64,000 nt of DNA from Salinibacterium sp. SWN248 (lineage in GTDB: Bacteria > Actinomycetota > Actinomycetes > Actinomycetales > Microbacteriaceae). Each line of letters begins with the position of its first letter. The first letter of the stretch is position 1. A program made the position numbers and the translations under genes. Below the pieces are notes generated by a model that was not told the DNA's origin, did not search any database, and saw only the letters and a program-made list of their open reading frames with translations. The stretch covers positions 1-64,000 of the forward strand of contig NZ_JADYWW010000002.1 of assembly GCF_015864575.1 (NCBI RefSeq), in the 5' to 3' direction. Positions 1 to 64,000 of the stretch are shown in pieces.

Positions 1-312
1 CGACCCAAACCTAAAAGATTTCGGAGGATGGTGGCCCCCACTTGAGGCCGGAAACCTAGCAGCAGAACTGCCCGGGACTTCCGCACCTTTGGGGTGACAA
101 GAGGAAACATTACGTGCATTTTGCCCCCCTCGCCAACACCGCCCACATCCCGGGCGCGTCGCACCGTTGCACCCCCCCGAAACATGGGGATGTGCACCAC
201 TCACCAACCTCGTTCGCCGCGCCCTGATGCACAGGCCCTCGCCACATCCGACTCTCTCCACCTTTTTCTCGAGCCGCACCCTCGAGACGTGTGCGTACGC
301 AAAGATGGTTTC
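1..312. other. unassigned leader at the window start
   Basis: No gene can be supported here. A plus-strand reading frame is open from a GTG at 94 into the acetyltransferase that follows. The peptide it would add is rich in Pro, Arg and Ser, has no acetyltransferase features and reads like non-coding DNA. The end of an upstream gene may lie just outside the window. Confidence 0.4.
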
Positions 313-798
313 GTGCCCAGTTTCACCACACGAGCCGCACGGCTCGACGACGCCAAAGAGCTCGCCGGCGTGCATACGCAGTCCTGGAAAGAGACCTACA
401 CCGGATTGTTTCCTGAACAAGCATGGAGCGATGAAGCGCGGCAGCGACGCGAGGCGATGTGGAACGAGCTTCTCACCGACGCGAACACGACAACCGTGGT
501 GGCTGAAGTTCGCTCCCACATCATCGGATTTGCTCAGGCGCACCATAATCGCGATGAACCCGATCTGCCTTCCGAAGAGCTCGCCATGATCTACGTCCTA
601 GCGAATGCTCACGGCACGGGTGCCGGCCAAGCGTTGATCGATGCAGTGCTGGGGGGCGCAGCCGCAAGCGTCTGGGTGCTTGAACAGAATCCGCGCGCTC
701 GCGCCTTTTATGCCAGAAACCGCTTCATGTACGACGGCACCGTTCGCGAAATGGATTTCAATCCGAACATCCGCGAACTCCGACTCGCTCGTTCATAG
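313..798 (+). CDS. GNAT family N-acetyltransferase
   Basis: Predicted acetyl-CoA-dependent N-acetyltransferase of about 161 residues, substrate unknown. The typical GNAT opening (FTTRAARLDDAKELAGVH) begins right after the chosen GTG at 313. The acetyl-CoA-binding segment is HGTGAGQALIDAV, and the usual C-terminal part follows (LEQNPRARAFYARNRF). GTG codons at 289 and 94 are in frame, but the sequence they add is Pro/Arg-rich and unlike the family, so 313 is preferred. No clear ribosome binding site is visible. It stands alone upstream of the gal operon on the same strand, with a 126-bp gap that contains an inverted repeat. The family is clear and the start is uncertain. Confidence 0.8.
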   Translation: MPSFTTRAARLDDAKELAGVHTQSWKETYTGLFPEQAWSDEARQRREAMWNELLTDANTTTVVAEVRSHIIGFAQAHHNRDEPDLPSEELAMIYVLANAHGTGAGQALIDAVLGGAAASVWVLEQNPRARAFYARNRFMYDGTVREMDFNPNIRELRLARS

Positions 799-843
799 CG
801 AAGACACTCCCCCGCGGACCTCGTGGCGACTAGACGCAACACG

Positions 844-862
844 CCAATAATCATATTATTGG
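844..862. promoter_or_regulatory. 19-bp inverted repeat, putative gal operator
   Basis: Perfect 8-bp arms CCAATAAT / ATTATTGG around a CAT centre, 62 bp before the galE start codon. There is no T-run, so a terminator is unlikely. The right arm overlaps a possible -35 (TTGGAC, 859-864), so a repressor bound here would block transcription of galETK. No regulator gene lies next to it, and the binding protein is unknown. Confidence 0.5.
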
Positions 863-924
863 ACAATCACAGGGTGTAGAGCTGCATTCGCGGCCCCACC
901 GCTGCTTCAACGCAAGGGACTGCA

Positions 925-1917
925 ATGACTTGGATGGTAACGGGCGGCGCCGGCTATATCGGCGCCCACGTAGCTCGCGCGCTACTGAATTCCGGAATGA
1001 AAACAGTGATCGTTGATGACCTCTCCAGTGGGTTCACGCGATTCATTCCGCAGGACGCCGTATTCGTGCAGGCCGACATCCGAAACAAGAATGCACTCAT
1101 CGAAACGATGGCTGCCCACGACGTAACCGGCGTCATCCACGTTGCTGGCTACAAGTACGCCGGCGTCTCCGTGCAGCGGCCGCTCCACACGTACGCACAG
1201 AATGTCACCGGCACACTCGCATTGCTCGAAGCAATGCAGGAATCGAAGATCGACCAAATCGTGTTCTCCTCGAGTGCCGCCGTGTACGGGACACCGGATG
1301 TCGATCTGGTGACCGAAGACACCGCGAAAGATCCCCTCTCCCCCTACGGAGAATCAAAATTGATCGGCGAATGGCTATTGCGCGACGAAGCCGTTGCCAC
1401 TGGACTGCGGCACACCTCGCTTCGCTACTTCAACGTCGTCGGTTCCGGCGACCCCGTTGTCTACGATACGAGCCCCCATAATCTGTTCCCCCTTGTCTTC
1501 GAAGCACTCGTCGCCGGAAAAACACCGCGGATCAACGGCACCGACTACCCCACGCCCGACGGCACCAACGTGCGCGACTACGTACACGTTGCCGACATCG
1601 CCGCCGCCCACGTCGCTGCCGCCCGCCGGCTTGACGCTCATGAAGAAATCGAGCCTGCCTACAACCTCGGCAGCGGAAACGGACTCTCCGTCGCAGAGAT
1701 CATGACCGCTATCTCGACCGTCACCGGAATCGACTTCACCCCGGAGATCGCACCGCGTCGGCCCGGCGACCCGCCCCGCATCGTTGCTAATGGTGACCTT
1801 GCCGCCCGCGACCTCGACTGGAAAATGCGGCACACCGCAGAAGAAATGGTTCGAAGCGCTTGGGATGCTCGCCTTCGCGCCGACAATGACAGCGCTACCC
1901 AGGGAAGTGCAGAATGA
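925..1917 (+). CDS. galE: UDP-glucose 4-epimerase
   Basis: Interconverts UDP-galactose and UDP-glucose in the Leloir pathway; cytoplasmic and NAD-dependent. The 330-residue protein is a full-length extended short-chain dehydrogenase. The N-terminal Rossmann motif is TGGAGYIG (residues 6-13), a Ser-rich catalytic segment reads FSSSAAVYG, and the catalytic Tyr-Lys pair is YGESK. The ATG at 925 follows an AAGGGA ribosome binding site. It is the first gene of galE-galT-galK, and its stop overlaps the galT start as ATGA, so the genes are translationally coupled. The inverted repeat at 844-862 is the likely control point. Confidence 0.95.
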   Translation: MTWMVTGGAGYIGAHVARALLNSGMKTVIVDDLSSGFTRFIPQDAVFVQADIRNKNALIETMAAHDVTGVIHVAGYKYAGVSVQRPLHTYAQNVTGTLALLEAMQESKIDQIVFSSSAAVYGTPDVDLVTEDTAKDPLSPYGESKLIGEWLLRDEAVATGLRHTSLRYFNVVGSGDPVVYDTSPHNLFPLVFEALVAGKTPRINGTDYPTPDGTNVRDYVHVADIAAAHVAAARRLDAHEEIEPAYNLGSGNGLSVAEIMTAISTVTGIDFTPEIAPRRPGDPPRIVANGDLAARDLDWKMRHTAEEMVRSAWDARLRADNDSATQGSAE

Positions 1918-3023
1918 CTTCGAAGATCATCAAACGACCGACAACTCTCGCCGATGGTCGCGAGCTCATCTACTTCGATGACGCCGACACCACGTTGGGC
2001 GAGGAGCGATCGGTCGACAGCCGGGTGCTCGACCCTCGACCGGCTACCGCGACGATGCGACAAGACATCCTCACGGGAGAATGGGTCTCCGTGGCCGCGG
2101 CCCGACAGAATCGAGTCTTCCTCCCGCCCGCAGATCAAGACCCGCTGGCGCCACAAACTCCCCAGAATCCGTCAGAGGTTCCCGCACTCTACGACGTAGC
2201 GGTCTTTGAAAACCGTTCGCCATCATTCGGGCCAGACCTCGCCGGAAGCGACAACAGCCCGACCGGGCTCGACGACCTTGCCGACCTCGACCTCGGCCGC
2301 ACCCGCAGCTCCATCGGGCGTTGTGAAGTGGTGTGCTTCAGCCCCGACCACGAAGGATCGTTCGGCACTCAAACCCCGAGCCGTGCTCGCACCGTGATTG
2401 AAGCGTGGGCGGATCGGACCGAGGCGCTCTCGGCGCTCGACGGCGTGCAGCAGGTTTTCCCCTTCGAGAACCGCGGAGAAGCGATCGGCGTGACACTGCT
2501 TCACCCACACGGGCAGATCTACTCGTACCCGTACATCACACCCAAAACACAGCGCACTCTGGATGCGATTGATCGCACCAGCCCCGACATGTTTCAGCGC
2601 ATCCTCGACTTCGAACGCGCGGGCGACCGCGTCGTGCTGAGCGGAGAGCATTGGACCGCTTTCGTGCCGTTTGCGGCACGCTGGCCCATCGAAGTGCACA
2701 TGCTGCCGCACCGCCAGATTCCTGACTTCGCTGCAACATCCACTGAAGAACGCGACGAACTCTCCACGATGTATCTGAAACTGCTCCGGGGAATCGATGC
2801 GATCTATGACACCCCTACGCCCTACATCGCGGCGTGGCATCAGGCACCCGTGAACCGTGCGCGCGATACCTTCCGCCTGCACCTCCAACTGACCTCGCCT
2901 CGTCGCGCGGCAGACAAATTGAAGTACCTTGCCGGATCCGAATCGGCGATGGGCGCCTGGATCGCTGACGTCACTCCAGAAGCCGCAGCCGAGAACATCC
3001 GAAAGGCAATCGAACAAGCATGA
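1914..3023 (+). CDS. galT: galactose-1-phosphate uridylyltransferase
   Basis: Transfers UMP from UDP-glucose to galactose-1-phosphate, giving UDP-galactose and glucose-1-phosphate. At 369 residues it is close to the usual GalT length. The HIT-like active site is seen as HPHGQIYSYPY (His-Pro-His), followed by the C-terminal half with HWTAFVPFAARWPIEVHMLP. Early segments such as RQDILTGEWVSVAAARQNR are also typical. Its ATG overlaps the galE stop and its own stop overlaps the galK ATG, both as ATGA, so the three Leloir enzymes form one tight operon. Confidence 0.95.
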   Translation: MTSKIIKRPTTLADGRELIYFDDADTTLGEERSVDSRVLDPRPATATMRQDILTGEWVSVAAARQNRVFLPPADQDPLAPQTPQNPSEVPALYDVAVFENRSPSFGPDLAGSDNSPTGLDDLADLDLGRTRSSIGRCEVVCFSPDHEGSFGTQTPSRARTVIEAWADRTEALSALDGVQQVFPFENRGEAIGVTLLHPHGQIYSYPYITPKTQRTLDAIDRTSPDMFQRILDFERAGDRVVLSGEHWTAFVPFAARWPIEVHMLPHRQIPDFAATSTEERDELSTMYLKLLRGIDAIYDTPTPYIAAWHQAPVNRARDTFRLHLQLTSPRRAADKLKYLAGSESAMGAWIADVTPEAAAENIRKAIEQA

Positions 3024-4198
3024 GCGACACAGTGCAGCAGCTACGCAGACAATTCAGTGAATCAACCGGACACAATCCGGATGGCGTCTGGTCAGCACCG
3101 GGCCGCGTCAACCTCATCGGCGAACACACCGACTACAACGAAGGCTTTGTGCTGCCGTTCGCTATCGATCGCCGCACCCGCGCTGCCGTTGGGCTGCGCG
3201 CCGACGGCGTCATCCGCGTCACCAGCACGTTCGATGCCACGTCAGTTGAGGTTCCGCTTTCTGGACTCGACGCAGCGCGTTCCGCGGGAGAAATCGTCGG
3301 CTGGAGCGCGTATCCACTCGGCGTCGCGTGGGCCCTCGGCCAGCACGGCGCAGACCTGAACGGTGTGCCGGGCGTCGATATCCTCATCGACTCCACCGTG
3401 CCCGTCGGCGCAGGCCTGTCGTCGTCGGCCGCAATTGAAAGCTCCGTAGCCTTAGCCCTCAACGACCTGTGGAAGCTCAGATTCTCGCGCGAGCAACTGG
3501 CGAAGGTAGGGCAGCTCGCCGAAAACGAAGTCGTCGGTGCCCCCACCGGAATCATGGACCAGTCTGCGTCTCTCTTGGGCGCTACAGATTCAGCAGTGTT
3601 TCTCGACTGCCGCTCCCTTGATGTCGAGGTCGTACCGCTCGGACTTGCTCCAGCGGAATTGAGCATTCTCGTGATGGACACACGCGTCTCGCACTCTCAC
3701 GCCACCGGCGGCTACTCCGAACGCCGTGCATCCTGCGAAGCTGGCGCTGCCGCCCTGGGCGCTTCGTCGTTGCGCGACGTGAGCGTCGCCGATCTGGAAC
3801 GCGCTCAAGAAATTCTTGACGATGTGACGTTCCGCCGAGTCCGTCACGTGGTCACCGAAAATCAGCGCGTGCTGGACACCGTTCGCGCCCTCAATGAAGA
3901 AGGCCCGCTCGCCATCGGTGCGCTGCTTGATGCCTCGCACGTGTCGATGCGCGACGACTTCGAAATCTCCATCCCCGAACTCGATCTTGCCGTCGAAACA
4001 GCGCGCGAACACGGCGCGATCGGTGCGCGGATGACCGGAGGAGGCTTCGGCGGCGCAGCAATCGCTCTCGTTCCGCACGCCCGAGTGTCAGAAGTCGAAG
4101 TCGCGGTGAAGGAAGCCTTTGCAGCCCGCGGATTCACCGAACCCATGACATTTACCGTGACTCCCTCACAGGGAGCAGAACGGAACGATGCCAACTAG
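3020..4198 (+). CDS. galK: galactokinase
   Basis: Phosphorylates galactose with ATP to galactose-1-phosphate, the entry step of the Leloir pathway. The 392-residue GHMP kinase carries the galactokinase signature GRVNLIGEHTDYNEGFVLP (about residues 28-46), the ATP-binding motif VPVGAGLSSSAAIE and the C-terminal GHMP motif TGGGFGGAAIAL. All three family motifs look intact. It is the last gene of galETK. Past its stop there is a short imperfect hairpin (about 4202-4216), and then the convergent ssrA gene begins. Confidence 0.95.
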   Translation: MSDTVQQLRRQFSESTGHNPDGVWSAPGRVNLIGEHTDYNEGFVLPFAIDRRTRAAVGLRADGVIRVTSTFDATSVEVPLSGLDAARSAGEIVGWSAYPLGVAWALGQHGADLNGVPGVDILIDSTVPVGAGLSSSAAIESSVALALNDLWKLRFSREQLAKVGQLAENEVVGAPTGIMDQSASLLGATDSAVFLDCRSLDVEVVPLGLAPAELSILVMDTRVSHSHATGGYSERRASCEAGAAALGASSLRDVSVADLERAQEILDDVTFRRVRHVVTENQRVLDTVRALNEEGPLAIGALLDASHVSMRDDFEISIPELDLAVETAREHGAIGARMTGGGFGGAAIALVPHARVSEVEVAVKEAFAARGFTEPMTFTVTPSQGAERNDAN

Positions 4199-4235
4199 GC
4201 AGAGTTTCTGAAACTCACAACGCGACAACGACCGG

Positions 4236-4610
4236 TGGTGGAGATGGGGGGAATTGAACCCCCGTCCACTGCTGTAATTCTGTGCCTTCTACGGGTGTAT
4301 CTTGTGCAGACGTTCTACTCGGCTTTGATCTTTGCCACAAGCACCTAGATCAACAAGCCCAGCCAGAGTGCAAGTCCCACGTAGCCCTCAGGCGTAACTA
4401 CGCAGCAATCTCTCTAAATTGCGCCAGAATCCGGGTAGAGAGCATTCCCGGTCTGACGGACTTCTTTAGTGCGCTCGCTTAGGCAGCGAGGGCGAAGTCA
4501 GTGCGCTTTGAATTGGCACTTATAGTTTGCAGTCATCGTTAACGAGATAAGGCTGCATTCTCGACCCGCTTCTCACAGTTTTGCAGGCAATGTCGAAACC
4601 GATCATCCCC
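4236..4610 (-). ncRNA. ssrA: transfer-messenger RNA (tmRNA)
   Basis: One-piece tmRNA of about 375 nt on the minus strand. The 5' end GGGGAUG pairs with CAUCUCC just before the encoded ACCA, forming the tRNA-like acceptor stem. The T-arm GGGGGTTCAATTCCCCC lies near the 3' end. The tag reading frame lies at 4479-4517 and gives ANSKRTDFALAA followed by TAA, a degradation tag ending in the canonical LAA. It works with SmpB, encoded 1.2 kb away, to rescue stalled ribosomes. Confidence 0.97.
4479..4517 (-). other. tmRNA tag-peptide reading frame
   Basis: Twelve codons plus stop inside ssrA, resuming at GCC (4515-4517) and ending at TAA (4479-4481). The peptide ANSKRTDFALAA has the actinobacterial form of the tag and the terminal ALAA recognised by ClpXP-type proteases. 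Confidence 0.93.
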
Positions 4611-4647
4611 CTGTGTGGGTCGTTGTCGCGCTGTGGAGTTATCAATT

Positions 4648-4668
4648 GCTACCTAATGAACAGGTAGC
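4648..4668. repeat. 21-bp inverted repeat upstream of ssrA
   Basis: Arms GCTACCT / AGGTAGC with a 7-nt spacer, between the divergent ssrA and glutaredoxin-like genes. On the minus strand it lies in the 5' flank of tmRNA, so it could be a processing hairpin of pre-tmRNA or an operator. Nothing in the sequence decides between these. A second short hairpin (GGCAGC/GCTGCC) is at 4715-4730. Confidence 0.4.
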
Positions 4669-4765
4669 CCTCTAGTGTAGGTCGGATTCGGCGCAGTAGC
4701 CAGCCCTGTACCCAGGCAGCGAACGCTGCCAGCGAACGCAACGCCCGCTTCCAGTATCGGCGAAG

Positions 4766-4771
4766 TAGATT
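4766..4771 (+). promoter_or_regulatory. -10 box of a leaderless promoter (glutaredoxin-like gene)
   Basis: TAGATT lies exactly 6 nt before the ATG at 4778, so transcription would start at or next to the start codon. No ribosome binding site is present. The same spacing recurs at several other genes in the window. Confidence 0.55.
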
Positions 4772-4777
4772 TGGTTC

Positions 4778-5050
4778 ATGACCGATACAACTCAAGCCTC
4801 ACCCGCCAAAATCACTATGTTTGGCGCAGACTGGTGCCGCGACTGCGTGCGCTCCGAAGCACTCCTCAACTCGTTGAACATTGACTGGGAAAAAGTCGAT
4901 GTAGAGAAAGATCCCACGGCAGCAGATCGCGCCCACGCCATCAGCGGCCGCCTCAACATTCCTGTCGTGCACTTCACTGACGGAACCTTCCAAGTGGAGC
5001 CCAGCGACAAGGAGCTGAAGGCCAAGCTCGAAGAACTCGGCGCCATCTAA
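4778..5050 (+). CDS. glutaredoxin-like (mycoredoxin-type) thiol-disulfide protein
   Basis: Small cytoplasmic redox protein of 90 residues with one thioredoxin-fold domain. The active site is ADWCRDCVRS, a CxxC motif at about residues 18-21. The cis-Pro segment is seen as NIPVVHFTDG, and the C-terminal helix is acidic. In Actinobacteria such proteins reduce mycothiol mixed disulfides; that role is inferred from the family and not from a diagnostic residue. It probably has a leaderless mRNA. The SIMPL-domain gene follows after 2 nt and is likely co-transcribed. It could equally serve as a general thioredoxin-like reductase. Confidence 0.8.
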   Translation: MTDTTQASPAKITMFGADWCRDCVRSEALLNSLNIDWEKVDVEKDPTAADRAHAISGRLNIPVVHFTDGTFQVEPSDKELKAKLEELGAI

Positions 5051-5052
5051 CA

Positions 5053-5724
5053 ATGTCCCTCGTCATCACTGTTCGAGGCGAGCATGAATCGTGGCACCCT
5101 GCCGAACGCGGCATCGTGCATCTGGCGGTATCGATAGACGGTCCCGACCGGAGTGAGGTCTTCGATGCTGCACTGCAGTCGTCGAGTCGGGTGCATGCCC
5201 TCCTCGCCAAGCTCGCCTCGAACGATGGTGCAATTACGCGGTGGTCATCTGACACCGTGCGCGTCACCTCCCAACGGCCGTGGAACAACGCCGGCCAACA
5301 ACTGCCGCTCGTGCACTCCGCCGCGATCGACTACATCGCGCGGTTCAAGGACTTTGACGCGCTCGCACTCTTCATCGAATACGTCAGTGCGGTCGACAAC
5401 ACTGCGGTGAAGTATGTCGAGTGGGAACTCACCGAAGAATCCACTCGCGCCGCACACGCACACACCCGACGCCTCGCCGTTACGGATGCCCTCACCAAGG
5501 CACACGAGTACGCAGCGAGTGTGGGGCTCACCGAGGTAACCGCTCTCGCGATTGCCGATCCAGGGATGCTCGACCACGTCGGCCCCGCAGGCGATCACGA
5601 TCCTTTTGCCGGCGCTGCGGCCATGCGGATGTCAGGTGCGCCCTCGGACGGCGCCCAGCTGACGCTCAACCCCGAGAAGATCGCGATCTCGGCACGCGTC
5701 GAGGCGCGGTTCAGCGCACGCTAA
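5053..5724 (+). CDS. SIMPL (DUF541) domain protein
   Basis: Protein of 223 residues matching the SIMPL/DUF541 family. It opens with VITVRGEHESWHPAERGIVHLAVS, has a central segment around VKYVEWELTEEST, and a helical stretch RLAVTDALTKAHEYAASVGLTEV, the usual order in the family. No signal peptide or membrane segment is seen, although many family members are exported. The molecular role is not known. The start is 2 nt after the stop of the glutaredoxin-like gene, so translation is probably coupled. It converges with smpB. Confidence 0.75.
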   Translation: MSLVITVRGEHESWHPAERGIVHLAVSIDGPDRSEVFDAALQSSSRVHALLAKLASNDGAITRWSSDTVRVTSQRPWNNAGQQLPLVHSAAIDYIARFKDFDALALFIEYVSAVDNTAVKYVEWELTEESTRAAHAHTRRLAVTDALTKAHEYAASVGLTEVTALAIADPGMLDHVGPAGDHDPFAGAAAMRMSGAPSDGAQLTLNPEKIAISARVEARFSAR

Positions 5725-5770
5725 CGAGCGCGGAAACGAGTACAGAGACGAGTACGGAAACGAAGTTCCG

Positions 5771-6250
5771 CTACTCCCCCATGTTTTTGCGGGCCGAAAT
5801 TGCCCGGTCTGATTCGCGCTTATCCTGGCGCTCACGCAACGTCTGACGCTTGTCATACTCGCGCTTACCCTTGGCCACTGCGAGCTCAACTTTGGCGCGG
5901 CCATCCAAGAAGTAGATCGACAGCGGAACGAGCGTGTAGCCGCCCTGCTTGATCTTGTTGTGAATCTTCAGGATCTGCTCTTTATGCAGCAACATTTTGC
6001 GCTTGCGACGCGGAGGATGATTGTTCCAGGACCCTTGGAAGAACTCAGGAATATGCACGGCATCCAACCAAGCCTCAGCATGGTCGTCGATGTAGCCGTA
6101 GCCATCGATCAGACTGGCTCGCCCTAACCGCAGAGACTTGACCTCAGTACCCGACAGCACAAGACCAGCCTCAAAGGTGTCTTCAATGCTGTAGTCGTGG
6201 CGCGCCTTACGGTTGCTGGCAACAACCTTTCGGTCACCTTCCTTGGGCAT
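5771..6250 (-). CDS. smpB: SsrA-binding protein
   Basis: Binds tmRNA and delivers it to stalled ribosomes for trans-translation. It is 159 residues, the normal length. Diagnostic segments are KVVASNRKARHDYSIEDTFEAG near the N-terminus, LSGTEVKSLRLGRASL, the central RKRKMLLHKEQI, and the basic tail KGKREYDKRQTLRERQ that becomes helical in the mRNA channel. The ATG follows AGAGAAG. It is the last gene of prfB-ftsE-ftsX-smpB, and its RNA partner ssrA is encoded nearby on the same strand. Confidence 0.96.
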   Translation of the reverse strand: MPKEGDRKVVASNRKARHDYSIEDTFEAGLVLSGTEVKSLRLGRASLIDGYGYIDDHAEAWLDAVHIPEFFQGSWNNHPPRRKRKMLLHKEQILKIHNKIKQGGYTLVPLSIYFLDGRAKVELAVAKGKREYDKRQTLRERQDKRESDRAISARKNMGE

Positions 6251-6344
6251 GGTTCACTTCTCTCTTCGATACGTTGGATGCTGCAATGCTACGGCGGATG
6301 CCGACAGTGCAGCAGACGAGTTTAGCGCGAGAGTGGCCCGGCGA

Positions 6345-7262
6345 CTACACCTTGAGATAACGACTGATCGCGACGCCGGCGGATACCGCAGCAAGCGCGG
6401 CGCCGGAGACGATGAGAATGGGCACGACGAGCAGCGCCTCTTCCATTCCGAGCAGGCTTGTATTGAGGGGAAGCGTTGACGCCAGATAGCCGCGAACGAA
6501 GAACTGCACGATCGCGACAATCGCACCGCCTGCGAGGACTGACCCGATCAATGAGGCGAAAACACCCTCAAGGATGAATGGCGTCTGGATGAATCTGTTA
6601 GACGCACCCACGAGTCTCATAATGCCGAGCTCTCGCCGTCGAGAGAACGCGCTCAGCCGGATGGTCGTGGCAATCAGCAGCACCGCAGCGACCAGCATCA
6701 GACCAGCGACCCCAATCGCGGTATAACTAGCGGCATTCAGAATGGCAAAAATCGGTTCCAGATAGGCCCGCTGATCTTCGACACTCTCAACTCCCGCAAG
6801 CCCAGACAGACTCTCGATGAGTACATCCGCCTGCTCGGGATCGACGAGGTTCACCCGGAAGCTCTCGTTCAACGACTCCGGGGTAATGATGCCCTCAAAC
6901 GTCGTGTCAGCGAACTGTTCCTTGAAGTTTTCGTAGGCCTGCTCGTGCGTCTCGAACTCGACCTCGTTGATGTACGGCGCGAGAGTCGGCGAATCGAGCT
7001 GTTGCTGCACCGACGCGATCTGATCTTCAGTCGCCTCAGCCAGGGTGCAATTGCCGGTCGTATCGATCTCGGTGCACATGTAGACCGCCACTTGCGCACG
7101 GTCGTACCAGTAGCCCTTCATCTGCCCGATTTGCATCTGCAGAAGAATGGATGCGCCCACGAACGTGAGCGAGATAAAGGTCACCAGAACGACGGAGACC
7201 ACCATCGAGAGGTTGCGGCGCAGTCCGCTGCCGACCTCTCCTAAGATCAGTCCGAGCCTCAT
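6345..7262 (-). CDS. ftsX: cell division protein FtsX
   Basis: Membrane subunit of the FtsEX ABC-type complex, which controls peptidoglycan hydrolases at the septum. It has 305 residues: one N-terminal transmembrane helix (about 20-42), an extracytoplasmic domain with two cysteines ([10 protein letters not shown]) suited to a disulfide, then three C-terminal membrane helices. The FtsX pattern [18 protein letters not shown] precedes the last pair of helices. The ATG overlaps the ftsE stop as ATGA. Confidence 0.95.
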
Positions 7263-8074
7263 GCGTCGAGCCCCTCGCCCTGAGATGACGGCGAGGTCAT
7301 GGGGCGCGCCGGAGACTGGGTAGCAGTCGGCGCGGCCGACGCAGGCTTGCTTGCCCCCGGATGCGGAATACGCCCCTGAGTGGGAACAGTCTGGGTTTGG
7401 TATCCACCCTGAAGCTCGTCGCGCACAATCTGTCCACCGATAAGTTCAATCACTCGGCGCTTCATCTGGTCGACGATGCCGGCGTCGTGGGTAGCCATCA
7501 GCACGGTCGTGCCGCCAAGGTTGATGCGCTCGAGGAGCGTCATGATTCCCGCAGCAGTAGCGGGGTCAAGGTTTCCGGTCGGCTCATCCGCAAGCATGAT
7601 GGCTGGCTTGTTCACCACAGCGCGAGCGATCGCCACACGCTGCTGCTCACCACCCGAAAGTTCGTGAGGAAAACGATTCGATTTGCCGGCGAGACCGACC
7701 ATCTTGAGAGCATCCGGAACAGCCTCTTGGATGAAACCCCGGCTCTTGCCGATGACCTGTAGCGTGAACGCCACATTGTCGAAGACCGTCTTGTTGGGCA
7801 GCAGGCGGAAGTCTTGGAACACCACACCAAGGTTGCGACGGAAATAGGGCACCTTGCGGCTCGACAGCGTATTCAGGTGCTGACCGAGCACGTGGATGGA
7901 ACCCTTTGTGGGGTTCTCCTCTTTGAGGATCAGCCGCAAAAAGCTCGACTTGCCCGAGCCGGATGCGCCGACCAAGAACACGAACTCACCCTTGAGGATC
8001 TCAAGGTCAACAGAGTTCAGCGCCGGTCGTGTCGTGCCCGGATACGACTTCGAAACAGAATCAAAACGAATCAT
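7259..8074 (-). CDS. ftsE: cell division ATP-binding protein FtsE
   Basis: ATPase subunit of FtsEX. The start is set at the ATG of [13 protein letters not shown] (8074), because the in-frame extension upstream to 8131 has no family character. Walker A is GASGSGKSS, the ABC signature is [14 protein letters not shown], and Walker B is [13 protein letters not shown]. At 271 residues it is longer than the roughly 230 typical of FtsE. The excess is a C-terminal tail rich in Pro, Ser, Ala and Gln after about residue 225, as in other actinobacterial FtsE. It is coupled to ftsX by an ATGA overlap. Confidence 0.94.
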
Positions 8075-8214
8075 TTGGAGCCAGCCTAAGGAGCCGTGCC
8101 CGAGAACTCGGCAGCGACGCACCGCTGGCACGTACTCACAGGGTGGCCCAGTTCAGGGCACACCGGCACCGGAGGACGGAACAGTGGCGCCCCGGGTAGA
8201 CCGGGCGGTCGTGG

Positions 8215-9321
8215 TTATTCGATGGTGCGCTTGCGCCACTTGATTCCGGCCGAGATGAAACCGTCAAGGTCACCGTCGAACACATTCGAAGGATTGTTGA
8301 CCTCAAACTCCGTGCGGAGGTCTTTCACCATTTGATAGGGCGCCAAAACGTAGCTGCGCATCTGATCGCCCCAGCTCGCCGTAATGACACCCGCGATTTC
8401 CTTCTTGGTGGCCGCTTCTTGCTCACGCTGCAGCAGCAACAGCCGCGACTGCAACACCCGCATTGCGGCAGCACGGTTCTGAATCTGGCTCTTCTCGTTC
8501 TGACAACTCACCACAATTCCCGTGGGCAAGTGAGTGATGCGCACCGCGGAGTCCGTCGTGTTAACCGACTGGCCGCCGGGGCCGGAAGACCGGAAGACAT
8601 CGACACGGATGTCGTTCTCGGGAACTTCGACAACATCCGTCGTCTCGATAAGGGGAACAACTTCGACCGCGGCAAAACTCGTCTGGCGCTTGCCTGCTGA
8701 GTTGAATGGGCTCATGCGAACGAGACGGTGCGTACCAGCCTCGACACTGAGCGTTCCGAAAGCGAAGGGAGCGTCGACCTCGAACGTGGCCGACTTGATG
8801 CCGGCTTCTTCGGCATAGCTCGTGTCGAGCACGCGTGTGGGATACGAGTGCTGCTCGGCGTACCGCAGGTACATGCGCAACAGCATTTCGGCGAAATCGG
8901 CGGCGTCGACGCCACCGGCTCCCGCGCGAATGGTGATGACAGCGGGTCGCTGATCAAACTCACCGTTGAGAAGGGTTTGCACCTCAAGGTCGCCCAAAGT
9001 CTTCTTGATGCCCCTGAGTTCGGTGCGAGCATCCGCCGCTGCCTGATCGTCACTCTCCTCGTTGGCCAACTCGACCATGATCTCGAGATCGTCAAGGCGA
9101 CTCGAAATGGAATTGATCTTGGCCAGCTCGGCCTGACGGTGGCTCAGGTCACTCGTGACCTTTTGCGCCTTATCGGTGTCATCCCACAGATCGGGGGCAC
9201 CAGCCGCCTCACTCAATCGTGCGATCTCCGACGTGAGCCGGTCGGTGTCGACCACCTGGCGAATGTCCGCAAAGGTGGAGCGCAGCGCCGCGATGTCGTC
9301 AGAAAAGTCCAGTTCATCCAT
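8215..9321 (-). CDS. prfB: peptide chain release factor 2
   Basis: Recognises UGA and UAA stop codons and triggers peptide release. The 368-residue protein has the codon-recognition tripeptide SPF (in [10 protein letters not shown]) and the catalytic GGQ loop ([14 protein letters not shown]). The start at [14 protein letters not shown] (9321) is chosen because the upstream in-frame extension lacks family character. There is no internal UGA and no Shine-Dalgarno-like slippery site near codon 25, so the programmed frameshift seen in many bacteria is absent. A TAGTCT box lies about 10 nt upstream of the start, giving a very short leader. First gene of the prfB-ftsE-ftsX-smpB group. Confidence 0.96.
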
Positions 9322-9405
9322 GTCACCAACCAGACTACCCGCGAACCCCACGCGACACCTGTTGGCCGAGTACCCGTTCGCGCGCACCCTCTGGCCCGCA
9401 CGACA

Positions 9406-9411
9406 TATTAT
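9406..9411 (+). promoter_or_regulatory. -10 box before the MFS transporter gene
   Basis: TATTAT lies 8 nt before the ATG at 9420, which would leave a leader of only 0-2 nt. There is no recognisable -35 and no ribosome binding site. Confidence 0.45.
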
Positions 9412-9419
9412 GGACGGCG

Positions 9420-10676
9420 ATGAGCACAACAGGACAACCCTTCAGCTGGCGCTCGATCGGGCTTCCCGTTCTCTTGCCGACACTGCTTTTTTCGATCGGT
9501 GAAGGCGCGATCATCCCGCTGATTCCGATCGCTGCCGACAGCCTCGGCGCGACCCTCGCGATAGCTGGCCTTGTTGCTGCCGTGCTGACGATCGGCGAAC
9601 TATTCGGCAACATCCCGAGCGGATGGCTCATCTCCCGTGTTGGCGAACGCCCGGCCATGATCGGCGCGAGTGCACTCTCCATCATCGGAGTAGTGATCGC
9701 GATTCTCGCCCCCAACCCCGTCGCACTCGGATTCGGTGTGCTGCTGCTCGGCCTTGCCGCCGCCGTGTTTGCCTTGGCGCGACATGCTTTTCTCACGAGC
9801 TTCGTTCCCGTTGCCTATCGCGCCCGCGCACTCTCTACACTCGGCGGAACCTTCAGGCTCGGCGTCTTCATCGGACCGTTCATCTCGGCCGGGGTCATTC
9901 ACCTCACCGGTACCGTGACTGCTGCCTTCTGGATTCATGTTGTGGCAGCACTAGCCGCCGCCGCGGTGCTCCTTCTCCTTCCCGACCCTGCAACGACCTT
10001 CGGCGCGGTACACACTTCCCGCGTCAACAACCGCACGCTGCGTGACGGTGAAGCGCTTGTAGAGCAGGAATCGCACGGGCTTTTCGCTACCGTGCGTCGC
10101 AATCGTGCGCTGCTCTCACGCCTCGGCCTCGGTGCCGCCGTCATCGGAGCAATGCGAGCCAGTCGTCAGGTGATCTTGCCGCTGTGGGCCGTCAGCATCG
10201 GGCTCGCCGACACCAATACCGCCATCATCATCGGCGTCGCCGGTGCTGTCGACTTCGCTCTCTTCTACACGGGCGGCCAGATCATGGACCGCTTCGGCCG
10301 ACTCTGGACCGCCGTGCCATCCCTCGTCGGCCTCGGCATCGGCCACCTTGTGCTTTCCTTCACCCACGACTCAGCGCAGAACGTGGGTTGGTTCATCTTC
10401 GCCGCCATGTTCCTGTCGCTCGCGAACGGTCTGGGAAGCGGCATCCTGATGACCCTCGGTGCCGACCTTGCTCCGCAAGCCAACCCCGCCCCGTTTCTCG
10501 GAGCCTGGCGCTTCACCGGCGGCGTCGGACAGGCATCCTCTCCCCTGCTCATCGCGGGGATTACGGCCGTGGCCTCCATCTCTTTCGCTGCGGGGGCTGT
10601 CGGAATACTCGGTCTCATCGGCGCCGGAATCATGGTGCGGTACGTGCCGCGCTACATCACGAAACCGCAGCGCTAG
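9420..10676 (+). CDS. MFS family transporter
   Basis: Integral membrane protein of 418 residues with about 12 predicted hydrophobic segments, a major facilitator superfamily permease. The loop between helices 2 and 3 contains [20 protein letters not shown], the family's conserved cytoplasmic motif. A charged central loop (about residues 195-220) separates the two halves. The substrate cannot be read from the sequence; drug or metabolite efflux is plausible. It is divergent from prfB and followed on the same strand by the LysE-type gene. Confidence 0.85.
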
Positions 10677-10728
10677 GCACCGAGATCTAGCCGTGGCCGG
10701 CCGGTCTTCTCCGGCGAGCCCGGAGCCC

Positions 10729-10734
10729 TAGACT
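10729..10734 (+). promoter_or_regulatory. -10 box of a leaderless promoter (LysE-type gene)
   Basis: TAGACT followed by exactly 6 nt and the ATG at 10741, with no ribosome binding site. This separates the LysE-type gene transcriptionally from the MFS gene. Confidence 0.55.
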
Positions 10735-10740
10735 GGCGAA

Positions 10741-11382
10741 ATGATCCCGACCAGCAACCTGATTGCCTTCGTGCTGATCGCGTTGCCGATCATCCTGATT
10801 CCGGGACCGAGTGTGCTGTTTTTGATCGGCCGCTCGCTTTCCTTGGGAAAGCTTGGCGGCATCATCAGCTCGCTGGGAAATGCCACCGGCGGCGTCACTC
10901 TCGTCTTCGCCGTAGCCTTTGGCGTCGGCACGATCATCGCGCAATCCGTTATTGCGTTCACCATTGTGAAATACCTGGGCGCCGCCTACCTGATTTACCT
11001 CGGTGTTCAAGCGATTCGTCACCGCAACGCTCACACGACAACGGATGACGCAGCTCCCCGCCCACAATCACGCTGGCGCATCTTCGGCCAGGGTTTCATT
11101 GTCGGCATCACGAATCCCAAAGCGACCGTGTTTTTCGTTGCCGTTCTGCCGCAGTTCGTGAGCTTCGGAGCCGGCAATGTGCAACTGCAATTGCTCGTTT
11201 TGGGGCTGCTGTTTATGGCAATAGCCGTGGTGACAGACACGTCGTGGGCGATCGCTGCCGGTTTCGCGCGCGACTGGTTCGCGCGCTCACCGCAGAGAAT
11301 CACCACCCTCAGCGCAACCGGTGGGGTGGCGTTGATCGCGCTGGGAGTGGGATCTCTATTTATCCCGCACGCTAAGCAATAG
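10741..11382 (+). CDS. LysE/RhtB family amino-acid exporter
   Basis: Membrane protein of 213 residues with about six hydrophobic segments, the size and layout of LysE/RhtB exporters. The conserved N-terminal segment is IPGPSVLFLIGRSLSLGKLGG, and the central motif GFIVGITNPKATVFFVAVLPQF matches the family's NPK signature. It probably exports an amino acid or homoserine lactone-like compound; the exact substrate is unknown. Its last 11 bases overlap the end of the convergent NAD(P)-binding gene. Confidence 0.88.
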   Translation: MIPTSNLIAFVLIALPIILIPGPSVLFLIGRSLSLGKLGGIISSLGNATGGVTLVFAVAFGVGTIIAQSVIAFTIVKYLGAAYLIYLGVQAIRHRNAHTTTDDAAPRPQSRWRIFGQGFIVGITNPKATVFFVAVLPQFVSFGAGNVQLQLLVLGLLFMAIAVVTDTSWAIAAGFARDWFARSPQRITTLSATGGVALIALGVGSLFIPHAKQ

Positions 11383-12025
11383 CGGCAATAACATCCGGAA
11401 TCGGGGTCGACCCATCAGTGAACTCGATGGTCTGACCGATGGTGTTGTCGGCATCAATCACTTCCGCGAGAACGCGGGCCACGTTGTCGCGACTCGTGTG
11501 CTCGTCGGTGGCGTCATCGCCGATACCGATCATGCCGGAGGCGGCTTCACTCGAGAGTGAACCCGGGCCGACGATGGTGTACTCAAGGGGGCCGGTGCGG
11601 AGATGTTCATCGGCAGCAGCCTTTGCTTCTGCATACGCGAAGAAAGCGTTGTCTTCGGGAACACCGTGGTCAAAACCGGCACCCTTGTACGAGACCATGA
11701 CGTAGCGCTTGACGCCCGCATGGGCAGCAGCGTCCATGGTGCGGATGGCCGCGTCACGGTCAACCGAATAGGTGCGTTCGGGGCTTCCCCCACCAGCACC
11801 CGCCGAGAACACGACGACATCGTGTCCCGTAAAGATTTCAGAGAGCTCTTCGGCACTGAGTGCCTCAACGTCTGCGATGACAGGCATAGCGCCCGTGGCG
11901 CTGATGTCAGCCTCCTGCTCAGGCTTGCGGACCAGCGAGTGCACGTGGTGACCGCGAGAGGTGAGAAGCTCGGCCAGACTCAGGGCAATCTTGCCGTGGC
12001 CTCCGACGATAGCGATTCGTTTCAT
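11372..12025 (-). CDS. NAD(P)-binding atypical SDR / NmrA-like protein
   Basis: Protein of 217 residues with an N-terminal Rossmann motif IAIVGGHGKIALSLAELL and the rest of an atypical short-chain dehydrogenase of the NAD(P)H-binding/NmrA group (VVFSAGAGGG, then YVMVSYKGAGFDHGVPEDN, and TIVGPGSLSSE). Such proteins are oxidoreductases or redox sensors; no substrate can be assigned. The ATG follows AAAGGAG. It converges on, and slightly overlaps, the LysE-type gene. Confidence 0.85.
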   Translation of the reverse strand: MKRIAIVGGHGKIALSLAELLTSRGHHVHSLVRKPEQEADISATGAMPVIADVEALSAEELSEIFTGHDVVVFSAGAGGGSPERTYSVDRDAAIRTMDAAAHAGVKRYVMVSYKGAGFDHGVPEDNAFFAYAEAKAAADEHLRTGPLEYTIVGPGSLSSEAASGMIGIGDDATDEHTSRDNVARVLAEVIDADNTIGQTIEFTDGSTPIPDVIAAIA

Positions 12026-12164
12026 GGCTAACTCCTTTGCTTCGGTGATGCGCCTGCGAGAAGCGCACCACCCACGCTACGGATCGAAACTCCCTGTTCG
12101 CTGGATGGAGTGTGATCGCGGGCTGGAGGATTGCGGTGTGCTGGTGACGGGTTTTCAGAGAACG

Positions 12165-12626
12165 CTACGAAAAGACAGAGCGAGCGTTAGCCGTAACTTC
12201 GATACGCAGGCCCTCCGGGACCAAGAGGGAGACGAACGGTGGCTTCCAATAGGCAGAAAGCGAGACCGTCGCGCTGGAATTATCGACGCTCGTCGCTTGC
12301 TCGATAGTGAGCCCGTCGAACTCTGTGGTCGGGGCGGCAGCGACATACTCCCCCACCGCGTCCGCGACCTTGGTGGGCGTCAATTGCGGGCGAAAGCCCT
12401 GGGGCGTTCGCAACACATCGTCGAGATCGTAGGATTCTGCTCCGACGAGAGCAGCTCCATCCGCCAGTGTGAAGAGTCGTTTGCGTTCCAGATAGAGCGA
12501 GGTTGCCGCGACCACTAGAAAGATGAGCACGAGCGAGAGGAAGCCATAGAAGATGGTGAGCAGGAGTGCAGAACCATCGTCGTCACGTAGCCGTAGCCGT
12601 AGCCGTAGCCGTAGCGAAGGGTTCAC
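12165..12626 (-). CDS. Tad-locus TadG-like membrane-anchored protein
   Basis: Protein of 153 residues with an N-terminal anchor: DDDGSALLLTIFYGFLSLVLIFLVVAATSLYLERKR-type sequence, then a predicted extracytoplasmic region. This fits the N-terminal part of TadG-like Flp pilus assembly proteins. The GTG at 12626 is chosen because it overlaps the preceding TadE stop (TAGTG). The N-terminus reads Arg-Leu repeated four to five times, encoded by a GTAGCC hexamer tandem array (12587-12615). Unlike its TadE neighbours it lacks the Glu at +5 after the Gly of a prepilin cleavage site. Last gene of the pilin-like Tad block. Confidence 0.7.
   Translation of the reverse strand: MNPSLRLRLRLRLRDDDGSALLLTIFYGFLSLVLIFLVVAATSLYLERKRLFTLADGAALVGAESYDLDDVLRTPQGFRPQLTPTKVADAVGEYVAAAPTTEFDGLTIEQATSVDNSSATVSLSAYWKPPFVSLLVPEGLRIEVTANARSVFS
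12587..12615. repeat. GTAGCC hexanucleotide tandem repeat
   Basis: Nearly five head-to-tail copies inside the start of the TadG-like gene. Read on the minus strand it encodes alternating Leu and Arg. A change in copy number would lengthen or shorten the basic N-terminus without shifting frame. Confidence 0.85.
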
Positions 12627-13078
12627 TAGCGCGACCCCGCAAACTGAGAAACCTGCTGCGTTGCGGCCGCATCGAGCGGCACCTCTAGAGGAAATGAGCC
12701 GCTCAGCACCGGCGGCGCCAGCGGGAGCGGCACGGCAATAGCCACCTGCACGGTGACGAAGCTGTGGCGGGACAGACAATCGCTGGGATCGGGTGCGCAC
12801 GAGATCGTGACCGCCGCGCTTGCGGCATCCACGTTGTGATTGTCGAGGGCGAACTCGACCGCGCGCGATGCCGCTGCGTTCGCCTCACTGAGAGTGTCAG
12901 CCTGAACGAACACGCGCGCCGCCTGGCGGGCAGCCCCCTCAGCAGCAAGAGCTCCGGACTGAATCGCGGACATCGTGAGCACCAGATACACGAGCGGAAT
13001 GAGCATCACCATGCCGACCGTAATGAACTCTAGGGATGACGAACCCCGTTCATCAGCGAACCTGCTCGATTGCCGCAT
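12626..13078 (-). CDS. TadE-like pilus assembly protein
   Basis: Protein of 150 residues starting at MRQSSRFADERG (13078). RG-SSSLEFITVGMVMLIPLVYLVL gives a type IV prepilin-like N-terminus: Gly, then Glu at +5, then a hydrophobic helix. This marks it as a TadE-family pseudopilin of the Flp/Tad system. The remainder is an extracytoplasmic domain with two cysteines (CAPDPSDC). The start overlaps the end of the next upstream TadE gene by 26 bp. A longer start at 13120 is possible but adds no anchor sequence. Confidence 0.78.
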   Translation of the reverse strand: MRQSSRFADERGSSSLEFITVGMVMLIPLVYLVLTMSAIQSGALAAEGAARQAARVFVQADTLSEANAAASRAVEFALDNHNVDAASAAVTISCAPDPSDCLSRHSFVTVQVAIAVPLPLAPPVLSGSFPLEVPLDAAATQQVSQFAGSR

Positions 13079-13466
13079 GGGCCGACACCTCCAAGCCATC
13101 GCTAATACCGATAAGGCCAAAGAGCGGCAGCGGTGCCCGCACGGTGATGAGCACGGCGGGTTGCCCGAGGTGGGACGTGGTGCTTGCGCTCACATCCGAC
13201 GCATAGCCGGGCGACAGCGCCGTAGCGATGAGGTCACGAGTGCGAGTGACGCCATCGCCCAATGAGGTGTCGGCAAGGGAGGCGTAGCGCGCGCCCTCAG
13301 CCGCGGCATCCAACACCGTATTGCGGATATGCAACGCAAGAGCCAGCTGGATGACACTGAGCGTCAACACCGTCAACAGAGCCGAAACGAGAACGAACTC
13401 CACCACGGCGGACCCGGATTCGTCAGCACCCAGCCGCCTGCCGCGTTCGCGCCAGCGCGCACGCAT
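13053..13466 (-). CDS. TadE-like pilus assembly protein
   Basis: Protein of 137 residues. The N-terminus DESG-SAVVEFVLVSALLTVLTLSV fits the prepilin cleavage pattern (Gly, Glu at +5, hydrophobic helix) of TadE-like pseudopilins. The segment HIRNTVLDAAAEGARYASLAD is also typical of TadE. It has one membrane helix, with the rest predicted outside. Its ATG overlaps the stop of the preceding small gene (TAATG), so the four pilin-like genes are translationally linked. Confidence 0.8.
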   Translation of the reverse strand: MRARWRERGRRLGADESGSAVVEFVLVSALLTVLTLSVIQLALALHIRNTVLDAAAEGARYASLADTSLGDGVTRTRDLIATALSPGYASDVSASTTSHLGQPAVLITVRAPLPLFGLIGISDGLEVSAHAAIEQVR

Positions 13467-13663
13467 TAGAAACCGGTGACGCGATCGATAGCCTGTTCAA
13501 AAACCGAGCTGAGTGCTGGACCCGCAAGACCCCAAATGATGACCACAAGACCTGCGGTCATGAGAGTAATCAGCACCCAGCCCGGTACGTCTCCTCGCTC
13601 TGATGTGAGCGCTCGGGTGCCTCGGGAAAGCCCGCTCTTCAGTAGCAATTGAGATGATTTCAC
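13466..13663 (-). CDS. small single-helix Tad-locus protein (pilin-like candidate)
   Basis: About 65 residues: a short basic N-terminus, then TSERGDVPGWVLITLMTAG, one hydrophobic helix and a short amphipathic tail ending DRVTGF. The size and position (first gene of the tadE block) suggest the Flp major pilin or a DUF4244-like pilin. The residue at +5 after the putative Gly cleavage site is Trp instead of Glu, so processing by a prepilin peptidase is doubtful. The start is uncertain: GTG at 13663 is chosen, ATG at 13711 is the alternative, and neither has a good ribosome binding site. Confidence 0.6.
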   Translation of the reverse strand: MKSSQLLLKSGLSRGTRALTSERGDVPGWVLITLMTAGLVVIIWGLAGPALSSVFEQAIDRVTGF

Positions 13664-13776
13664 TCTGTAATCATTGAGCGAAACACAAATGTGCGTAAAG
13701 ATTTTCCACAACGAGCGAGAGCAACTAACCTCAGACGACGCGGGGCGACTCCCCGAGCGGGCCGCTCCCCCGTTCG

Positions 13777-15639
13777 CTATTCTTCTGGCGCGTCTCGCTT
13801 TGCCTTCTCCCGCAACTCAGCTTGCAGCGCCTGTAACCGCTCCACCTCGTCTTCGACGATGGCGTCCGCCTGCGCGATGTTGTCAGGCGATACCAATCCG
13901 GTGTCCGCAAGAATCGCATCTTCGGTGACCTGCGAGATTCCGCCGCCAGACTGAGCGGCTTTCTTGCGGAGGCGATCGAGTGCCGCGCGAAGGGGGTGCA
14001 CGGGTTCACGAAGCAGCGGTTCCTCGACCTCGAGACCATAGAACGTGCCAATCTGATCCACGAACTGAGCACGTTGGGCACGATCGTAGGCACGCCGCTC
14101 TCGACTGAATGCCGTCACCGTGGCTGCACACATCATGAGCATCACGACGCTGAAGGGCAATGCAGACAAAATTGCTGCCGTTTGCAAAGTCTGCAGCCCA
14201 CCCGTGACCAACAGTGCGATAGCCAAGAACGACGCCAGTAGTGCGAAGAAGACACGGATGCGCTTGAGCGGTTCAGCGGAGCCACCGGTGGCGATCATCG
14301 ACATCACGAGGGCACCGGAATCGGCTGAGGTGACGAAGAAGATTCCGATCAGCAGGATGGCTCCGAACGTGAGAGCGGTGCCTGCCGGGAGACCGGCAAG
14401 CAGATCGAAGAGAGCGGAATCGGCATCCACCGATCCGTCGGCAGCAACGAGCCCGCCCTGACCGTAGAGCTCACGGTAGATCGCGTTGCCGCCAAGAACA
14501 CTGAACCAGAGGAACGTGAGCACGGTGGGAACGAGCATGACGCCGCCCACGAACTCGCGCACAGTGCGGCCCTTGGAGACACGCGCAATAAAGACACCGA
14601 CGAACGGTGCCCACGACATCCACCAGCCCCAGTAGAAGGTGGTCCAGCCAGCCTGCCACTGTTCGCCAGCATCGCCCTGATAGGCACTGACGTTGAAAGC
14701 GAGGCCGATGAAGCCTTGGAGATAGTTACCCATCGACTGCACGAACTCACGGAACAGGAATGCGGTCGGACCCACGATGAGAAGGAACACAAGGAGCACA
14801 GCGGCCAACAGAAGGTTGGTGGTCGACAGCCACTTCATACCGCGGCCGATACCGGACACCAGCGACAGAATCGTGAAGGCAACGATCACTACGATCACGG
14901 CGATCTGAGTCGTGAGATTCGACTCGGCGATTCCCGTCTTTTCGAGACCGGCAGAAATCTGAAGAACACCGAGGCCGAGCGAGGTCGCAACACCGAATAC
15001 CGTGCCGACGAGCGCGATGACGTCGATGAGGTTGCCCCAGCCACCGCGAACGCGCTTGCCGAGCAGCGGTTCAAGAGTCCAACGGATCGAGATGGGGCGA
15101 CCGCGACGATGAATGGCGTACGCGAGCGCGAGGCCGACCACAACGTAGATAGCCCAGGCGTGCACACCCCAGTGCAGGAAGGTTTGACTCATGGCTTGTT
15201 GGGCGAGTTGGATCTCCGTGCCCGAAACTCCGGGGCGCGGGTTTGCGAAATGGCTGAGGGGCTCGGCGACGCCGTAGAAGACGAGACCGATTCCCATGCC
15301 CGCGGCGAAGAGGAAGGAGATCCACGCGATCATGGAGAACTCGGGTTCGTCGTCATCCTTGCCGAGCTTGATGTCGCCATAACGGCTGAACCCTAGGTAC
15401 AGAGCGAAGGCCACAAAGAATGCCGCAATGAGCACGTAATACCAGCTGAACGAGTTGATGACGCTGGACTGCAGTGTGCTGAACACTGCATTCGCGAGGT
15501 TCGGAGCAATGATCGAGAACGCGGTAATCGCGATGATGAGCCCCGCTGCGGGCCAGAATACCCACGGAGCGAGCATGCGTGTAGCGGTCGGACGGTCCGG
15601 AACCTCGGGCTCTGCGGGGATGGTCGATTCTGCGGTCAT
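13777..15639 (-). CDS. BCCT family betaine/choline/carnitine transporter
   Basis: Membrane protein of 620 residues with about 12 transmembrane helices, of the sodium-coupled BCCT family that takes up glycine betaine, choline or carnitine, often under osmotic stress. The signature Trp-rich segment is WWMSWAPFVGVFIARVSKGRT. The glycine-rich ion/substrate helix is AAGMGIGLVFYGVAEP, whose GMGIG form is typical of betaine or choline carriers. The C-terminal tail (about 100 residues, charged, ending EKAKRDAPEE-like) may be the osmosensing domain. The ATG follows GGAG. Neighbouring genes do not fix the substrate. Confidence 0.92.
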   Translation of the reverse strand: MTAESTIPAEPEVPDRPTATRMLAPWVFWPAAGLIIAITAFSIIAPNLANAVFSTLQSSVINSFSWYYVLIAAFFVAFALYLGFSRYGDIKLGKDDDEPEFSMIAWISFLFAAGMGIGLVFYGVAEPLSHFANPRPGVSGTEIQLAQQAMSQTFLHWGVHAWAIYVVVGLALAYAIHRRGRPISIRWTLEPLLGKRVRGGWGNLIDVIALVGTVFGVATSLGLGVLQISAGLEKTGIAESNLTTQIAVIVVIVAFTILSLVSGIGRGMKWLSTTNLLLAAVLLVFLLIVGPTAFLFREFVQSMGNYLQGFIGLAFNVSAYQGDAGEQWQAGWTTFYWGWWMSWAPFVGVFIARVSKGRTVREFVGGVMLVPTVLTFLWFSVLGGNAIYRELYGQGGLVAADGSVDADSALFDLLAGLPAGTALTFGAILLIGIFFVTSADSGALVMSMIATGGSAEPLKRIRVFFALLASFLAIALLVTGGLQTLQTAAILSALPFSVVMLMMCAATVTAFSRERRAYDRAQRAQFVDQIGTFYGLEVEEPLLREPVHPLRAALDRLRKKAAQSGGGISQVTEDAILADTGLVSPDNIAQADAIVEDEVERLQALQAELREKAKRDAPEE

Positions 15640-15708
15640 GAGATCTCCGATCGCGTGGGGTCACTGCTCGACGGGCTACAAGCGTAGACATCGAGTTCTA
15701 GTAGCGTA

Positions 15709-15723
15709 ATCGCAGTCTGCGAT
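15709..15723. repeat. 15-bp inverted repeat upstream of the BCCT gene
   Basis: Arms ATCGCAG / CTGCGAT around a single T, about 70 bp before the BCCT start and 40 bp after the oxidoreductase stop. It could be an operator or a weak terminator. The 1-nt centre favours a protein-binding site. Confidence 0.4.
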
Positions 15724-15762
15724 ACATGGTTAGCGGGCGCAGCGTCGGCCGCGCCCATCGCT

Positions 15763-16803
15763 TTACTGTTCGGAGCCGAAGCGGTACCCGAGTTGCCAGC
15801 GAGCTGAATCAATGGTGTCGAGGATGGCGACGGTTTCGTCAAGCGAGTGCACCGGCGACTCAGTGAGACCCTGCGCTACAAAGCCGGCGAGCGCCGTGGC
15901 TTGGTAGCTGAGCCCGCGGTGGCCAACCACACCCGTCTCGTCTTTCCAGTGAATTGATTCGCCGTTGAAGCCGGGCTTCGAGAGCGTCAGTGAGGTTGGC
16001 GTGAAGAAGCCATTGCCCACCTGCAGCAGGGCGTCGGTGCCCGCAACGGATGCCGTGATCGGTGTGCGCGCGAGCAACGTGGTGTTGAGCTGGGCTTGAG
16101 CCGCGCCCTTGTAACTGAGAGTAAGTAGGGATTGAGCATCCACCCCACTCTCGATGAGCGAGCCGACATTGTGCACGGCAGAAGGTGCACCCAGAATCTG
16201 TGACGCGAAGGCGATCGGGTAAATGCCGAGGTCGAGCAGGGCTCCTCCCCCGCTATCGAGCGAGCGAACCCGGTGCCCCTGAGGAATGTGCTGACCGTGG
16301 TCGGCGGTGACGAGGTGAATATCGCCCAAGGTTCCGTCGGCAACAAGTTGGTTGATGATTGAGGTTTGGGGAAGGTAGCGAGTCCACATCGCTTCCATCG
16401 CGAACACCCCGGCGGCCCGGGCTGCGGCCACAATCTCGCGCGCTTCGGCACCGGTCATGGCGAACGGCTTCTCCACCAGAATGTGCTTGCCCGCGGCGAT
16501 CGACTGCAGCGCTAGATCGCGGTGCACGTGCTGCTGCGCGGCGATGTAGATCACGTCAACGTCGGGGTTCGCCAGCAACTCGGCATAGTCACCGTAGGCC
16601 TTGTCGATACCCCAGGTGGTGGCGAATTCTTGGGCGCGATCTAGACTGCGGGATGCCACAGCCACAAACTTCTGGGCGGTGTGCGCTTGCACGGCCTGCG
16701 CGAACGTCGCGGCGATCCCACCGGGAGCCATGATGCCCCAGCGCAGAGCGGGTACGGAGTCGGCGGCAGGAATGATCGGGGCCGGGAACGTGGTGGGGAA
16801 CAC
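15763..16803 (-). CDS. Gfo/Idh/MocA family oxidoreductase
   Basis: NAD(P)-dependent oxidoreductase of about 346 residues. The N-terminal Rossmann fold begins RWGIMAPGGIAATFAQAV. The family motif GKHILVEKPFAM holds the conserved Glu-Lys-Pro (EKP) that positions cofactor and substrate, and DVIYIAAQQHVHRDLAL is also typical. The substrate is probably a sugar or polyol derivative and cannot be specified. The GTG at 16803 is preferred because GAGAAGG stands 6-7 nt before it; the ATG at 16809 lies too close to that site. Same strand as the BCCT gene, 123 bp upstream of it. Confidence 0.87.
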   Translation of the reverse strand: MFPTTFPAPIIPAADSVPALRWGIMAPGGIAATFAQAVQAHTAQKFVAVASRSLDRAQEFATTWGIDKAYGDYAELLANPDVDVIYIAAQQHVHRDLALQSIAAGKHILVEKPFAMTGAEAREIVAAARAAGVFAMEAMWTRYLPQTSIINQLVADGTLGDIHLVTADHGQHIPQGHRVRSLDSGGGALLDLGIYPIAFASQILGAPSAVHNVGSLIESGVDAQSLLTLSYKGAAQAQLNTTLLARTPITASVAGTDALLQVGNGFFTPTSLTLSKPGFNGESIHWKDETGVVGHRGLSYQATALAGFVAQGLTESPVHSLDETVAILDTIDSARWQLGYRFGSEQ

Positions 16804-17060
16804 AAGCATCCTTCTCGTCGGGCAGGACTGCGGCGGCGCAGGCCCCGACCAGTCTAGGAGCCGCACCCAGCGACATCGCAGTACCCGTGGAAAACATGAG
16901 ACATGATTCAGCTTTCAGGGTAGGTTGATCGAGACGGACCGCCACGTCACCGTGGCAGCCGTTAGCGTCGCGATATTCTCGCGGCGCGCAGTCCGTTCGG
17001 GACATTCGCGCAATGACGCTCGGAGCGAAGACCGGATTGCGACGTGCGGAGGTATTCCGA

Positions 17061-18395
17061 ATGTCCACTGTTAAACGCCGGCTCACCATCCCGGCAGTAC
17101 TCGCCTCTCTCGCCCTGGTCAGCGCCACGCTGGCAGGAGCGCCACTCGCGGCCCAAGCGATCACGTGCCCGCCCGGTTTCGAAACGCTGCCCGGGTGCAG
17201 CAACTCGTCCGACCCCGGCGGCTCGGCCGCCGTTCCGGGCACGTGGAGCACCGAAACGGTTGCGGGGATGAGCACTCGCATCTACACGCCATCCACTGCC
17301 GCCGAACTGCCGGCCGGACGCGCCCTCATGATCAGCCTCCACGGCTGCGCCCAGAAAGCGAGCGACTTCCAAGCGAACGCCAACTGGGTGGCCGCCGCCG
17401 AAGACTACGGAATGATCGTCGCCCTCCCGGATGCGCCCAACGGCGGCGTCGTGTTCGGATGCTGGGATTACTACGACTCCAATCACTCCCGAAGCAACCC
17501 GGCCCGGCACGACGACAACCTGCTGAACCTCGCCACGACCCTAACCGCGCGCGCCAGTCTGGGAATCGACTCCGATCAGGTTTATATCTCCGGGTTGTCA
17601 TCCGGCGGCGGAGAAACCATGGTGATGGGATGCCTCGCGCCCGACGTCTTTGCGGGAATGGGCATCAATGCCGGCCCCACGGTGGGTACCACTTCTGGCC
17701 AGATCTCAAGTGTGGCCATCTCGAAATCGCAGGGCATGAACACCTGCTCCGGCTTCGGTAGTGCGAACTCTGCGGCCTTTTCGACCCAGCTCACCTCGGT
17801 CATTTATGGAAGCAACGACAGCACCGTATCGACGGGATACAACACCCTCAACGGCCAAATCATGGCCGGCATTTACGGGGCATCCAGCACGTCAACGTTT
17901 AGCTTGAGTGGTTTGGCCGGCAACAACACTGCTGGCTCGGGCATTCTTTATTCGGATGCCGCGGGGCCGCGGGTTTCGGTGATTCAGAACTCGAACCTTG
18001 GCCACAACTGGCCGGCAGGCGCAGGCACGGGAGGAACGTACATCAACGCGAACAGCCTTGACTACCCGGCGTACGTGACCGAGTTCTTCTTCGATAACAA
18101 TCGTCGTGTTGACCGGACTGGTACGCCAGATCCGAACCCGACGCCCACGCCCACGCCAACACCGACACCGACGCCGACGTCTACTCCAACGCCGACGCCA
18201 GATCCTGTGACCTGCTTCACTGCCACCAACGCACAGCATGCCGCCGCCGGGCGCGCGTTCGCGTACGGGTTCAACCCGTACAACCCTTACTACGCGAAGG
18301 GATCACTGAGCTACCTCGGTCAGGGCGACGCGACGATCACGAGTCTCTCGCAGGTCTCTGCAACGAGTTGGGCCAAGACGGCGAGCTGCGGCTAA
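17061..18395 (+). CDS. secreted PHB-depolymerase-like esterase
   Basis: Predicted secreted esterase of 444 residues. Residues 1-34 form a signal peptide (basic start, hydrophobic core, AAQA cleavage region). The catalytic domain follows the PHB-depolymerase/esterase family: HGC oxyanion segment near 94-96, lipase box GLSSG with Ser180, and a likely catalytic His in LGHNWP. A Thr-Pro repeat linker (about 360-385) leads to a C-terminal domain of about 60 residues (CFTATNAQHAAAGRAFAYGF) resembling the C-terminal module of extracellular polyhydroxyalkanoate depolymerases. The ATG at 17061 follows GGAGG by about 8 nt. Substrate may be PHB or another polyester. Confidence 0.82.
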   Translation: MSTVKRRLTIPAVLASLALVSATLAGAPLAAQAITCPPGFETLPGCSNSSDPGGSAAVPGTWSTETVAGMSTRIYTPSTAAELPAGRALMISLHGCAQKASDFQANANWVAAAEDYGMIVALPDAPNGGVVFGCWDYYDSNHSRSNPARHDDNLLNLATTLTARASLGIDSDQVYISGLSSGGGETMVMGCLAPDVFAGMGINAGPTVGTTSGQISSVAISKSQGMNTCSGFGSANSAAFSTQLTSVIYGSNDSTVSTGYNTLNGQIMAGIYGASSTSTFSLSGLAGNNTAGSGILYSDAAGPRVSVIQNSNLGHNWPAGAGTGGTYINANSLDYPAYVTEFFFDNNRRVDRTGTPDPNPTPTPTPTPTPTPTSTPTPTPDPVTCFTATNAQHAAAGRAFAYGFNPYNPYYAKGSLSYLGQGDATITSLSQVSATSWAKTASCG

Positions 18396-18427
18396 CAGTC
18401 GGCACGGCACACTAGCGCTCTCGAAGG

Positions 18428-18460
18428 GCGTCTCCGGGACTCCTGCTGTTCCGGAGACGC
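18428..18460 (+). terminator. strong stem-loop after the esterase gene
   Basis: Perfect 10-bp arms GCGTCTCCGG / CCGGAGACGC with a 13-nt loop, 33 bp past the stop. A smaller hairpin (ACAGTG/CACTGT, 18464-18480) follows. There is no U-tract, as is common for actinobacterial terminators. Confidence 0.65.
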
Positions 18461-18487
18461 TCGACAGTGGCACGCACTGTGAGAGGG

Positions 18488-18603
18488 AAAGGCTGACGGC
18501 GCAAGCCCACGTGCGCAGTTAACCTCCGAAGTGGGCGCCCAGAAGAGCCATCTCCGCCCGATCGGCCCGGGGCTACGACTGCTTCTGCTAGCGTCAGCCC
18601 TTT
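18488..18603 (+). ncRNA. candidate structured leader RNA before the sortase-anchored protein
   Basis: A long closing stem GGCTGACG (18491-18498) / CGTCAGCC (18592-18599), extendable by AAA/TTT, encloses two arms: GCCCAC/GTGGGC (18505-18510 with 18531-18536) and CAGAAG/CTTCTG (18540-18545 with 18582-18587). The second arm has an inner AGCC/GGCT pair and a CCGATCGG core. The loop of the first arm contains GCAGTTAACCTCCGAA, faintly like a conserved part of the c-di-AMP riboswitch, but other parts of that class are not recognised. It ends about 56 bp before the GTG of the next gene. Its identity as a riboswitch is unproven. Confidence 0.45.
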
Positions 18604-18658
18604 GTACTTGGGATTACCTTTCCTGCAGCTCCGCCACCCGACCAACCGGAGAACTATC

Positions 18659-20140
18659 GTGATTCCTCGCCCGAAAATCTTGCCCAGCATTACCGCTGTC
18701 GCCGTTGCGCTTGCCTTGACTTTCGCCGGCGCACTGCCAGCGAACGCCGCAACGTACGCCGTCTACGCTTGGGGCGGCATGCCAGATGCGTTCGCTTACG
18801 CGTCCGATGGCGGCACCGTGATCCTCGTTGCCGATGTCGTTGCTCCGGCAGGCAGGTCAATAGCGGTCAAACCTGGCGAATCGATCACGCTTGACCTCAA
18901 CGGGTTTGACCTCACCATCAACAGTGACGTCCCTGACTCTCTGGCGGCGATTGAGGTTCCGAGCACCTCCACGCTCACCATCGTTTCCTCCGGCGGCGGA
19001 ACGCTCACCGTAACCGGAGGTCTGCACGGTGCAGGCATCGGCGGCAACGATGGCAACGATGGCGGCTCCGTCATCGTTAACAGCGGCACAATCCTCGCAA
19101 CCGGCAGCGCAGGCGGCGCAGGCATCGGCGGCGGCAACAACGGAACCGGCGGCACCACCACCATCAAAAGCGGCACCACCACCGCAACCGGCAGCGCAGG
19201 CGGCGCAGGCATCGGCGGCGGCAACAACGGAACCGGCGGCTCCACCACCATCACCGGTGGCACCATCACCGCGACCGGCGGCCAGAACGGCGGCGCTGGA
19301 ATTGGCGGCGGCGGCGACAGCAACGGCGGCACTACTACCATTACGGGCGGCTCCATCACCGCGACCGGCGGGCAAGATGGCGGAGCCGGAATTGGCGGCG
19401 GCTACGACGCTGGCGCGCCGGGCACTCTAGACGTTCGGGGCACCCCGAATGCTGGTGCCGCACTCGACGGTGGCGGCTCATCAGCGTCCCCGATCGTCAA
19501 CACGGTAACGCCGGCCGGTGTCGGCTACTCTGCTGCCACTTCCCTCATCGGCAACGGCGGAAACATCATCATTGGGTTCAATTACCTCGTCACCTTCGAC
19601 GCCGACGGCGGCACCAGCACCCCCGCTGAGGCCATCACCGACGGCAGCACGATCACCGCACCGACAGATCCCACCCGCGACGGCTACACCTTCACCGGAT
19701 GGACCGCCAACGGCTCCACCTACAACTTCACCACCCCCGTGACCAAACCAATCACACTCACCGCAACCTGGACCGAAGTGGCCGCCGTCACCCATCTCGT
19801 CACTTTCGACGCCGACGGCGGCACCAGCACCCCCGCCGAGACCATCACCGACGGCAGCACCATCGCCGCACCGACAGACCCCACCCGCGACGGCTACACC
19901 TTCACCGCATGGACCGCCAACGGCTCCACCTACAACTTCACCACCCCGGTGACCGAACCAATCACACTTACTGCCACCTGGGCCGAAGTGGCTGTGGTCA
20001 CCGAAGAACCCGCGACCACCGGAGAGCTCGCAGCGACCGGCATCGACCTAATGCCCAGTTTGGGCGCCACAGCGCTACTGCTGCTGATGGGAATCGCTCT
20101 CGTTGCATTCCATCGCCGCGGCAACGCTCCTCAGCGGTAA
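18659..20140 (+). CDS. sortase-anchored surface protein with GAGIGG and InlB-type repeats
   Basis: Predicted cell-wall protein of 493 residues. Start: GTG at 18659, preceded by GGAGA; upstream frame sequence is not signal-like. Order: a signal peptide (to about residue 34, ending ANA), a variable region, about five Gly-rich repeats of 29-30 residues each holding GAGIGG and TATG (about 130-270), then two near-identical repeats of about 65 residues of the Listeria-Bacteroides/InlB B type (VTFDADGGTSTPAE, DPTRDGYTFT). The C-terminus has LAATG, a hydrophobic helix and a basic tail: a class E-type LAxTG sorting signal. No sortase gene lies in the window. Function may be adhesion; it is unknown. 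Confidence 0.8.
   Translation: MIPRPKILPSITAVAVALALTFAGALPANAATYAVYAWGGMPDAFAYASDGGTVILVADVVAPAGRSIAVKPGESITLDLNGFDLTINSDVPDSLAAIEVPSTSTLTIVSSGGGTLTVTGGLHGAGIGGNDGNDGGSVIVNSGTILATGSAGGAGIGGGNNGTGGTTTIKSGTTTATGSAGGAGIGGGNNGTGGSTTITGGTITATGGQNGGAGIGGGGDSNGGTTTITGGSITATGGQDGGAGIGGGYDAGAPGTLDVRGTPNAGAALDGGGSSASPIVNTVTPAGVGYSAATSLIGNGGNIIIGFNYLVTFDADGGTSTPAEAITDGSTITAPTDPTRDGYTFTGWTANGSTYNFTTPVTKPITLTATWTEVAAVTHLVTFDADGGTSTPAETITDGSTIAAPTDPTRDGYTFTAWTANGSTYNFTTPVTEPITLTATWAEVAVVTEEPATTGELAATGIDLMPSLGATALLLLMGIALVAFHRRGNAPQR
19029..19420 (+). repeat. Gly-rich 87-90-bp tandem repeats
   Basis: About five in-frame copies within the surface protein gene, each encoding a 29-30-residue unit around GAGIGG. 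The two central copies (about 19103-19245) are almost identical at DNA level, which favours recombination and copy-number change. Confidence 0.75.
19583..19985 (+). repeat. two near-identical InlB B-type repeat units
   Basis: Two direct repeats of about 200 bp in the surface protein gene, each starting at a Leu-Val-Thr-Phe-Asp codon run and ending at Ala-Thr-Trp. Nucleotide identity is very high by eye, which points to a recent duplication or gene conversion. Confidence 0.8.
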
Positions 20141-20147
20141 CGATGGC

Positions 20148-20176
20148 GCGGAGGCTCCAACCGTGAGAACCTCCGC
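20148..20176 (+). terminator. stem-loop after the surface protein gene
   Basis: Arms GCGGAGG / CCTCCGC (7 bp) with a 15-nt loop, 8 bp past the stop codon. It probably ends the surface-protein transcript before the GTPase pair. Confidence 0.65.
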
Positions 20177-20255
20177 ACACCCCGATGCCTGAAAACACGG
20201 CCGCTGTGCATAACAAAAGTTAGCGAACTGGCCGCGCACCCGGCATGCTTAAGCG

Positions 20256-22016
20256 GTGACCGATAACAGTGCGCCCGCGATCCTCTCGCTTGAGCGCCTG
20301 CGGGCGTCTCTGGCAGACGCTGGATTGACCCTCGATCTCGACGGTGTTGTAACGCAACGCGAAGCTGCCGCAGCCGCCGTCCGCCAAATCGACGACTACA
20401 TCCGCCCCCGCTTGGCTGACCTCGATGCGCCCCTGCTTGCAGTGGTCGGCGGGTCTACCGGTTCGGGCAAGTCGACAATCGTGAATGCGCTGCTCGGTGT
20501 TGCCACCACTCGCGCCGGCGTCATTCGCCCCACGACCCGGCAGCCGATTCTGGTGCACGCTCCCGTGGATGCGGGATGGTTCGCGAGCGATCGCGTCCTT
20601 CCCGGGCTGGCGCGCGTGCGCGGCCGCATCAGCGCCCCCGGAACGCCCGCGTCAAGCGCCGGTGATACACCTGAAGAGTCACGCATCGGTGAACTCATGC
20701 TTCTCGAGCACGAGAGCGTTCCCCGTTCGCTCGCGATCATCGACGCCCCGGATATTGACTCGGTTGCCGACGAAAACCGGGCGCTTGCCACCCAACTGCT
20801 GGCCGCCGCCGACCTGTGGCTGTTCGTCACGACCGCGAATCGCTACGCGGATGCCGTGCCGTGGCGCCTTCTCGAAAGCGCAGCCGCCCGCTCCATTACC
20901 GTCGGCATCGTGCTCAACCGGGTGCCGCCGGGCGCTCTCGACGAGATCCTTCCCGACCTTCAGTCGATGCTTTCGGAGCGCGGCCTCAGCGACGCTCCCG
21001 TCTTCTCCATCGAAGAACAGCGTCTTGACGACCTGGGGATGCTGCCCGCCAGCGCCGTCGAACAGCCGCGCGAGTGGCTCTCCGGCATCGCGGGCGACCG
21101 GGCCGAACGTTCGCGCATCGCCGCCCGCACGCTCAGCGGCGCCATTAGCGAGCTCGACCGCCAAGTGGTGGTGATTGCGGATGCTCGGCAGCAGCAACTC
21201 GACTGGCTCGACGCCGCGCACGTCGCCGCCGCTGCGCAGTACGACGCCGCGCTCGACGCGGTGGACGCCGCCACGCAGAACGGCGCCCTGATGCGCGGCG
21301 AAGTGCTGGCCCGCTGGCAAGACTTCGTCGGCACCTCCGACTTCTTCAGAAAAGTTGACTCGTGGTTCTCCGCGGCACGCGACCGCGCGACAGCGTGGAT
21401 CACGGGCAAACCCAACCCCGTGGTTGAAGTCGAAACCCAGATCGAAACGGGACTGCAGACCGTGATCGTCGATCAGGCGGGGCGCGCTGCTGCGGCAGCG
21501 TGGGCCGGGCTCGAACGCAGCGTGGCCGGCAAGGCCATCGCTGAACGGCATCCGGAACTGGCCAGCGAAAGCCCAGAACTGCCTCAGGCCACGACCGCGA
21601 TGATTCGCGAGTGGCAGGGCGCGCTCATGCAGCTCATTCACGACAATGCGGGAGACAAGCGCATCCGGGCTCGCATTCTGTCGCTCGGTTTGAACGTCGT
21701 GACGGTGGCCCTCATGGTGGTCGTGTTCGCTTCGACCGGTGGGCTCACCGGTGGCGAGATTGCGATTGCGGGTGGGTCAGCGGTGCTCGGCCAGAAGCTG
21801 CTTGAGACGATCTTTGGTGAGGATGCCGTGCGTCAGTTGGCGAGCGAAGCCCGCGAGGATCTGCACGCGCGCGTTCGCGTTCTGTTCGACGCGGAAGTCG
21901 CGCGCTTGAGTGTCGCGTTGGAGCCGCTTCGGTTCGGTGCAACTCCCGATTCGCTACGGCGCGAATCGCAGGCGCTGCTCGATGACGTTGCGCGTGCTGC
22001 GAAGGGCACCTCGTGA
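20256..22016 (+). CDS. dynamin-like GTPase, first of a pair
   Basis: Large GTPase of 586 residues. P-loop GGSTGSGKSTIVNALLG (about 66-82), G3-like IIDAPDIDSVADENR, and a G4 region reading VLNRVPPG instead of a standard NKxD. A long helical region follows, then a C-terminal hydrophobic hairpin (VALMVVVFASTGG onward) suited to membrane insertion. The layout of P-loop GTPase, helical stalk and membrane segment resembles bacterial dynamin-like proteins, which often occur as tandem pairs and remodel membranes. Start is GTG at 20256. Its stop overlaps the next start as GTGA. A membrane or stress role is inferred; the target is unknown. Confidence 0.78.
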   Translation: MTDNSAPAILSLERLRASLADAGLTLDLDGVVTQREAAAAAVRQIDDYIRPRLADLDAPLLAVVGGSTGSGKSTIVNALLGVATTRAGVIRPTTRQPILVHAPVDAGWFASDRVLPGLARVRGRISAPGTPASSAGDTPEESRIGELMLLEHESVPRSLAIIDAPDIDSVADENRALATQLLAAADLWLFVTTANRYADAVPWRLLESAAARSITVGIVLNRVPPGALDEILPDLQSMLSERGLSDAPVFSIEEQRLDDLGMLPASAVEQPREWLSGIAGDRAERSRIAARTLSGAISELDRQVVVIADARQQQLDWLDAAHVAAAAQYDAALDAVDAATQNGALMRGEVLARWQDFVGTSDFFRKVDSWFSAARDRATAWITGKPNPVVEVETQIETGLQTVIVDQAGRAAAAAWAGLERSVAGKAIAERHPELASESPELPQATTAMIREWQGALMQLIHDNAGDKRIRARILSLGLNVVTVALMVVVFASTGGLTGGEIAIAGGSAVLGQKLLETIFGEDAVRQLASEAREDLHARVRVLFDAEVARLSVALEPLRFGATPDSLRRESQALLDDVARAAKGTS

Positions 22017-23617
22017 GCGCCGCCAAGCCCAGCCTCGACGAGCGAATTGTCGCGCTGCGCACCGTCGCTGAGGCGGGCACCGGACGTATTCCCGCCGACG
22101 TACTCGACGATGCCCGCGCGCTGCTCGCACAGACCGAGGCGCGGCGTTCTCGCTCCCCCGAGCACACGGTCGTTGGCGTCTTTGGCGCTACCGGATCGGG
22201 CAAGTCGAGTCTCGTGAATGCCCTCGTGGGTGACGAGGTGGCGGTCGCGCACGTGCGCCGCCCCACCACCTCCGAAGCTCTCGCGGTGACGTGGGCGGCG
22301 GCCGGCGCGAGCGAACTGCTCGACTGGCTTGAGGTTCGCGAACGGGTCGAGAGGTCGACGCCCTTCGATGCTCGTGCCAGCAAACTCGTTCTCGTCGATC
22401 TGCCCGACGTCGATTCCGTAGAGGCCAGCAATCGTGCTGTCGCCGAACGTCTTGCCGGTCAAGTGGATGCTCTGATCTGGGTCGTTGACCCGCAAAAGTA
22501 TGCCGACGATGTGTTGCACGCGCAGTTCATCGCGCCGCACGCCAAGCACGCCGCTGTGACTCTCGTCGTGCTCAATCAGGTCGATCTGTTGAGTGAGGAT
22601 GATCGTGCCGCCGTGGTGACGTCGCTCCAGACGATCGTTGAACGTGATGGCATTCCCCGCGCCCGAGTGCTGCCCGTGAGTGCCCGCACGGGAGACGGTA
22701 TAGACGCCTTGCGTAAGGCGATTGGCGATCTTGCGGCGTCGAAGGCAGTGCGGGATGCGCGGCTCAGCGCTGACGTGCAGACCATCGCCGCGCGCATCGA
22801 CGATCCGGGTTCGCCGCAGAAGGTGAGCGCGAAGAGCGCCGCTCGATTGCGCGATGAGGTCGGGACCGCTGCGGGAGTCGACATCGTGGCATCCGCTGTT
22901 GCTCGTTCGTATCGCAAGCGTTCCGGGCAGGCCACCGGGTGGCCGCTCGTGTCGTGGATTGGTCGTTTGCGCGCTGACCCGCTCACCCGCTTGGGCCTCG
23001 GGCCGAAGCGACGCGGCGGCGACCCCGATGTGCACCGCACGAGCATGCCGCTCTTGAGCGCCGGCGCCCAAGCCCGGATGTCGATGGCCGTACGCACGTT
23101 CACTGACGAAGCCGGTGCCGGAGTTTCTGCCCCGTGGCGAGCCGCCGCGCGCACCACCGCGGAGCAGGCCCTCGACACGCTGCCGGCCACTCTCGATCTT
23201 GCTATTGCCCGCACACCTCTGCCCGCGAAGGGTTCGTGGTGGTGGGTGCTCGTGGGCATTGTGCAGTGGATTGCCGTTGTGATCGGATTGGGTGGAGCCC
23301 TGTGGTTGGTGGGTGCGGCGTTGTTGCCCACGTTTGGCTTGCCCGCATTCCCGCTTCCCGCTGTTGAGGAAGGCCCGCTGACGGGGTGGGCGATACCGAC
23401 GCTGCTGCTCATTGCTGCAGTGCTGATCGGAATCTTGCTCGGCCTGATCTCGGCTGTTCTCAGCGCCCTGACTGCTGGCGGTCGTCGGCGTCGCACCCGC
23501 CGCCGTCTTCTCGCCGCGGTCGACGAGGTAGTGCAGCGGGATGTCGTGGCTCCCGTCGCGACGGCGCTCGAGCAGGCGCGGGCTGTGTCAGCTGCGCTGC
23601 AGGTCGCGCGGCGCTAG
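22013..23617 (+). CDS. dynamin-like GTPase, second of a pair
   Basis: GTPase of 534 residues. P-loop GATGSGKSSLVNALVG (about 58-73), G3-like VDLPDVDSVEASN, and G4 NQVD in VVLNQVDLLSE. Two strongly hydrophobic helices near the C-terminus (WWWVLVGIVQWIAVVIGLGG and IPTLLLIAAVLIGILLGL) precede a basic stretch and a short helix. It overlaps the first GTPase gene by 4 bp and must be co-translated; such pairs usually act as hetero-oligomers. The Era-like P-loop might alternatively suggest a ribosome-linked GTPase, but the membrane helices argue for a dynamin-like role. Confidence 0.78.
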   Translation: MSAAKPSLDERIVALRTVAEAGTGRIPADVLDDARALLAQTEARRSRSPEHTVVGVFGATGSGKSSLVNALVGDEVAVAHVRRPTTSEALAVTWAAAGASELLDWLEVRERVERSTPFDARASKLVLVDLPDVDSVEASNRAVAERLAGQVDALIWVVDPQKYADDVLHAQFIAPHAKHAAVTLVVLNQVDLLSEDDRAAVVTSLQTIVERDGIPRARVLPVSARTGDGIDALRKAIGDLAASKAVRDARLSADVQTIAARIDDPGSPQKVSAKSAARLRDEVGTAAGVDIVASAVARSYRKRSGQATGWPLVSWIGRLRADPLTRLGLGPKRRGGDPDVHRTSMPLLSAGAQARMSMAVRTFTDEAGAGVSAPWRAAARTTAEQALDTLPATLDLAIARTPLPAKGSWWWVLVGIVQWIAVVIGLGGALWLVGAALLPTFGLPAFPLPAVEEGPLTGWAIPTLLLIAAVLIGILLGLISAVLSALTAGGRRRRTRRRLLAAVDEVVQRDVVAPVATALEQARAVSAALQVARR

Positions 23618-23635
23618 CGCGAGAAAGTGCGAGTG

Positions 23636-24574
23636 CTAGAACCCCACCTGCAGCACGAAGATACCGGGGAAAATCGCGAACGCGATGGTGATGGGCAAGA
23701 TAAGGAACACGAGCGGGAAGAGCATCGCGACCTCTTTTTTACCGGCGAGCTCGAGCAGTTCACGCTTGGACTCTTCACGAGCATCCTGAGCCTGGGCTTG
23801 CAACACCTCAGACAGCGGACTACCGCGATCAAGGGCTCCCAAGATTTGGTCGACACAGCGCGAGAACGGGGCGAGTTCCAGTTCGCGGGCGAGCGCACCC
23901 AGCGTCTCGCCGAACGGGAGGCCCGTATTGACCGAGGAGACCACGCGAGCGAGTTCTCGCGACAGCTCACCGCCACCGACGTGTGAGACGCGACGCACGG
24001 CATCCAAGATTCCTTCACCGGCAGACAGGCTGAGGGCCAGGAACTCGAGCACGACCGGCAACTCTGCCGTGAGGCGACGGATGCGGTTCTTGGCGGCGCG
24101 TTGCAGCAGGTAGTCGCGCACGGTGATTCCGATAACACCGCCGACGACCACCAGCACTGCTTGGGCAGCGAATGGAACCTGTTGCCGATTCGCGACAGCG
24201 ATATCGAAAGCGACGCCCGCCATCGCACCGCCGAGAACGGCCAAGAGTTGTTGCGACCGGTAGGCCTCGAGGGTCAGTTCGGAGCCAGACTGGCGGAGAC
24301 GTCGCAGGATCTGATCGCTGCCACCCACAACCGACGCGAGCGTCTCACGCAACCAGCGCGCAACAGGAACGAGCAGTACGCCCAACACCGGCAGCGGCCC
24401 GACCGAGCGCGGAGCCAAGTGTTCCCGTGCGCCGGCGGAGACGTCAATGACGTAGGGAGCAACTCTCGTCGCCAAGGTGGGTCGACTCAACCGCGGGATG
24501 AGACTCAGAATCGACCACAGACCGAGCCCGCCGGCGATTCCGGCGACGAGTGCCCACGCCAGTGCGTCATTCAT
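23636..24574 (-). CDS. tadC: Tad pilus inner-membrane protein TadC
   Basis: Type II secretion F-domain membrane protein of 312 residues, one of the two platform proteins of the Flp/Tad pilus machine. The F domain reads VVLEFLALSLSAGEGILDAVRRVS, followed by LGALARELELAPFSRCVDQILGALDRGSPLSEVL. Hydrophobic helices lie at the N-terminus, mid-protein and C-terminus (FPLVFLILPITIAFAIFPG). The ATG at 24574 overlaps the tadB stop (ATGA). It converges with the GTPase pair. Confidence 0.9.
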   Translation of the reverse strand: MNDALAWALVAGIAGGLGLWSILSLIPRLSRPTLATRVAPYVIDVSAGAREHLAPRSVGPLPVLGVLLVPVARWLRETLASVVGGSDQILRRLRQSGSELTLEAYRSQQLLAVLGGAMAGVAFDIAVANRQQVPFAAQAVLVVVGGVIGITVRDYLLQRAAKNRIRRLTAELPVVLEFLALSLSAGEGILDAVRRVSHVGGGELSRELARVVSSVNTGLPFGETLGALARELELAPFSRCVDQILGALDRGSPLSEVLQAQAQDAREESKRELLELAGKKEVAMLFPLVFLILPITIAFAIFPGIFVLQVGF

Positions 24575-25437
24575 GCGAACCACCGCGGCTGATCGGGAAG
24601 GCGACCAATGCCCGCCATGATTCGATACGCAACAACAGACAGCAGCAAACCGGCAACGATCAGGGCAGCGCCGCCCGCTGAGTTGTAGGCGAGTGCGGCT
24701 TCAGGCCGTGTGGTGAGCAAGAACAGCACCACCCACGGTGCCGCCAGACCGAGCCGAGCCGCATTCATCACCCATGATTGGCGCGCTTCGATCTCTGAAC
24801 GAATGGCTGCCTCTTGACGCAGGTAGACGCTGAGACTGCGAAGAACGTTCGTCAGTTCGCTGCCGCCCACTTCGCGCGACATCCGCAAGGTTTCGAGGAT
24901 GCGGTCAGCAACCGGGTCGGCGAGCGCCACCTTGAGTTCGTCGACGGCTACCGAGAAGTTTCCTGTTGCCCGATAGCGCACGGCGAAGGCAGCAAAGGCG
25001 GCGCGCGTCACCGCTGGCCCCGTCTGGGCGAGTGTCATGAGGCTGTCGGGAAGAGCAAGCCCCGACCGCACTGCCGACACCAACTGGTCAACAACATCGG
25101 GCCAGACCACCCGAGTGGCTCGGCGGCGCACGCGAGCGCGCCAGCCTATTCCCAGCGTCGGCAACACGAGCGCGGCAGCGGCAGCACACAGCACGACTGC
25201 GATCACCGATGTCAGCACAAAACTAATGGCCGCTACGGCGAAGCTCAACGCGAGCGACACAATCACCACAACCACCGGACTAGTGTTCGGGAGTCCCGCC
25301 TGCACGAGTCGCTCGCTCAGCCGGAGCGAGAACGCCGAACGGCCACGCACCCGGCGTTCGCCCGTAGCCGGCCAGAGAAAGGTAGCCGCGATCAAGACGA
25401 CACCGACTGCGAGCACGATGCCCACGATCAGGCTCAT
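24571..25437 (-). CDS. tadB: Tad pilus inner-membrane protein TadB
   Basis: Second T2SS F-domain platform protein, 288 residues. Two N-terminal membrane segments, then the F domain VVDQLVSAVRSGLALPDSLMTLAQTGP and FSVAVDELKVALADPVADRILETLRMSREVGG, and two C-terminal helices. It overlaps both tadA (start at 25437 over the tadA stop, ATGA) and tadC, so tadABC is one coupled unit. Confidence 0.9.
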   Translation of the reverse strand: MSLIVGIVLAVGVVLIAATFLWPATGERRVRGRSAFSLRLSERLVQAGLPNTSPVVVVIVSLALSFAVAAISFVLTSVIAVVLCAAAAALVLPTLGIGWRARVRRRATRVVWPDVVDQLVSAVRSGLALPDSLMTLAQTGPAVTRAAFAAFAVRYRATGNFSVAVDELKVALADPVADRILETLRMSREVGGSELTNVLRSLSVYLRQEAAIRSEIEARQSWVMNAARLGLAAPWVVLFLLTTRPEAALAYNSAGGAALIVAGLLLSVVAYRIMAGIGRLPDQPRWFA

Positions 25438-26672
25438 GCGACCGCCTTCAACAGGTGCGAAACCGCGTCGATGCCGGCGGCCCGGAATTTGGAGAGCCGA
25501 GCGGGCACGGCACCCGTGTGGGCGAGTGTGCCGTCCCCGATGCGGAAGAGCAGACTGCTGTCGATAACCCCGTCACTGACCTCACCGGTAAGCGACGAGA
25601 TTTCAACCACACGTCTCGTGCCGTCGGCGGTGAGTTCGCAATGGACCACGACATCCACTGAGCTGGCTACCGTTGGCACCACAAAGCTGGAGTCGATATT
25701 GCGGCCGGCGAGCAGCGGAAGCGTGCACAGTTTCACGAGAGCCTCGCGCGCACTATTGGCGTGGATACTAGACATGCCCGGCAGGCCGCTATTGAGCGCA
25801 ATAAGGAGGTCGAGCGATTCGGCATCGCGTACTTCGCCAACGACAAGTCGTTCGGGGCGCATGCGTAGCGCTTCTTTGATGAGGCGGCGCAGGCTGATCT
25901 CACCGGTCCCCTCGAGGCTGGGTTGGCGGCACTGCATGCCGACGTGGTCGTGGCTGGCAACGTTCAGCTCGAAGGTTTCCTCGACCGTGACGACACGCTC
26001 GTTCGGTCGGGCCGCCGCTAGCAAGGCGTTGAGCATAGTGGTCTTGCCGCTCTGCGTTGCGCCCGAAACCACAATGTTTTGGCCCGACAGCACGCACAGT
26101 CGCAAATAGTCGGCCGCGTGCTGAGTGAGACTGCCGAGTTCGACAAGGCGATCGAGGTCACGGATGCTCCGGCTGAACTTGCGCACGTTCACGGCCCAAT
26201 GGCGCCGGGTGACATCCGGAATCACGACGTGCAGTCGCGAACCATCGGGCAGCGACGCGTCGACGAACGGAGAACTCAAGTCGACGCGGCGACCCGAGGT
26301 TTGAAGCATCCGCTCGACCAGGTCACGAACCTGACCATCAGTGAGACGGATGCCCGTGAACTCGGGAACCCCGTTGCGGGCCACGAATATCTGCTCGGGC
26401 CCGTTAATCCACAGCTCCTCAACGGTGTCATCGTCGAAGAACGGTTGGAGCGGACCATACCCGGTCAACGCCGCCACCACCTCGCGGGCGGCCTGAGCTT
26501 CATCCGCCAGCAACGGCACCGACCCGCCCAGCGCACGCTCGCTGTAGCGACGCACCTCATCACGCACATACCGCGACGCCAGCTCGCTATCGCGCGACAG
26601 ATCGACGCCGTCACGGCGAACCCTCTGGCGAACCTGATCGGCGATGGTCGTCAAAGCGTTAGACATGCTCAT
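25434..26672 (-). CDS. tadA: Tad pilus secretion ATPase TadA (CpaF-type)
   Basis: Hexameric ATPase that powers Flp/Tad pilus assembly; about 412 residues. N-terminal domain to about 130, then the CpaF-type motor: Walker A SGATQSGKTTMLNALL, the Asp box VVTVEETFELNV, the Walker B region RPERLVVGEVRDAESLDLLIALNSG, and the His box GMSSIHANSAREAL. The start is placed at the ATG of MSMSNALTTIADQ (26672); sequence upstream of it has no family character. No tadZ/CpaE gene lies upstream. First gene of tadABC. Confidence 0.9.
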   Translation of the reverse strand: MSMSNALTTIADQVRQRVRRDGVDLSRDSELASRYVRDEVRRYSERALGGSVPLLADEAQAAREVVAALTGYGPLQPFFDDDTVEELWINGPEQIFVARNGVPEFTGIRLTDGQVRDLVERMLQTSGRRVDLSSPFVDASLPDGSRLHVVIPDVTRRHWAVNVRKFSRSIRDLDRLVELGSLTQHAADYLRLCVLSGQNIVVSGATQSGKTTMLNALLAAARPNERVVTVEETFELNVASHDHVGMQCRQPSLEGTGEISLRRLIKEALRMRPERLVVGEVRDAESLDLLIALNSGLPGMSSIHANSAREALVKLCTLPLLAGRNIDSSFVVPTVASSVDVVVHCELTADGTRRVVEISSLTGEVSDGVIDSSLLFRIGDGTLAHTGAVPARLSKFRAAGIDAVSHLLKAVA

Positions 26673-27077
26673 ATTGTGCGGAGTGAGCGCCCGGTGCCGC
26701 CATTGTTGTCCACAGTGGGTACGTTCTCCAACGGGAGGGCTTCTTTCCGACGAGAGCCCTCCTCGACCGCAGATTCCCGACGTCGGCCACACAAACACGA
26801 TACGAGACGCCTAGTTAAGTTCTCCGAACCAGCCCTCGGACGACGTCAGCGAACGCCGACGAAAGAATCGCGCGCCCGAGCCTTGCCCGCATGCGCGGGA
26901 TCAAGGAACGAGACTTTCTGTGTGGAACACAGAGCGGTTTTGAAGTGGCCTTCGCTGTCATCAGGACTAATCTCAAATAGCTTCCCGAAGGGAATTACAA
27001 CCTGCGCTAACAGGGTTCTCGCGCAAAATTTTCGTGCAATTGAATTCATGCGAGTTTTCGTTCCGGGGATCTGAAGG
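26673..27077. other. intergenic region at the left edge of the accessory island
   Basis: 405 bp with no supportable gene. It contains a stem-loop GGAGGGCT (26734-26741) / AGCCCTCC (26755-26762) about 60 bp upstream of tadA, and a 17-bp inverted repeat TCTGTGT-GGA-ACACAGA (26917-26933). From about 26900 toward the island the sequence turns AT-richer. A short open frame on the minus strand (26846-27049) has no recognisable features. No tRNA, integrase or att-like repeat was seen. Confidence 0.5.
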
Positions 27078-28073
27078 TCAAACTTTCAACGACTGGAATT
27101 CCGCCGTCATCACTGACTTAATCACTGCCTTCATCTCCGCCGATACTGTCGTTAGGTTCCTGACGATCTTAGTGCGATCCATAATTTGAACCCTTGTGGA
27201 AGACACGTATTTCATAACACGGTCCTCAGCGTGGTGAGGAATCGCGAGGAAAGGAACGGGCGGCGCAACCTCGCCAAGGAAGGCCTTCCAGTCATCCGGC
27301 ACCGGTTCGAGCGCCTTACCTCGCCAGGAATCGCTTCTCCCGCAGGTTACTTGACAGATAAAATACCATCGCCCTTTGGTAGCGACTTTCCAGTCAAAAA
27401 GCCCGATTAGGTCGACGTCCTCGTCATTTGCGCTTAGACGGCGTAGAGTCGCGTTCGCATCAATCGGGACCTTGAGAAGGCGCCCCACTTCGTTCATGCT
27501 GTCCACGAAGTTCAGTGAACTTGCGCGTGAGATCGGCCCGAGACGACCAACTACCAAACCCGCGTTCTCCATCGCGTCGGCCACGACCTCCTCAAATAGA
27601 TACTCGACGCCTTGGGGGTTTCGGGGCGCCTTAGCAGCCTTAGCAGCCTTAGCAGCCTTAGTACTCTTCGGCGAATCTGAAAGGTTGCCTTTCTTGGATG
27701 CAAACGCGTGTGCCAGCGTGATCGACAACACGGCAACATACGGAGATTCCTCGACAACTCTGCCGTTCTTGAGCTTCAGTGAATTTTCTGAAACGTCGAA
27801 AGGATAAGCATCGTCTAGTAGCGCAGAACGCTGCAGGAGACATGTCCAAGCCTCGTCGGCTAGGTCAGTAACCACCCACTCCGGCTGAGCTTCGGTAGTG
27901 GTCGGGTCGAAGAGAATTTCTTTCTTTCTGGAAAATAGTTCACCTATGAGATCGCGCAATGACTCCCGTCTCGCCTTCTCTCGATGCAGTGCGAGAAGCT
28001 CCATGTAATCAGCGAAAAAGCTCGCTCGAATGAGATTCCCATAGCTGTCAACATCGGGCTCAATCTTTCTCAT
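27078..28073 (-). CDS. unrecognised protein, candidate restriction endonuclease
   Basis: Not recognised as a named family. In the 331 residues: a helical N-terminal part (1-125), an Ala-Lys linker (about 139-149) encoded by a 9-bp tandem repeat, then an alpha/beta domain. That domain has VEYLFEEVVADAMENAGL (157-173), DEDVDLIGLFDWK (217-229) and, after a Gly turn, WYFICQVTCG (236-245) with SDSWRGK. The order Glu-helix, Asp on a strand, then Gln-x-x on the next strand resembles PD-(D/E)XK nucleases that use Q in place of D/E. It overlaps the ParB-domain gene by 14 bp and lies in a cytosine methyltransferase operon, so a nuclease role is inferred. Composition is AT-richer than the flanks. Confidence 0.5.
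   Translation of the reverse strand: MRKIEPDVDSYGNLIRASFFADYMELLALHREKARRESLRDLIGELFSRKKEILFDPTTTEAQPEWVVTDLADEAWTCLLQRSALLDDAYPFDVSENSLKLKNGRVVEESPYVAVLSITLAHAFASKKGNLSDSPKSTKAAKAAKAAKAPRNPQGVEYLFEEVVADAMENAGLVVGRLGPISRASSLNFVDSMNEVGRLLKVPIDANATLRRLSANDEDVDLIGLFDWKVATKGRWYFICQVTCGRSDSWRGKALEPVPDDWKAFLGEVAPPVPFLAIPHHAEDRVMKYVSSTRVQIMDRTKIVRNLTTVSAEMKAVIKSVMTAEFQSLKV
27630..27658. repeat. 9-bp tandem repeat in the linker of the candidate nuclease
   Basis: Three full copies of CTTAGCAGC plus a partial fourth, encoding Ala-Ala-Lys repeats. Copy-number change keeps the frame and alters only linker length. Confidence 0.8.
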
Positions 28074-29178
28074 GAAGTCGACTCCCGACGACCGCGTTCA
28101 GGTTTTTGGCCGCCGTCAGCAGACTCCCTGCCACGGCCACTTCATCGGCCCCAATCTCAAAGGAGTCCACCGATTGAGTCAGAATCTCGACAGATTTCGC
28201 AATATCTCCCGCACGCTTCGTAAAGGTCTGCCTGTCGACAATTTGATAGGCGAGATCGAGATCCCCATGGGCAGTGAGTGCGTTCCGGGCCACATTGTCG
28301 GCAATCACTTGCCCGTATCGAGTAGCGTCACGGGAGTCCTGCAGTACCGCAAGACGCCCTCCGGGAGGTGGGAGAAGATCGCTTAGCACTCTAAGGAGAT
28401 TGTCTATGCGAAGCGCACCCATGCTTTTGATGACACTCTCGTAATCCAACGCGTCAGCGAGACCGATGAATTCGCGCACTTCAGCGCTATTCAGGAGTCG
28501 ATTCCAAACCCCAAATCGATCGCGGAGTACGGAAGTTGCCAATTTGTTCAGAGAATCAACATCGCGCGCGGCCCGGAGAACTTTGAGTGCGATGAACGGA
28601 CCTCTCACTCCGAGAGCATTCGTGCCAACCCGCTTACCTACATCCTTGAAAGGGTTCGAGCTACCCTCGCGAGCCGCGGAATCTACTTCGACCTCCAAAT
28701 AGCGCGCTTTCGCTTCAGGCTTCCATGTCTTTAGACCCCCGATATGACGGAATCCCAGAAATTTTCGGACGTCGTCCTCGTGATCGACCACAAGGCAAGG
28801 GACTTCCCATAGCCGAGCGAGTTGGTCCTTTGTTGGCTCTACCTCGAAATCGAAGTTGACATCCGCTTCTTTGGCAGCTGGCAGCTGAAGAAGAATACTT
28901 AGAGTTGCGAAACGCCTATTTCCCTCGACGACGACGTACGGAGCTCCTCCGTTCGTGGCTTTGACCACGAGCGGTTCATGAGCGAAAAATCCGTTTGCGA
29001 GCATTGATGAAGCAAGCTCTTCCAAAGTCTCGGACTCTTCAAGCCACTCGAGCAGCTCTGGGGGGGTCTTCCCGAGAAGTTCCTCCGGCAAACGAGGGTT
29101 TTGGGGGTCAAGGAGCAACTCTTCGACCCTGAGTTTTTGAATAACAGGCGTTTTGACATCAAACACTTTCTGACTCAT
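28060..29178 (-). CDS. ParB/Srx-fold domain protein of the methyltransferase island
   Basis: Protein of 372 residues. The N-terminal domain (about 12-115) looks like a ParB N-terminal/sulfiredoxin-fold domain: LLLDPQNPRLPEE, then ELASSMLANGFFAHEPLVV, and VVEGNRRFATLSILLQ, whose EGNRR takes the place of the ParB (E/D)GxRR box. The rest is mainly helical with no recognised domain. Such domains bind DNA, hydrolyse CTP or act as nucleases, and recur in defence islands. It is too short of typical ParB features (no clear HTH) to be the chromosomal ParB. It lies between the methyltransferase and the candidate nuclease, 35 bp from the former, overlapping the latter. Confidence 0.65.
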   Translation of the reverse strand: MSQKVFDVKTPVIQKLRVEELLLDPQNPRLPEELLGKTPPELLEWLEESETLEELASSMLANGFFAHEPLVVKATNGGAPYVVVEGNRRFATLSILLQLPAAKEADVNFDFEVEPTKDQLARLWEVPCLVVDHEDDVRKFLGFRHIGGLKTWKPEAKARYLEVEVDSAAREGSSNPFKDVGKRVGTNALGVRGPFIALKVLRAARDVDSLNKLATSVLRDRFGVWNRLLNSAEVREFIGLADALDYESVIKSMGALRIDNLLRVLSDLLPPPGGRLAVLQDSRDATRYGQVIADNVARNALTAHGDLDLAYQIVDRQTFTKRAGDIAKSVEILTQSVDSFEIGADEVAVAGSLLTAAKNLNAVVGSRLHEKD

Positions 29179-29213
29179 TTCGATTCATCCCGCTCGGCTA
29201 CTTCAACGACACT

Positions 29214-30431
29214 CTAATCTGCATTCGCTACCTGTGAAGAGACCGCAGCCGGACCAAGGCCTTCACCAGCATGGGCTTTCTTCGGTCCTCGCATGTTAGC
29301 GAAACGTTCAGGAATTGGTGAAGGCTCAAGGGGCGCTGGGACCAACTCAGCCTTCCGGCTTCGAAGGAGCGCGTGCGGCGCAGAAGGTCGATCGCCGCAA
29401 GGCCTGAGACACGCGGCCAGCTGTCGGCCAACCACCTCGGCAAGAAGGGCGGGCGTCGCGTTCCCCGCCTGCTTGGTCTGTGCGCGATACTCGCCTGAGA
29501 GTTGCCATGCGTCAGGAAAGGTCTGCAGCCGCAACTGTTCACGTACGCTGAGAGGACGATTATCCCAGTGGAACGGCCCGGTCGAGGGCCCCGGCGATGC
29601 GGAAAGAGTCCACGAAGGCCGGTCTTTAGCGAGCTTCAACAAGAAGTTCCAGTACTTGGTGCGATAACCGAAGATCTCATCTCCGCCTCCGCGTTTAGTC
29701 AACCATTGATAATTCTGGCCCTCCGGAATACTCGGGAGCAATTCGGCCCATTTTCCGTTGGGTTCCGGCAGATCGCCCGGAGGAAGATCCGACAATACAT
29801 CCCACGCGCGCACATAGCTTCCCAAGTGCGTGGGCTTCGGCCATTCCCACGGGATACCATCCCGCAAAGCGACCACAATGACTCTGCGTCGGTTCTGCGG
29901 CACGCCGTAGTCAGCAGCGTTGAGTAACCGCCAGTGCACGGAATATTCGACCCCAGCATGTTGCCCGATAATGCCAAGCTGTTCCTCGAGATAACCGATC
30001 GCGGCCCCCTTGCCGCTCACGAAACCCAAAACATTCTCCATCAGAATCGCTTTAGGGAGAAAAGTGCCAACCAGCCGCATCGTCGCATCTACGGTGCGAG
30101 CACGCTCATCTCGCATGCCTTGCCGCCCAGTTGTTGCCCATTGCGCTGCCGCAGAAAAAGGCTGGCACGGCGGACCACCGGCCAGCAGATCTAACTCCCC
30201 AGTTTTTAAGCCAAGATCCTCAGGCCTTAAATATTGAGCGACGCTTGTGATATCGCCATCACCGATCATTTTCCAGCTGGGCCTATTCAGCCGAAGCGTT
30301 GCGCGGGCGGTCTCGTCAATCTCGATACAACCGACGTTCTCAAACCCAGCTTCCTCGAGACCAAGGTCCATTCCACCCGCTCCCGAAAACAAAGAAAGCA
30401 CTTTTAGCGGACTCGGATTCGGCACAGACAA
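29214..30431 (-). CDS. C5-cytosine DNA methyltransferase
   Basis: Transfers a methyl group from S-adenosylmethionine to C5 of cytosine in DNA; 405 residues. All key motifs are present: I LSLFSGAGGMDLGLEEAG, IV GGPPCQPFS with the catalytic Cys, VI MENV, VIII QNRRRV, and X AGNATP. Start: TTG at 30431, with GGAGGA 6 nt upstream; the frame is open to a TTG at 30503 but that has no binding site. The target recognition region (about 230-330) does not reveal the site. First gene of the three-gene island operon. Codon use and composition are AT-richer than the flanking genes, which suggests horizontal transfer. Confidence 0.93.
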   Translation of the reverse strand: MSVPNPSPLKVLSLFSGAGGMDLGLEEAGFENVGCIEIDETARATLRLNRPSWKMIGDGDITSVAQYLRPEDLGLKTGELDLLAGGPPCQPFSAAAQWATTGRQGMRDERARTVDATMRLVGTFLPKAILMENVLGFVSGKGAAIGYLEEQLGIIGQHAGVEYSVHWRLLNAADYGVPQNRRRVIVVALRDGIPWEWPKPTHLGSYVRAWDVLSDLPPGDLPEPNGKWAELLPSIPEGQNYQWLTKRGGGDEIFGYRTKYWNFLLKLAKDRPSWTLSASPGPSTGPFHWDNRPLSVREQLRLQTFPDAWQLSGEYRAQTKQAGNATPALLAEVVGRQLAACLRPCGDRPSAPHALLRSRKAELVPAPLEPSPIPERFANMRGPKKAHAGEGLGPAAVSSQVANAD

Positions 30432-30976
30432 CAGCGCTCCTCCCAATGTAAGTTTCCTAGCTTGGACGGCCAGAAAAATATCACTCCTGAGCGGAACCGA
30501 CAATAACCATTATCGCGGACGCGGTTCACATCTGAAAACCGCATTTCCCAAGCATCGGACCGCGAAGAAAGCTGCATAACTCCACTCGACCAGCCCCCGC
30601 CACTCAAGCCGAAATGAGCGGGCTGCTGAATCGGAATTCCAGACCGACTACCTGAATACCGGTGCTGCTCTTCTTACGAGTCGAACTACTTAATTGGATT
30701 GGATGTTGTTTGTGTTTAGGTTGTCGTCTTCTCACGCTCGGAATTTCGGAGCGCCCGCAGCGCAGCCGTGGCGTGGGCCGACGGCGGCCACTCCGAAAGC
30801 CTTCGTTCGTGCAGGAATATCGACATTCTCCGCGCGCTCGCCACCCCACTTAGAGCTTAACCTTTGGACGCAACCTCATGCTGATATGATGATTACATCA
30901 ATTCAGCAAGCGGGCGATTGCTTGCTGTCAGAGCCACAGCGCAACCGCATCGCACGCACCGATCAGGAGCACATGA
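30432..30976. other. AT-richer intergenic region at the right edge of the island
   Basis: 545 bp. No gene is supported: the open frames present (for example 30604-30849 minus and 30694-30993 plus) show no recognisable motif and no good start. The methyltransferase promoter should lie in about 30440-30560. From about 30840 onward it contains the arsR promoter, listed separately. No integrase, transposase or flanking direct repeat was seen. Confidence 0.5.
30864..30900 (+). promoter_or_regulatory. arsR-sulP promoter with overlapping inverted repeat
   Basis: -35 TTGGAC (30864-30869), 15-nt spacer, -10 TATGAT (30885-30890). An inverted repeat TGATG-ATTA-CATCA (30887-30900) overlaps the -10 box and the expected start of transcription, the usual position for an ArsR-family repressor site. 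The ArsR gene starts 77 bp downstream, so autoregulation is likely. Confidence 0.55.
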
Positions 30977-31342
30977 ATGTCCGTTCTCGATGAGCGCAGG
31001 CCGCTCTATGAAATCAAGGCGAACCTCTTCAAAGGGCTCGCGCATCCGCACCGCATCCGGGTGCTCGAGATCTTGTCGGCCGCCGACGAAGCCTCTGTCG
31101 CAGAGATGCTGACCGCGACCGGACTCGAAGCCTCCCACCTCTCGCAACACCTCGCCGTATTGCGCCGCTACGGTCTCGTCGTCTCCGAACGCCGCGCCAG
31201 CGTCGTCTACTACCGCCTCGCTCACCCCCAAATTTCTGAACTCCTCCGTGTCGCGCGCGTGTTGCTCGGCGAAATCCTTACCGACACCGACAGCCAACGC
31301 GATCTCGTTGCCGGACTACCCACGATTCCGGATGCCCGATGA
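30977..31342 (+). CDS. ArsR family transcriptional regulator
   Basis: Winged-helix repressor of 121 residues. The ArsR HTH is seen as LFKGLAHPHRIRVLEILS followed by ASVAEMLTATGLEASHLSQHLAVLRRYGLV and the wing SERRASVVYYRLAHPQI. The ELCVC-type metal site of classical ArsR is absent and there are no cysteines, so the signal is probably not a thiophilic metal. The ATG follows AGGAG by 7 nt. Its stop overlaps the SulP gene as ATGA, so it very likely regulates that transporter. Confidence 0.9.
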   Translation: MSVLDERRPLYEIKANLFKGLAHPHRIRVLEILSAADEASVAEMLTATGLEASHLSQHLAVLRRYGLVVSERRASVVYYRLAHPQISELLRVARVLLGEILTDTDSQRDLVAGLPTIPDAR

Positions 31343-32991
31343 AACGTTCCTGGAAAGAGCTCCTGCCGAGCGCGAAAGACTACCGTCTGCTCCGCACAAG
31401 CTGGCGCGGAGACCTTATCGCCGGCGTGACCGTCGGCATTGTCGCCCTGCCTCTCGCCCTCGCCTTTGGCGTTAGTTCCGGAGTCGGCGCCGAAGCTGGG
31501 CTCATCACCGCCATCGTCGCGGGCATCGTTGCGGCAGTCTTCGGTGGCTCCAACGTACAAGTCTCCGGCCCCACCGGCGCGATGGTCGTGGTGCTCGCTC
31601 CCATCGTCGTCAGTCACGGTGTCGAGGCCGTCGCCATCGTCACCCTGCTCGCGGGCATCATCGTGGTCGTCGCGGGCGTGCTGCGCCTCGGCCGCACCGT
31701 CAGCTACATCCCCTGGCCCGTGATCGAAGGCTTCACGGTCGGCATCGGCATCATCATCTTTCTGCAGCAAGTGCCCTCGGCGCTCGGCACGGAAGGAACT
31801 GAGCACCCCACCAACTCCGTGCTCGCGGCGGGTGCCTTCATCGTCGCTGCCCAGTGGCCGGCTGCTCTGCTCCCCCTCGGCGTCACTGCGGCCGTGATCG
31901 CGATCATGCTGCTGCTCACCCGCATCAGCGGCCGCCTCCCCGCCTCCTTCATCGCCATCGTCGTCGTCACGATCGTCGCTCAAGCCCTCAACTTGCCGCT
32001 CACCACCATCGGCGAACTGCCCGCCTCGCTGCCGGCGCCCGCCGTGCCCTCGTTCGACTTCGACCTCACCACGCTGATCGGCCCGGCCTTCGCCGTCGCC
32101 GCCCTCGCCGCGATCGAATCCCTGCTTTCCGCCCGCGTCGCCGCCGGCATGGCAGACACCGGGCCCTACAACGCCGACCGCGAACTCGTCGGCCAGGGGC
32201 TGGCATCCGTCGCCTCCAGCTTCTTTGGCGGGATGCCGGCCACCGGCGCCATCGCCCGCACCGCCGTCAACGTGCGGTCGGGCGGTCGCACCCGCGTCTC
32301 TGCGGTCGTGCATGCTCTCGCCCTGCTCACCGTCGTGTACCTCGCAGCGCAGGTCGTCGCGGTCATCCCGCTGGCAGCGCTCTCGGGCGTGCTCATGGCC
32401 ACCGCCGCCCGCATGATGTCCCCGACCCTGATCAAGACAATGCTTCACACCGGCAAATCTGAAGCTGCCGTGTTCGTCATCACCGGCATCATCACGGTGA
32501 GCTTCGACCTCATCATCGCCGTGGGAATCGGTATCGCTGCCGCCGCCTTCTTCGCGCTGCGCACCATGAGCAAAGCCAGCGGCGTTCACCGCGAAGAACT
32601 CCCTGGCTCCCCCGAACCGGGCGACGAACGTATCGCGCTGTTCCGCATCGATGGCTCACTCTTCTTCGGAGCAGCCGAGCGCCTCATCGACCGCATCAAC
32701 GAACACGAAGGCCTCGAAGTCGTGATCGTGCGGCTGTCGCAACTGCACCTCATCGATGCCACCGGCGCCCACACCCTCACCGAGCTCATCACCGCCCTCG
32801 AACGACGCGGCGTGACCGTAATTATCAAGGGCATTCGCCCCGAACATCGGGATGTGCTGAAGCGCCTCGGAGTGATCCGATCGCTGCGGCACCCCAACCA
32901 CCTGTTCGCCGAACTCGAGCCCGCGATCGAACACGCTCGCTCGCACATTCGCCGCACGATGGTCGCGAACGAGGCAGCGAGCGACGTCTAG
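31339..32991 (+). CDS. SulP family anion transporter with STAS domain
   Basis: Membrane protein of 550 residues. The SulP transmembrane core begins WRGDLIAGVTVGIVALPLALAFGVSSG, with GSNVQVSGPTGAMVVVL typical of the family, and has about 10-12 helices. The C-terminal cytoplasmic STAS domain (about 430-530) includes FRIDGSLFFGAAERL and LSQLHLIDATGAHTLTEL. Members move sulfate, bicarbonate or other anions; the sequence does not decide which. Translationally coupled to the ArsR gene. It ends 4 bp past the end of the convergent beta-glucosidase gene. Confidence 0.9.
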   Translation: MKRSWKELLPSAKDYRLLRTSWRGDLIAGVTVGIVALPLALAFGVSSGVGAEAGLITAIVAGIVAAVFGGSNVQVSGPTGAMVVVLAPIVVSHGVEAVAIVTLLAGIIVVVAGVLRLGRTVSYIPWPVIEGFTVGIGIIIFLQQVPSALGTEGTEHPTNSVLAAGAFIVAAQWPAALLPLGVTAAVIAIMLLLTRISGRLPASFIAIVVVTIVAQALNLPLTTIGELPASLPAPAVPSFDFDLTTLIGPAFAVAALAAIESLLSARVAAGMADTGPYNADRELVGQGLASVASSFFGGMPATGAIARTAVNVRSGGRTRVSAVVHALALLTVVYLAAQVVAVIPLAALSGVLMATAARMMSPTLIKTMLHTGKSEAAVFVITGIITVSFDLIIAVGIGIAAAAFFALRTMSKASGVHREELPGSPEPGDERIALFRIDGSLFFGAAERLIDRINEHEGLEVVIVRLSQLHLIDATGAHTLTELITALERRGVTVIIKGIRPEHRDVLKRLGVIRSLRHPNHLFAELEPAIEHARSHIRRTMVANEAASDV

Positions 32992-34397
32992 CTCAGCGGC
33001 GGCGTCACCTTGTTCTTGGCAACCTCAGAAACCCATAGCCCGCTGTCTTTCACGATGCGTTCTTGAGTGTCGTAGTCGACCCGCACGATGCCGAAGCGCT
33101 TCGAATAGCCGTAACCCCACTCGAAGTTGTCGAGCAGCGACCACACAAGATAACCCTGCAGATTCACCCCGCGCTGCATCGCCCGGTGCGCGGCCGTGAA
33201 GTGCCGGTTGAGATAGTCGACCCGGTCGGCATCGTGCACCCGACCATCCGTCACCTCGTCGTCAAATGCGGCACCGTTCTCGGTGATCATCAACGGCAGG
33301 TCAGGGAACCGCTCGCTCAGATCAACCAGCAGTTCCTCGAGGCCATCGGGCGCAATGTTCCAGTTCATCGCCGTATACGGGCCCGCCTGCGGCAAGAACT
33401 CGACATTGCGGCTGCCCGGCCACGCGGAACCGCCCATGTCTTTGTGACCGTCGTTCATCGCCCGCTCGCTCACGCCATCCCACATCTTCACCGTAACCGT
33501 GGAGTAATAGTTGACGCCCAAGAAATCGAGGGGCTGATGGATGGTCGCCAGATCGCCTGCGTGAACGAACGACCAGTCGGTTACCTCACTCGTGTCGGCA
33601 ATGAAGTCATCGTCGTAGCGACCGAGCAGCATTGGACTCGTGAACGCGCGGTTCGCGAGCGCATCGATGCGACGCTTGGCTTCGGCATCCTCGCCCCGAA
33701 TCACGTGGAAGTTCAGGGTCGCCGACACCTCGGGCGAATTCGTGGCAGCGGCACGGATGCGGGGCACGGCCATTCCGTGAGCCAAATTGAGGTGGTGTAC
33801 GGCGGCGAGCGCGTCAGCATCGCTCGTGCGACCGGGGGCGTGCGACGCCGAGCCGTAACCCAAATAAGCCGAGCACCAGGGCTCGTTGAGGGTCGTCCAC
33901 GTGTGCACGCGATCGCCGAGAGCGGTAGCCGCGAGCTCGGCATATTCGGCGAACCACATGGCGGTATCGCGCTCAGGCCAGCCGCCCTCATCCTCAAGTT
34001 CTTGCGGCAAATCCCAGTGATACAGAGTGGCGATGGGGCGGATGCCGCGGCTCAGCAATCCGTCGACAAGACGCGAGTAGAACGACACACCCTCCGGGTT
34101 GATCGGCCCCTGCCCGCCCGGCTGAAAGCGCGGCCACGAGATGGAGAAACGGTAGGCGTCGAGCCCCAGCTCGGCCATGAGATCGAGGTCGGATTCGAGC
34201 CGGTAGTAGTGGTCATCGGCGACGTCGCCGGTGTCGCCGTTCCAGGTCTTGCCCGGGGTGTGGCTGAAGGTATCCCAGATGGATTCGGTGCGCCCGCCAT
34301 CACGCGCAGCGCCCTCCACTTGATAGGCCGCCGTCGCGGAGCCGACGATGAAGTTCGGCGGAAATACGAGACCAGAATCGCGGTAATCGGAGTTCAT
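32988..34397 (-). CDS. GH1 family beta-glucosidase
   Basis: Retaining glycoside hydrolase of 469 residues, predicted to cleave beta-glucosides such as cellobiose in the cytoplasm (no signal peptide). The acid/base Glu is in TLNEPWCSAYLGYGS and the nucleophile Glu in LMITENGAAFDD. The N-terminal FIVGSATAAYQVEGAARDGGR is the GH1 signature. It is the last gene of the sugar block on this strand, 90 bp after the ROK regulator. It has its own leaderless-type -10 box and an upstream inverted repeat, so it can be controlled separately. Confidence 0.94.
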   Translation of the reverse strand: MNSDYRDSGLVFPPNFIVGSATAAYQVEGAARDGGRTESIWDTFSHTPGKTWNGDTGDVADDHYYRLESDLDLMAELGLDAYRFSISWPRFQPGGQGPINPEGVSFYSRLVDGLLSRGIRPIATLYHWDLPQELEDEGGWPERDTAMWFAEYAELAATALGDRVHTWTTLNEPWCSAYLGYGSASHAPGRTSDADALAAVHHLNLAHGMAVPRIRAAATNSPEVSATLNFHVIRGEDAEAKRRIDALANRAFTSPMLLGRYDDDFIADTSEVTDWSFVHAGDLATIHQPLDFLGVNYYSTVTVKMWDGVSERAMNDGHKDMGGSAWPGSRNVEFLPQAGPYTAMNWNIAPDGLEELLVDLSERFPDLPLMITENGAAFDDEVTDGRVHDADRVDYLNRHFTAAHRAMQRGVNLQGYLVWSLLDNFEWGYGYSKRFGIVRVDYDTQERIVKDSGLWVSEVAKNKVTPPLS

Positions 34398-34403
34398 CTC
34401 ATA

Positions 34404-34409
34404 ACCCTA
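34404..34409 (-). promoter_or_regulatory. -10 box of a leaderless promoter (beta-glucosidase)
   Basis: On the minus strand TAGGGT stands exactly 6 nt before the ATG at 34397. No ribosome binding site is present. Confidence 0.55.
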
Positions 34410-34417
34410 TGACCGGG

Positions 34418-34438
34418 AGCTTCGGTTTGGCCGAAACT
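34418..34438. promoter_or_regulatory. 21-bp inverted repeat, putative beta-glucosidase operator
   Basis: Arms AGCTTCGG / CCGAAACT (7 of 8 pairs) around a 5-nt centre, just upstream of the -10 box and covering the expected -35 region. A binding protein here would block RNA polymerase. The ROK protein encoded immediately upstream, or a LacI-type protein elsewhere, is the candidate. Confidence 0.5.
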
Positions 34439-34487
34439 ATCCCGAGGTTACGGCGACGGGCGGTTAGCCGGTCAATCAGCCGTGAGG

Positions 34488-35723
34488 TTAGAGCGCCGCT
34501 GGGTCTTCCAACAACGCCGCAAAGGCGAGCTCAGCCGCACCAATCATGAGCAGGTCTGCGCCGAGCTGAGCGGGCACGATCTGCACACCCTCGAACGATG
34601 CTTCGAGCGACTGGCTGCGCACCCTCTCGATCAAGAATTCCGGATCGAACGCGAAGATGGATGCCAAAAAACCACCCAGCACAATCACTTCAGGATTCAA
34701 CACATTAACTGCGTTGCGCAGCGAGGTGCCGAGCGCGAGCAGCTGCCGGCGCACCAGCTCGCTCACCGCAGGATCCGTGGATTCGCGGAGTGCCGCGTCC
34801 AGAGTTTCTGAATCGACGTTGGTGAGGCCGAGCGCCTGCAACAGGTCAGCGCGGTTCACTTCGGTCTCGAGGCTGCCCTCTTCGCGCGTGCCCTTCTCCG
34901 CCGCACCGTTCTCGACGCGAACGTGGCCGAACTCTCCCGCATAGCCGGCACGACCGGTCAGCGGCCGCCCGCCCGCGATGATTCCGCCACCAATACCGCT
35001 GGCACCACCATTGAGGTAGATCAGGTCATCGACGTCACGGCCGGCGCCGTAGATGTGCTCACCGAGCGCACCCACACTCGCGTCATTGGAGGTAGAGACG
35101 GGGTAGCCGGTCGCGTCGGCGAGCAGCTCCGTAATTGGTTCATCTCGCCAATGGAGGTGAGGCGCCCAGCGCACGAGGCCGTCTTCGACGCGCACAAGAC
35201 CGGGCGCGGCAATGCCGATACCGACGATGCGGCCCGTCGATTCGTACTCGCCGCGCACGCTCTCGATGATCAGGCTCGAGATCTTCACGAACTCGGAAAC
35301 TGTCGGGGGCGTCTCTGTTTCATAGCGGATGCGCTTCAAGAGCGAACCGTCGAGCCCCACGACTCCGACCGTGATGGCGTCGATCTCGGGGTTGACCGCA
35401 ATGGCAACGGTGCGAGCATCCGCGTTCACCATCGGTGACGGGCGACCTACTTGCCGAGTGGGATCAGGCTCACTTTCGTAGGCCAAACCCAGTTCGGTGA
35501 GCTCGGCTACGAGCGCCGCGATCGTTGAGCGGTTAAGGCCCGTCTGTGCGGTCAGCTGCGAGCGGCGCTGAGCCCCACGATGAAGCAGGGTCAGCACGCG
35601 CGACAGATTGTGCCGCCGAGTGCGATCGCCGCGACCGCCCGTGCTGCCCGCGCCCGTCGGCGACGTCTGCGACGACGGCAGCGGCGACGATGGCGGGGTG
35701 TTCTGGTTCACGGGCGGTTCCAC
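34488..35723 (-). CDS. ROK family transcriptional regulator
   Basis: Repressor-type ROK protein of 411 residues. After a Pro/Ser/Thr-rich leader comes the HTH (about 38-85): RVLTLLHRGAQRRSQLTAQTGLNRSTIAALVAEL. The ROK sugar-kinase-like domain follows, with IVGIGIAAPGLV, LNGGASGIGGGII and GYAGEFGHVRVENG. The cysteines that bind zinc in most ROK proteins (CxCGxxGC after GHxxV) are missing; the segment reads AAEKGTREEGSLET. It lies between the sugar ABC operon and the beta-glucosidase and probably senses xylose or another sugar. GTG at 35723 is used; GTG at 35711 is an alternative. Confidence 0.87.
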   Translation of the reverse strand: MEPPVNQNTPPSSPLPSSQTSPTGAGSTGGRGDRTRRHNLSRVLTLLHRGAQRRSQLTAQTGLNRSTIAALVAELTELGLAYESEPDPTRQVGRPSPMVNADARTVAIAVNPEIDAITVGVVGLDGSLLKRIRYETETPPTVSEFVKISSLIIESVRGEYESTGRIVGIGIAAPGLVRVEDGLVRWAPHLHWRDEPITELLADATGYPVSTSNDASVGALGEHIYGAGRDVDDLIYLNGGASGIGGGIIAGGRPLTGRAGYAGEFGHVRVENGAAEKGTREEGSLETEVNRADLLQALGLTNVDSETLDAALRESTDPAVSELVRRQLLALGTSLRNAVNVLNPEVIVLGGFLASIFAFDPEFLIERVRSQSLEASFEGVQIVPAQLGADLLMIGAAELAFAALLEDPAAL

Positions 35724-35753
35724 TCGGTTGGCAATAAAACGGTGATGCTAAGA

Positions 35754-36953
35754 CTAGCGACGTCCGGCGCGTCGCTTGCTCATGACGTCGAACGCCACGG
35801 CAAGAAGCAGCACGAGCCCCTTGATCGTTTGCTGCCAGGCAGCATCCACCGACAGGATCGACAGGCCCATGTTGAGCACGCCCATGATGAGCGCACCAAT
35901 CACAGCTCCGATGACCGTACCGACACCACCGGTGACAGCCGCGCCACCGATGAAGACGGCAGCAATGGCATCCAGTTCAAAGCTCTGACCGGCGGATGCC
36001 ACGGCACCACCAGCGCGTGCCGTCGTGACGACACCGGCGAGCCCTGCGAGCACACCCATGTTCACGAAGACGAAGAAGTTGATCCACGAGGTCTTCACCC
36101 CACTCATCTGTGCGGCGAAAAGGTTGCCACCGATCGCGTAGACGTGACGGCCGAAGACCGTCTGGTTCAGCACGAACGTGAACAGCAGAATCAGCACGGC
36201 CAAGATGATCAGGATTATCGGGGTTCCGCGGTAGGCAGAAAGCTGGAAGGTGAGCGCCAAGATGACGACCGCAGCGACACCGTTCTTGATCCAGAACGAA
36301 ACGCTGCGCTCCACGGGAAGTTCAAGACTGCGTTGCTTGGCGCGACTGCGCACCTGTTGAGTGATCAGCATTGCTACCGCAAGAACGCCCAAGACAATCG
36401 TGAGAATGTCACGGCTACCGCGACCTTCCCCAATTGTGCCGAACAGCTCGGGCAGCCACCCGCCGCCGATCGCGTTGAACTCGCCGGGAAGCGCGTTGAT
36501 CGTGCCGCCCGTGAGGAACACGAGCGTGAGACCGCGGAACAACAGCATGCCCGCGAGCGTGACGATGAAGGCCGGGATACCCACGAAGGCAACCCAGAAC
36601 CCCTGCCACGCTCCGACCGCTGCGCCGAGCAGAAGGGAGATGATGACGGCGGCCCACCAGGGCATGCCCCACTGACTCATGGAGATTGCGGCCACCGCGC
36701 CGACCATGGCCACGACGGAGCCCACCGAGAGGTCGATGTGTCCCGCAATAATCACGATGACCATGCCCACGGCGAGAATCAGCACATAGGCGTTCTGCTG
36801 GATGAGGTTGTTGAGGTTTCCGGGCAGCAGGAGCCGGCCATCCGTCAAGACTTGGAACAGGATGACGATGACGGCGAGCGCGGCGAGGATGCCGTACTGA
36901 CGCAGGTCGACCCGCGTCTTGGGGAGTTTACGAGTGGGGGTGGTGGTGCTCAT
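35754..36953 (-). CDS. mmsB: multiple-monosaccharide ABC transporter permease
   Basis: Membrane subunit of 399 residues with about 10-12 hydrophobic segments, of the ribose/xylose (CUT2) permease type. The conserved segment VIIAGHIDLSVGSVVAMVGA is diagnostic, and GGAAVTGGVGTVIGAVIGALI is typical near the C-terminus. Together with the ATPase 4 bp upstream and the ChvE-like binding protein it forms a complete importer, probably for xylose, arabinose, glucose or galactose. The symbol follows the annotation used for this subfamily. Confidence 0.88.
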   Translation of the reverse strand: MSTTTPTRKLPKTRVDLRQYGILAALAVIVILFQVLTDGRLLLPGNLNNLIQQNAYVLILAVGMVIVIIAGHIDLSVGSVVAMVGAVAAISMSQWGMPWWAAVIISLLLGAAVGAWQGFWVAFVGIPAFIVTLAGMLLFRGLTLVFLTGGTINALPGEFNAIGGGWLPELFGTIGEGRGSRDILTIVLGVLAVAMLITQQVRSRAKQRSLELPVERSVSFWIKNGVAAVVILALTFQLSAYRGTPIILIILAVLILLFTFVLNQTVFGRHVYAIGGNLFAAQMSGVKTSWINFFVFVNMGVLAGLAGVVTTARAGGAVASAGQSFELDAIAAVFIGGAAVTGGVGTVIGAVIGALIMGVLNMGLSILSVDAAWQQTIKGLVLLLAVAFDVMSKRRAGRR

Positions 36954-36957
36954 CGGG

Positions 36958-38487
36958 TTAGTCCTTTCCCGCGGTCATCAAGTGCATGAGTCGTTCTTGG
37001 GTAGCGTCGGCGCGATCAATCTCGCCGGTGATGGTGCCTTCGGAGATCGCATAGATGCGGTCGCAGAGTCCGAGAAGCTCCGGTAGTTCTGAGGAGATCA
37101 CGACGACCGCTTTGCCCTGGCGGGCGAGGTCGTTGATGATTCCGTAGATTTCGTATTTGGCACCGACATCGATGCCGCGGGTGGGTTCGTCGAGAATCAG
37201 GATGTCGGGGCCGGAGAACATCCATTTGCTCAAGACGACCTTTTGCTGGTTGCCTCCCGAGAGGTTGCCGGCGAGCACCGACACGTTCGGAGTTTTGATG
37301 TTCATTTGGCCGCGGTAGTCCTCGGCGACCTTGTTCTCCGCAAAGCGGTCAACGATGCCGAAGCGCGAGAGCTTCGAGAGCGCTGCCGCTGAGATATTGA
37401 CGGCGATGCTGCCGATCAGGTTGAGCCCGAAGTGTTTGCGGTCTTCGGTGGCGTAGGCGATGCCGTGGCCGATCGCCTCACTCACGCTCTTGACTGAAAT
37501 TTCCTTGCCCTCTTTGAAGGCCGTGCCGCTGATGTGGCTGCCATAGGAGCGACCGAAGATGCTCATCGCGAGCTCGGTGCGGCCAGCACCCATGAGTCCG
37601 GCGAAACCGACAATCTCGCCCGCCCGCACTGAGAACGAGGCATCATCGACGACCTTGCGCGTGGTGTCGACCGGATGATGCACTGTCCAGTTCTCTACCC
37701 GGAACAGCTCATCGCCAATGTCTGGCGTGTGCGGCGGGAACATGCTGTCGAGGTCGCGACCGACCATCGCGCGGATGATGCGTGCTTCAGTGGCATCCGC
37801 TTCCTTCATCTCGAAGGTCTCGATGGTCTGGCCATCGCGGATGATCGTGACGGTATCCGCAATCCGGCGAATCTCTTTGAGCTTGTGCGAGATGATGATG
37901 CACGTGATGCCCTGGCCGCGAAGGCTATTGATGAGGTCGAGCAAGTGTGCCGAGTCTTCATCGTTGAGGGCCGCGGTGGGCTCATCCAGAATCAGTAACT
38001 TCACTTGCTTAGAGAGAGCCTTGGCGATCTCTACAAGCTGTTGCTTGCCGACACCGAGTTCAAGGACGGGCGTGCTGGGTAGTTCGTCGAGACCGACGCG
38101 CGCGAGCAACATGGTTGCTTCACGGTTGGTCTTGGGCCAGTCGACAACACCGCGCGTAGCGATCTCGTTACCGAGGAAGATGTTCTCGGCAATAGAGAGG
38201 TAGGGGCTCAACGCGAGCTCCTGGTGAATAATCACGATGCCATCGGCCTCAGAGTCGTTGATCGACTTGTAGGCCGTCTCGTGATTTTCGAAGTTAATGC
38301 TGCCGCCATAGCTGCCGACGGGATAGACCCCGCTCAGCACCTTCATGAGGGTCGATTTGCCGGCGCCGTTTTCGCCGCAAATAGCGTGGACGTGGCCGCG
38401 TTCCACTTCGAGGCTTACGCCGTCGAGGGCGCGAACGCCGCCGCTAAAGTCTTTGGTGATCTGGTTCATGCTGAGGATGGCAGTCAT
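36958..38487 (-). CDS. mmsA: multiple-monosaccharide ABC transporter ATP-binding protein
   Basis: Tandem ABC ATPase of 509 residues, as in CUT2 sugar importers. First domain: Walker [17 protein letters not shown] and [12 protein letters not shown]. Second domain: signature [14 protein letters not shown] and [19 protein letters not shown]; its Walker A ([12 protein letters not shown]) is degenerate, normal for these proteins. It starts 87 bp after the binding-protein stop; a strong hairpin fills that gap. Confidence 0.92.
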
Positions 38488-38511
38488 GAGTGTGCTCCGC
38501 TCGCAGTGACT

Positions 38512-38543
38512 TTCGGGGGACGGCTACTGTGCCGTCCCCCGAA
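38512..38543 (-). terminator. intercistronic 13-bp hairpin between chvE and mmsA
   Basis: Perfect 13-bp arms (38512-38524 with 38531-38543; inner part GGGGACGGC/GCCGTCCCC) and a 6-nt loop, with no U-tract. In sugar ABC operons such hairpins usually stabilise the upstream binding-protein mRNA and allow partial read-through, giving more binding protein than ATPase. Confidence 0.7.
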
Positions 38544-38574
38544 GTCGAATCGTATTACTGGGATCTAGCCGGGG

Positions 38575-39678
38575 CTAGAGACCTACGTCTGAGGCCTGGA
38601 TGAAGCCGGAGTCGATGAGCTTCGACTGCACGTCATCCTTCACGACAACCTCGGGCGCAATGAGGAACGCGGGGACAACCTTTTCACCGTTGTCGTACGT
38701 CTCGGTGTCGTTGATCTCGGGCTCTTCACCTGCCATGATCGCCTCAATGAAGCCGAAGACGACGTTGCCCAGCTCGCGGGTGTCCTTCCAGACCGTCATC
38801 GACTGCTCGCCAGCGAGGATGTTGACGACGCTCGCCTTGTCGGCATCCTGACCGGTCAAGAGAGGCCAGTCGGTTCCGGCGGTGTAACCAGCGCTGCGAA
38901 GCGAAGCGGCAATACCCTGCGCAAGGCTGTCGTTGGGAGAAAGAACGACGTCGATCTTCTCGCCACCGGTGTAGAACGATCCGAGGCGGTTGTCGAGTTC
39001 GGACTGAGCCGAGTCAGACTTCCAGCCGAGGATTCCGATGCTTGCCCAGTCATCGTTGCTCGCCGGAGCCTTACCCGAGGGAACAACCAGCTGGCCGTTC
39101 TCTACATAAGGAAGCAAGACATCCCAAGCGCCAGAGAAGAAGAACTTGGCGTTGTTGTCGTCGGGGCTGCCGGCGAACGGCTCTAGGTTGAACGGGCCGG
39201 CACCATCGGCAAGTCCGAGTTGTTCTTCGATGAACTCACCCTGAAGCTGACCAACCTTGTAGTTGTCGAACGTGGCGTAGTAGTCGACGTCGGGAGTGCC
39301 GTTGATCAGACGGTCGTAAGAAATAACCGCGATGTCTTGAGCCTTCGCGTCGGCGAGCACCGGTGCAAGAAGCTCTCCGTCGATTGCTGCGATAACCAAA
39401 ACGTCGACGCCGGATGCAATCTGGTTCTGGATTTGGCTGATCTGGGTGTCGGCCTTGTCGTCTGCGTACTGCAAGTCTGCTGAGTAGCCGGCATCTTCGA
39501 GCTGAGCCTTGAGGCCTTCGCCGTCGTTGATCCAGCGTTCTAGGCTGCGGGTGGGCATTGAGATTCCGACACTGCCTTCACTGCCGCCGCCAGTTCCTGC
39601 TGCGTCGCTGCTGCAGGCGGCGAGTCCGATAGTCATCACAGTCGCTGCTGCGACCGCGATTATCTTCTTCATTGACAT
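38575..39678 (-). CDS. chvE: ChvE-type sugar-binding lipoprotein
   Basis: Substrate-binding subunit of 367 residues. A lipoprotein signal peptide with lipobox LAAC is followed by a Ser/Gly-rich spacer. The mature part begins VGISMPTRSLERWINDGEGL and has VLVIAAIDGELLAPVL and ISYDRLINGTPDVDYYATFDN, characteristic of ChvE/multiple-monosaccharide-binding proteins. It is first in the importer operon and transcribed divergently from xylAB. GAAAGGGA precedes the start; the ATG at 39672 is an alternative 2 codons in. Confidence 0.9.
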   Translation of the reverse strand: MSMKKIIAVAAATVMTIGLAACSSDAAGTGGGSEGSVGISMPTRSLERWINDGEGLKAQLEDAGYSADLQYADDKADTQISQIQNQIASGVDVLVIAAIDGELLAPVLADAKAQDIAVISYDRLINGTPDVDYYATFDNYKVGQLQGEFIEEQLGLADGAGPFNLEPFAGSPDDNNAKFFFSGAWDVLLPYVENGQLVVPSGKAPASNDDWASIGILGWKSDSAQSELDNRLGSFYTGGEKIDVVLSPNDSLAQGIAASLRSAGYTAGTDWPLLTGQDADKASVVNILAGEQSMTVWKDTRELGNVVFGFIEAIMAGEEPEINDTETYDNGEKVVPAFLIAPEVVVKDDVQSKLIDSGFIQASDVGL

Positions 39679-40039
39679 CGTGTTGTCCCTTTCAAATGTG
39701 ATTGCCGGGCAAAAGCCAGCCGCACGGGGGTATGACCGGCCGGGGCTTGGCTGCGGTCCTCACGAGAGAGACGAAGAGCACGGGCCGGATTACCAGCGCC
39801 GTGGAGCGCTACTTCGTTGTATCGCGAGGGGCAGCGGTAAGCGCCCCGTTTTGTTGATAGAGCGAACTTATATTGCTTTATACGTTGAAAGCAACAACTT
39901 TCGAAAACTTTCGCCAAATCGATACTAAAAGTCAATAAATATAAGGAATTTGACCCACGGTTCGAGATTGACGTGTGTCAGTTGCCAGAGTATGTTGTTC
40001 TCAATTACTTATTGCCACTGCTGCCAACGGAGAACCACA
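39679..40039. promoter_or_regulatory. divergent promoter region between chvE and xylA
   Basis: 361 bp, AT-rich in its middle. Toward xylA: -35 TTGACG (39968-39973), 17-nt spacer, -10 TATGTT (39991-39996). Toward chvE: -35 TTGCTT (39889-39894, minus), 16-nt spacer, -10 TATAAG (39867-39872, minus). Between them AACTTTCG occurs twice as a direct repeat exactly 10 bp apart (39896-39903, 39906-39913), one helical turn, directly upstream of the chvE -35. This suits a regulator-binding site, perhaps for the ROK protein. Confidence 0.6.
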
Positions 40040-41230
40040 ATGTCTTTACAACCCACCCCCGCCGACAAATTTTCCTTCGGCCTGTGGACAATCGGCTGGG
40101 AGGGAGTTGACCCGTTCGGCGGAGCAACCCGCGCCCCCCTCGACATCGTTCACGGCGTTGAAAAGCTCGCCGAGCTTGGCGCCTACGGCATCACGTTCCA
40201 CGACGACGACCTCTTCGCCTTCGGATCGACGGATGCCGAACGCCAGAAACAGATCGACCGCCTGAAGCAAGTACTCAGCGACACCGGCCTCATCGTGCCG
40301 ATGGTCACCACCAACCTCTTCAGCGCCCCCGTCTTCAAGGACGGTGGATTCACGTCGAACGACCGCAGCGTTCGTCGCTTCGCCATGCGCAAAGCAATGC
40401 GTCAGCTCGAACTCGGCGTAGAGCTTGGCGCCAAGACCTTCGTCATGTGGGGCGGCCGTGAAGGTGCCGAGTACGACTCCGCCAAAAATGTGCGCGCAGC
40501 ACTCGAGCGCTACCGCGAATCGCTCAACCTGTTTGGTGACTATGTCACCGAAAAGGGCTACGACATCCGCTTCGCTATTGAGCCCAAGCCCAACGAGCCC
40601 CGTGGTGACATCTTGCTGCCAACCGTCGGTCACGCCATGGCATTTATCGAGACCCTCGAACGCCCCGAGCTGTTCGGTGTAAACCCCGAGACAGGTCACG
40701 AACAGATGGCCGGGCTCAACTTCACCTCGGGCATTGCCCAGGCGCTGTACCAGGACAAGCTGTTCCACATTGACCTCAACGGCCAGCGTGGAATCAAGTA
40801 CGACCAAGACCTCGTCTTCGGTCACGGTGACCTGCACAATGCGTTCTCGCTCGTCGACCTGCTCGAAAACGGTGGCCCCGATGGAGGCCAGACCTACACG
40901 GGCCCGCGTCACTTCGACTACAAGCCCAGCCGCACCGAAGACGAAAACGGCGTGTGGGTTTCTGCTGCCGCCAACATGCGCAACTACCTGCTGCTCAAGG
41001 AGCGCGCTGCTGCCTTCCGCGCCGACCCTGAGGTGCAAGAAGCTCTCGTCGAAGCGCGCGTACTCGAACTCTCTGAGAACACTCTCGGCGAGAATGAAAG
41101 CTATGACGACCTGCTGGCTGACCGTGCCTCCTACGAAGACTTCGATCACGAGGCCTACTTCAACGGCAAGGGCTTCGGCTTCGTTCGCCTCCAGCAGCTT
41201 GCTGGCGAGCACCTCATGGGCGCCCGCTAA
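40040..41230 (+). CDS. xylA: xylose isomerase
   Basis: Converts D-xylose to D-xylulose, and glucose to fructose. The 396-residue protein is the shorter class I type common in Actinobacteria. Metal and substrate motifs: [34 protein letters not shown] and [22 protein letters not shown]; the N-terminal [17 protein letters not shown] is typical. ATG at 40040 follows CGGAGA; the frame is open to 39950 but that part is Cys/His-rich and not family-like. The stop abuts the xylB ATG. Confidence 0.96.
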
Positions 41231-42649
41231 ATGACCCTCGTCGCGGGAATCGACTCCTCAACCCAGTCCTGCAAGATCGTGATTGTGGATGCCGCTACTG
41301 GTGCGCTTGTGCGCACCGGCCGCGCCTCCCATCCGACCGGCACCGAGGTTGATCCGAACGCCTGGTGGGTGGCCCTCAACGAGGCCATCACCGAGGCGGG
41401 CGGATTGGATGACGTCTCCGCGATCTCGGTCGGCGGCCAACAACACGGCATGGTCGTGCTGGATGCGGCCGGCCGGGTCATCCGCCCAGCCCTGCTGTGG
41501 AATGACACCCGCTCTGCGGCCGCGGCCGATGCCCTCAGCGCAGAGTTTCCTGACCTCGCGGAGCGCACTGGCTCGAAGCCGGTCGCCTCGTTCACCTCAA
41601 CGAAGCTGCGCTGGCTGCGCGACGCTGAGCCCGACAACGCTGCGCTGGTTGCCGCCGTGTGCTTGCCGCACGATTGGCTGACGTGGCATTTGCGTGGTTT
41701 TGGCCCCGAGAATCCTGCGCTGAGCGAGCTGACCACCGACCGCTCGGACGCGAGCGGCACCGGCTACTTCAACTCGGTGACCAATGAGTACGACCTCGAC
41801 GTTCTGAGTGCGGCGCTGGGTCGTGATGCCTCGGCGATCACACTCCCCCGCGTTGTCGCGCCCGGCGAATCCGCCGGAACCGTTGCTGTCTCTACCCTTG
41901 CCGCCTCGGTGACGGCGAACGCGGCGATCTCGGTGGCGTGCGGCGCTGGTGATAACGCCGGAGCTGCGCTGGGCCTCGGCGCCCGGACAGGCGATGTCGT
42001 CGTCTCGATCGGCACCAGCGGGACCGTCTTCGCTGTTACCGAAATTCAGGTTCCTGACGCCACCGGCACCGTGGCGGGCTTCGCCGATGCGAGCGGCATC
42101 TTCCTGCCCCTCGTCGCCACCATGAATGCCGCCCGCGTGCTCGACAGCACCGCCACGCTGCTGGGCGTCACCCACGATGAGCTCGGCATTCTCGCGCTCG
42201 AAGCGGCCCCCGGCGCTAGCGGACTCGTGCTGCAGCCCTACTTCGAAGGCGAACGAACCCCCAACCTTCCGGATGCCACAGCAACCCTCTTCGGAATGAC
42301 ACTGGCCTCCACGACCCGGCCGTCACTCGCGCGCGCCGCCATCGAGGGACTGCTGTGTGGACTCGCGGATGGCCTCGACGCTCTCGGCCGCCAAGGAGTT
42401 TCCGCCGAGCGCATCCTCCTCATCGGTGGCGCCGCCCAAAACCCCGCAGTGTCGACTATCGCGTCCCAGGTGTTTGCGGTGCCGGTCGTGGTTCCCGAGC
42501 CCGCAGAGTATGTCGCGCTCGGCGCCGCAGCTCAGGCGGCGTGGGTGCTCGACGGCACACGCCCCGACTGGGCTATCGCCACTGTGGTGGAGCCGGCATC
42601 CGACTTCCACCCGATTATTCGGGAGCAGTACGCCCGCTACGCGGTGTGA
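41231..42649 (+). CDS. xylB: xylulokinase
   Basis: Phosphorylates D-xylulose to xylulose-5-phosphate for the pentose phosphate pathway. The FGGY-family kinase has 472 residues. N-terminal [17 protein letters not shown] gives the ATP-binding fold, [12 protein letters not shown] is the substrate segment of xylulokinases, [12 protein letters not shown] is the phosphate loop, and [19 protein letters not shown] is the second ATP motif. Its ATG directly follows the xylA stop. The last 13 bases overlap the convergent MarR gene. Confidence 0.95.
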
Positions 42650-43146
42650 TTCGGCTCACTTTCGTGCACGGTCAACAGGCCACGTAACAGGCTTTCGAAC
42701 TGGGATCGCTCGCTTGCGCTGAGCGATTCCAGTAGGCGTTCCTCATTCTCAAGGTGGTCGGCGAGCGCCGCTTCGATGGTGCGCGTGCCTTGCTCGGTGA
42801 GCGCTACACGGATGGTGCGCCGGTTCTCGGGATCGACGTCGCGCGAGATGAGCTCTTTCGTGACGAGTCGATCAAGCCGATTGGTGATCGCCCCCGAGGT
42901 GACCATGGCGCTGGCCGAAAGCGCGCCCGCGGTGAGGCCGCGTGGTCCGGCATCCGATCGCAGCAGGGTGGCGAGAATGTCGAACTCCCCCGGTTGCAGA
43001 CCGTGCGTCTCGAAGACGTCGCTTTGCGCGCGCTCGAGGAGTCGGGTGAGGCGGGACAGTCGCCCGAGCACGCCCATGGCCGAGACGTTGAGGTCGGGGC
43101 GCACCGCGGCCCATTGGGCGAGGATGCGATCGACGCTGTCTGTCAT
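42637..43146 (-). CDS. MarR family transcriptional regulator
   Basis: Winged-helix regulator of 169 residues. The MarR core is [36 protein letters not shown], followed by [47 protein letters not shown]. It is divergent from a DMT exporter gene and probably represses both from the sites in the 97-bp gap between them. Ligand unknown. The 3' end overlaps xylB by 13 bp. Confidence 0.92.
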
Positions 43147-43168
43147 GATGCCTCAGAATCTCTCAACG

Positions 43169-43228
43169 TTGAATTGTTTGACGAATCCAGCATAACCCCG
43201 CTAGATTGTTTAACGTTCAACTATTCAA
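43169..43228. promoter_or_regulatory. paired MarR operator candidates
   Basis: The motif TTGAATTGTTTGA (43169-43181, plus) recurs on the minus strand as TTGAATAGTTGAA (43216-43228). Each is joined by an AACGTT core (TCAACGTTGA palindrome at 43163-43172; AACGTT at 43212-43217). Both lie between the divergent marR and DMT-exporter starts, the expected position for MarR operators. Confidence 0.6.
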
Positions 43229-43243
43229 TGCTAAGGAGTTCTC

Positions 43244-44116
43244 ATGCGGCTGCGCGACACTCTCATCACCGCCATTGCGCCCATCGCGTGGGGCACCACC
43301 TACATCGTCACCACCGAGCTGCTGCCGACCGGGCATCCCCTCTTCGCCTCCCTCGTGCGCGCGCTGCCCGCCGGCCTGATCGCCCTCGCCATCGCCCGTC
43401 AGCTGCCCCACGGCGCCTGGTGGTGGAAATCCCTCGTGCTCGGCGTGCTCAACATCGGCGCCTTCTTTCCCCTGCTTTTCATCGCTGCGTACCGCCTCCC
43501 CGGCGGAGTCGCCGCCACCCTTGGCGCCGCCCAGCCCCTCATCGTTGCCGTGCTCATCGTCGTCGTCTTTCGCCAAAGCGCTCCCTGGCGACTCGTGATC
43601 TGGGGCATCATCGGCGCACTCGGCGTTGCCCTCGTTGTGTTGCGGGCGAGTGCCCAACTCGACACCCTCGGCCTCATCGCCGGGCTCGCCGGCACGGCAT
43701 CCATGGCGCTCGGAGTGCTTCTCTCAAAGCACTGGGGAAAACCACCCGAGGTATCGGCACTCAGCTATGCCGGCTGGCTTCTCACCGCTGGCGGGCTCTT
43801 CCTCCTCCCCATCACACTGCTCGCAGAGGGCATTCCGGCAACGCTCAGCGGGCCCGCTATCGCCGGCTATGCGTGGCTAGGAATCGTCGGCGGCATCGTC
43901 GCCTACACACTCTGGTTTCGGGGCGTTCGAATCGTGCCAATTTCATCGCTCGCCGTGCTCGGTTTGCTCTCCCCACTCACTGCAGCCACGCTCGGCGCAC
44001 TCCTCCTCGGCGAACGTTTTAGCGCACTCCAATTGCTCGGGTTCGGGCTGGCTCTTGCGGCGATAGTCGGGGCACAAATCCCCGCTCGCACACCCGCCCC
44101 AATCCCCTCTCGATGA
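43244..44116 (+). CDS. EamA/DMT family exporter
   Basis: Membrane protein of 290 residues with about 10 hydrophobic helices in two EamA repeats. The first repeat contains IAPIAWGTTYIVTTELLPTGHPLFASLVRALPAG, the second GIVGGIVAYTLWFRGVRIVPISSLAVLGLLSPLTA. Members export amino acids or metabolites; substrate unknown. AAGGAG precedes the ATG. Divergent from, and probably controlled by, the MarR gene. Confidence 0.88.
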   Translation: MRLRDTLITAIAPIAWGTTYIVTTELLPTGHPLFASLVRALPAGLIALAIARQLPHGAWWWKSLVLGVLNIGAFFPLLFIAAYRLPGGVAATLGAAQPLIVAVLIVVVFRQSAPWRLVIWGIIGALGVALVVLRASAQLDTLGLIAGLAGTASMALGVLLSKHWGKPPEVSALSYAGWLLTAGGLFLLPITLLAEGIPATLSGPAIAGYAWLGIVGGIVAYTLWFRGVRIVPISSLAVLGLLSPLTAATLGALLLGERFSALQLLGFGLALAAIVGAQIPARTPAPIPSR

Positions 44117-44252
44117 CCCCCGCCGCGGTCGAGACCAGCGCCGAATTGGTCTAGAAAATCGTCTGACTTCCCAGAGAACACGGCACGTCTTGAGGGGACA
44201 GACAGAACGTTCTGGTCAGCATTTATGGGGGCAATTGTTAACGACACCCAAA

Positions 44253-44278
44253 CGGGGGTCTACTACCCCGCTTCGGGG
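44253..44278 (+). terminator. overlapping hairpins after the DMT exporter
   Basis: CCCCG-CTT-CGGGG (44266-44278) forms a tight terminator-like hairpin. Its left arm can instead pair with CGGGG at 44253-44257. Only one can form at a time. Located between the exporter stop and the small GTPase start (44335). Confidence 0.5.
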
Positions 44279-44334
44279 GCTTGCATGCTTCAGTGAGAAA
44301 GAACCGCAGAACGAACTCCTGGGGGAGGGATCAG

Positions 44335-44925
44335 ATGGCAGAGCACGTAATCCTGTTTGCCGGGCCAATGGGCGCCGGCAAGACCTCCGCTATTCGCGCC
44401 CTCAGCGAGATCGATGTCGTCAGCACGGAGGCCGCAAATAGCGACCGAACCGTTGCCGACAAGCCCACAACCACAGTGGCTCTCGACTACGGCGAAATCG
44501 GCATCAACGAGGCCGAGAAAGTTCGTTTGTATGGCGTTCCCGGTCAACGTCGATTCGACTTCATGTGGACGATTCTCGCCGAACGCGCCGAGGGCGTACT
44601 GCTGCTGGTGAATGCGGATGCCGATAACCCTGTCGAGACCGCCATCGAATACGTCAAAGAATTCTTCGCGCTCTACGAGCGCGGCGGAATCGTCATCGGC
44701 CTCACACGGGCCGACCTCGTGCCCCGCGCGCTGATCGAGGAATACGCCAACGCTCTTGCCGATGAAATGCCTGACGTGATGATCCCGGTGCTTACCGTGG
44801 ATGCTCGTTCCCAGGAAGAGATGATGACGCTCCTCATGACCCTCATCGCCAACATCGAGCTCAAGCAAGCCGTCGCCGACAGCATCGGTGTCGGCGTCGG
44901 TTCCGGTGGACGGAGGGCACGATGA
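44335..44925 (+). CDS. small GTPase (MglA/CvnD-like, COG2229 type)
   Basis: Predicted cytoplasmic GTP-binding switch of 196 residues. P-loop AGPMGAGKTSAIRAL (residues 9-23), a switch region with threonines KPTTTVALDYGE, G3-like LYGVPGQRRFDFMW, and G4 TRADL in place of NKxD. Such GTPases are encoded beside Roadblock proteins, either in actinobacterial conservons (cvnB-cvnD) or as MglA/MglB. The ATG at 44335 follows a GGGGGAGGGA site, and the longer frame from 44281 lacks one. The stop overlaps the next ATG by 4 bp. Confidence 0.8.
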   Translation: MAEHVILFAGPMGAGKTSAIRALSEIDVVSTEAANSDRTVADKPTTTVALDYGEIGINEAEKVRLYGVPGQRRFDFMWTILAERAEGVLLLVNADADNPVETAIEYVKEFFALYERGGIVIGLTRADLVPRALIEEYANALADEMPDVMIPVLTVDARSQEEMMTLLMTLIANIELKQAVADSIGVGVGSGGRRAR

Positions 44926-45323
44926 CTCTCGCGCCCCACCTCGACTCCAAGTACATCGTCCGAGGCGAACTCGCCTTGGGCGGACTTCGCGACCTAGCAC
45001 CGTCGCTTCGCTACGCATCCCTTCTGACAGAAGACGGATTCAGCGTCGTTTCGGTAGCCGGCAATGAATTTGACAGCAATCGATTCGCGAGCATGGCCAG
45101 TTCAACTCAGGCCCTCGCCGACGCTGTCGCTAGAGAATTGCAGCTCGGAGACAACGAGTTTGTGATCGTCGCGGCTGAAGAAGGCCACGTCGTACAAGTA
45201 CGAGTTCAAGGCCACCCGCTGGTACTCGCCGCACTTTTCACCGATCGAGAAACCATTGGCGGGTCGTTGACCGCTGCGCGCCGAACCGCGCGAAGGCTCA
45301 CAACCCTCCTGATGGCGAAGTAG
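44922..45323 (+). CDS. Roadblock/LC7 domain protein
   Basis: Protein of 133 residues with a single Roadblock/LC7 fold: LRYASLLTEDGFSVVSVAGNEFD, then ASMASSTQALADAVARELQLGDNEFVIVAAEEGHVVQVRVQG. Roadblock proteins regulate partner GTPases, for example MglB acting as GAP for MglA. Its ATG overlaps the GTPase stop, so the two are made together at fixed ratio. The sensor kinase (CvnA) and DUF742 (CvnC) genes of a full conservon are missing. Confidence 0.82.
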   Translation: MTLAPHLDSKYIVRGELALGGLRDLAPSLRYASLLTEDGFSVVSVAGNEFDSNRFASMASSTQALADAVARELQLGDNEFVIVAAEEGHVVQVRVQGHPLVLAALFTDRETIGGSLTAARRTARRLTTLLMAK

Positions 45324-45480
45324 CACGACCCGAAACACCCGCAGTAGGACCAGGAACTACGAACAGAACGCGATCACTTGTCTAACCCGCAGATCACATT
45401 CTGACTCGAGGATTTTTACCCGAAGAACCACCGCGATGCACCCTCGGCACCGCACACCAATTCACGCAGGAGGCGTGAAG

Positions 45481-46437
45481 ATGACTACATACGCAACCAA
45501 CATCCCCGCCGGCTGGTACCCCGACCCGCTTGGCCTCCCCCAGCTGCGCTGGTGGGATAACCACACCTGGACTGACCAGATCTCTGGAGCACGCGCACCG
45601 CTCGTGCACCAGCTGGTCGATGTCGACTTTGCCGACCCCACCGACGACGAGCTCGACGATCACGTCCAGCCCGCCACCGCGACGACGCCGATCGGCCGCG
45701 AAACGACACCGGAGCCGACCTTGGCGAGCACGCTCCGCCAGCTCGAAGCCCCCATGCCCGAACAGGCCGTTGACTCGGCTACCGCCGGCGACCCGACTGT
45801 CGGCTTCATGGGCGAGCCCTCGAATGACGACTTCGATCCGTCGATTCTCGTTTCAGAGTGGGCGCAGGTTGCTGAGGCAATCAAGATCGCCTCGAGCAGC
45901 GCGCAACCGACCGTTTTGGCGATCACCTCATCCAGCTTCCCGATGCTCGTCATCGATGTGAACGAGCGCGCCTACTGGTGGAAAGCTGAAATCACCGACT
46001 TCCCGACGCACCCGGTCAGCATCAACGTGCGTAGCCACATCCGCGAAGAAGTGATTATGCCCACGGGTGCCGGTTTCGACCTCAACCCGCTGCTGTGGAT
46101 GATCGGCAACACCGGTTACGCTCACACTCCCGCACCGTGGCTCGTCGATGGTGCCCGCTACCGTCTGCGTCGCTGGCCGAATATCACCAACCTTCCGCAC
46201 GATGCTGACCAGCTGCGCATGACCTCGATCCTGAGCCATGCACCGCTGTCGGCGAAGGAACTTTCGGCGATTGCCGAGACGTTACCCACTGCAGCACACG
46301 CACTCCTTGCGGCGCTGAGCCTCATGAACATCCTGCGCATCCTTCCCGGTGCCAGCGAAGACGAAACTGACACTCCGGCACCAGCGCCGGCACCGCAGGG
46401 CCTCTTCGCACGACTCCGCGGACGCCACAAGCGCTAA
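45481..46437 (+). CDS. DUF2510 domain protein linked to the GTPase/Roadblock pair
   Basis: Protein of 318 residues. The N-terminus AGWYPDPLGLPQLRWWDNHTWT is a DUF2510 domain, a Trp-rich actinobacterial module. An acidic, Thr/Pro-rich linker follows (about 45-130). The remaining 190 residues contain helical and strand segments with no recognised domain and end in a short basic tail. No membrane helix is seen. CAGGAGG lies 6-7 nt before the ATG. It follows the Roadblock gene by 157 bp on the same strand and may be an effector of the GTPase switch; that is inference from position. Confidence 0.7.
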   Translation: MTTYATNIPAGWYPDPLGLPQLRWWDNHTWTDQISGARAPLVHQLVDVDFADPTDDELDDHVQPATATTPIGRETTPEPTLASTLRQLEAPMPEQAVDSATAGDPTVGFMGEPSNDDFDPSILVSEWAQVAEAIKIASSSAQPTVLAITSSSFPMLVIDVNERAYWWKAEITDFPTHPVSINVRSHIREEVIMPTGAGFDLNPLLWMIGNTGYAHTPAPWLVDGARYRLRRWPNITNLPHDADQLRMTSILSHAPLSAKELSAIAETLPTAAHALLAALSLMNILRILPGASEDETDTPAPAPAPQGLFARLRGRHKR

Positions 46438-46450
46438 CGATCTCAGCCGA

Positions 46451-46481
46451 GAGGGTGGGCATATTGCCCGGCTCACCCCTC
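46451..46481 (+). terminator. imperfect stem-loop after the DUF2510 gene
   Basis: GAGGGTG/CACCCCTC with an inner GGGC/GCCC stem and ATATT loop, 14 bp past the stop. It probably ends the GTPase-Roadblock-DUF2510 transcript, because the next gene has its own promoter. Confidence 0.5.
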
Positions 46482-46494
46482 GACTGAATAATCC

Positions 46495-46522
46495 TTGATT
46501 TCGGATGCCGCTGGCTTAGAGT
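46495..46522 (+). promoter_or_regulatory. leaderless promoter (membrane protein gene)
   Basis: -35 TTGATT (46495-46500), 16-nt spacer, -10 TAGAGT (46517-46522), then 6 nt to the ATG at 46529. Transcription should start at the start codon. No ribosome binding site. Confidence 0.6.
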
Positions 46523-46528
46523 GTCGCC

Positions 46529-47374
46529 ATGACTTCGTTTTCGTCACCCTCGTCACGTTTCGCGCGGTGGGCTACCGCCGCCTATCTCAGCGCTGGACTT
46601 CTGGGCGCTAATCAGTTCTTCTTCGGCGCCTACGGCGCAGTCGGCACAGCTCCGGCAGAGTTTCCCGTCTTAGTCGCCGTCGTTGGCGCCGCGGTCGGAG
46701 TTTTTGCGATCGTGCTGCTCACCTTCGCCGTGGTCATGACGGGGTTCGCGATCAAAGCCGGATGCAGCGCTCGTTCACAGCCTGCGCGAGAGACCACCGC
46801 AGAGACGGCCGGCGACCGCCGCTACACTCTCGATCCGCCGGCGACCGCGCCGCTCTCACGTCGAACGCGATTGTTGATCAGCACCGGTACCGTCGTGGCG
46901 ATGATGGCCGTAGTCACGATCGGAATACTGAATATCTTTATCTGGAATCCGCTGACCAAAGCTCCCGGGCTCACGCTTGACGAGATCTACGCAGCCATGA
47001 CCGCGGCGGGAGAACTCGGGCCCGACCCGTTCCCTTGGATTTGGGCCATTTTTTGGCCCCTCGTCGCACTCGCTTTCGCGGGCCTCACGGCGTTGCCCAC
47101 TTTCGCGAATATCATCACCGTGCGCGGGATGCTCATCCTTAGTTGCGTAATTCTGAGCGTTGCGATCTTCTTCCACTGGTTCGCCGGCTTCTCGATGGGC
47201 ATGGGGCTGGCCGATACCTTCTTCGTCAGTGGCGGTGATGCCGCGAGCCCCGGCATGCTGCTCAGCATTCTCGGGCAGCTGCTCGCCGTCGCCGCGCTCT
47301 TCCTCTCCATCACCCCAAAACGCACAAACGCGGGCCGCCTGCCGGAGCAGACGACCCGCGTCGTTACGAACTAG
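46529..47374 (+). CDS. six-helix membrane protein of unknown function
   Basis: Not recognised. The 281 residues contain about six hydrophobic helices: near 14-36, 45-75, 113-138, 165-190, 196-225 and 240-262. A hydrophilic loop of about 35 residues (80-112) is rich in Arg, Ala and Thr. No transporter or enzyme motif is visible. It is transcribed alone, converging with the oxygenase gene. Confidence 0.65.
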   Translation: MTSFSSPSSRFARWATAAYLSAGLLGANQFFFGAYGAVGTAPAEFPVLVAVVGAAVGVFAIVLLTFAVVMTGFAIKAGCSARSQPARETTAETAGDRRYTLDPPATAPLSRRTRLLISTGTVVAMMAVVTIGILNIFIWNPLTKAPGLTLDEIYAAMTAAGELGPDPFPWIWAIFWPLVALAFAGLTALPTFANIITVRGMLILSCVILSVAIFFHWFAGFSMGMGLADTFFVSGGDAASPGMLLSILGQLLAVAALFLSITPKRTNAGRLPEQTTRVVTN

Positions 47375-47393
47375 CTAGTTTGCGCTGAGCCTC

Positions 47394-48380
47394 TTAGCTG
47401 TGAACCGCAGCGAGGGTGCGGCGGTCTTCGAGCAGCTGTGGCCAGAGCTTGCGGCGGTCGCGCACGACGAAGCCACGCGCAATGAAGCGGTCCTTGCCAT
47501 CGAAGCGAGGGGCATACATCGAACGACCGTGCATGGCGCGCAGGTTGTCGAGCATCAGCAGGTCGCCCGGCTGCAGCACGTGTGCGTCGCGGTGCTCGAT
47601 GTAGGTCTCGACGACCTTGCCGAGCAGACGCTGAGCTTCTGCGGTGATGCCGTGCATGAGGTCCTGGTCAACGAGGATGTACGGGTCGTCTTCTGGGCCA
47701 GTGATGATCGGGAACGGGCCACGAACGGCATCCGGGCGGGGAATGTACGGCTGGAACGACTCGTCGATCGTGGTTGCCCACAGCGGCTGGCGCAGCTTGG
47801 CAACCTCTTCAGGAGTCATTTGGGCAACAAGCTTGCGACCCGAGAATGCATACGTCTTCGCGTTCTCGTCACCACGAAGGGCACCGAGGATCACGTAGTC
47901 AGGCTTGAAGTCAGAGAAGCACTGCTCGGTGTGAGCTTCGAGCTCCACTTTCGAGCCCTGCGACTGCTGGGTTACCGCAAGCTTCGGGTTGGGGACCATG
48001 TCTTGGATGAGGTGGCCGTTGCCCTCAGCCTCGTAGGCAACCATGCTGCCGAGGAGGTGAGCAAGCATGCCCATTTCTTTCGCGAAGATGGTGGCGGCGC
48101 CCAGGCCGCTCTTGTTGTCGAGCGGAGTATCTGTAAGGTCTTCGTCGACATACAGGCCACGCACAACCATGATGCCGGCTTCGGAACCGACCTCAGCAAA
48201 ATTCAAAACAGCCGCACGGACCTCTTCAGGCAAACTGAACGCTGCAGCGAGAGCTTGGCGACCGAAGTCATCCGGGTTCTCATTAGGGTGCGCAGTAATG
48301 CGCTCGGCAGCGGTACGGATCGCTTCGGCAGTAGCCGAGTCGAGGGTGAACAGGCTCGATTGGAGCTCGTGAACGGTAAT
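47394..48380 (-). CDS. clavaminate-synthase-like Fe(II)/2-oxoglutarate oxygenase, apparent ATT start
   Basis: TauD/clavaminate-synthase-type oxygenase, probably hydroxylating an amino acid or small amide (AsnO/VioC-like); substrate unknown. Iron ligands: His-x-Glu in LEAHTEQCFSDF and the distal His in LRAMHGRSMYAPR; RFIARGFVVRD provides the 2-oxoglutarate Arg. From a TTG at 48233 it would be 279 residues, but the frame stays open for 49 more codons with coding character (ITVHELQSSLFTLDSATAEA) up to an ATT at 48378-48380. That ATT has AAGGAG 6 nt upstream, and a stop codon lies 10 codons before it. No ATG, GTG or TTG stands nearer, so ATT is the likely start (328 residues). Confidence 0.75.
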   Translation of the reverse strand: MTVHELQSSLFTLDSATAEAIRTAAERITAHPNENPDDFGRQALAAAFSLPEEVRAAVLNFAEVGSEAGIMVVRGLYVDEDLTDTPLDNKSGLGAATIFAKEMGMLAHLLGSMVAYEAEGNGHLIQDMVPNPKLAVTQQSQGSKVELEAHTEQCFSDFKPDYVILGALRGDENAKTYAFSGRKLVAQMTPEEVAKLRQPLWATTIDESFQPYIPRPDAVRGPFPIITGPEDDPYILVDQDLMHGITAEAQRLLGKVVETYIEHRDAHVLQPGDLLMLDNLRAMHGRSMYAPRFDGKDRFIARGFVVRDRRKLWPQLLEDRRTLAAVHS

Positions 48381-48603
48381 GTCGCTCTCCTTGCTTCGTG
48401 CGATGCGCTAGCTGTGGCTCACAGGGCTCTTGGAAGGCGCAATCGCGGACATCGTCTCCATAGGGAAGACACTTCATAAATTACACCCTCCTTCCCCTAA
48501 AACACGAGGATGGCGGGGCCGAAGCAGGGTGTGCACAGCAAAGTTGAAGCAATCCCATAGGCGCAAACACAACCGCTCCAGTCGCGATAAGATAATCCGG
48601 CCA

Positions 48604-48688
48604 GCGGGAGTGGTGAAATTGGTATACACGCAGGATTTAGGTTCCTGTGCTTTCGAGCGTGCGGGTTCAAGTCCCGCCTTCCGCACCA
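48604..48688 (+). tRNA. tRNA-Leu (anticodon UAG)
   Basis: 85-nt cloverleaf. The acceptor stem GCGGGAG pairs with CTTCCGC and is followed by an encoded ACCA. The anticodon stem-loop CAGGATTTAGGTTCCTG has anticodon TAG (reads CUA/CUG leucine codons). A long variable arm with a TTTCG loop marks a class II tRNA, and the T-arm is CGGGTTCAAGTCCCG. Confidence 0.96.
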
Positions 48689-48714
48689 CATAGAGCACTC
48701 TGCGTAGTGCTCAC

Positions 48715-49746
48715 TCAGACAGCGACTACCGTCTTGCCGATGGCGCCGCCGGTTTCCACTAGTGCGTGCGCGGCCCGCAGCTGTTCTGCATTGAGCGGGC
48801 TGAACGTGTGCGTGAGGGTGGTGTGGATGCGTCCGGCATCCACGAGGTCTGCAACTTCGCCCAGCAGTTCGTGCTGCAGCACCATGTCGGCGGTGTGCTG
48901 GGCTGAGCGAGTGAACATGAGTTCCCAGTGCCAGCTGAGCGCCTTTGCCTTAAGCGACAGCAGGTCGAGCCCGGCCTCGTCGTCGATGGCCACGATCTCG
49001 CCGAAGGGCTTGAGCAGTTCCACGATCGCGGGCAGGTTCTTGCCTGTTTGCGACGTGAAGACCCAGTCCACGCCCTCTGGCGCCACTTCGGCGACGTTGG
49101 CCGCGAGGTCGCCACGGTGGTTGACCACAGCATCCGCCCCCATTTCGGTGACCCAGGCTCGGGTTTCGTCACGCGACGCGGTGGCGATCACGCGCACGCC
49201 GGTCAGTTCCTTGGCGAGTTGGATGAGGATCGATCCCACTCCCCCAGCGGCTCCCAGAACGAGCAAAGTGCCCGTGCTGGCGCTCGTGAGCTTGAGCTTG
49301 TGAAAGAGCGCCTCGTAGGCGGTGATGGTCGTCAGCGGCATTGCTGCCGCTTCAGCGTGGCTCAGGCTCGACGGCTTGCGGCCGACGATGCGCTCATCGA
49401 CCAGGTGCATCCGCGAATAGGTTCCGGGGCGAGTGATGTCGCCGGCGTACCAAACCTCATCGCCCGGCTGGAAGAGTGTCACGTCGGGGCCAACAGCGGC
49501 AACAACACCGGAGGCATCCCAGCCGAGAACACGATCGGCTACTTCTCCGCCAACCCGCACTTTCACATCAACGGGGTTGACCGAAACTGCAGCAACTTCC
49601 ACGAGGATGTCGCGGCCGGTCGGTGCGTCAACGGTCAGTTCTGCGTCGACCAGGCTTCCCTCGCTCTCAATCGATCCGCCAGTGCGGGTGATGACGGCGG
49701 GGGCTACTGAGCCGATACTGAAGGGGGAGGGAGCTGACGTGTTCAT
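48715..49746 (-). CDS. MDR family NAD(P)-dependent quinone reductase/alcohol dehydrogenase-like
   Basis: Oxidoreductase of 343 residues in the medium-chain dehydrogenase/reductase superfamily. VSVNPVDVKVRVGG and VLGWDASGVVAAVGPDV are the quinone-oxidoreductase/zinc-type N-terminal motifs; LLVLGAAGGVGSILIQLAKEL is the NADP-binding site. No structural-zinc cysteine cluster is visible, which favours a zinc-free quinone or enone reductase. The ATG at 49746 follows AAAGGA. The HxlR gene lies 93 bp upstream on the same strand and probably controls it. Confidence 0.88.
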   Translation of the reverse strand: MNTSAPSPFSIGSVAPAVITRTGGSIESEGSLVDAELTVDAPTGRDILVEVAAVSVNPVDVKVRVGGEVADRVLGWDASGVVAAVGPDVTLFQPGDEVWYAGDITRPGTYSRMHLVDERIVGRKPSSLSHAEAAAMPLTTITAYEALFHKLKLTSASTGTLLVLGAAGGVGSILIQLAKELTGVRVIATASRDETRAWVTEMGADAVVNHRGDLAANVAEVAPEGVDWVFTSQTGKNLPAIVELLKPFGEIVAIDDEAGLDLLSLKAKALSWHWELMFTRSAQHTADMVLQHELLGEVADLVDAGRIHTTLTHTFSPLNAEQLRAAHALVETGGAIGKTVVAV

Positions 49747-49839
49747 GGGGTCCTTTGCGTGATCGCTAGCGTGTGCCACCACGCTAAACCGCTCATAGTG
49801 GTGACCCGCAAGGGAGGCAAGTTACCCCGAGGTAAGTGT

Positions 49840-50229
49840 CTAGACGAGGGCGCGCGCTGCCTCAGTGCGCTGCGCGTGCTCGAGTTGTGACTCGGCCCAG
49901 ACCCGCAATGCCTCGAGAGGAACACCCGCTTCGTGGCCGAGTGGGGTCAGGGTGTATTCCACGCGAAGAGGAACCTCGGCAAAGACTTCGCGATCGACGA
50001 TTCCGTAGTCTTCGAGCTTGCGCAGCGTGCTCGTGAGCACCTTCGGCGAAATTCCATCGAGGTGACGCTGAAGTTCACCGAAGCGCATCCGACCACCTAA
50101 GAGGGCACCGATCGCGAGGGCTGACCACTTGCTCGCGACGACATCCAGCAAATCGCGGCACGGACACGTGGCCGAGAAAACGTTACCCAGGTGCACATGG
50201 TCATGATCGGTGCTGTGTTCGAGACTCAT
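49840..50229 (-). CDS. HxlR family transcriptional regulator
   Basis: Winged-helix regulator of 129 residues. The HxlR core is CPCRDLLDVVASKWSALAIGALLGGRMRFGELQRHLDGISPKVLTSTLRKLEDYG, with the N-terminal CPCRD cysteines found in redox- or aldehyde-sensing members (YodB, HxlR). The ATG at 50229 follows AAGGAG; the longer frame to 50370 is not family-like. An inverted repeat stands just upstream. It probably senses quinones or electrophiles and controls the oxidoreductase next to it. Confidence 0.9.
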   Translation of the reverse strand: MSLEHSTDHDHVHLGNVFSATCPCRDLLDVVASKWSALAIGALLGGRMRFGELQRHLDGISPKVLTSTLRKLEDYGIVDREVFAEVPLRVEYTLTPLGHEAGVPLEALRVWAESQLEHAQRTEAARALV

Positions 50230-50248
50230 TCCCACTCCTTGATAGTTA

Positions 50249-50263
50249 CTTTCCTTAGGAAAG
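50249..50263. promoter_or_regulatory. HxlR operator candidate
   Basis: Perfect inverted repeat CTTTCC-TTA-GGAAAG, 20-34 bp before the hxlR-type start codon. A site in this position overlaps the expected promoter and suits autoregulation. Confidence 0.6.
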
Positions 50264-50396
50264 CAAGAATACGCAGTTTTACGCAGAACCGGGGGTATCC
50301 CCCACAGCGAGGCCCCTCCAGCACGCGTTACTCTGTGACGTACATAGCTAACGTCGCCGACTACGCGCACCTAGCCGACGATTCTGGAGAACCCCC

Positions 50397-51134
50397 TTGG
50401 TAGGCACCGCCCTTATCCCTTGGCTCGATCCCCAAAACCTGATCACCGGTTTTGGGGCCTTCGCGCTGCTGGGCGTTGCCTTCATCGTTTTTGCCGAGAC
50501 CGGGCTCCTCGTCGGATTCTTTCTTCCTGGCGATACTCTGCTTCTCATCACCGGCGTTCTCACCTTCGCCGGCGTCATCGAATACGACATTTGGTGGGTC
50601 TGTTTGGCGGTAAGCCTTGCCGCCTTCCTCGGCGGTGAGGTCGGTTATCTCATTGGGCACAAAGTGGGCCCCAAGATCTTTGAACGCAAAGAGACAGGTC
50701 TCTTTAGCGTCGAAAACGTCAAACGCACCAATGCCTTCTTCACCCGCTTCGGCGGTCTCGCCGTCATCATGGCGCGCTTCGTGCCGATCGTGCGCACGTT
50801 CGCACCGGTCGCGGCGGGCGTTGGCCACATGGACTACCGCAAGTACTCGCTCTACAACGCGATCGGCGCTCTCATCTGGGGCTCTGGGCTCACCTTCGGC
50901 GGCTACTTGCTCGGCTACATTCCCTGGCTTAGCGATTTCATCGTCGAGTACATCGACCTGATCCTGCTCGCCGCTGTGACCCTCACCGTGCTACCGACGG
51001 CGTACCACTACTTCCGCTCGTCCTACAAAGCGAAAAAGGCGCGGGAAACTGGCCGCGCCGAGGCTCTCGACGATGCCGAAGCAGAAAAGCTAGCCCTGCA
51101 CCCCAAAGACTTCAACCAAGACTTCAACGATTAG
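50397..51134 (+). CDS. DedA family membrane protein
   Basis: Membrane protein of 245 residues, DedA/SNARE-associated family, now linked to undecaprenyl-phosphate and lipid flipping. Diagnostic segments: VFAETGLLVGFFLPGDTLLLITG, and RFVPIVRTFAPVAAGVGHMDYRKYSLYNAIGALIWG with the conserved Arg-x3-Arg-x3-Pro pattern. About five hydrophobic segments, and a charged C-terminal tail. The TTG start at 50397 follows CTGGAGA. Converges with the HEAT-repeat gene. Confidence 0.9.
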   Translation: MVGTALIPWLDPQNLITGFGAFALLGVAFIVFAETGLLVGFFLPGDTLLLITGVLTFAGVIEYDIWWVCLAVSLAAFLGGEVGYLIGHKVGPKIFERKETGLFSVENVKRTNAFFTRFGGLAVIMARFVPIVRTFAPVAAGVGHMDYRKYSLYNAIGALIWGSGLTFGGYLLGYIPWLSDFIVEYIDLILLAAVTLTVLPTAYHYFRSSYKAKKARETGRAEALDDAEAEKLALHPKDFNQDFND

Positions 51135-51145
51135 GCCAGAAGCCG

Positions 51146-51691
51146 CTACTCCTGAGGCGAACGCTTACGGATGGCGGTCACGGCCTGCTGAGCAGCGCGA
51201 CGGACCTCAATGTCTTCGTCTTTCACGAGCTCGGAGAGCGTCTCCACAACGTCGAGCGAACCGACCGTTCCGAGGGCGCGAGCTGCCGAGGCGCGAACGC
51301 GGGCAGTGTCGTCCGTCAGGAGCGCCAGAAGCTGCTCGCGAGCGTCGAGTCGACGAGTAGCAACAACACGCGTTGCCATCTCGCGCACACGCCACGCTTG
51401 GTTACTGAGAGCGGCGCGTACGGCATCCGCAGCACTGTCGTTCCAGGCGTGCAGTAGCGCGCGCGTTCCCCACAGCTCAGGCCAGTAGAGCACCGGAGCG
51501 CCATCGAGGATGCCTTGAGCATGCTCACCGCCGACAATCAGCAGGAACTCTTTGCCCTCGTTGTTGCCCTCGATAAGAGAGACGGCACGTTCGACAATGA
51601 CGGCTTCGCCATGGCGTTCGCTCGCGGCCGTAATGCGGGCTGCGATGGGGAGTTCAAGATCTACTGCGTGGGGATCATCATGTTCAGACAC
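51146..51691 (-). CDS. HEAT-repeat protein
   Basis: Protein of 181 residues. The C-terminal two-thirds form about three HEAT/PBS-lyase-type helical repeats: NQAWRVREMATRVVATRRL, DDTARVRASAARALGTVGSL, and DEDIEVRRAAQQAVTAIRKR. The N-terminal 85 residues are alpha/beta with no recognised domain. It is probably a protein-protein interaction scaffold; partner unknown. The GTG start at 51691 is supported by a leaderless-type -10 box 6 nt upstream. Confidence 0.8.
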   Translation of the reverse strand: MSEHDDPHAVDLELPIAARITAASERHGEAVIVERAVSLIEGNNEGKEFLLIVGGEHAQGILDGAPVLYWPELWGTRALLHAWNDSAADAVRAALSNQAWRVREMATRVVATRRLDAREQLLALLTDDTARVRASAARALGTVGSLDVVETLSELVKDEDIEVRRAAQQAVTAIRKRSPQE

Positions 51692-51697
51692 GCCTCA

Positions 51698-51703
51698 ACC
51701 CTA
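51698..51703 (-). promoter_or_regulatory. -10 box of a leaderless promoter (HEAT-repeat gene)
   Basis: On the minus strand TAGGGT stands exactly 6 nt before the GTG at 51691, with no ribosome binding site. Confidence 0.55.
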
Positions 51704-51765
51704 CGTTGTTGCGCTCGACGCCGAGACCGCAGCGCACATACTCGCCGTTGATCGGCAGGCGACGA

Positions 51766-52413
51766 CTAGTTGCCAAGCAGCTGAGTGCGCACGATCGGCA
51801 TGATCGCGGCGAATGCCTGAGCGCGGTGACTGAGCGCATCCTTCTGGTCAGAGGTGAGGTCGGCGGATGTTCCCGGCTGGCCATCCGGACAAAAAATCGG
51901 ATCGTAGCCGAAGCCTTCAGTTCCGCTCCGCTCGGTTGCCACGGTGCCCGGCCAGAGTGCGAGCTCCACGAACTCGTGAACCTCTGCTGTGGAGGCACCA
52001 GCAGCGTCGGCTGCGCCAGCAGAGTCGGCTGTGCCAGCAACACCGGCCGGCACCACGAACGCTGCCGCACACGCGAACTGGGCGGCGCGGTCATCCGCCC
52101 CAACCATGTTGGCCAGCAGAAGTTCAAGGTTGTCGACGTCGTTGCGGGTGCCCGCATACCGAGCCGAGTGGATGCCGGGGGCACCGCCCAGCGCGTCAAC
52201 ACAGATTCCGGAATCGTCTGCGAGCGCCGGCAGCCCGGTGTGGGCAGCTGCGGCCCGCGCTTTGATCAGCGCGTTGGCTTGGAACGTGTCGCCGTCTTCA
52301 AGCGGCTCAGGGCCGTCGTAGGCGACGAGCTCGAGGCCGTCGAGCGCTGGGCCAAGGATGCGGCGCAGCTCAGCAACTTTGTGGGCGTTGTGGGTGGCGA
52401 GAACGATGCGCAC
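51766..52413 (-). CDS. rdgB: RdgB/HAM1 non-canonical purine NTP pyrophosphatase
   Basis: Hydrolyses ITP, dITP and XTP to monophosphates, keeping inosine and xanthine out of nucleic acids. It is 215 residues. N-terminal IVLATHNAHKVAELRRIL, the substrate/metal segment ALADDSGICVDALGGAPGIHSARYAG, and GTEGFGYDPIFCPDG are family signatures. Between AAFVVPAG and HEFVELALWPG there is an Ala-rich insertion (AGTADSAGAADAAGAST) encoded by an 18-bp tandem repeat; it sits in a surface loop region and is unusual for the family. Follows rph by 2 bp. Confidence 0.94.
   Translation of the reverse strand: MRIVLATHNAHKVAELRRILGPALDGLELVAYDGPEPLEDGDTFQANALIKARAAAAHTGLPALADDSGICVDALGGAPGIHSARYAGTRNDVDNLELLLANMVGADDRAAQFACAAAFVVPAGVAGTADSAGAADAAGASTAEVHEFVELALWPGTVATERSGTEGFGYDPIFCPDGQPGTSADLTSDQKDALSHRAQAFAAIMPIVRTQLLGN
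52001..52054. repeat. 18-bp tandem repeats inside rdgB
   Basis: Two well-matched 18-bp units (52001-52018, 52019-52036) and a diverged third (to 52054) encode the Ala-rich insertion. Unit length is a multiple of three, so copy changes keep the frame. Confidence 0.7.
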
Positions 52414-52415
52414 GA

Positions 52416-53165
52416 CTACGCGCCAGTGAGGGTGGTGCTGCTCTGGCCGAGAGTGGCGGCTTGAATCGCGGTGAGCTGCGTGCCGCCCGCGAGAGCGAGG
52501 TCGAGCAGCGAGTCGAGTTCGCTACGGTCGAAGGGGGCGCCTTCGGCGGTGCCCTGAACTTCAACGAAGAGACCGCGACCGGTGACGACAACGTTCATGT
52601 CGGTCTCGGCGCGCACGTCTTCGACGTAGGCGAGGTCGAGCATGGGCTCACCGTCGATGATTCCGACGCTCACTGCGGCGAGCGAATCGAAGAGAGCCTT
52701 CGAGTTCTTGCCGATGAACTTCTTCTCACGGCCCCACTCGATGGCGTCAGCGAGCGCGATGTACGCACCCGTGATCGCTGCCGTGCGGGTTCCGCCGTCG
52801 GCCTGGAGAACGTCGCAGTCGATCACGATCGTGTTCTCGCCGAGCGCCTTCATGTCGACGACAGCGCGAAGGCTGCGACCAATGAGGCGGGAGATTTCGT
52901 GGGTGCGTCCGCCGACCTTGCCCTTGACGGCTTCGCGGTCCATGCGGCTGTTCGTGCTGCGCGGAAGCATCGAGTACTCGGCCGTAACCCAGCCTTTGCC
53001 CTTGCCTGCCATCCAGCGCGGAACACCATTGGTGAAGGATGCCGTGCACAGCACCTTGGTCTTACCGAAGGAGATTAGTGCTGAACCCTCAGCCTGGTCG
53101 CTCCATCCACGCTCAATTGTTACTTCGCGCAGTTCGTTGTTTTCGCGGCCATCGTGACGGGTCAT
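52416..53165 (-). CDS. rph: ribonuclease PH
   Basis: Phosphorolytic 3'-5' exoribonuclease that trims tRNA and other RNA 3' ends. Full length at 249 residues: N-terminal [56 protein letters not shown], the phosphate-site region [36 protein letters not shown]. The operon order murI-rph-rdgB on the minus strand is common in Actinobacteria. Confidence 0.96.
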
Positions 53166-53225
53166 GTTTCTACTCTCTATCGGTCTATCGGTGAAGTCTG
53201 GTGTTCGTAAGTGGTGGGGTGCTCG

Positions 53226-54062
53226 CTACGAAAGCGGTGGCAGGCTGATCGCACCGGTCTCAAAAGTTTCGACGCGCACAATGTTCGGCCCCATGAAACG
53301 GGAGGCCAGACTGGTGAAGCCCTGTTTGTCTGGGCCTGTCGCTTCGAAGGCATGACGAGCGGGTGCCGTGGATTCGCGCAGCAAGTTGTGAGCGACGAGA
53401 GTGCTGTACACGTCGTAGGCGGTTTCTTCCGCACTCGAGACGAGTGTGACATCCCGCCCCATCACATACTGAATCGCAGCCGAAATGTGTGGGTAGTGCG
53501 TGCAGCCGAGCACGAGAGTGTCGATCTCGGCAGCCTTGAGCGGCGCCAAATACTCTTCGGCAACAGCAAGAACTTCTGGCCCGGTTGTGATGCCGGCTTC
53601 TACGAACTCGACGAAACGGGGGCAGGCCTGCGTGAACAATTCGATGCCGGATGCTGCAGCAAAGGCATCTTCGTAGGCCCGCGACTTGATCGTGCCCTCG
53701 GTGCCAATCACTCCGACGCGACCATTGCGGGTCTGACGCACTGCCGCCCTCGTGGCGGGCTGGATCACTTCGACCACTTCGATGCCGTACGCCTCGGTGT
53801 ACCGCTCGCGGGCATCCCGCAGCATTGCAGCGGAGGCCGTGTTGCACGCGATCACGAGCAACTTCACGCCGTCGTCAACGAGGCGGTCCATTACTTCGAG
53901 CGAATAGCGACGCACATCGGCAATGGGCTTGGGGCCGTACGGCGAGTGCAGAGTGTCGCCCACATACAGAATCGATTCGTGCGGCAACTGGTCAATGATC
54001 GCTCGGGCTACGGTGAGGCCACCGACTCCAGAGTCGAAAACGCCAATAGGTGCATCAGTCAC
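53226..54062 (-). CDS. murI: glutamate racemase
   Basis: Makes D-glutamate for peptidoglycan. It is 278 residues; both catalytic cysteines are present: [14 protein letters not shown] and [11 protein letters not shown]. The N-terminal [18 protein letters not shown] holds the substrate Asp-Ser. The GTG at 54062 is chosen: family similarity begins there and a TACGAT box stands 7 nt upstream, suggesting a near-leaderless mRNA. Divergent from the pncB-type gene; rph follows 60 bp downstream. Confidence 0.95.
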
Positions 54063-54122
54063 GTCTTCAATCGTAGTGGTGGATGCCCACACTCTCCCCG
54101 ACAGCGTTGAGGGACTGTCGCG

Positions 54123-54128
54123 TACTCT
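54123..54128 (+). promoter_or_regulatory. -10 box of a leaderless promoter (pncB)
   Basis: TACTCT stands exactly 6 nt before the GTG at 54135. No ribosome binding site. Confidence 0.5.
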
Positions 54129-54134
54129 GGTCGG

Positions 54135-55427
54135 GTGAGTACCGCTCTGCTAACAGACCAATACGAGCTGACCATGCTCGACGCCGCTATCGGCAGTGGC
54201 CGCCACGAACGCCAGTGTGTGTTCGAAGTGTTTGCCCGCCGCCTTCCCGACAGCCGCCGCTACGGCGTTGTTGCCGGAACCGGACGCCTTCTCGAACTCA
54301 TCGAACAGTTCCGTTTCGGCGACGACGAGCTCGGGTTCCTTTCGCGCAATGCGATCGTGAGCCCCACCACGATCGATTGGCTCGCCAACTATCGTTTCAC
54401 CGGCGATATCAGTGGTTACCGGGAGGGTGACGCCTACTTCCCGGGCTCCCCCGTGCTCACCGTCGAGGGCTCCTTCGCCGAAGCTGTGCTGCTGGAGACA
54501 CTCGCGTTAAGCGTGCTGAACTACGATTCCGCTGTCGCCTCCGCTGCTGCGCGCATGGTGTCTGCCGCCGACGGGCGACCCATCGCAGAGATGGGATCAC
54601 GCCGCACTGGAGAACGCTCTGCCGTGGCATCCGCTCGCGCCGCCTACATCGCCGGCTTCAGCGCAACGAGCAACCTTGAGGCAGGGCGCAGTTGGGGCGT
54701 GCCCACGATGGGAACCGCAGCGCACTCGTTCACGCTGCTGCACGACTCCGAAGAAGAAGCATTCCAAGCGCAGGTCGACGCCCTCGGCCCCTCGACAACC
54801 CTCCTGGTCGACACGTACGACGTCGAGACTGCGGTCGAGCTGGCCGTGAAGGTCGCCGGAACCGGATTGGGCGCTGTGCGCATCGACTCTGGTGACCTTG
54901 CCGTTCAAGTCGCTGCCGTTCGAGCCCAACTGGACTCGCTGGGAGCAACGAAAACACGCATCACCGTGACGAACGACCTCGACGAACACGCGATCGCAGC
55001 GTTGCGAGCCGCCCCTGTCGACTCATTCGGGGTCGGCACTTCCGTGGTCACCGGTTCAGGTTTTCCCGCCGCCGGCATGGTCTACAAACTTGTCGCACAC
55101 CACAACGATGCGGGCGAATGGGTGTCCGTCGCCAAGAAGTCGACGGCGAAGGCCACCATTGGCGGTCACAAGGCTGCGGTGCGCGCTCTCGACAATGGCG
55201 TCGCATCCATGGAACTGATCTATCAAGAGTCCGAAGGACGCCCGGATGTCGAGGGCCGAGACCTCAACGTTCCGCTCATGGCTGCAGGCATTGCCGATCA
55301 CCAGTGGGTCGGTGATGGCGGCACGCTCGCTGCCCGCGATCACTGCGAAACGGCCATGTCAGAACTGCCGCAAACCGCGTTCCGGTTGTCGCGCGGAGAA
55401 CCTGTACTGCCCACGGTCTACCGCTAG
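54135..55427 (+). CDS. pncB: nicotinate phosphoribosyltransferase
   Basis: Forms nicotinate mononucleotide from nicotinate and PRPP in NAD salvage. It is 430 residues. Typical segments: [15 protein letters not shown] at the N-terminus, [71 protein letters not shown], and [25 protein letters not shown]. The GTG start is set by the leaderless-type box. A shared stem-loop separates it from the convergent DUF3039 gene. Confidence 0.93.
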
Positions 55428-55461
55428 GGCTGTGCCGAGCGAAAAGCTCGAGCGTTAGCCC
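55427..55461. terminator. bidirectional stem-loop between pncB and the DUF3039 gene
   Basis: Outer stem GGGCT/AGCCC and inner stem CGAGC-GAAAA-GCTCG (55436-55450), lying between the two convergent stop codons and partly overlapping the end of the DUF3039 gene. Confidence 0.55.
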
Positions 55462-55715
55462 TTCATCTTTTCGTAGACCTCTTTGCAGGTCGGGCAGATG
55501 GGAAACTTTTCGGGGTCGCGGCCTGGGGTCCAGAGTTTTCCGCACAGGGCACGAATCGGCTTGCCCGAGAGCGCCGATTCCATGATCTTGTTTTTGGGTG
55601 CGTAGTGCGAGAAGCGCTCGTGGTCGCCCTCTTCAACCTGCTCTTGGTTGAGCAGTTCTTCGAGTTCGCGGTCGAGCGTGTCGGTTCCGCCGCCAGTGCT
55701 ATCGGTGTCAGCCAT
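55455..55715 (-). CDS. DUF3039 domain protein
   Basis: Small actinobacterial protein of 86 residues, DUF3039 family. The acidic N-terminal part (LDRELEELLNQEQVEEGDHERFSHY) is followed by a zinc-ribbon-like section RALCGKLWTPGRDPEKFPICPTCKEVYEKMK with three cysteines (C-x~17-C-x2-C). Function unknown. The ATG at 55715 has a leaderless-type -10 box 6 nt upstream. Confidence 0.88.
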   Translation of the reverse strand: MADTDSTGGGTDTLDRELEELLNQEQVEEGDHERFSHYAPKNKIMESALSGKPIRALCGKLWTPGRDPEKFPICPTCKEVYEKMKG

Positions 55716-55721
55716 GGATCG

Positions 55722-55727
55722 ATTCTA
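55722..55727 (-). promoter_or_regulatory. -10 box of a leaderless promoter (DUF3039 gene)
   Basis: On the minus strand TAGAAT stands exactly 6 nt before the ATG at 55715. No ribosome binding site. Confidence 0.55.
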
Positions 55728-55786
55728 CTTCCGTCGCCGTAAGCCGTTGTCTTTGCTTCCGCAAAGGTGGCTTGGGATGTGCTGGG

Positions 55787-57358
55787 TCAGTTCTGTGAGG
55801 AGAGTGCGAGCAATTCGGGGCCGCGGCGGACCATGATTCGTCCACCCCCGTACACGCCGATGACGAGCACGACAAGACCGAGGGCTACACCCACGATGAA
55901 TGCTGCCCACTGTGGTTGCAGGTCGGTGAAGGGGTTGAAGAAGACGACGCCCAACACGGGCAATCCGAACAGCACGGTGATCGCGAAGGTAAACGATTGC
56001 ACCGTAGCCGCATTCGATACGAGCGCTTGGGGCTGAATGAACGCACCGTGGCCGGGCAGTGGTGCCGCGTAGGGGAATGCTGCGGAGCTGATGCTGGAAA
56101 CGCCGAGCCCTGCGAAGAGCAAGCAGAGGCTGAGGCCGATGAGGCCAGGCAGCGCTTCTCCATTGCCGACAATGACAACAGTGAGGATGCTGCCGACGAC
56201 GGCGAGCGGGATGCCCACGAGCAAGTTGGGCACGATGCGCCCCCACCGGTCATCGGAGCCACGGGTGTGGGCCGAGACGTGGGTCCAGAGTGCGGTGTTG
56301 TCGTGAGCAACATCGTTGTGGGCACTCCAGCCGAGGAAGAGGCACATGACGGGCACGGGGATCCACGCGATCACGTCGGCTCCGATGCCGCCGACGAGAA
56401 GAGCGGCAACCATTCCGATGGGGATGATGGGGATGGCGGCGAGTGCGACAAAATATCGTGCATCCCGAGCCCAGTAGCTGAGGCTTCGTGCCGCGATGGC
56501 GCCCAGTGGCGTTGACGGCATGAGGCGGAACCAGCCGAGGCCCGAACGGTACGTTTCGACGGCGCTGCGCTCAGGGCGAGAGAGCACGTAGCCCAAGAGG
56601 AAGTACCAGCAGGCTGCGAGAACGGCCAGGAAGCCGACCGCGATCGCGAGCTTGCCCACAACGTCGCTGCTGTCTCCGGCTGCTGCGGAGGCCGGTGCGC
56701 TAAACGCGACGCCGAGGGGCGTCCATTCCATCACCGCGGCAACCCGGCGAATCACGGGCAACACTTGGGATTGGTAGTCGGCGAGAGCGAGCATGACGGC
56801 GATGGGCAGTGAGGCAACCACGAGAGCAATCGCGACAATGCCGAAGCCTTCTCGCAAACGTCTGGTGCTCAAGTAGCGGGCCGCGATGAGGCTGGCGAGT
56901 CGAGCTCCGACAATGGCCGTGACGAATACGACGATTCCCGACAGCACGGCGATAAGGGCGGATGCGAGGCTTGCCGACCACGCGATGACTTGCGCCACGG
57001 CGAGCCCGGCCAGCATCACCGTGGGGATACTGACGGCACCGGCGAGCAGCAGAAGCAGCGCGAGGCGGATGCGGGTGACGGGGAGGTAGGAGAATCTGCG
57101 CGGGTCGAGTGCGTCATCCGCGTTCCACCCCAGGGGCATCACGAGAAAACCGAGGAGAACGGCGGAGCCGAAGACGACGAGTGTGGCTCCCGCAACTTCG
57201 GGGGTGGTGTTGCGCAGGTCGGCAACGGCAAGGATGGCCATCACGAATAGGACGGCGCTGTAGATCAGCACTAGTCCCATGGCGGATGCTACGAGCGGTC
57301 CTCGGCGAAACGCGTTCGCCAGGATGGTTAGTCTCAGTCGGAGAAACTGCTCAACCAC
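55787..57358 (-). CDS. ABC exporter membrane protein
   Basis: Polytopic membrane protein of 523 residues with about 11-13 hydrophobic helices and short loops, no soluble domain. The start overlaps the end of the ABC ATPase gene by 25 bp, so it is the membrane partner of that ATPase. Substrate unknown. No close family motif was recognised beyond the general ABC-2-like layout. An alternative is a pair-specific exporter for a cell-envelope compound. Confidence 0.75.
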   Translation of the reverse strand: MVEQFLRLRLTILANAFRRGPLVASAMGLVLIYSAVLFVMAILAVADLRNTTPEVAGATLVVFGSAVLLGFLVMPLGWNADDALDPRRFSYLPVTRIRLALLLLLAGAVSIPTVMLAGLAVAQVIAWSASLASALIAVLSGIVVFVTAIVGARLASLIAARYLSTRRLREGFGIVAIALVVASLPIAVMLALADYQSQVLPVIRRVAAVMEWTPLGVAFSAPASAAAGDSSDVVGKLAIAVGFLAVLAACWYFLLGYVLSRPERSAVETYRSGLGWFRLMPSTPLGAIAARSLSYWARDARYFVALAAIPIIPIGMVAALLVGGIGADVIAWIPVPVMCLFLGWSAHNDVAHDNTALWTHVSAHTRGSDDRWGRIVPNLLVGIPLAVVGSILTVVIVGNGEALPGLIGLSLCLLFAGLGVSSISSAAFPYAAPLPGHGAFIQPQALVSNAATVQSFTFAITVLFGLPVLGVVFFNPFTDLQPQWAAFIVGVALGLVVLVIGVYGGGRIMVRRGPELLALSSQN

Positions 57359-59601
57359 TCGAGCCCTCCCCCACTGGAATTTTTGCCGGTCAACTGCACG
57401 AAGCGGTCTTCGAGCGACATTCCATTGCGCACTTCGTCGATGGTGCCGTCGGCGAGCAGTCGTCCTTCGACGATGACGGCAACATGGCTGCAGACGCGTT
57501 GAACGAGTTCCATGCGGTGGCTGGAGAGCAGCACGGTGCCGCCGGCATCGACATACTGCTTGAGGATGCGGGTGACGGTTGCCGCCGAAACGGGGTCAAC
57601 CGATTCGAAGGGTTCGTCGAGCACGAGCAGGCGCGGCGAGTGGATCATGGCTGCGGCGAGCGCGACCTTCTTGAGCATCCCGGACGAGTAGTCGCTTACG
57701 AGGCGGCCCATGACGTCGTCGAGGCCGAAGGCGGTGGCGAGGTCAGCGGAGCGCTTGCGCACTTCGGTGGCGTCGAGTCCGCGCAGCACTCCCGAGTAGT
57801 AGAGCAGTTGCGAACCCGTGAGGCGGTCGAAAATGCGCAGGCGGTCGGGTAGTACGCCGATGGAGCGCTTGGCGACTTCTGGTGACGCCCACACGTCGAC
57901 TCCGTTGACGGTGGCACTTCCCGAGTCGGGGCGCAGCAGACCGGTGATCATGGAGAGCGTTGTGGTTTTACCGGCGCCGTTGGGGCCAACAATTCCGTAG
58001 AACACTCCCGCGCGCACGCTCAAACGAATGTCATCAACCGCGACAGTGTCGCCGAAGCCCTTCGACAATCCGCTGACTTCCAATACGACGTCGCTGGATG
58101 TCGCTTCAAGTCCGTGGCCCACAGTGGCGTCGACCGCAACCAGGGCGTCGCTCGCAGCCGCAGGTTCTAGCTCAGGCTCTGTTGCGGTTTCGTCGGTGGG
58201 TTCCGCCTCGGCTGCTGCCGCGCGTTCCGGCGCGGGAGCCGTCGTTGCCGCCAACGCGGTTTCGGACTCAAGTTCTGCGTCGTCGCTGGCGGCACTCGTG
58301 GTCGCGGCCTCTGCTGTGTCGGCGGCGAAGTCGGATTCGGACTCGGCAGCGCGCTCAGCGTCAGCATCAGCGTCAGCGAGCTTCTGGTCTTCAGCAGTTT
58401 CAGCGTCAGCGTTCTCGCCATCGGCCTTCAGCGCTTCGGCTTCCGCAGCAGCTGCCTCAGCCGCAGCCTCGTCAGCGGCGACCCGCTCTGCCTCGACACG
58501 TTCGGCTTCAGCCTTCTCTGCTTCAGCCGTCTCAGCTTCGGCGCGCTCTGCTTCGACCCGCTCGGCTTCACGCTTGTCTTCTTCTGCCTTCTCAGCTGCG
58601 GCCTTGTCAGCGGCAGCCTTCTCGGCTAGCGCCTTTTTCTCGGCCGCTTCCGCTGCGGGCGCAGCGAACTGCGATGCAAGGGCACGCAGGCGTGCGAGTC
58701 CCGCGAGTACGGCATCCGGCTTCTCTGCGGGCTCTACGGCCGCGGGCTCCGCGTCGTCTTCCGCGTCAGAGTCACTCTTCGCGTCAGAATCGTCCTTCGC
58801 GTCAGCGTCGCTCTCAACGTCACTAGTGGTGTCATCCGCCGCTGCCGGTTCTGCAGCAACGTCAGCGGTGGCGCCCTGGGCGCGCGAATCGGCAACGACA
58901 CTCGCGTCGGCCTTGTCAGCATCCGTCGTGACCTCGGTGCTCTCAGCGATTACAAGATCGTCAACGAGCGCCTCAACGTCGACCGCTCCAACAGCATCCG
59001 AGTCGGGGGCAGCCGTCTCCGACGCAACATGCTTCGGAGCGGTCGGCTTGGGTGCGGTGGGTTTCGGTGCGGTCGGCTTAGGCGCCGTTGAGCCCCGAGC
59101 CGCTTGGCTCGTCGTTGCGGCAGCGCTAGCGGCACCAGTCTTGGCGACACCAGCCTTGGCGGCACTGGGCTTCGCTGCACTGGGCTTCGCTGCACCAGCC
59201 TTTGCGGCACCAGCCTTTGCGGCACTCGACTTGGCTGCGGCGGGTTTCGCAGCAGCACGCTTCGTTGCGGTTAGAGTCGGCTTCGCGGCAGTCGACTTGC
59301 TCGCGGCGCTCTTCACCGTCGTCGGCGACGGTTTCGGAGAGGTCGGCGACTCACCGGCAGACGCATCAACATTTGACGCATCAACGTTTGCGGCAGCACT
59401 ACTTGTAGTGTTGGCCGGCGTCGTGCGAGCGGCGGGCTTCTTGGCGGCGGGCTTACGAGTAGCAGGAGTTGTTGGCTTAGCGGTAGACGATTTTGCTTGA
59501 GAACCACGGGCCGTAGTCGGCTTCCGGGTGCTGCTCGCGGGCTTCGTTACCGGCGTTTCGACAGACTTCGTGCCCTCGTCGGGTGTTTGGGCGTTTTCCA
59601 C
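57334..59601 (-). CDS. ABC transporter ATPase with a long low-complexity N-terminus
   Basis: Protein of 755 residues. Only the last 250 form an ABC ATPase: Walker A VGPNGAGKTTTLSMITG, the signature YSSGMLKKVALAAAM, Walker B LLVLDEPFESVDP and switch His in LLSSHRMEL. Residues 1 to about 190 are Ala/Lys/Pro/Thr-rich with AAKP/PKPTA repeats like histone H1 tails. Residues about 190-290 are acidic. Residues about 300-420 are Glu/Ala/Arg-rich and likely coiled coil, followed by another Ala/Glu/Thr-rich linker. The GTG at 59601 is well supported: a TAGGTT box lies exactly 6 nt upstream. Coupled to the membrane gene by overlap. Confidence 0.85.
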   Translation of the reverse strand: MENAQTPDEGTKSVETPVTKPASSTRKPTTARGSQAKSSTAKPTTPATRKPAAKKPAARTTPANTTSSAAANVDASNVDASAGESPTSPKPSPTTVKSAASKSTAAKPTLTATKRAAAKPAAAKSSAAKAGAAKAGAAKPSAAKPSAAKAGVAKTGAASAAATTSQAARGSTAPKPTAPKPTAPKPTAPKHVASETAAPDSDAVGAVDVEALVDDLVIAESTEVTTDADKADASVVADSRAQGATADVAAEPAAADDTTSDVESDADAKDDSDAKSDSDAEDDAEPAAVEPAEKPDAVLAGLARLRALASQFAAPAAEAAEKKALAEKAAADKAAAEKAEEDKREAERVEAERAEAETAEAEKAEAERVEAERVAADEAAAEAAAAEAEALKADGENADAETAEDQKLADADADAERAAESESDFAADTAEAATTSAASDDAELESETALAATTAPAPERAAAAEAEPTDETATEPELEPAAASDALVAVDATVGHGLEATSSDVVLEVSGLSKGFGDTVAVDDIRLSVRAGVFYGIVGPNGAGKTTTLSMITGLLRPDSGSATVNGVDVWASPEVAKRSIGVLPDRLRIFDRLTGSQLLYYSGVLRGLDATEVRKRSADLATAFGLDDVMGRLVSDYSSGMLKKVALAAAMIHSPRLLVLDEPFESVDPVSAATVTRILKQYVDAGGTVLLSSHRMELVQRVCSHVAVIVEGRLLADGTIDEVRNGMSLEDRFVQLTGKNSSGGGLEWLSSFSD

Positions 59602-59607
59602 TGTCCA

Positions 59608-59613
59608 AACCTA
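59608..59613 (-). promoter_or_regulatory. -10 box of a leaderless promoter (long ABC ATPase)
   Basis: On the minus strand TAGGTT stands exactly 6 nt before the GTG at 59601. This fixes the start and argues that the long N-terminal region is truly translated. Confidence 0.55.
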
Positions 59614-59802
59614 CCAATCAGATGCGCAGAGAATGAGCCTGCATCACAAATAGGCAACAACCCTCCAAAATCTATGGAGTTCTCGGCCGACACAGTTAGC
59701 CTGACTATCGCACAAAGGTGTGTCGTTTTTTCCAATCTCGGGTTAACAGTAGGTAAATCATGAACCTTGAACCCGAGCCCCAGAACTACTGAGGAGACCA
59801 CC

Positions 59803-60495
59803 ATGACTACACAGGTCGTAATTTTAGCTGCCGGAATGGGCAGCCGTTTGGGCCGCTCGTTGCCGAAGCCGCTTACTGAGCTGAGCGATGGACGCACCAT
59901 CATGCAGCAGCAATTCGACAACATCCGTCACGCTTTTGGCAACAATGCCAAGGTCACGATCGTTGTCGGCTACAAGCTTGAGCACATCATCGAAGCGTTC
60001 CCTGAGGCATCGTTCGTCTACAACGAGCAGTATGACCAGACCAACACCTCCAAGAGCCTCATGCGTGCACTGCAGGCATCCGCTCCTGGTGGAGTTCTCT
60101 GGATGAACGGCGACGTTGTCTTCGACCCGACCGCTCTTGAGCGTGCCGCGGCCATGGTTGCTCGCGACCAGTCGTTCGTCAGCGTCAACACCGCGAAGGT
60201 CTCTGACGAAGAAGTCAAGTACACGACCGACGCTGAGGGCTACATCAAGGAACTCTCCAAGACCGTCAAGGGCGGACTGGGCGAGGCCGTTGGCATCAAC
60301 TACATTTCGCGTGACGCCAAAGCAACTCTCGTGCGCCACCTCAAGAAGGTCGGCGACCAGGACTACTTCGAACGCGGCATTGAGCTCGCCATCGAAGAAG
60401 ACCGCCTGCTCATCGAGCCCGTCGACATTTCTGACCTGTACGCCATCGAGGTGGACTTCGCTGAAGACCTCGAGCGTGCCAACCTCTTCGTCTAA
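59803..60495 (+). CDS. nucleotidyltransferase (LicC/sugar-phosphate type)
   Basis: Cytoplasmic nucleotidyltransferase of 230 residues: VVILAAGMGSRLGRSLPKPLTEL is the nucleotide-binding signature, GGVLWMNGDVVFDP the catalytic Asp region, and DLYAIEVDFAEDLERAN a C-terminal metal site typical of LicC-like phosphocholine cytidylyltransferases. The activated compound could be CDP-choline or another NDP-alditol or sugar. ATG at 59803 follows GAGGAG. Context (teichoic-acid-type exporter and CDP-glycerol transferase) suggests a role in cell-wall polymer building. Confidence 0.8.
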   Translation: MTTQVVILAAGMGSRLGRSLPKPLTELSDGRTIMQQQFDNIRHAFGNNAKVTIVVGYKLEHIIEAFPEASFVYNEQYDQTNTSKSLMRALQASAPGGVLWMNGDVVFDPTALERAAAMVARDQSFVSVNTAKVSDEEVKYTTDAEGYIKELSKTVKGGLGEAVGINYISRDAKATLVRHLKKVGDQDYFERGIELAIEEDRLLIEPVDISDLYAIEVDFAEDLERANLFV

Positions 60496-60530
60496 CGAGA
60501 CATCTGGCTCGAGTGAGCCTCCCAGCTTTT

Positions 60531-60559
60531 GCCCGTTTCGCACTCAGTGCGAGGCGGGC
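60531..60559 (+). terminator. stem-loop after the nucleotidyltransferase gene
   Basis: 13-bp stem (60531-60543 with 60547-60559) from GCCCG to CGGGC, including two G-U pairs, and a TCA loop, 36 bp past the stop. The next gene has its own -10 box, so this probably ends the transcript. Confidence 0.65.
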
Positions 60560-60629
60560 ATTGCTGCTTAAAGTGAAGAATCGCTCACACAACTGCGAAT
60601 GAGTGCGGCTGATTGTCGAATTGCCCGTT

Positions 60630-60635
60630 TACTAT
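60630..60635 (+). promoter_or_regulatory. -10 box of a leaderless promoter (polysaccharide exporter)
   Basis: TACTAT stands exactly 6 nt before the GTG at 60642. No ribosome binding site. Confidence 0.55.
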
Positions 60636-60641
60636 AGGGGC

Positions 60642-61442
60642 GTGGCGAACACAGCACTGGAGCGACCTGCATGGTCTCCCCTCACCCGATACCGCCGCAC
60701 TCTCTGGTTGCTCACCATGCGCGACCTCCGCGTGCGGTATTCCACCTCAGCCCTCGGCTACGTGTGGTCCGTTCTCGACCCTCTGGTCATGGCGGGCATT
60801 TACTGGTTCGTTTTCACTCAAGTCTTCGACAAGGCTGTGGGCGAGCAGCCCTACATCGTGTTCCTGCTCAGCGCTCTGCTGCCCTGGATGTGGTTCAACG
60901 GTGCAGTATCGGATGCCACGCGTGCCTACCTGCGTGAGGCCAAGCTCATCCGGTCCACCAAAATCCCTCGCACAATCTGGGTTGCCCGGCTCGTGCTCTC
61001 TAAGGGGATCGAGTTCATCGCGAGCCTGCCAGTGCTCGCCTTCTTCGCTATCGCGAGCGGTGCCGTGCTGCACTGGGAGGCAATCTACTTCGTGCTTGGC
61101 GTGCTGCTGCAGGCGGTCCTCACAATCGGCGTTGGCCTGATTGTGGCGCCATTGGTGGTGTTCTTCCGCGACCTTGAGCGAGCAACCAAACTCGCACTGC
61201 GCTTTCTGTTTTATGCCTCCCCCATCATTTACGGCATCCCCGATTTGGAGAAGCTTGGCCTCGACGGTCTCGCCGCGTTCAATCCGCTCGCCGGAATTTT
61301 CTCGCTGTATCGTGCCGCGTTCTTCCCTGAGCAACTCGATTGGTATGCCGTGATCATTGGAGCTCTCATGAGCCTGATCCTCGTCGCTGTCGGAGTCCTT
61401 GTCTTCACGCGCACCGAGCGTGCCGTGCTGAAAGAGATCTAA
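60642..61442 (+). CDS. TagG/ABC-2-type polysaccharide export permease
   Basis: Membrane subunit of 266 residues with about six helices. The N-terminal amphipathic segment LTRYRRTLWLLTMRDLRVRYSTSALGYVWSVLDPLVM is the ABC-2 polyol/polysaccharide exporter signature (TagG, RfbA type), and GLIVAPLVVFFRDLERATKLALRFLFYASPI is typical of the C-terminal half. The GTG at 60642 is chosen from the leaderless box; a GTG at 60603 is in frame. The stop overlaps the ATPase start (TAATG). Predicted to export a wall teichoic-acid-like polymer. Confidence 0.88.
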   Translation: MANTALERPAWSPLTRYRRTLWLLTMRDLRVRYSTSALGYVWSVLDPLVMAGIYWFVFTQVFDKAVGEQPYIVFLLSALLPWMWFNGAVSDATRAYLREAKLIRSTKIPRTIWVARLVLSKGIEFIASLPVLAFFAIASGAVLHWEAIYFVLGVLLQAVLTIGVGLIVAPLVVFFRDLERATKLALRFLFYASPIIYGIPDLEKLGLDGLAAFNPLAGIFSLYRAAFFPEQLDWYAVIIGALMSLILVAVGVLVFTRTERAVLKEI

Positions 61443-62182
61443 TGAGCGACAACTACGTCATTCGGGTTGACGACGCCGGCATCCGGTTCCGCCTCAACCG
61501 CCGCTCACGCCGCAGCTTCAAAGACCTCTTTGCCGGCCGCAAGCGCCGCGCACGCTCCGACGAGTTCTGGGCGCTGCGCAATGTCAGTTTCGACGTCACC
61601 GCTGGTGAAGCAATTGGTGTTGTTGGCCGCAACGGTCAGGGCAAGTCCACGCTACTCAAGCTCGTGGCCGAAGTCATGCTCGCCGACGAAGGCACCGTGC
61701 ACGTTGGTGAGGGCGTCGCCCCGCTCATCGAAATCACGGGTGGATTCGTTGACGACTTGAGCGTGCGCGACAACGTGTACCTCACGGCAGGACTGCACGG
61801 CATGACCAAGCGCGAGATCAACGAACGCTTCGACGAGATCATCGAGTTCGCCGAAATCGAACGTTTTATCGATACGCCCTACAAGCATCTTTCGAGCGGG
61901 ATGCGCGTGCGCATTGCTTTCGCCGTGATCTCGCGCCTCGAGGAACCCATCATTTTGGTGGATGAAGTTCTCGCCGTTGGCGACAAGGCATTCCGCGAGA
62001 AGTGTTACCGCCGCATCGAGGAACTCTTGAAGGGCGGCCGCACGCTCTTCTTCGTCTCCCACAACGAACGAGACCTGCGCCGCTTCTGCACGCGAGGCCT
62101 CTACCTCGACAAGGGTGAGCTCGTGCTCGACGGGCCGATCAACGATGTGCTCGCGCGCTATAACGAGGACTACGGCGCCTAA
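61442..62182 (+). CDS. TagH/ABC-type polysaccharide export ATPase
   Basis: ATPase partner of the preceding permease, 246 residues. Walker A VVGRNGQGKSTLLKLVA, signature LSSGMRVRIAFAV, Walker B IILVDEVLAVGD (the DE followed by VLAVGD is typical of O-antigen and teichoic-acid exporters), switch His in FFVSHNERD. It lacks the C-terminal carbohydrate-binding domain of some relatives. ATG overlaps the permease stop. Confidence 0.92.
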   Translation: MSDNYVIRVDDAGIRFRLNRRSRRSFKDLFAGRKRRARSDEFWALRNVSFDVTAGEAIGVVGRNGQGKSTLLKLVAEVMLADEGTVHVGEGVAPLIEITGGFVDDLSVRDNVYLTAGLHGMTKREINERFDEIIEFAEIERFIDTPYKHLSSGMRVRIAFAVISRLEEPIILVDEVLAVGDKAFREKCYRRIEELLKGGRTLFFVSHNERDLRRFCTRGLYLDKGELVLDGPINDVLARYNEDYGA

Positions 62183-62280
62183 CCGCCCAACGACGCACCA
62201 ACGACGCACCAACGTCACGGTTGCTCAACGGCTGCCCAACTCTCGGAGTGCCGTCAGAGTCCTCCGGTACGGTTAAAACT

Positions 62281-63123
62281 ATGGCTAAAATCGAAGTGAG
62301 CACCTCACACCCCATGGTGGTGCGCGGAATCGACCGAGTACTCACCGTGCAGCGTCCCGTCGTGTTGGCCCACATCCGCAGCATCCGTCGCAGCAAGCCG
62401 CACGCGACTCCGGATGAGATTATTGCCGTTCTGGAGCGCCGCTATCTGGCCGCCGTCACCACCGGTGGCGCCCTCGTAGGCGCAAGTGCCGCCATCCCCG
62501 CCGTCGGCACGGGAACCTCGCTCGCGCTCTCGAGCGTTGAGACGGCCGGGTTCCTTGAGGCCAGCGCGCTCTTTGCTCAATCGGTCACTGAAGTGCACGG
62601 CATCGTCGTTGATGACCCCGACCGCGCACGCGCGCTCGTTATGACGATGGTGCTCGGCACCGCCGGCAGCGACCTCGTGAAACAACTGGCCGCTCAAGCA
62701 AGCGGCACGGGCGCCGCGCGCTCGGCGTACTGGGGCGAAACCCTCGCCAAGGGCCTGCCAACCACGCTCATGGGTCCGATTGCTGACCGCATCAAGCACA
62801 CCTTCCTCAAACGGTACGCTGCAGCCCAAGGCACCAACATCGTGGGTCGCCTCATGCCCTTCGGTATCGGCGCCGTGATCGGCGGTGGCGGAAACAACAT
62901 TCTGGGCCGTCAGATTATCCGCACAGCCCGCCAAGGCTTCGGGCCAGCACCGGCAACCCTGCCATCCTGGCTTGAGCCCGTAATTGCGCTGCCGAAAGCG
63001 CCCAAGACGCCCAAAATGCGGGGCGAGCGCAAGAAGCTACCGGCGCTGCCCAAATTGCCGCAGTTGCCACAGCGACGCAAGCGCCAAGGATGGGTCGAGC
63101 TCGAGAGCGATGACCAGCCCTAG
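62281..63123 (+). CDS. conserved-looking protein of unknown function in the wall-polymer cluster
   Basis: Not recognised. The 280 residues start at MAKIEVSTSHPMVVRGIDRV; upstream frame sequence to 62221 is not protein-like. Residues about 60-90 and 190-215 are Gly/Ala-rich and moderately hydrophobic (VGASAAIPAVGTGTSLALSS; GIGAVIGGGGNNILG), perhaps membrane-associated. The C-terminal 60 residues are a Pro/Lys-rich basic tail. A TACGGT box 7 nt before the ATG suggests a leaderless mRNA. It lies between the exporter and the glycerophosphotransferase. Confidence 0.65.
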   Translation: MAKIEVSTSHPMVVRGIDRVLTVQRPVVLAHIRSIRRSKPHATPDEIIAVLERRYLAAVTTGGALVGASAAIPAVGTGTSLALSSVETAGFLEASALFAQSVTEVHGIVVDDPDRARALVMTMVLGTAGSDLVKQLAAQASGTGAARSAYWGETLAKGLPTTLMGPIADRIKHTFLKRYAAAQGTNIVGRLMPFGIGAVIGGGGNNILGRQIIRTARQGFGPAPATLPSWLEPVIALPKAPKTPKMRGERKKLPALPKLPQLPQRRKRQGWVELESDDQP

Positions 63124-63128
63124 ATCAG

Positions 63129-64000
63129 CTACTCGTTAGACGTCGGCTCATCGTCGTCATCCTCGAAAGGATCCGCTTCGCTCGACGGTCGATCGCCAAT
63201 GTGCAACTGGGCGTGACGGTGCCACAGGGCGATCAACGTTTCAACGGCCGCGTGGAAGCGAGCAGTCGCGGCGCCAGGAGTCGTGTCACCGAAGTGACGC
63301 TCAGCCCAATAACCGAGGCGTTCCTTCGCCTCAGTGTCGAATTGCACGCGCTGGGCGATCGCAAGGATGTCGCCAGCTTGGTCGGCGCGTAACCACTCGC
63401 ACGCTCCAAGGTAGCCACCCTCATCGATGTCAGCGTGCTCGGAGAGCGGACGCGTGACGATGAGCGGTTTGCCGGTGGCGAGCCGGTCATAGACCATCGC
63501 CGAGACGTCAGTGATGGCGACATCCGCTGCGACAAGCTGCCAGCCCATCTCTTTGCCGTCGTCGTAGATGTGCTGCACCGACGGGTCAGTTTCGTTCGCT
63601 TCGGCAATCGCAGCAATGATCGCGATGTTGGCGCGCTTGTATTCAGGGTCGACAACACCACTGCGCGGGTGCGGGCGATAAATCAGGCGGTGCTTGTCGC
63701 TCGCGAGAACCGCGTTCGTCAACGTAACGCCGTGACTGGCGATGGAACCGTAGGCGGCAGCATCGCGGTCGCCCTCCCAGGTGGGGGCGTAGAGCACAAC
63801 GGTGCGGTCGTCGGGAGCGTACGGCAATTCTCCGGCGAAATGGTCGGCCTGCGGACGCCCGATCGGGATTGCCTTCTTGGCGACATCGAAATCCCAGAGC
63901 TTGTAGCTCAAACGATCGAGCGCGGCATCCCCGGCTACAAGACTGAAGTCATAGGCCTTGAACTGGTTCGTCGTCATGTACATCTTGTCGCTCTCACCAT
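63129..64000 (-). CDS. CDP-glycerol glycerophosphotransferase family protein (5' end cut by the window)
   Basis: C-terminal 290 residues of a TagF/TarB-type transferase that adds glycerol-phosphate from CDP-glycerol to wall polymers. The frame stays open to the window edge, giving HGESDKMYMTTNQFKAYDF, where the first His codon is split at base 64000; the HGxSDK motif is diagnostic. Also present: VVLYAPTWEGD, RLIYRPHPRSG, AITDVSAMVYDRLATGKPLIVT. A highly acidic tail (EADPFEDDDDEPTSNE) ends the protein. The N-terminal part lies outside the window. Confidence 0.88.
   Translation of the reverse strand, partial: GESDKMYMTTNQFKAYDFSLVAGDAALDRLSYKLWDFDVAKKAIPIGRPQADHFAGELPYAPDDRTVVLYAPTWEGDRDAAAYGSIASHGVTLTNAVLASDKHRLIYRPHPRSGVVDPEYKRANIAIIAAIAEANETDPSVQHIYDDGKEMGWQLVAADVAITDVSAMVYDRLATGKPLIVTRPLSEHADIDEGGYLGACEWLRADQAGDILAIAQRVQFDTEAKERLGYWAERHFGDTTPGAATARFHAAVETLIALWHRHAQLHIGDRPSSEADPFEDDDDEPTSNE

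What the first reader, a model, noticed from the sequence alone, without database searches (positions are those of the whole stretch)
26890..30860. Three-gene methyltransferase / ParB-domain / unknown-nuclease island, a possible undescribed defence system
Seen: an AT-richer block between tadA and the ArsR-SulP operon encodes a C5-cytosine methyltransferase, a ParB/Srx-fold protein and a protein of no recognised family in one operon (35-bp gap, then a 14-bp overlap). Known: methyltransferase operons with an unknown partner are often restriction-modification systems, and ParB-fold proteins recur in defence islands. Inference: the ParB-domain protein is a third, obligate component, so this is not a plain type II system. 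I know of no named system with exactly this composition, but I could not search.
Basis: partly seen in the sequence, partly recalled or inferred. Interest (0 to 1): 0.72.

Follow-up and report, generated by a model that had tools for sequence, protein, structure and literature searches.

The report
Cytosine-methylase system with paired ParB–nuclease
Three neighbouring bacterial genes form a mobile cassette that probably marks the cell's own DNA and destroys unmarked DNA, using a cutting arm made of a ParB-like switch protein and an unrecognised nuclease that recurs across many bacterial phyla and in phages.

Summary
They fill a roughly 4.2-kb insertion that is absent from four congeneric genomes. 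The 'unknown' protein (27078-28073) matches no Pfam, NCBIfam or PADLOC family. Its predicted fold resembles PD-(D/E)XK nucleases, and D221, Q241 and K253 are invariant in 64 of 64 aligned relatives. The ParB-like protein folds like ParB/KorB/Noc (NTPase domain plus HTH). The two form a near-obligate pair: a nuclease-family gene lies directly downstream of the ParB gene in 77 of 80 loci, and the 3 misses run off a contig end. A C5-cytosine methyltransferase lies nearby in 56 of 78 loci; 9 others carry DndC/DndD phosphorothioation genes instead, and none carries both. The same trio is phage WΦ gp98/gp96/Mth, in the P2 defence hotspot, and occurs in 139 of 5,426 complete E. coli genomes. I found no description of the pair in the papers I could search. 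Best reading: a modification-linked restriction system whose cutting arm is a ParB-fold switch plus a separate nuclease, able to work with base methylation or phosphorothioation. Restriction itself is untested.

The parts
29214..30503 (-). C5-cytosine DNA methyltransferase (429 aa as listed; real start probably near 30431)
   Evidence: PF00145 E 4.6e-54 and TIGR00675 above cut-off; 75% identical to the MTase of the Microterricola cassette, aligned from residue 25
28060..29178 (-). ParB/Srx-fold NTPase-like protein with HTH and C-terminal helices (372 aa)
27078..28073 (-). predicted PD-(D/E)XK-fold nuclease, partner of the ParB-like protein (331 aa)
   Evidence: AF2 pLDDT 89.8; invariant D221, Q241, K253 in 64 of 64 and in 18 of 18 further full-length rows; fold matches to nucleases; no Pfam/NCBIfam/PADLOC family
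26716..30880 (.). inserted block that carries the cassette between tadA and arsR-sulP
   Evidence: flanks are near-contiguous in G672, G673, G668 and G674; GC 55.1%

Best explanation
It is a horizontally acquired restriction-modification-like defence cassette. The methyltransferase marks cytosines at a site in host DNA. The ParB-like protein and the PD-(D/E)XK-like protein are the restriction arm. The ParB-like protein binds a nucleotide through its EGNRR motif and DNA through its helix-turn-helix; at unmarked target DNA it recruits or activates the nuclease, which cuts. Shown here: the genes, their conservation as a unit, the insertion, the predicted folds, invariant putative active-site residues, and alternative pairing with methylation or phosphorothioation genes. 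Inferred: every enzymatic step, discrimination by modification, and protection against phage.
For: ParB and nuclease genes are adjacent in 77 of 80 loci, with the 3 misses at contig ends. In reverse, all 5 distinct genomes with a nuclease-family hit, from samples of 394 class and 296 phylum genomes, carry the ParB gene next to it. Their divergence is tightly correlated (r 0.89 over 43 triples; ParB-MTase 0.68, nuclease-MTase 0.70). C5-MTase in 56 of 78 loci, same strand within 250 bp in 42 of those 56; DndC/D genes in 9 of 78; none with both (hypergeometric 2.7e-6, uncorrected for ancestry). At least 2 C5/Dnd switches on the ParB tree. Vsr-like genes in 11 of 78. Nuclease fold and triad. The same trio lies between the replication-endonuclease and portal genes of the prophage in E. 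coli W, the position documented as a P2 defence hotspot (PMC9519451, passages).
Confidence: 0.72

Rival explanations
1. Modification-stimulated restriction, as in SspE or DndI: the ParB-fold protein senses the host's own mark, which activates the system, and the nuclease then attacks unmarked DNA.
Against: One conserved pair would have to read both 5mC and a sulphur in the backbone. No dedicated modification-reading domain was recognised, though that was not tested in detail.
Confidence: 0.15
2. An ordinary two-gene type II system: the nuclease alone cuts, and the ParB-like protein is only a regulator (a controller-like protein).
For: The ParB-like protein has a predicted HTH, and the MTase is a typical C5 enzyme.
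Against: The ParB gene stays with the nuclease when the MTase is replaced by Dnd genes or lies on the other strand, and its EGNRR motif is kept in 11 of 11 members that were not selected for it.
Confidence: 0.15
3. Abortive-infection pair: ParB plus nuclease is a toxin-like effector that kills the infected cell, and the neighbouring MTase serves some other purpose.
For: The N-terminal ParB domain resembles PD-Lambda-5_A, from a system whose authors say it appears to be a compacted prophage version of an RM+Abi system (PMC9519451 passages). In L022 the nearby MTase has its own NaeI-type partner.
Against: The tight, alternative linkage with DNA-modification modules is better explained by self/non-self marking.
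Confidence: 0.12
4. A plasmid or phage partition/regulatory locus without a defence role.
For: Such ParB proteins are annotated as partition or ParB-domain proteins in several records.
Against: None of the ten other neighbour clusters present in three or more loci proved to be ParA when a representative was scanned (Pfam; PADLOC); there is a nuclease-fold partner, a MTase and a P2 defence-hotspot position.
Confidence: 0.04

Closest known systems
Escherichia phage WΦ gp98 / gp96 / Mth (phrog_3694 / phrog_3984 / C5-MTase)
   Same: The same three components; P0002 matches phrog_3694 over nearly its full length; P0003 matches phrog_3984 weakly, over residues 68-125 only; the D-Q-K triad is kept.
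   Different: 18% identity for the nuclease; the MTase gene is convergent, not upstream; gp98 and gp96 carry no functional annotation and both PHROGs are of unknown function.
CglI / NgoAVII restriction systems
   Same: Three-gene set with a C5-MTase, a nuclease and an NTP-using partner (PMC4267653 passages).
SspE and DndI
   Same: ParB-like NTPase domain coupled to a nuclease and linked to phosphorothioation.
   Different: Single proteins (DndI: DGQQR motif and HNH domain); here two genes, EGNRR and a PD-(D/E)XK-like partner, usually with a C5-MTase.
PADLOC PD-Lambda-5_A and PDC-M38A
   Same: The ParB proteins match both: 65 of 65 relatives match PD-Lambda-5_A models and 65 of 65 match PDC-M38A, a phage-defence candidate; in WΦ gp98 the PDC-M38A match spans 58-342 of 715.
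   Different: PD-Lambda-5_A matches only in about its first 160 of 430-500 positions; PDC-M38A is about twice as long; no paper held mentions PDC-M38; 0 of 64 nuclease relatives match any PADLOC model at E 0.01.
MspJI / Mrr-like endonucleases
   Same: Best Foldseek match of the nuclease; acidic-x-G-x-D then Q pattern. MspJI's own D...QAK motif is recalled.
   Different: No QxK: the invariant Lys is shifted into the next helix; no second DNA-reading domain was recognised.

Membership tests
Type II restriction-modification system | DNA methyltransferase gene with intact family match | tested here: met
   PF00145 and TIGR00675 above cut-offs
Type II restriction-modification system | Cognate restriction endonuclease that cuts unmodified sites | not testable with these tools
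   Nuclease fold predicted; no activity data
Type II restriction-modification system | REase acts without an NTP-using partner | not testable with these tools
   Conservation of the pair in 77 of 80 loci argues against it
ParB-CTPase fold | ParB N-domain fold with HTH | tested here: met
   [not shown]
ParB-CTPase fold | Canonical P-motif GERR | tested here: not met
   EGNRR in 11 of 11 members not chosen by motif; 65 of 65 in A4 is by construction of the scan. The canonical motif is recalled. Other ParB-fold proteins bind ATP, CTP or GTP (PMC12704722 passages)
PD-(D/E)XK nuclease superfamily | Core fold | tested here: inconclusive
   [not shown]
PD-(D/E)XK nuclease superfamily | Asp followed by (E/Q)xK on the next strand | tested here: not met
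   D221 and Q241 invariant, but the invariant Lys is K253, not Q+2: a variant triad
PD-λ-5 | Whole-length match to PD-Lambda-5_A | tested here: not met
   Only about the first 160 positions match
PDC-M38 (PADLOC candidate) | Match to PDC-M38A and its partner proteins | tested here: inconclusive
   M38A matched over part of its length (P0002: 57-235 of 715); no PADLOC model matched the nuclease; the make-up of PDC-M38 could not be looked up
[not shown]
   [not shown]
SspE/DndI/GmrSD | DUF262 with HNH (DUF1524) in one protein | tested here: not met
   No DUF262 or HNH/DUF1524 match above cut-off in P0002 or P0003

The most novel reading that the evidence does not exclude
A modification-agnostic restriction module: a ParB-type nucleotide-switch clamp loads at an unmarked site, perhaps slides, and delivers a separate PD-(D/E)XK-like nuclease. 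The same module has been coupled repeatedly to cytosine methylation or to DNA phosphorothioation, so it reads the absence of protection at a site and not one particular chemistry.
Probability: 0.35. Interest if true: 0.86.

Novelty: new variant of a known kind. Interest (0 to 1): 0.72.

Why it matters
A pair of proteins annotated 'ParB domain' and 'hypothetical' recurs in records of 17 named phyla (many of them MAGs) and in P2-like prophages of 139 of 5,426 complete E. coli genomes. If it is the restriction arm of DNA-modification systems, it would explain some apparently orphan C5-MTases and add a ParB-type switch to the ways restriction is controlled. It also makes one question directly testable in the laboratory strain E. 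coli W: how can one cutting module serve both a base mark and a backbone mark?

Tried and rejected
P0003 alone found no relative in 394 class genomes except itself, in plasmids or in viral contigs; P0002 found none in viral contigs by pattern scan. Sequence search of the PDB gave no meaningful match for P0003 or P0002 (best E 0.73 and 0.75). The link to relatives came only through weak ParB hits and their downstream genes. Filing under PD-λ-5 was rejected, since only the ParB domain is shared. A partition role was rejected for lack of a recurrent ParA neighbour. I first counted EGNRR as invariant in 65 of 65, but the scan pattern requires EGNRR, so that count is by construction; the independent count is 11 of 11. 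No target-site duplication stood out: the boundary k-mer scan (26650-26780 against 30781-30960) printed no shared word of 9 or more bases, direct or inverted. Rows left out of the nuclease alignment A3 were checked afterwards: 18 of 18 further full-length rows (three from phages, three near-copies of rows already in A3) keep acidic-217, D221, Q241 and K253; of the remaining 8 rows, fragments or split ORFs, one piece (of L060) shows all four and 7 could not be read in full. Weak Pfam matches of single nuclease relatives (CapR in 3 of 64, SduA_N in 1 of 64) were not used. Whether the pair is in print was checked with paper searches (open-licence PMC only; listings, and passages of some papers); no hit seen described it. 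Rousset 2022 (PMC9122126) has 0 occurrences of ParB, methylase or methyltransferase in its main text. The subscription literature, REBASE, DefenseFinder and bioRxiv were not available.

Full report
What is there. Three genes lie on the minus strand of the window: a C5-cytosine methyltransferase (29214-30503), a ParB-like protein (28060-29178) and a protein of no known family (27078-28073), with a 35-bp gap and a 14-bp overlap. The MTase matches PF00145 at 4.6e-54. The ParB-like protein matches Pfam and NCBIfam ParB profiles only below their cut-offs. The third protein has no match in Pfam, NCBIfam or PADLOC.

It is an insertion. In four genomes of the same genus (G672, G673, G668, G674) the sequences that flank the block lie 61-100 bp apart; about 26716-30880 of the window is missing there. 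A fifth congener that I fetched (G664) matches only the right flank. The other same-genus genomes in that search were not examined at this site. The block has 55.1% GC against 62.2% for the rest of the window, and its three genes have GC3 of 0.54-0.58 against 0.71-0.84 in the five flanking genes measured. I recognised no fourth gene in it, but the small ORFs there were not searched against libraries. A close cassette in the same gene order lies in Microterricola pindariensis (L026; MTase 75%, ParB 77%, third protein 63% identical) and another in Microbacterium sp. Leaf320 (L044; 62, 60 and 49%).

A conserved pair. Weak ParB relatives in plasmid records and in genomes of the class showed a gene for a protein of about 280-340 residues directly downstream in six of the seven examined; those proteins align with P0003. 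A profile of the third protein found a member directly downstream of the ParB gene in 77 of the 80 (some of them pieces or cut by a contig end); the other three (L043, L068, L092) run off a contig end inside the ParB gene. Three of the 80 are near-copies (L051, L073, L090) and were dropped before later counts, leaving 78 with the window. A profile built without the window protein and its two nearest relatives still finds the window protein at 1.4e-48; 86 of its 87 hits lie within 500 bp of a ParB gene, the other being a piece of the split L031 gene; reversed decoys give no hit. In reverse, the profile of the third protein hit 4 of 394 class genomes and 2 of 296 phylum genomes; these are 5 distinct genomes, and all 5 carry the ParB gene next to it. 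One exception exists: G115 has the ParB gene but no third gene. Larger proteins that share only the ParB domain (L023-L025) lack it too.

Phages and E. coli. Eleven phage records match a member of the third family, and the same eleven match the window's ParB protein; in one unannotated record (MT835579) the listed best places are on opposite strands and adjacency was not checked. In WΦ the genes are gp98 (ParB), gp96 (third protein) and Mth, a DNA cytosine methylase; a C5-MTase also follows in the two other annotated records opened. The WΦ and 12474II versions are present in 139 of 5,426 complete E. coli genomes, 103 covering at least 80% of the first query and 36 of the second; gene intactness was not checked one by one. 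In E. coli W the trio lies between the portal and replication-endonuclease genes of the prophage, the position described as a P2 defence hotspot (PMC9519451, passages). PHROGs places WΦ gp98 and the window ParB protein in phrog_3694. It places gp96 in phrog_3984, which the window protein matches weakly (3e-6, residues 68-125, outside the putative active site); both PHROGs are of unknown function.

How it most likely works. The MTase marks host sites; the ParB-fold protein, switched by a nucleotide, engages unmarked DNA through its HTH and brings or activates the nuclease. The anatomy, conservation and partner exchange are shown; all activities are inferred. The main rivals are SspE/DndI-like activation by the host's own mark (PMC11662687, passages) and a type II enzyme with a ParB-like regulator. 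The exchange between 5mC and phosphorothioation suggests that the pair does not read one chemistry directly.

Known or new. No named system in the searched libraries has this composition. The ParB protein alone resembles PADLOC's PD-Lambda-5_A and the candidate PDC-M38A (65 of 65 relatives each); what PDC-M38 consists of could not be looked up, and no PADLOC model matches the nuclease. The closest in plan are CglI/NgoAVII (C5-MTase, nuclease, NTPase; PMC4267653, passages) and SspE/DndI. A 2024 survey of Dnd neighbourhoods lists many associated nucleases and notes cytosine methylases replacing phosphorothioation (PMC10853773, passages), but the passages read do not describe this pair. The HEPN survey lists 'a ParB nuclease and DNA methylase genes' beside one HEPN family (PMC3710099, passages), without a partner like this one in the passages seen. 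Paper searches are named under Tried and rejected; the subscription literature was not available, so novelty is provisional.

Noticed in passing
window 27625-27670: A short in-frame repeat (AKAAKAAKAAK) lies in a low-confidence linker of the nuclease; the relatives aligned are mostly gapped there.
   Followed up: no
[not shown]
   Followed up: partly
[not shown]
   Followed up: no
L072 1685-9897 and L100 526-10068: The pair follows DndG and a long gene taken for DndH (directly in L072, with one ORF between in L100), so it may add to the DndFGH restriction module.
   Followed up: no
L022 2677-8387: The pair lies near a C5-MTase with a NaeI-type endonuclease gene (PF09126, E 2.8e-105): two restriction units side by side.
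   Followed up: partly
L016 5956-9115: In a Vibrio campbellii replicon the pair abuts a D12-class adenine MTase gene on the opposite strand, a possible third kind of modification partner.
   Followed up: partly
L031, L055, L060, L085, L091: ParB, nuclease or MTase genes appear split into two ORFs, so the cassette seems to decay in some hosts (or there are assembly errors).
   Followed up: no
L147 1276-4809: In the congener G664 the ArsR region of the window has two similar copies near sulP, and the best tadA-like match in that genome is only 36% identical.
   Followed up: no
window 4236-4610: tmRNA gene with tag ANSKRTDFALAA.
   Followed up: no
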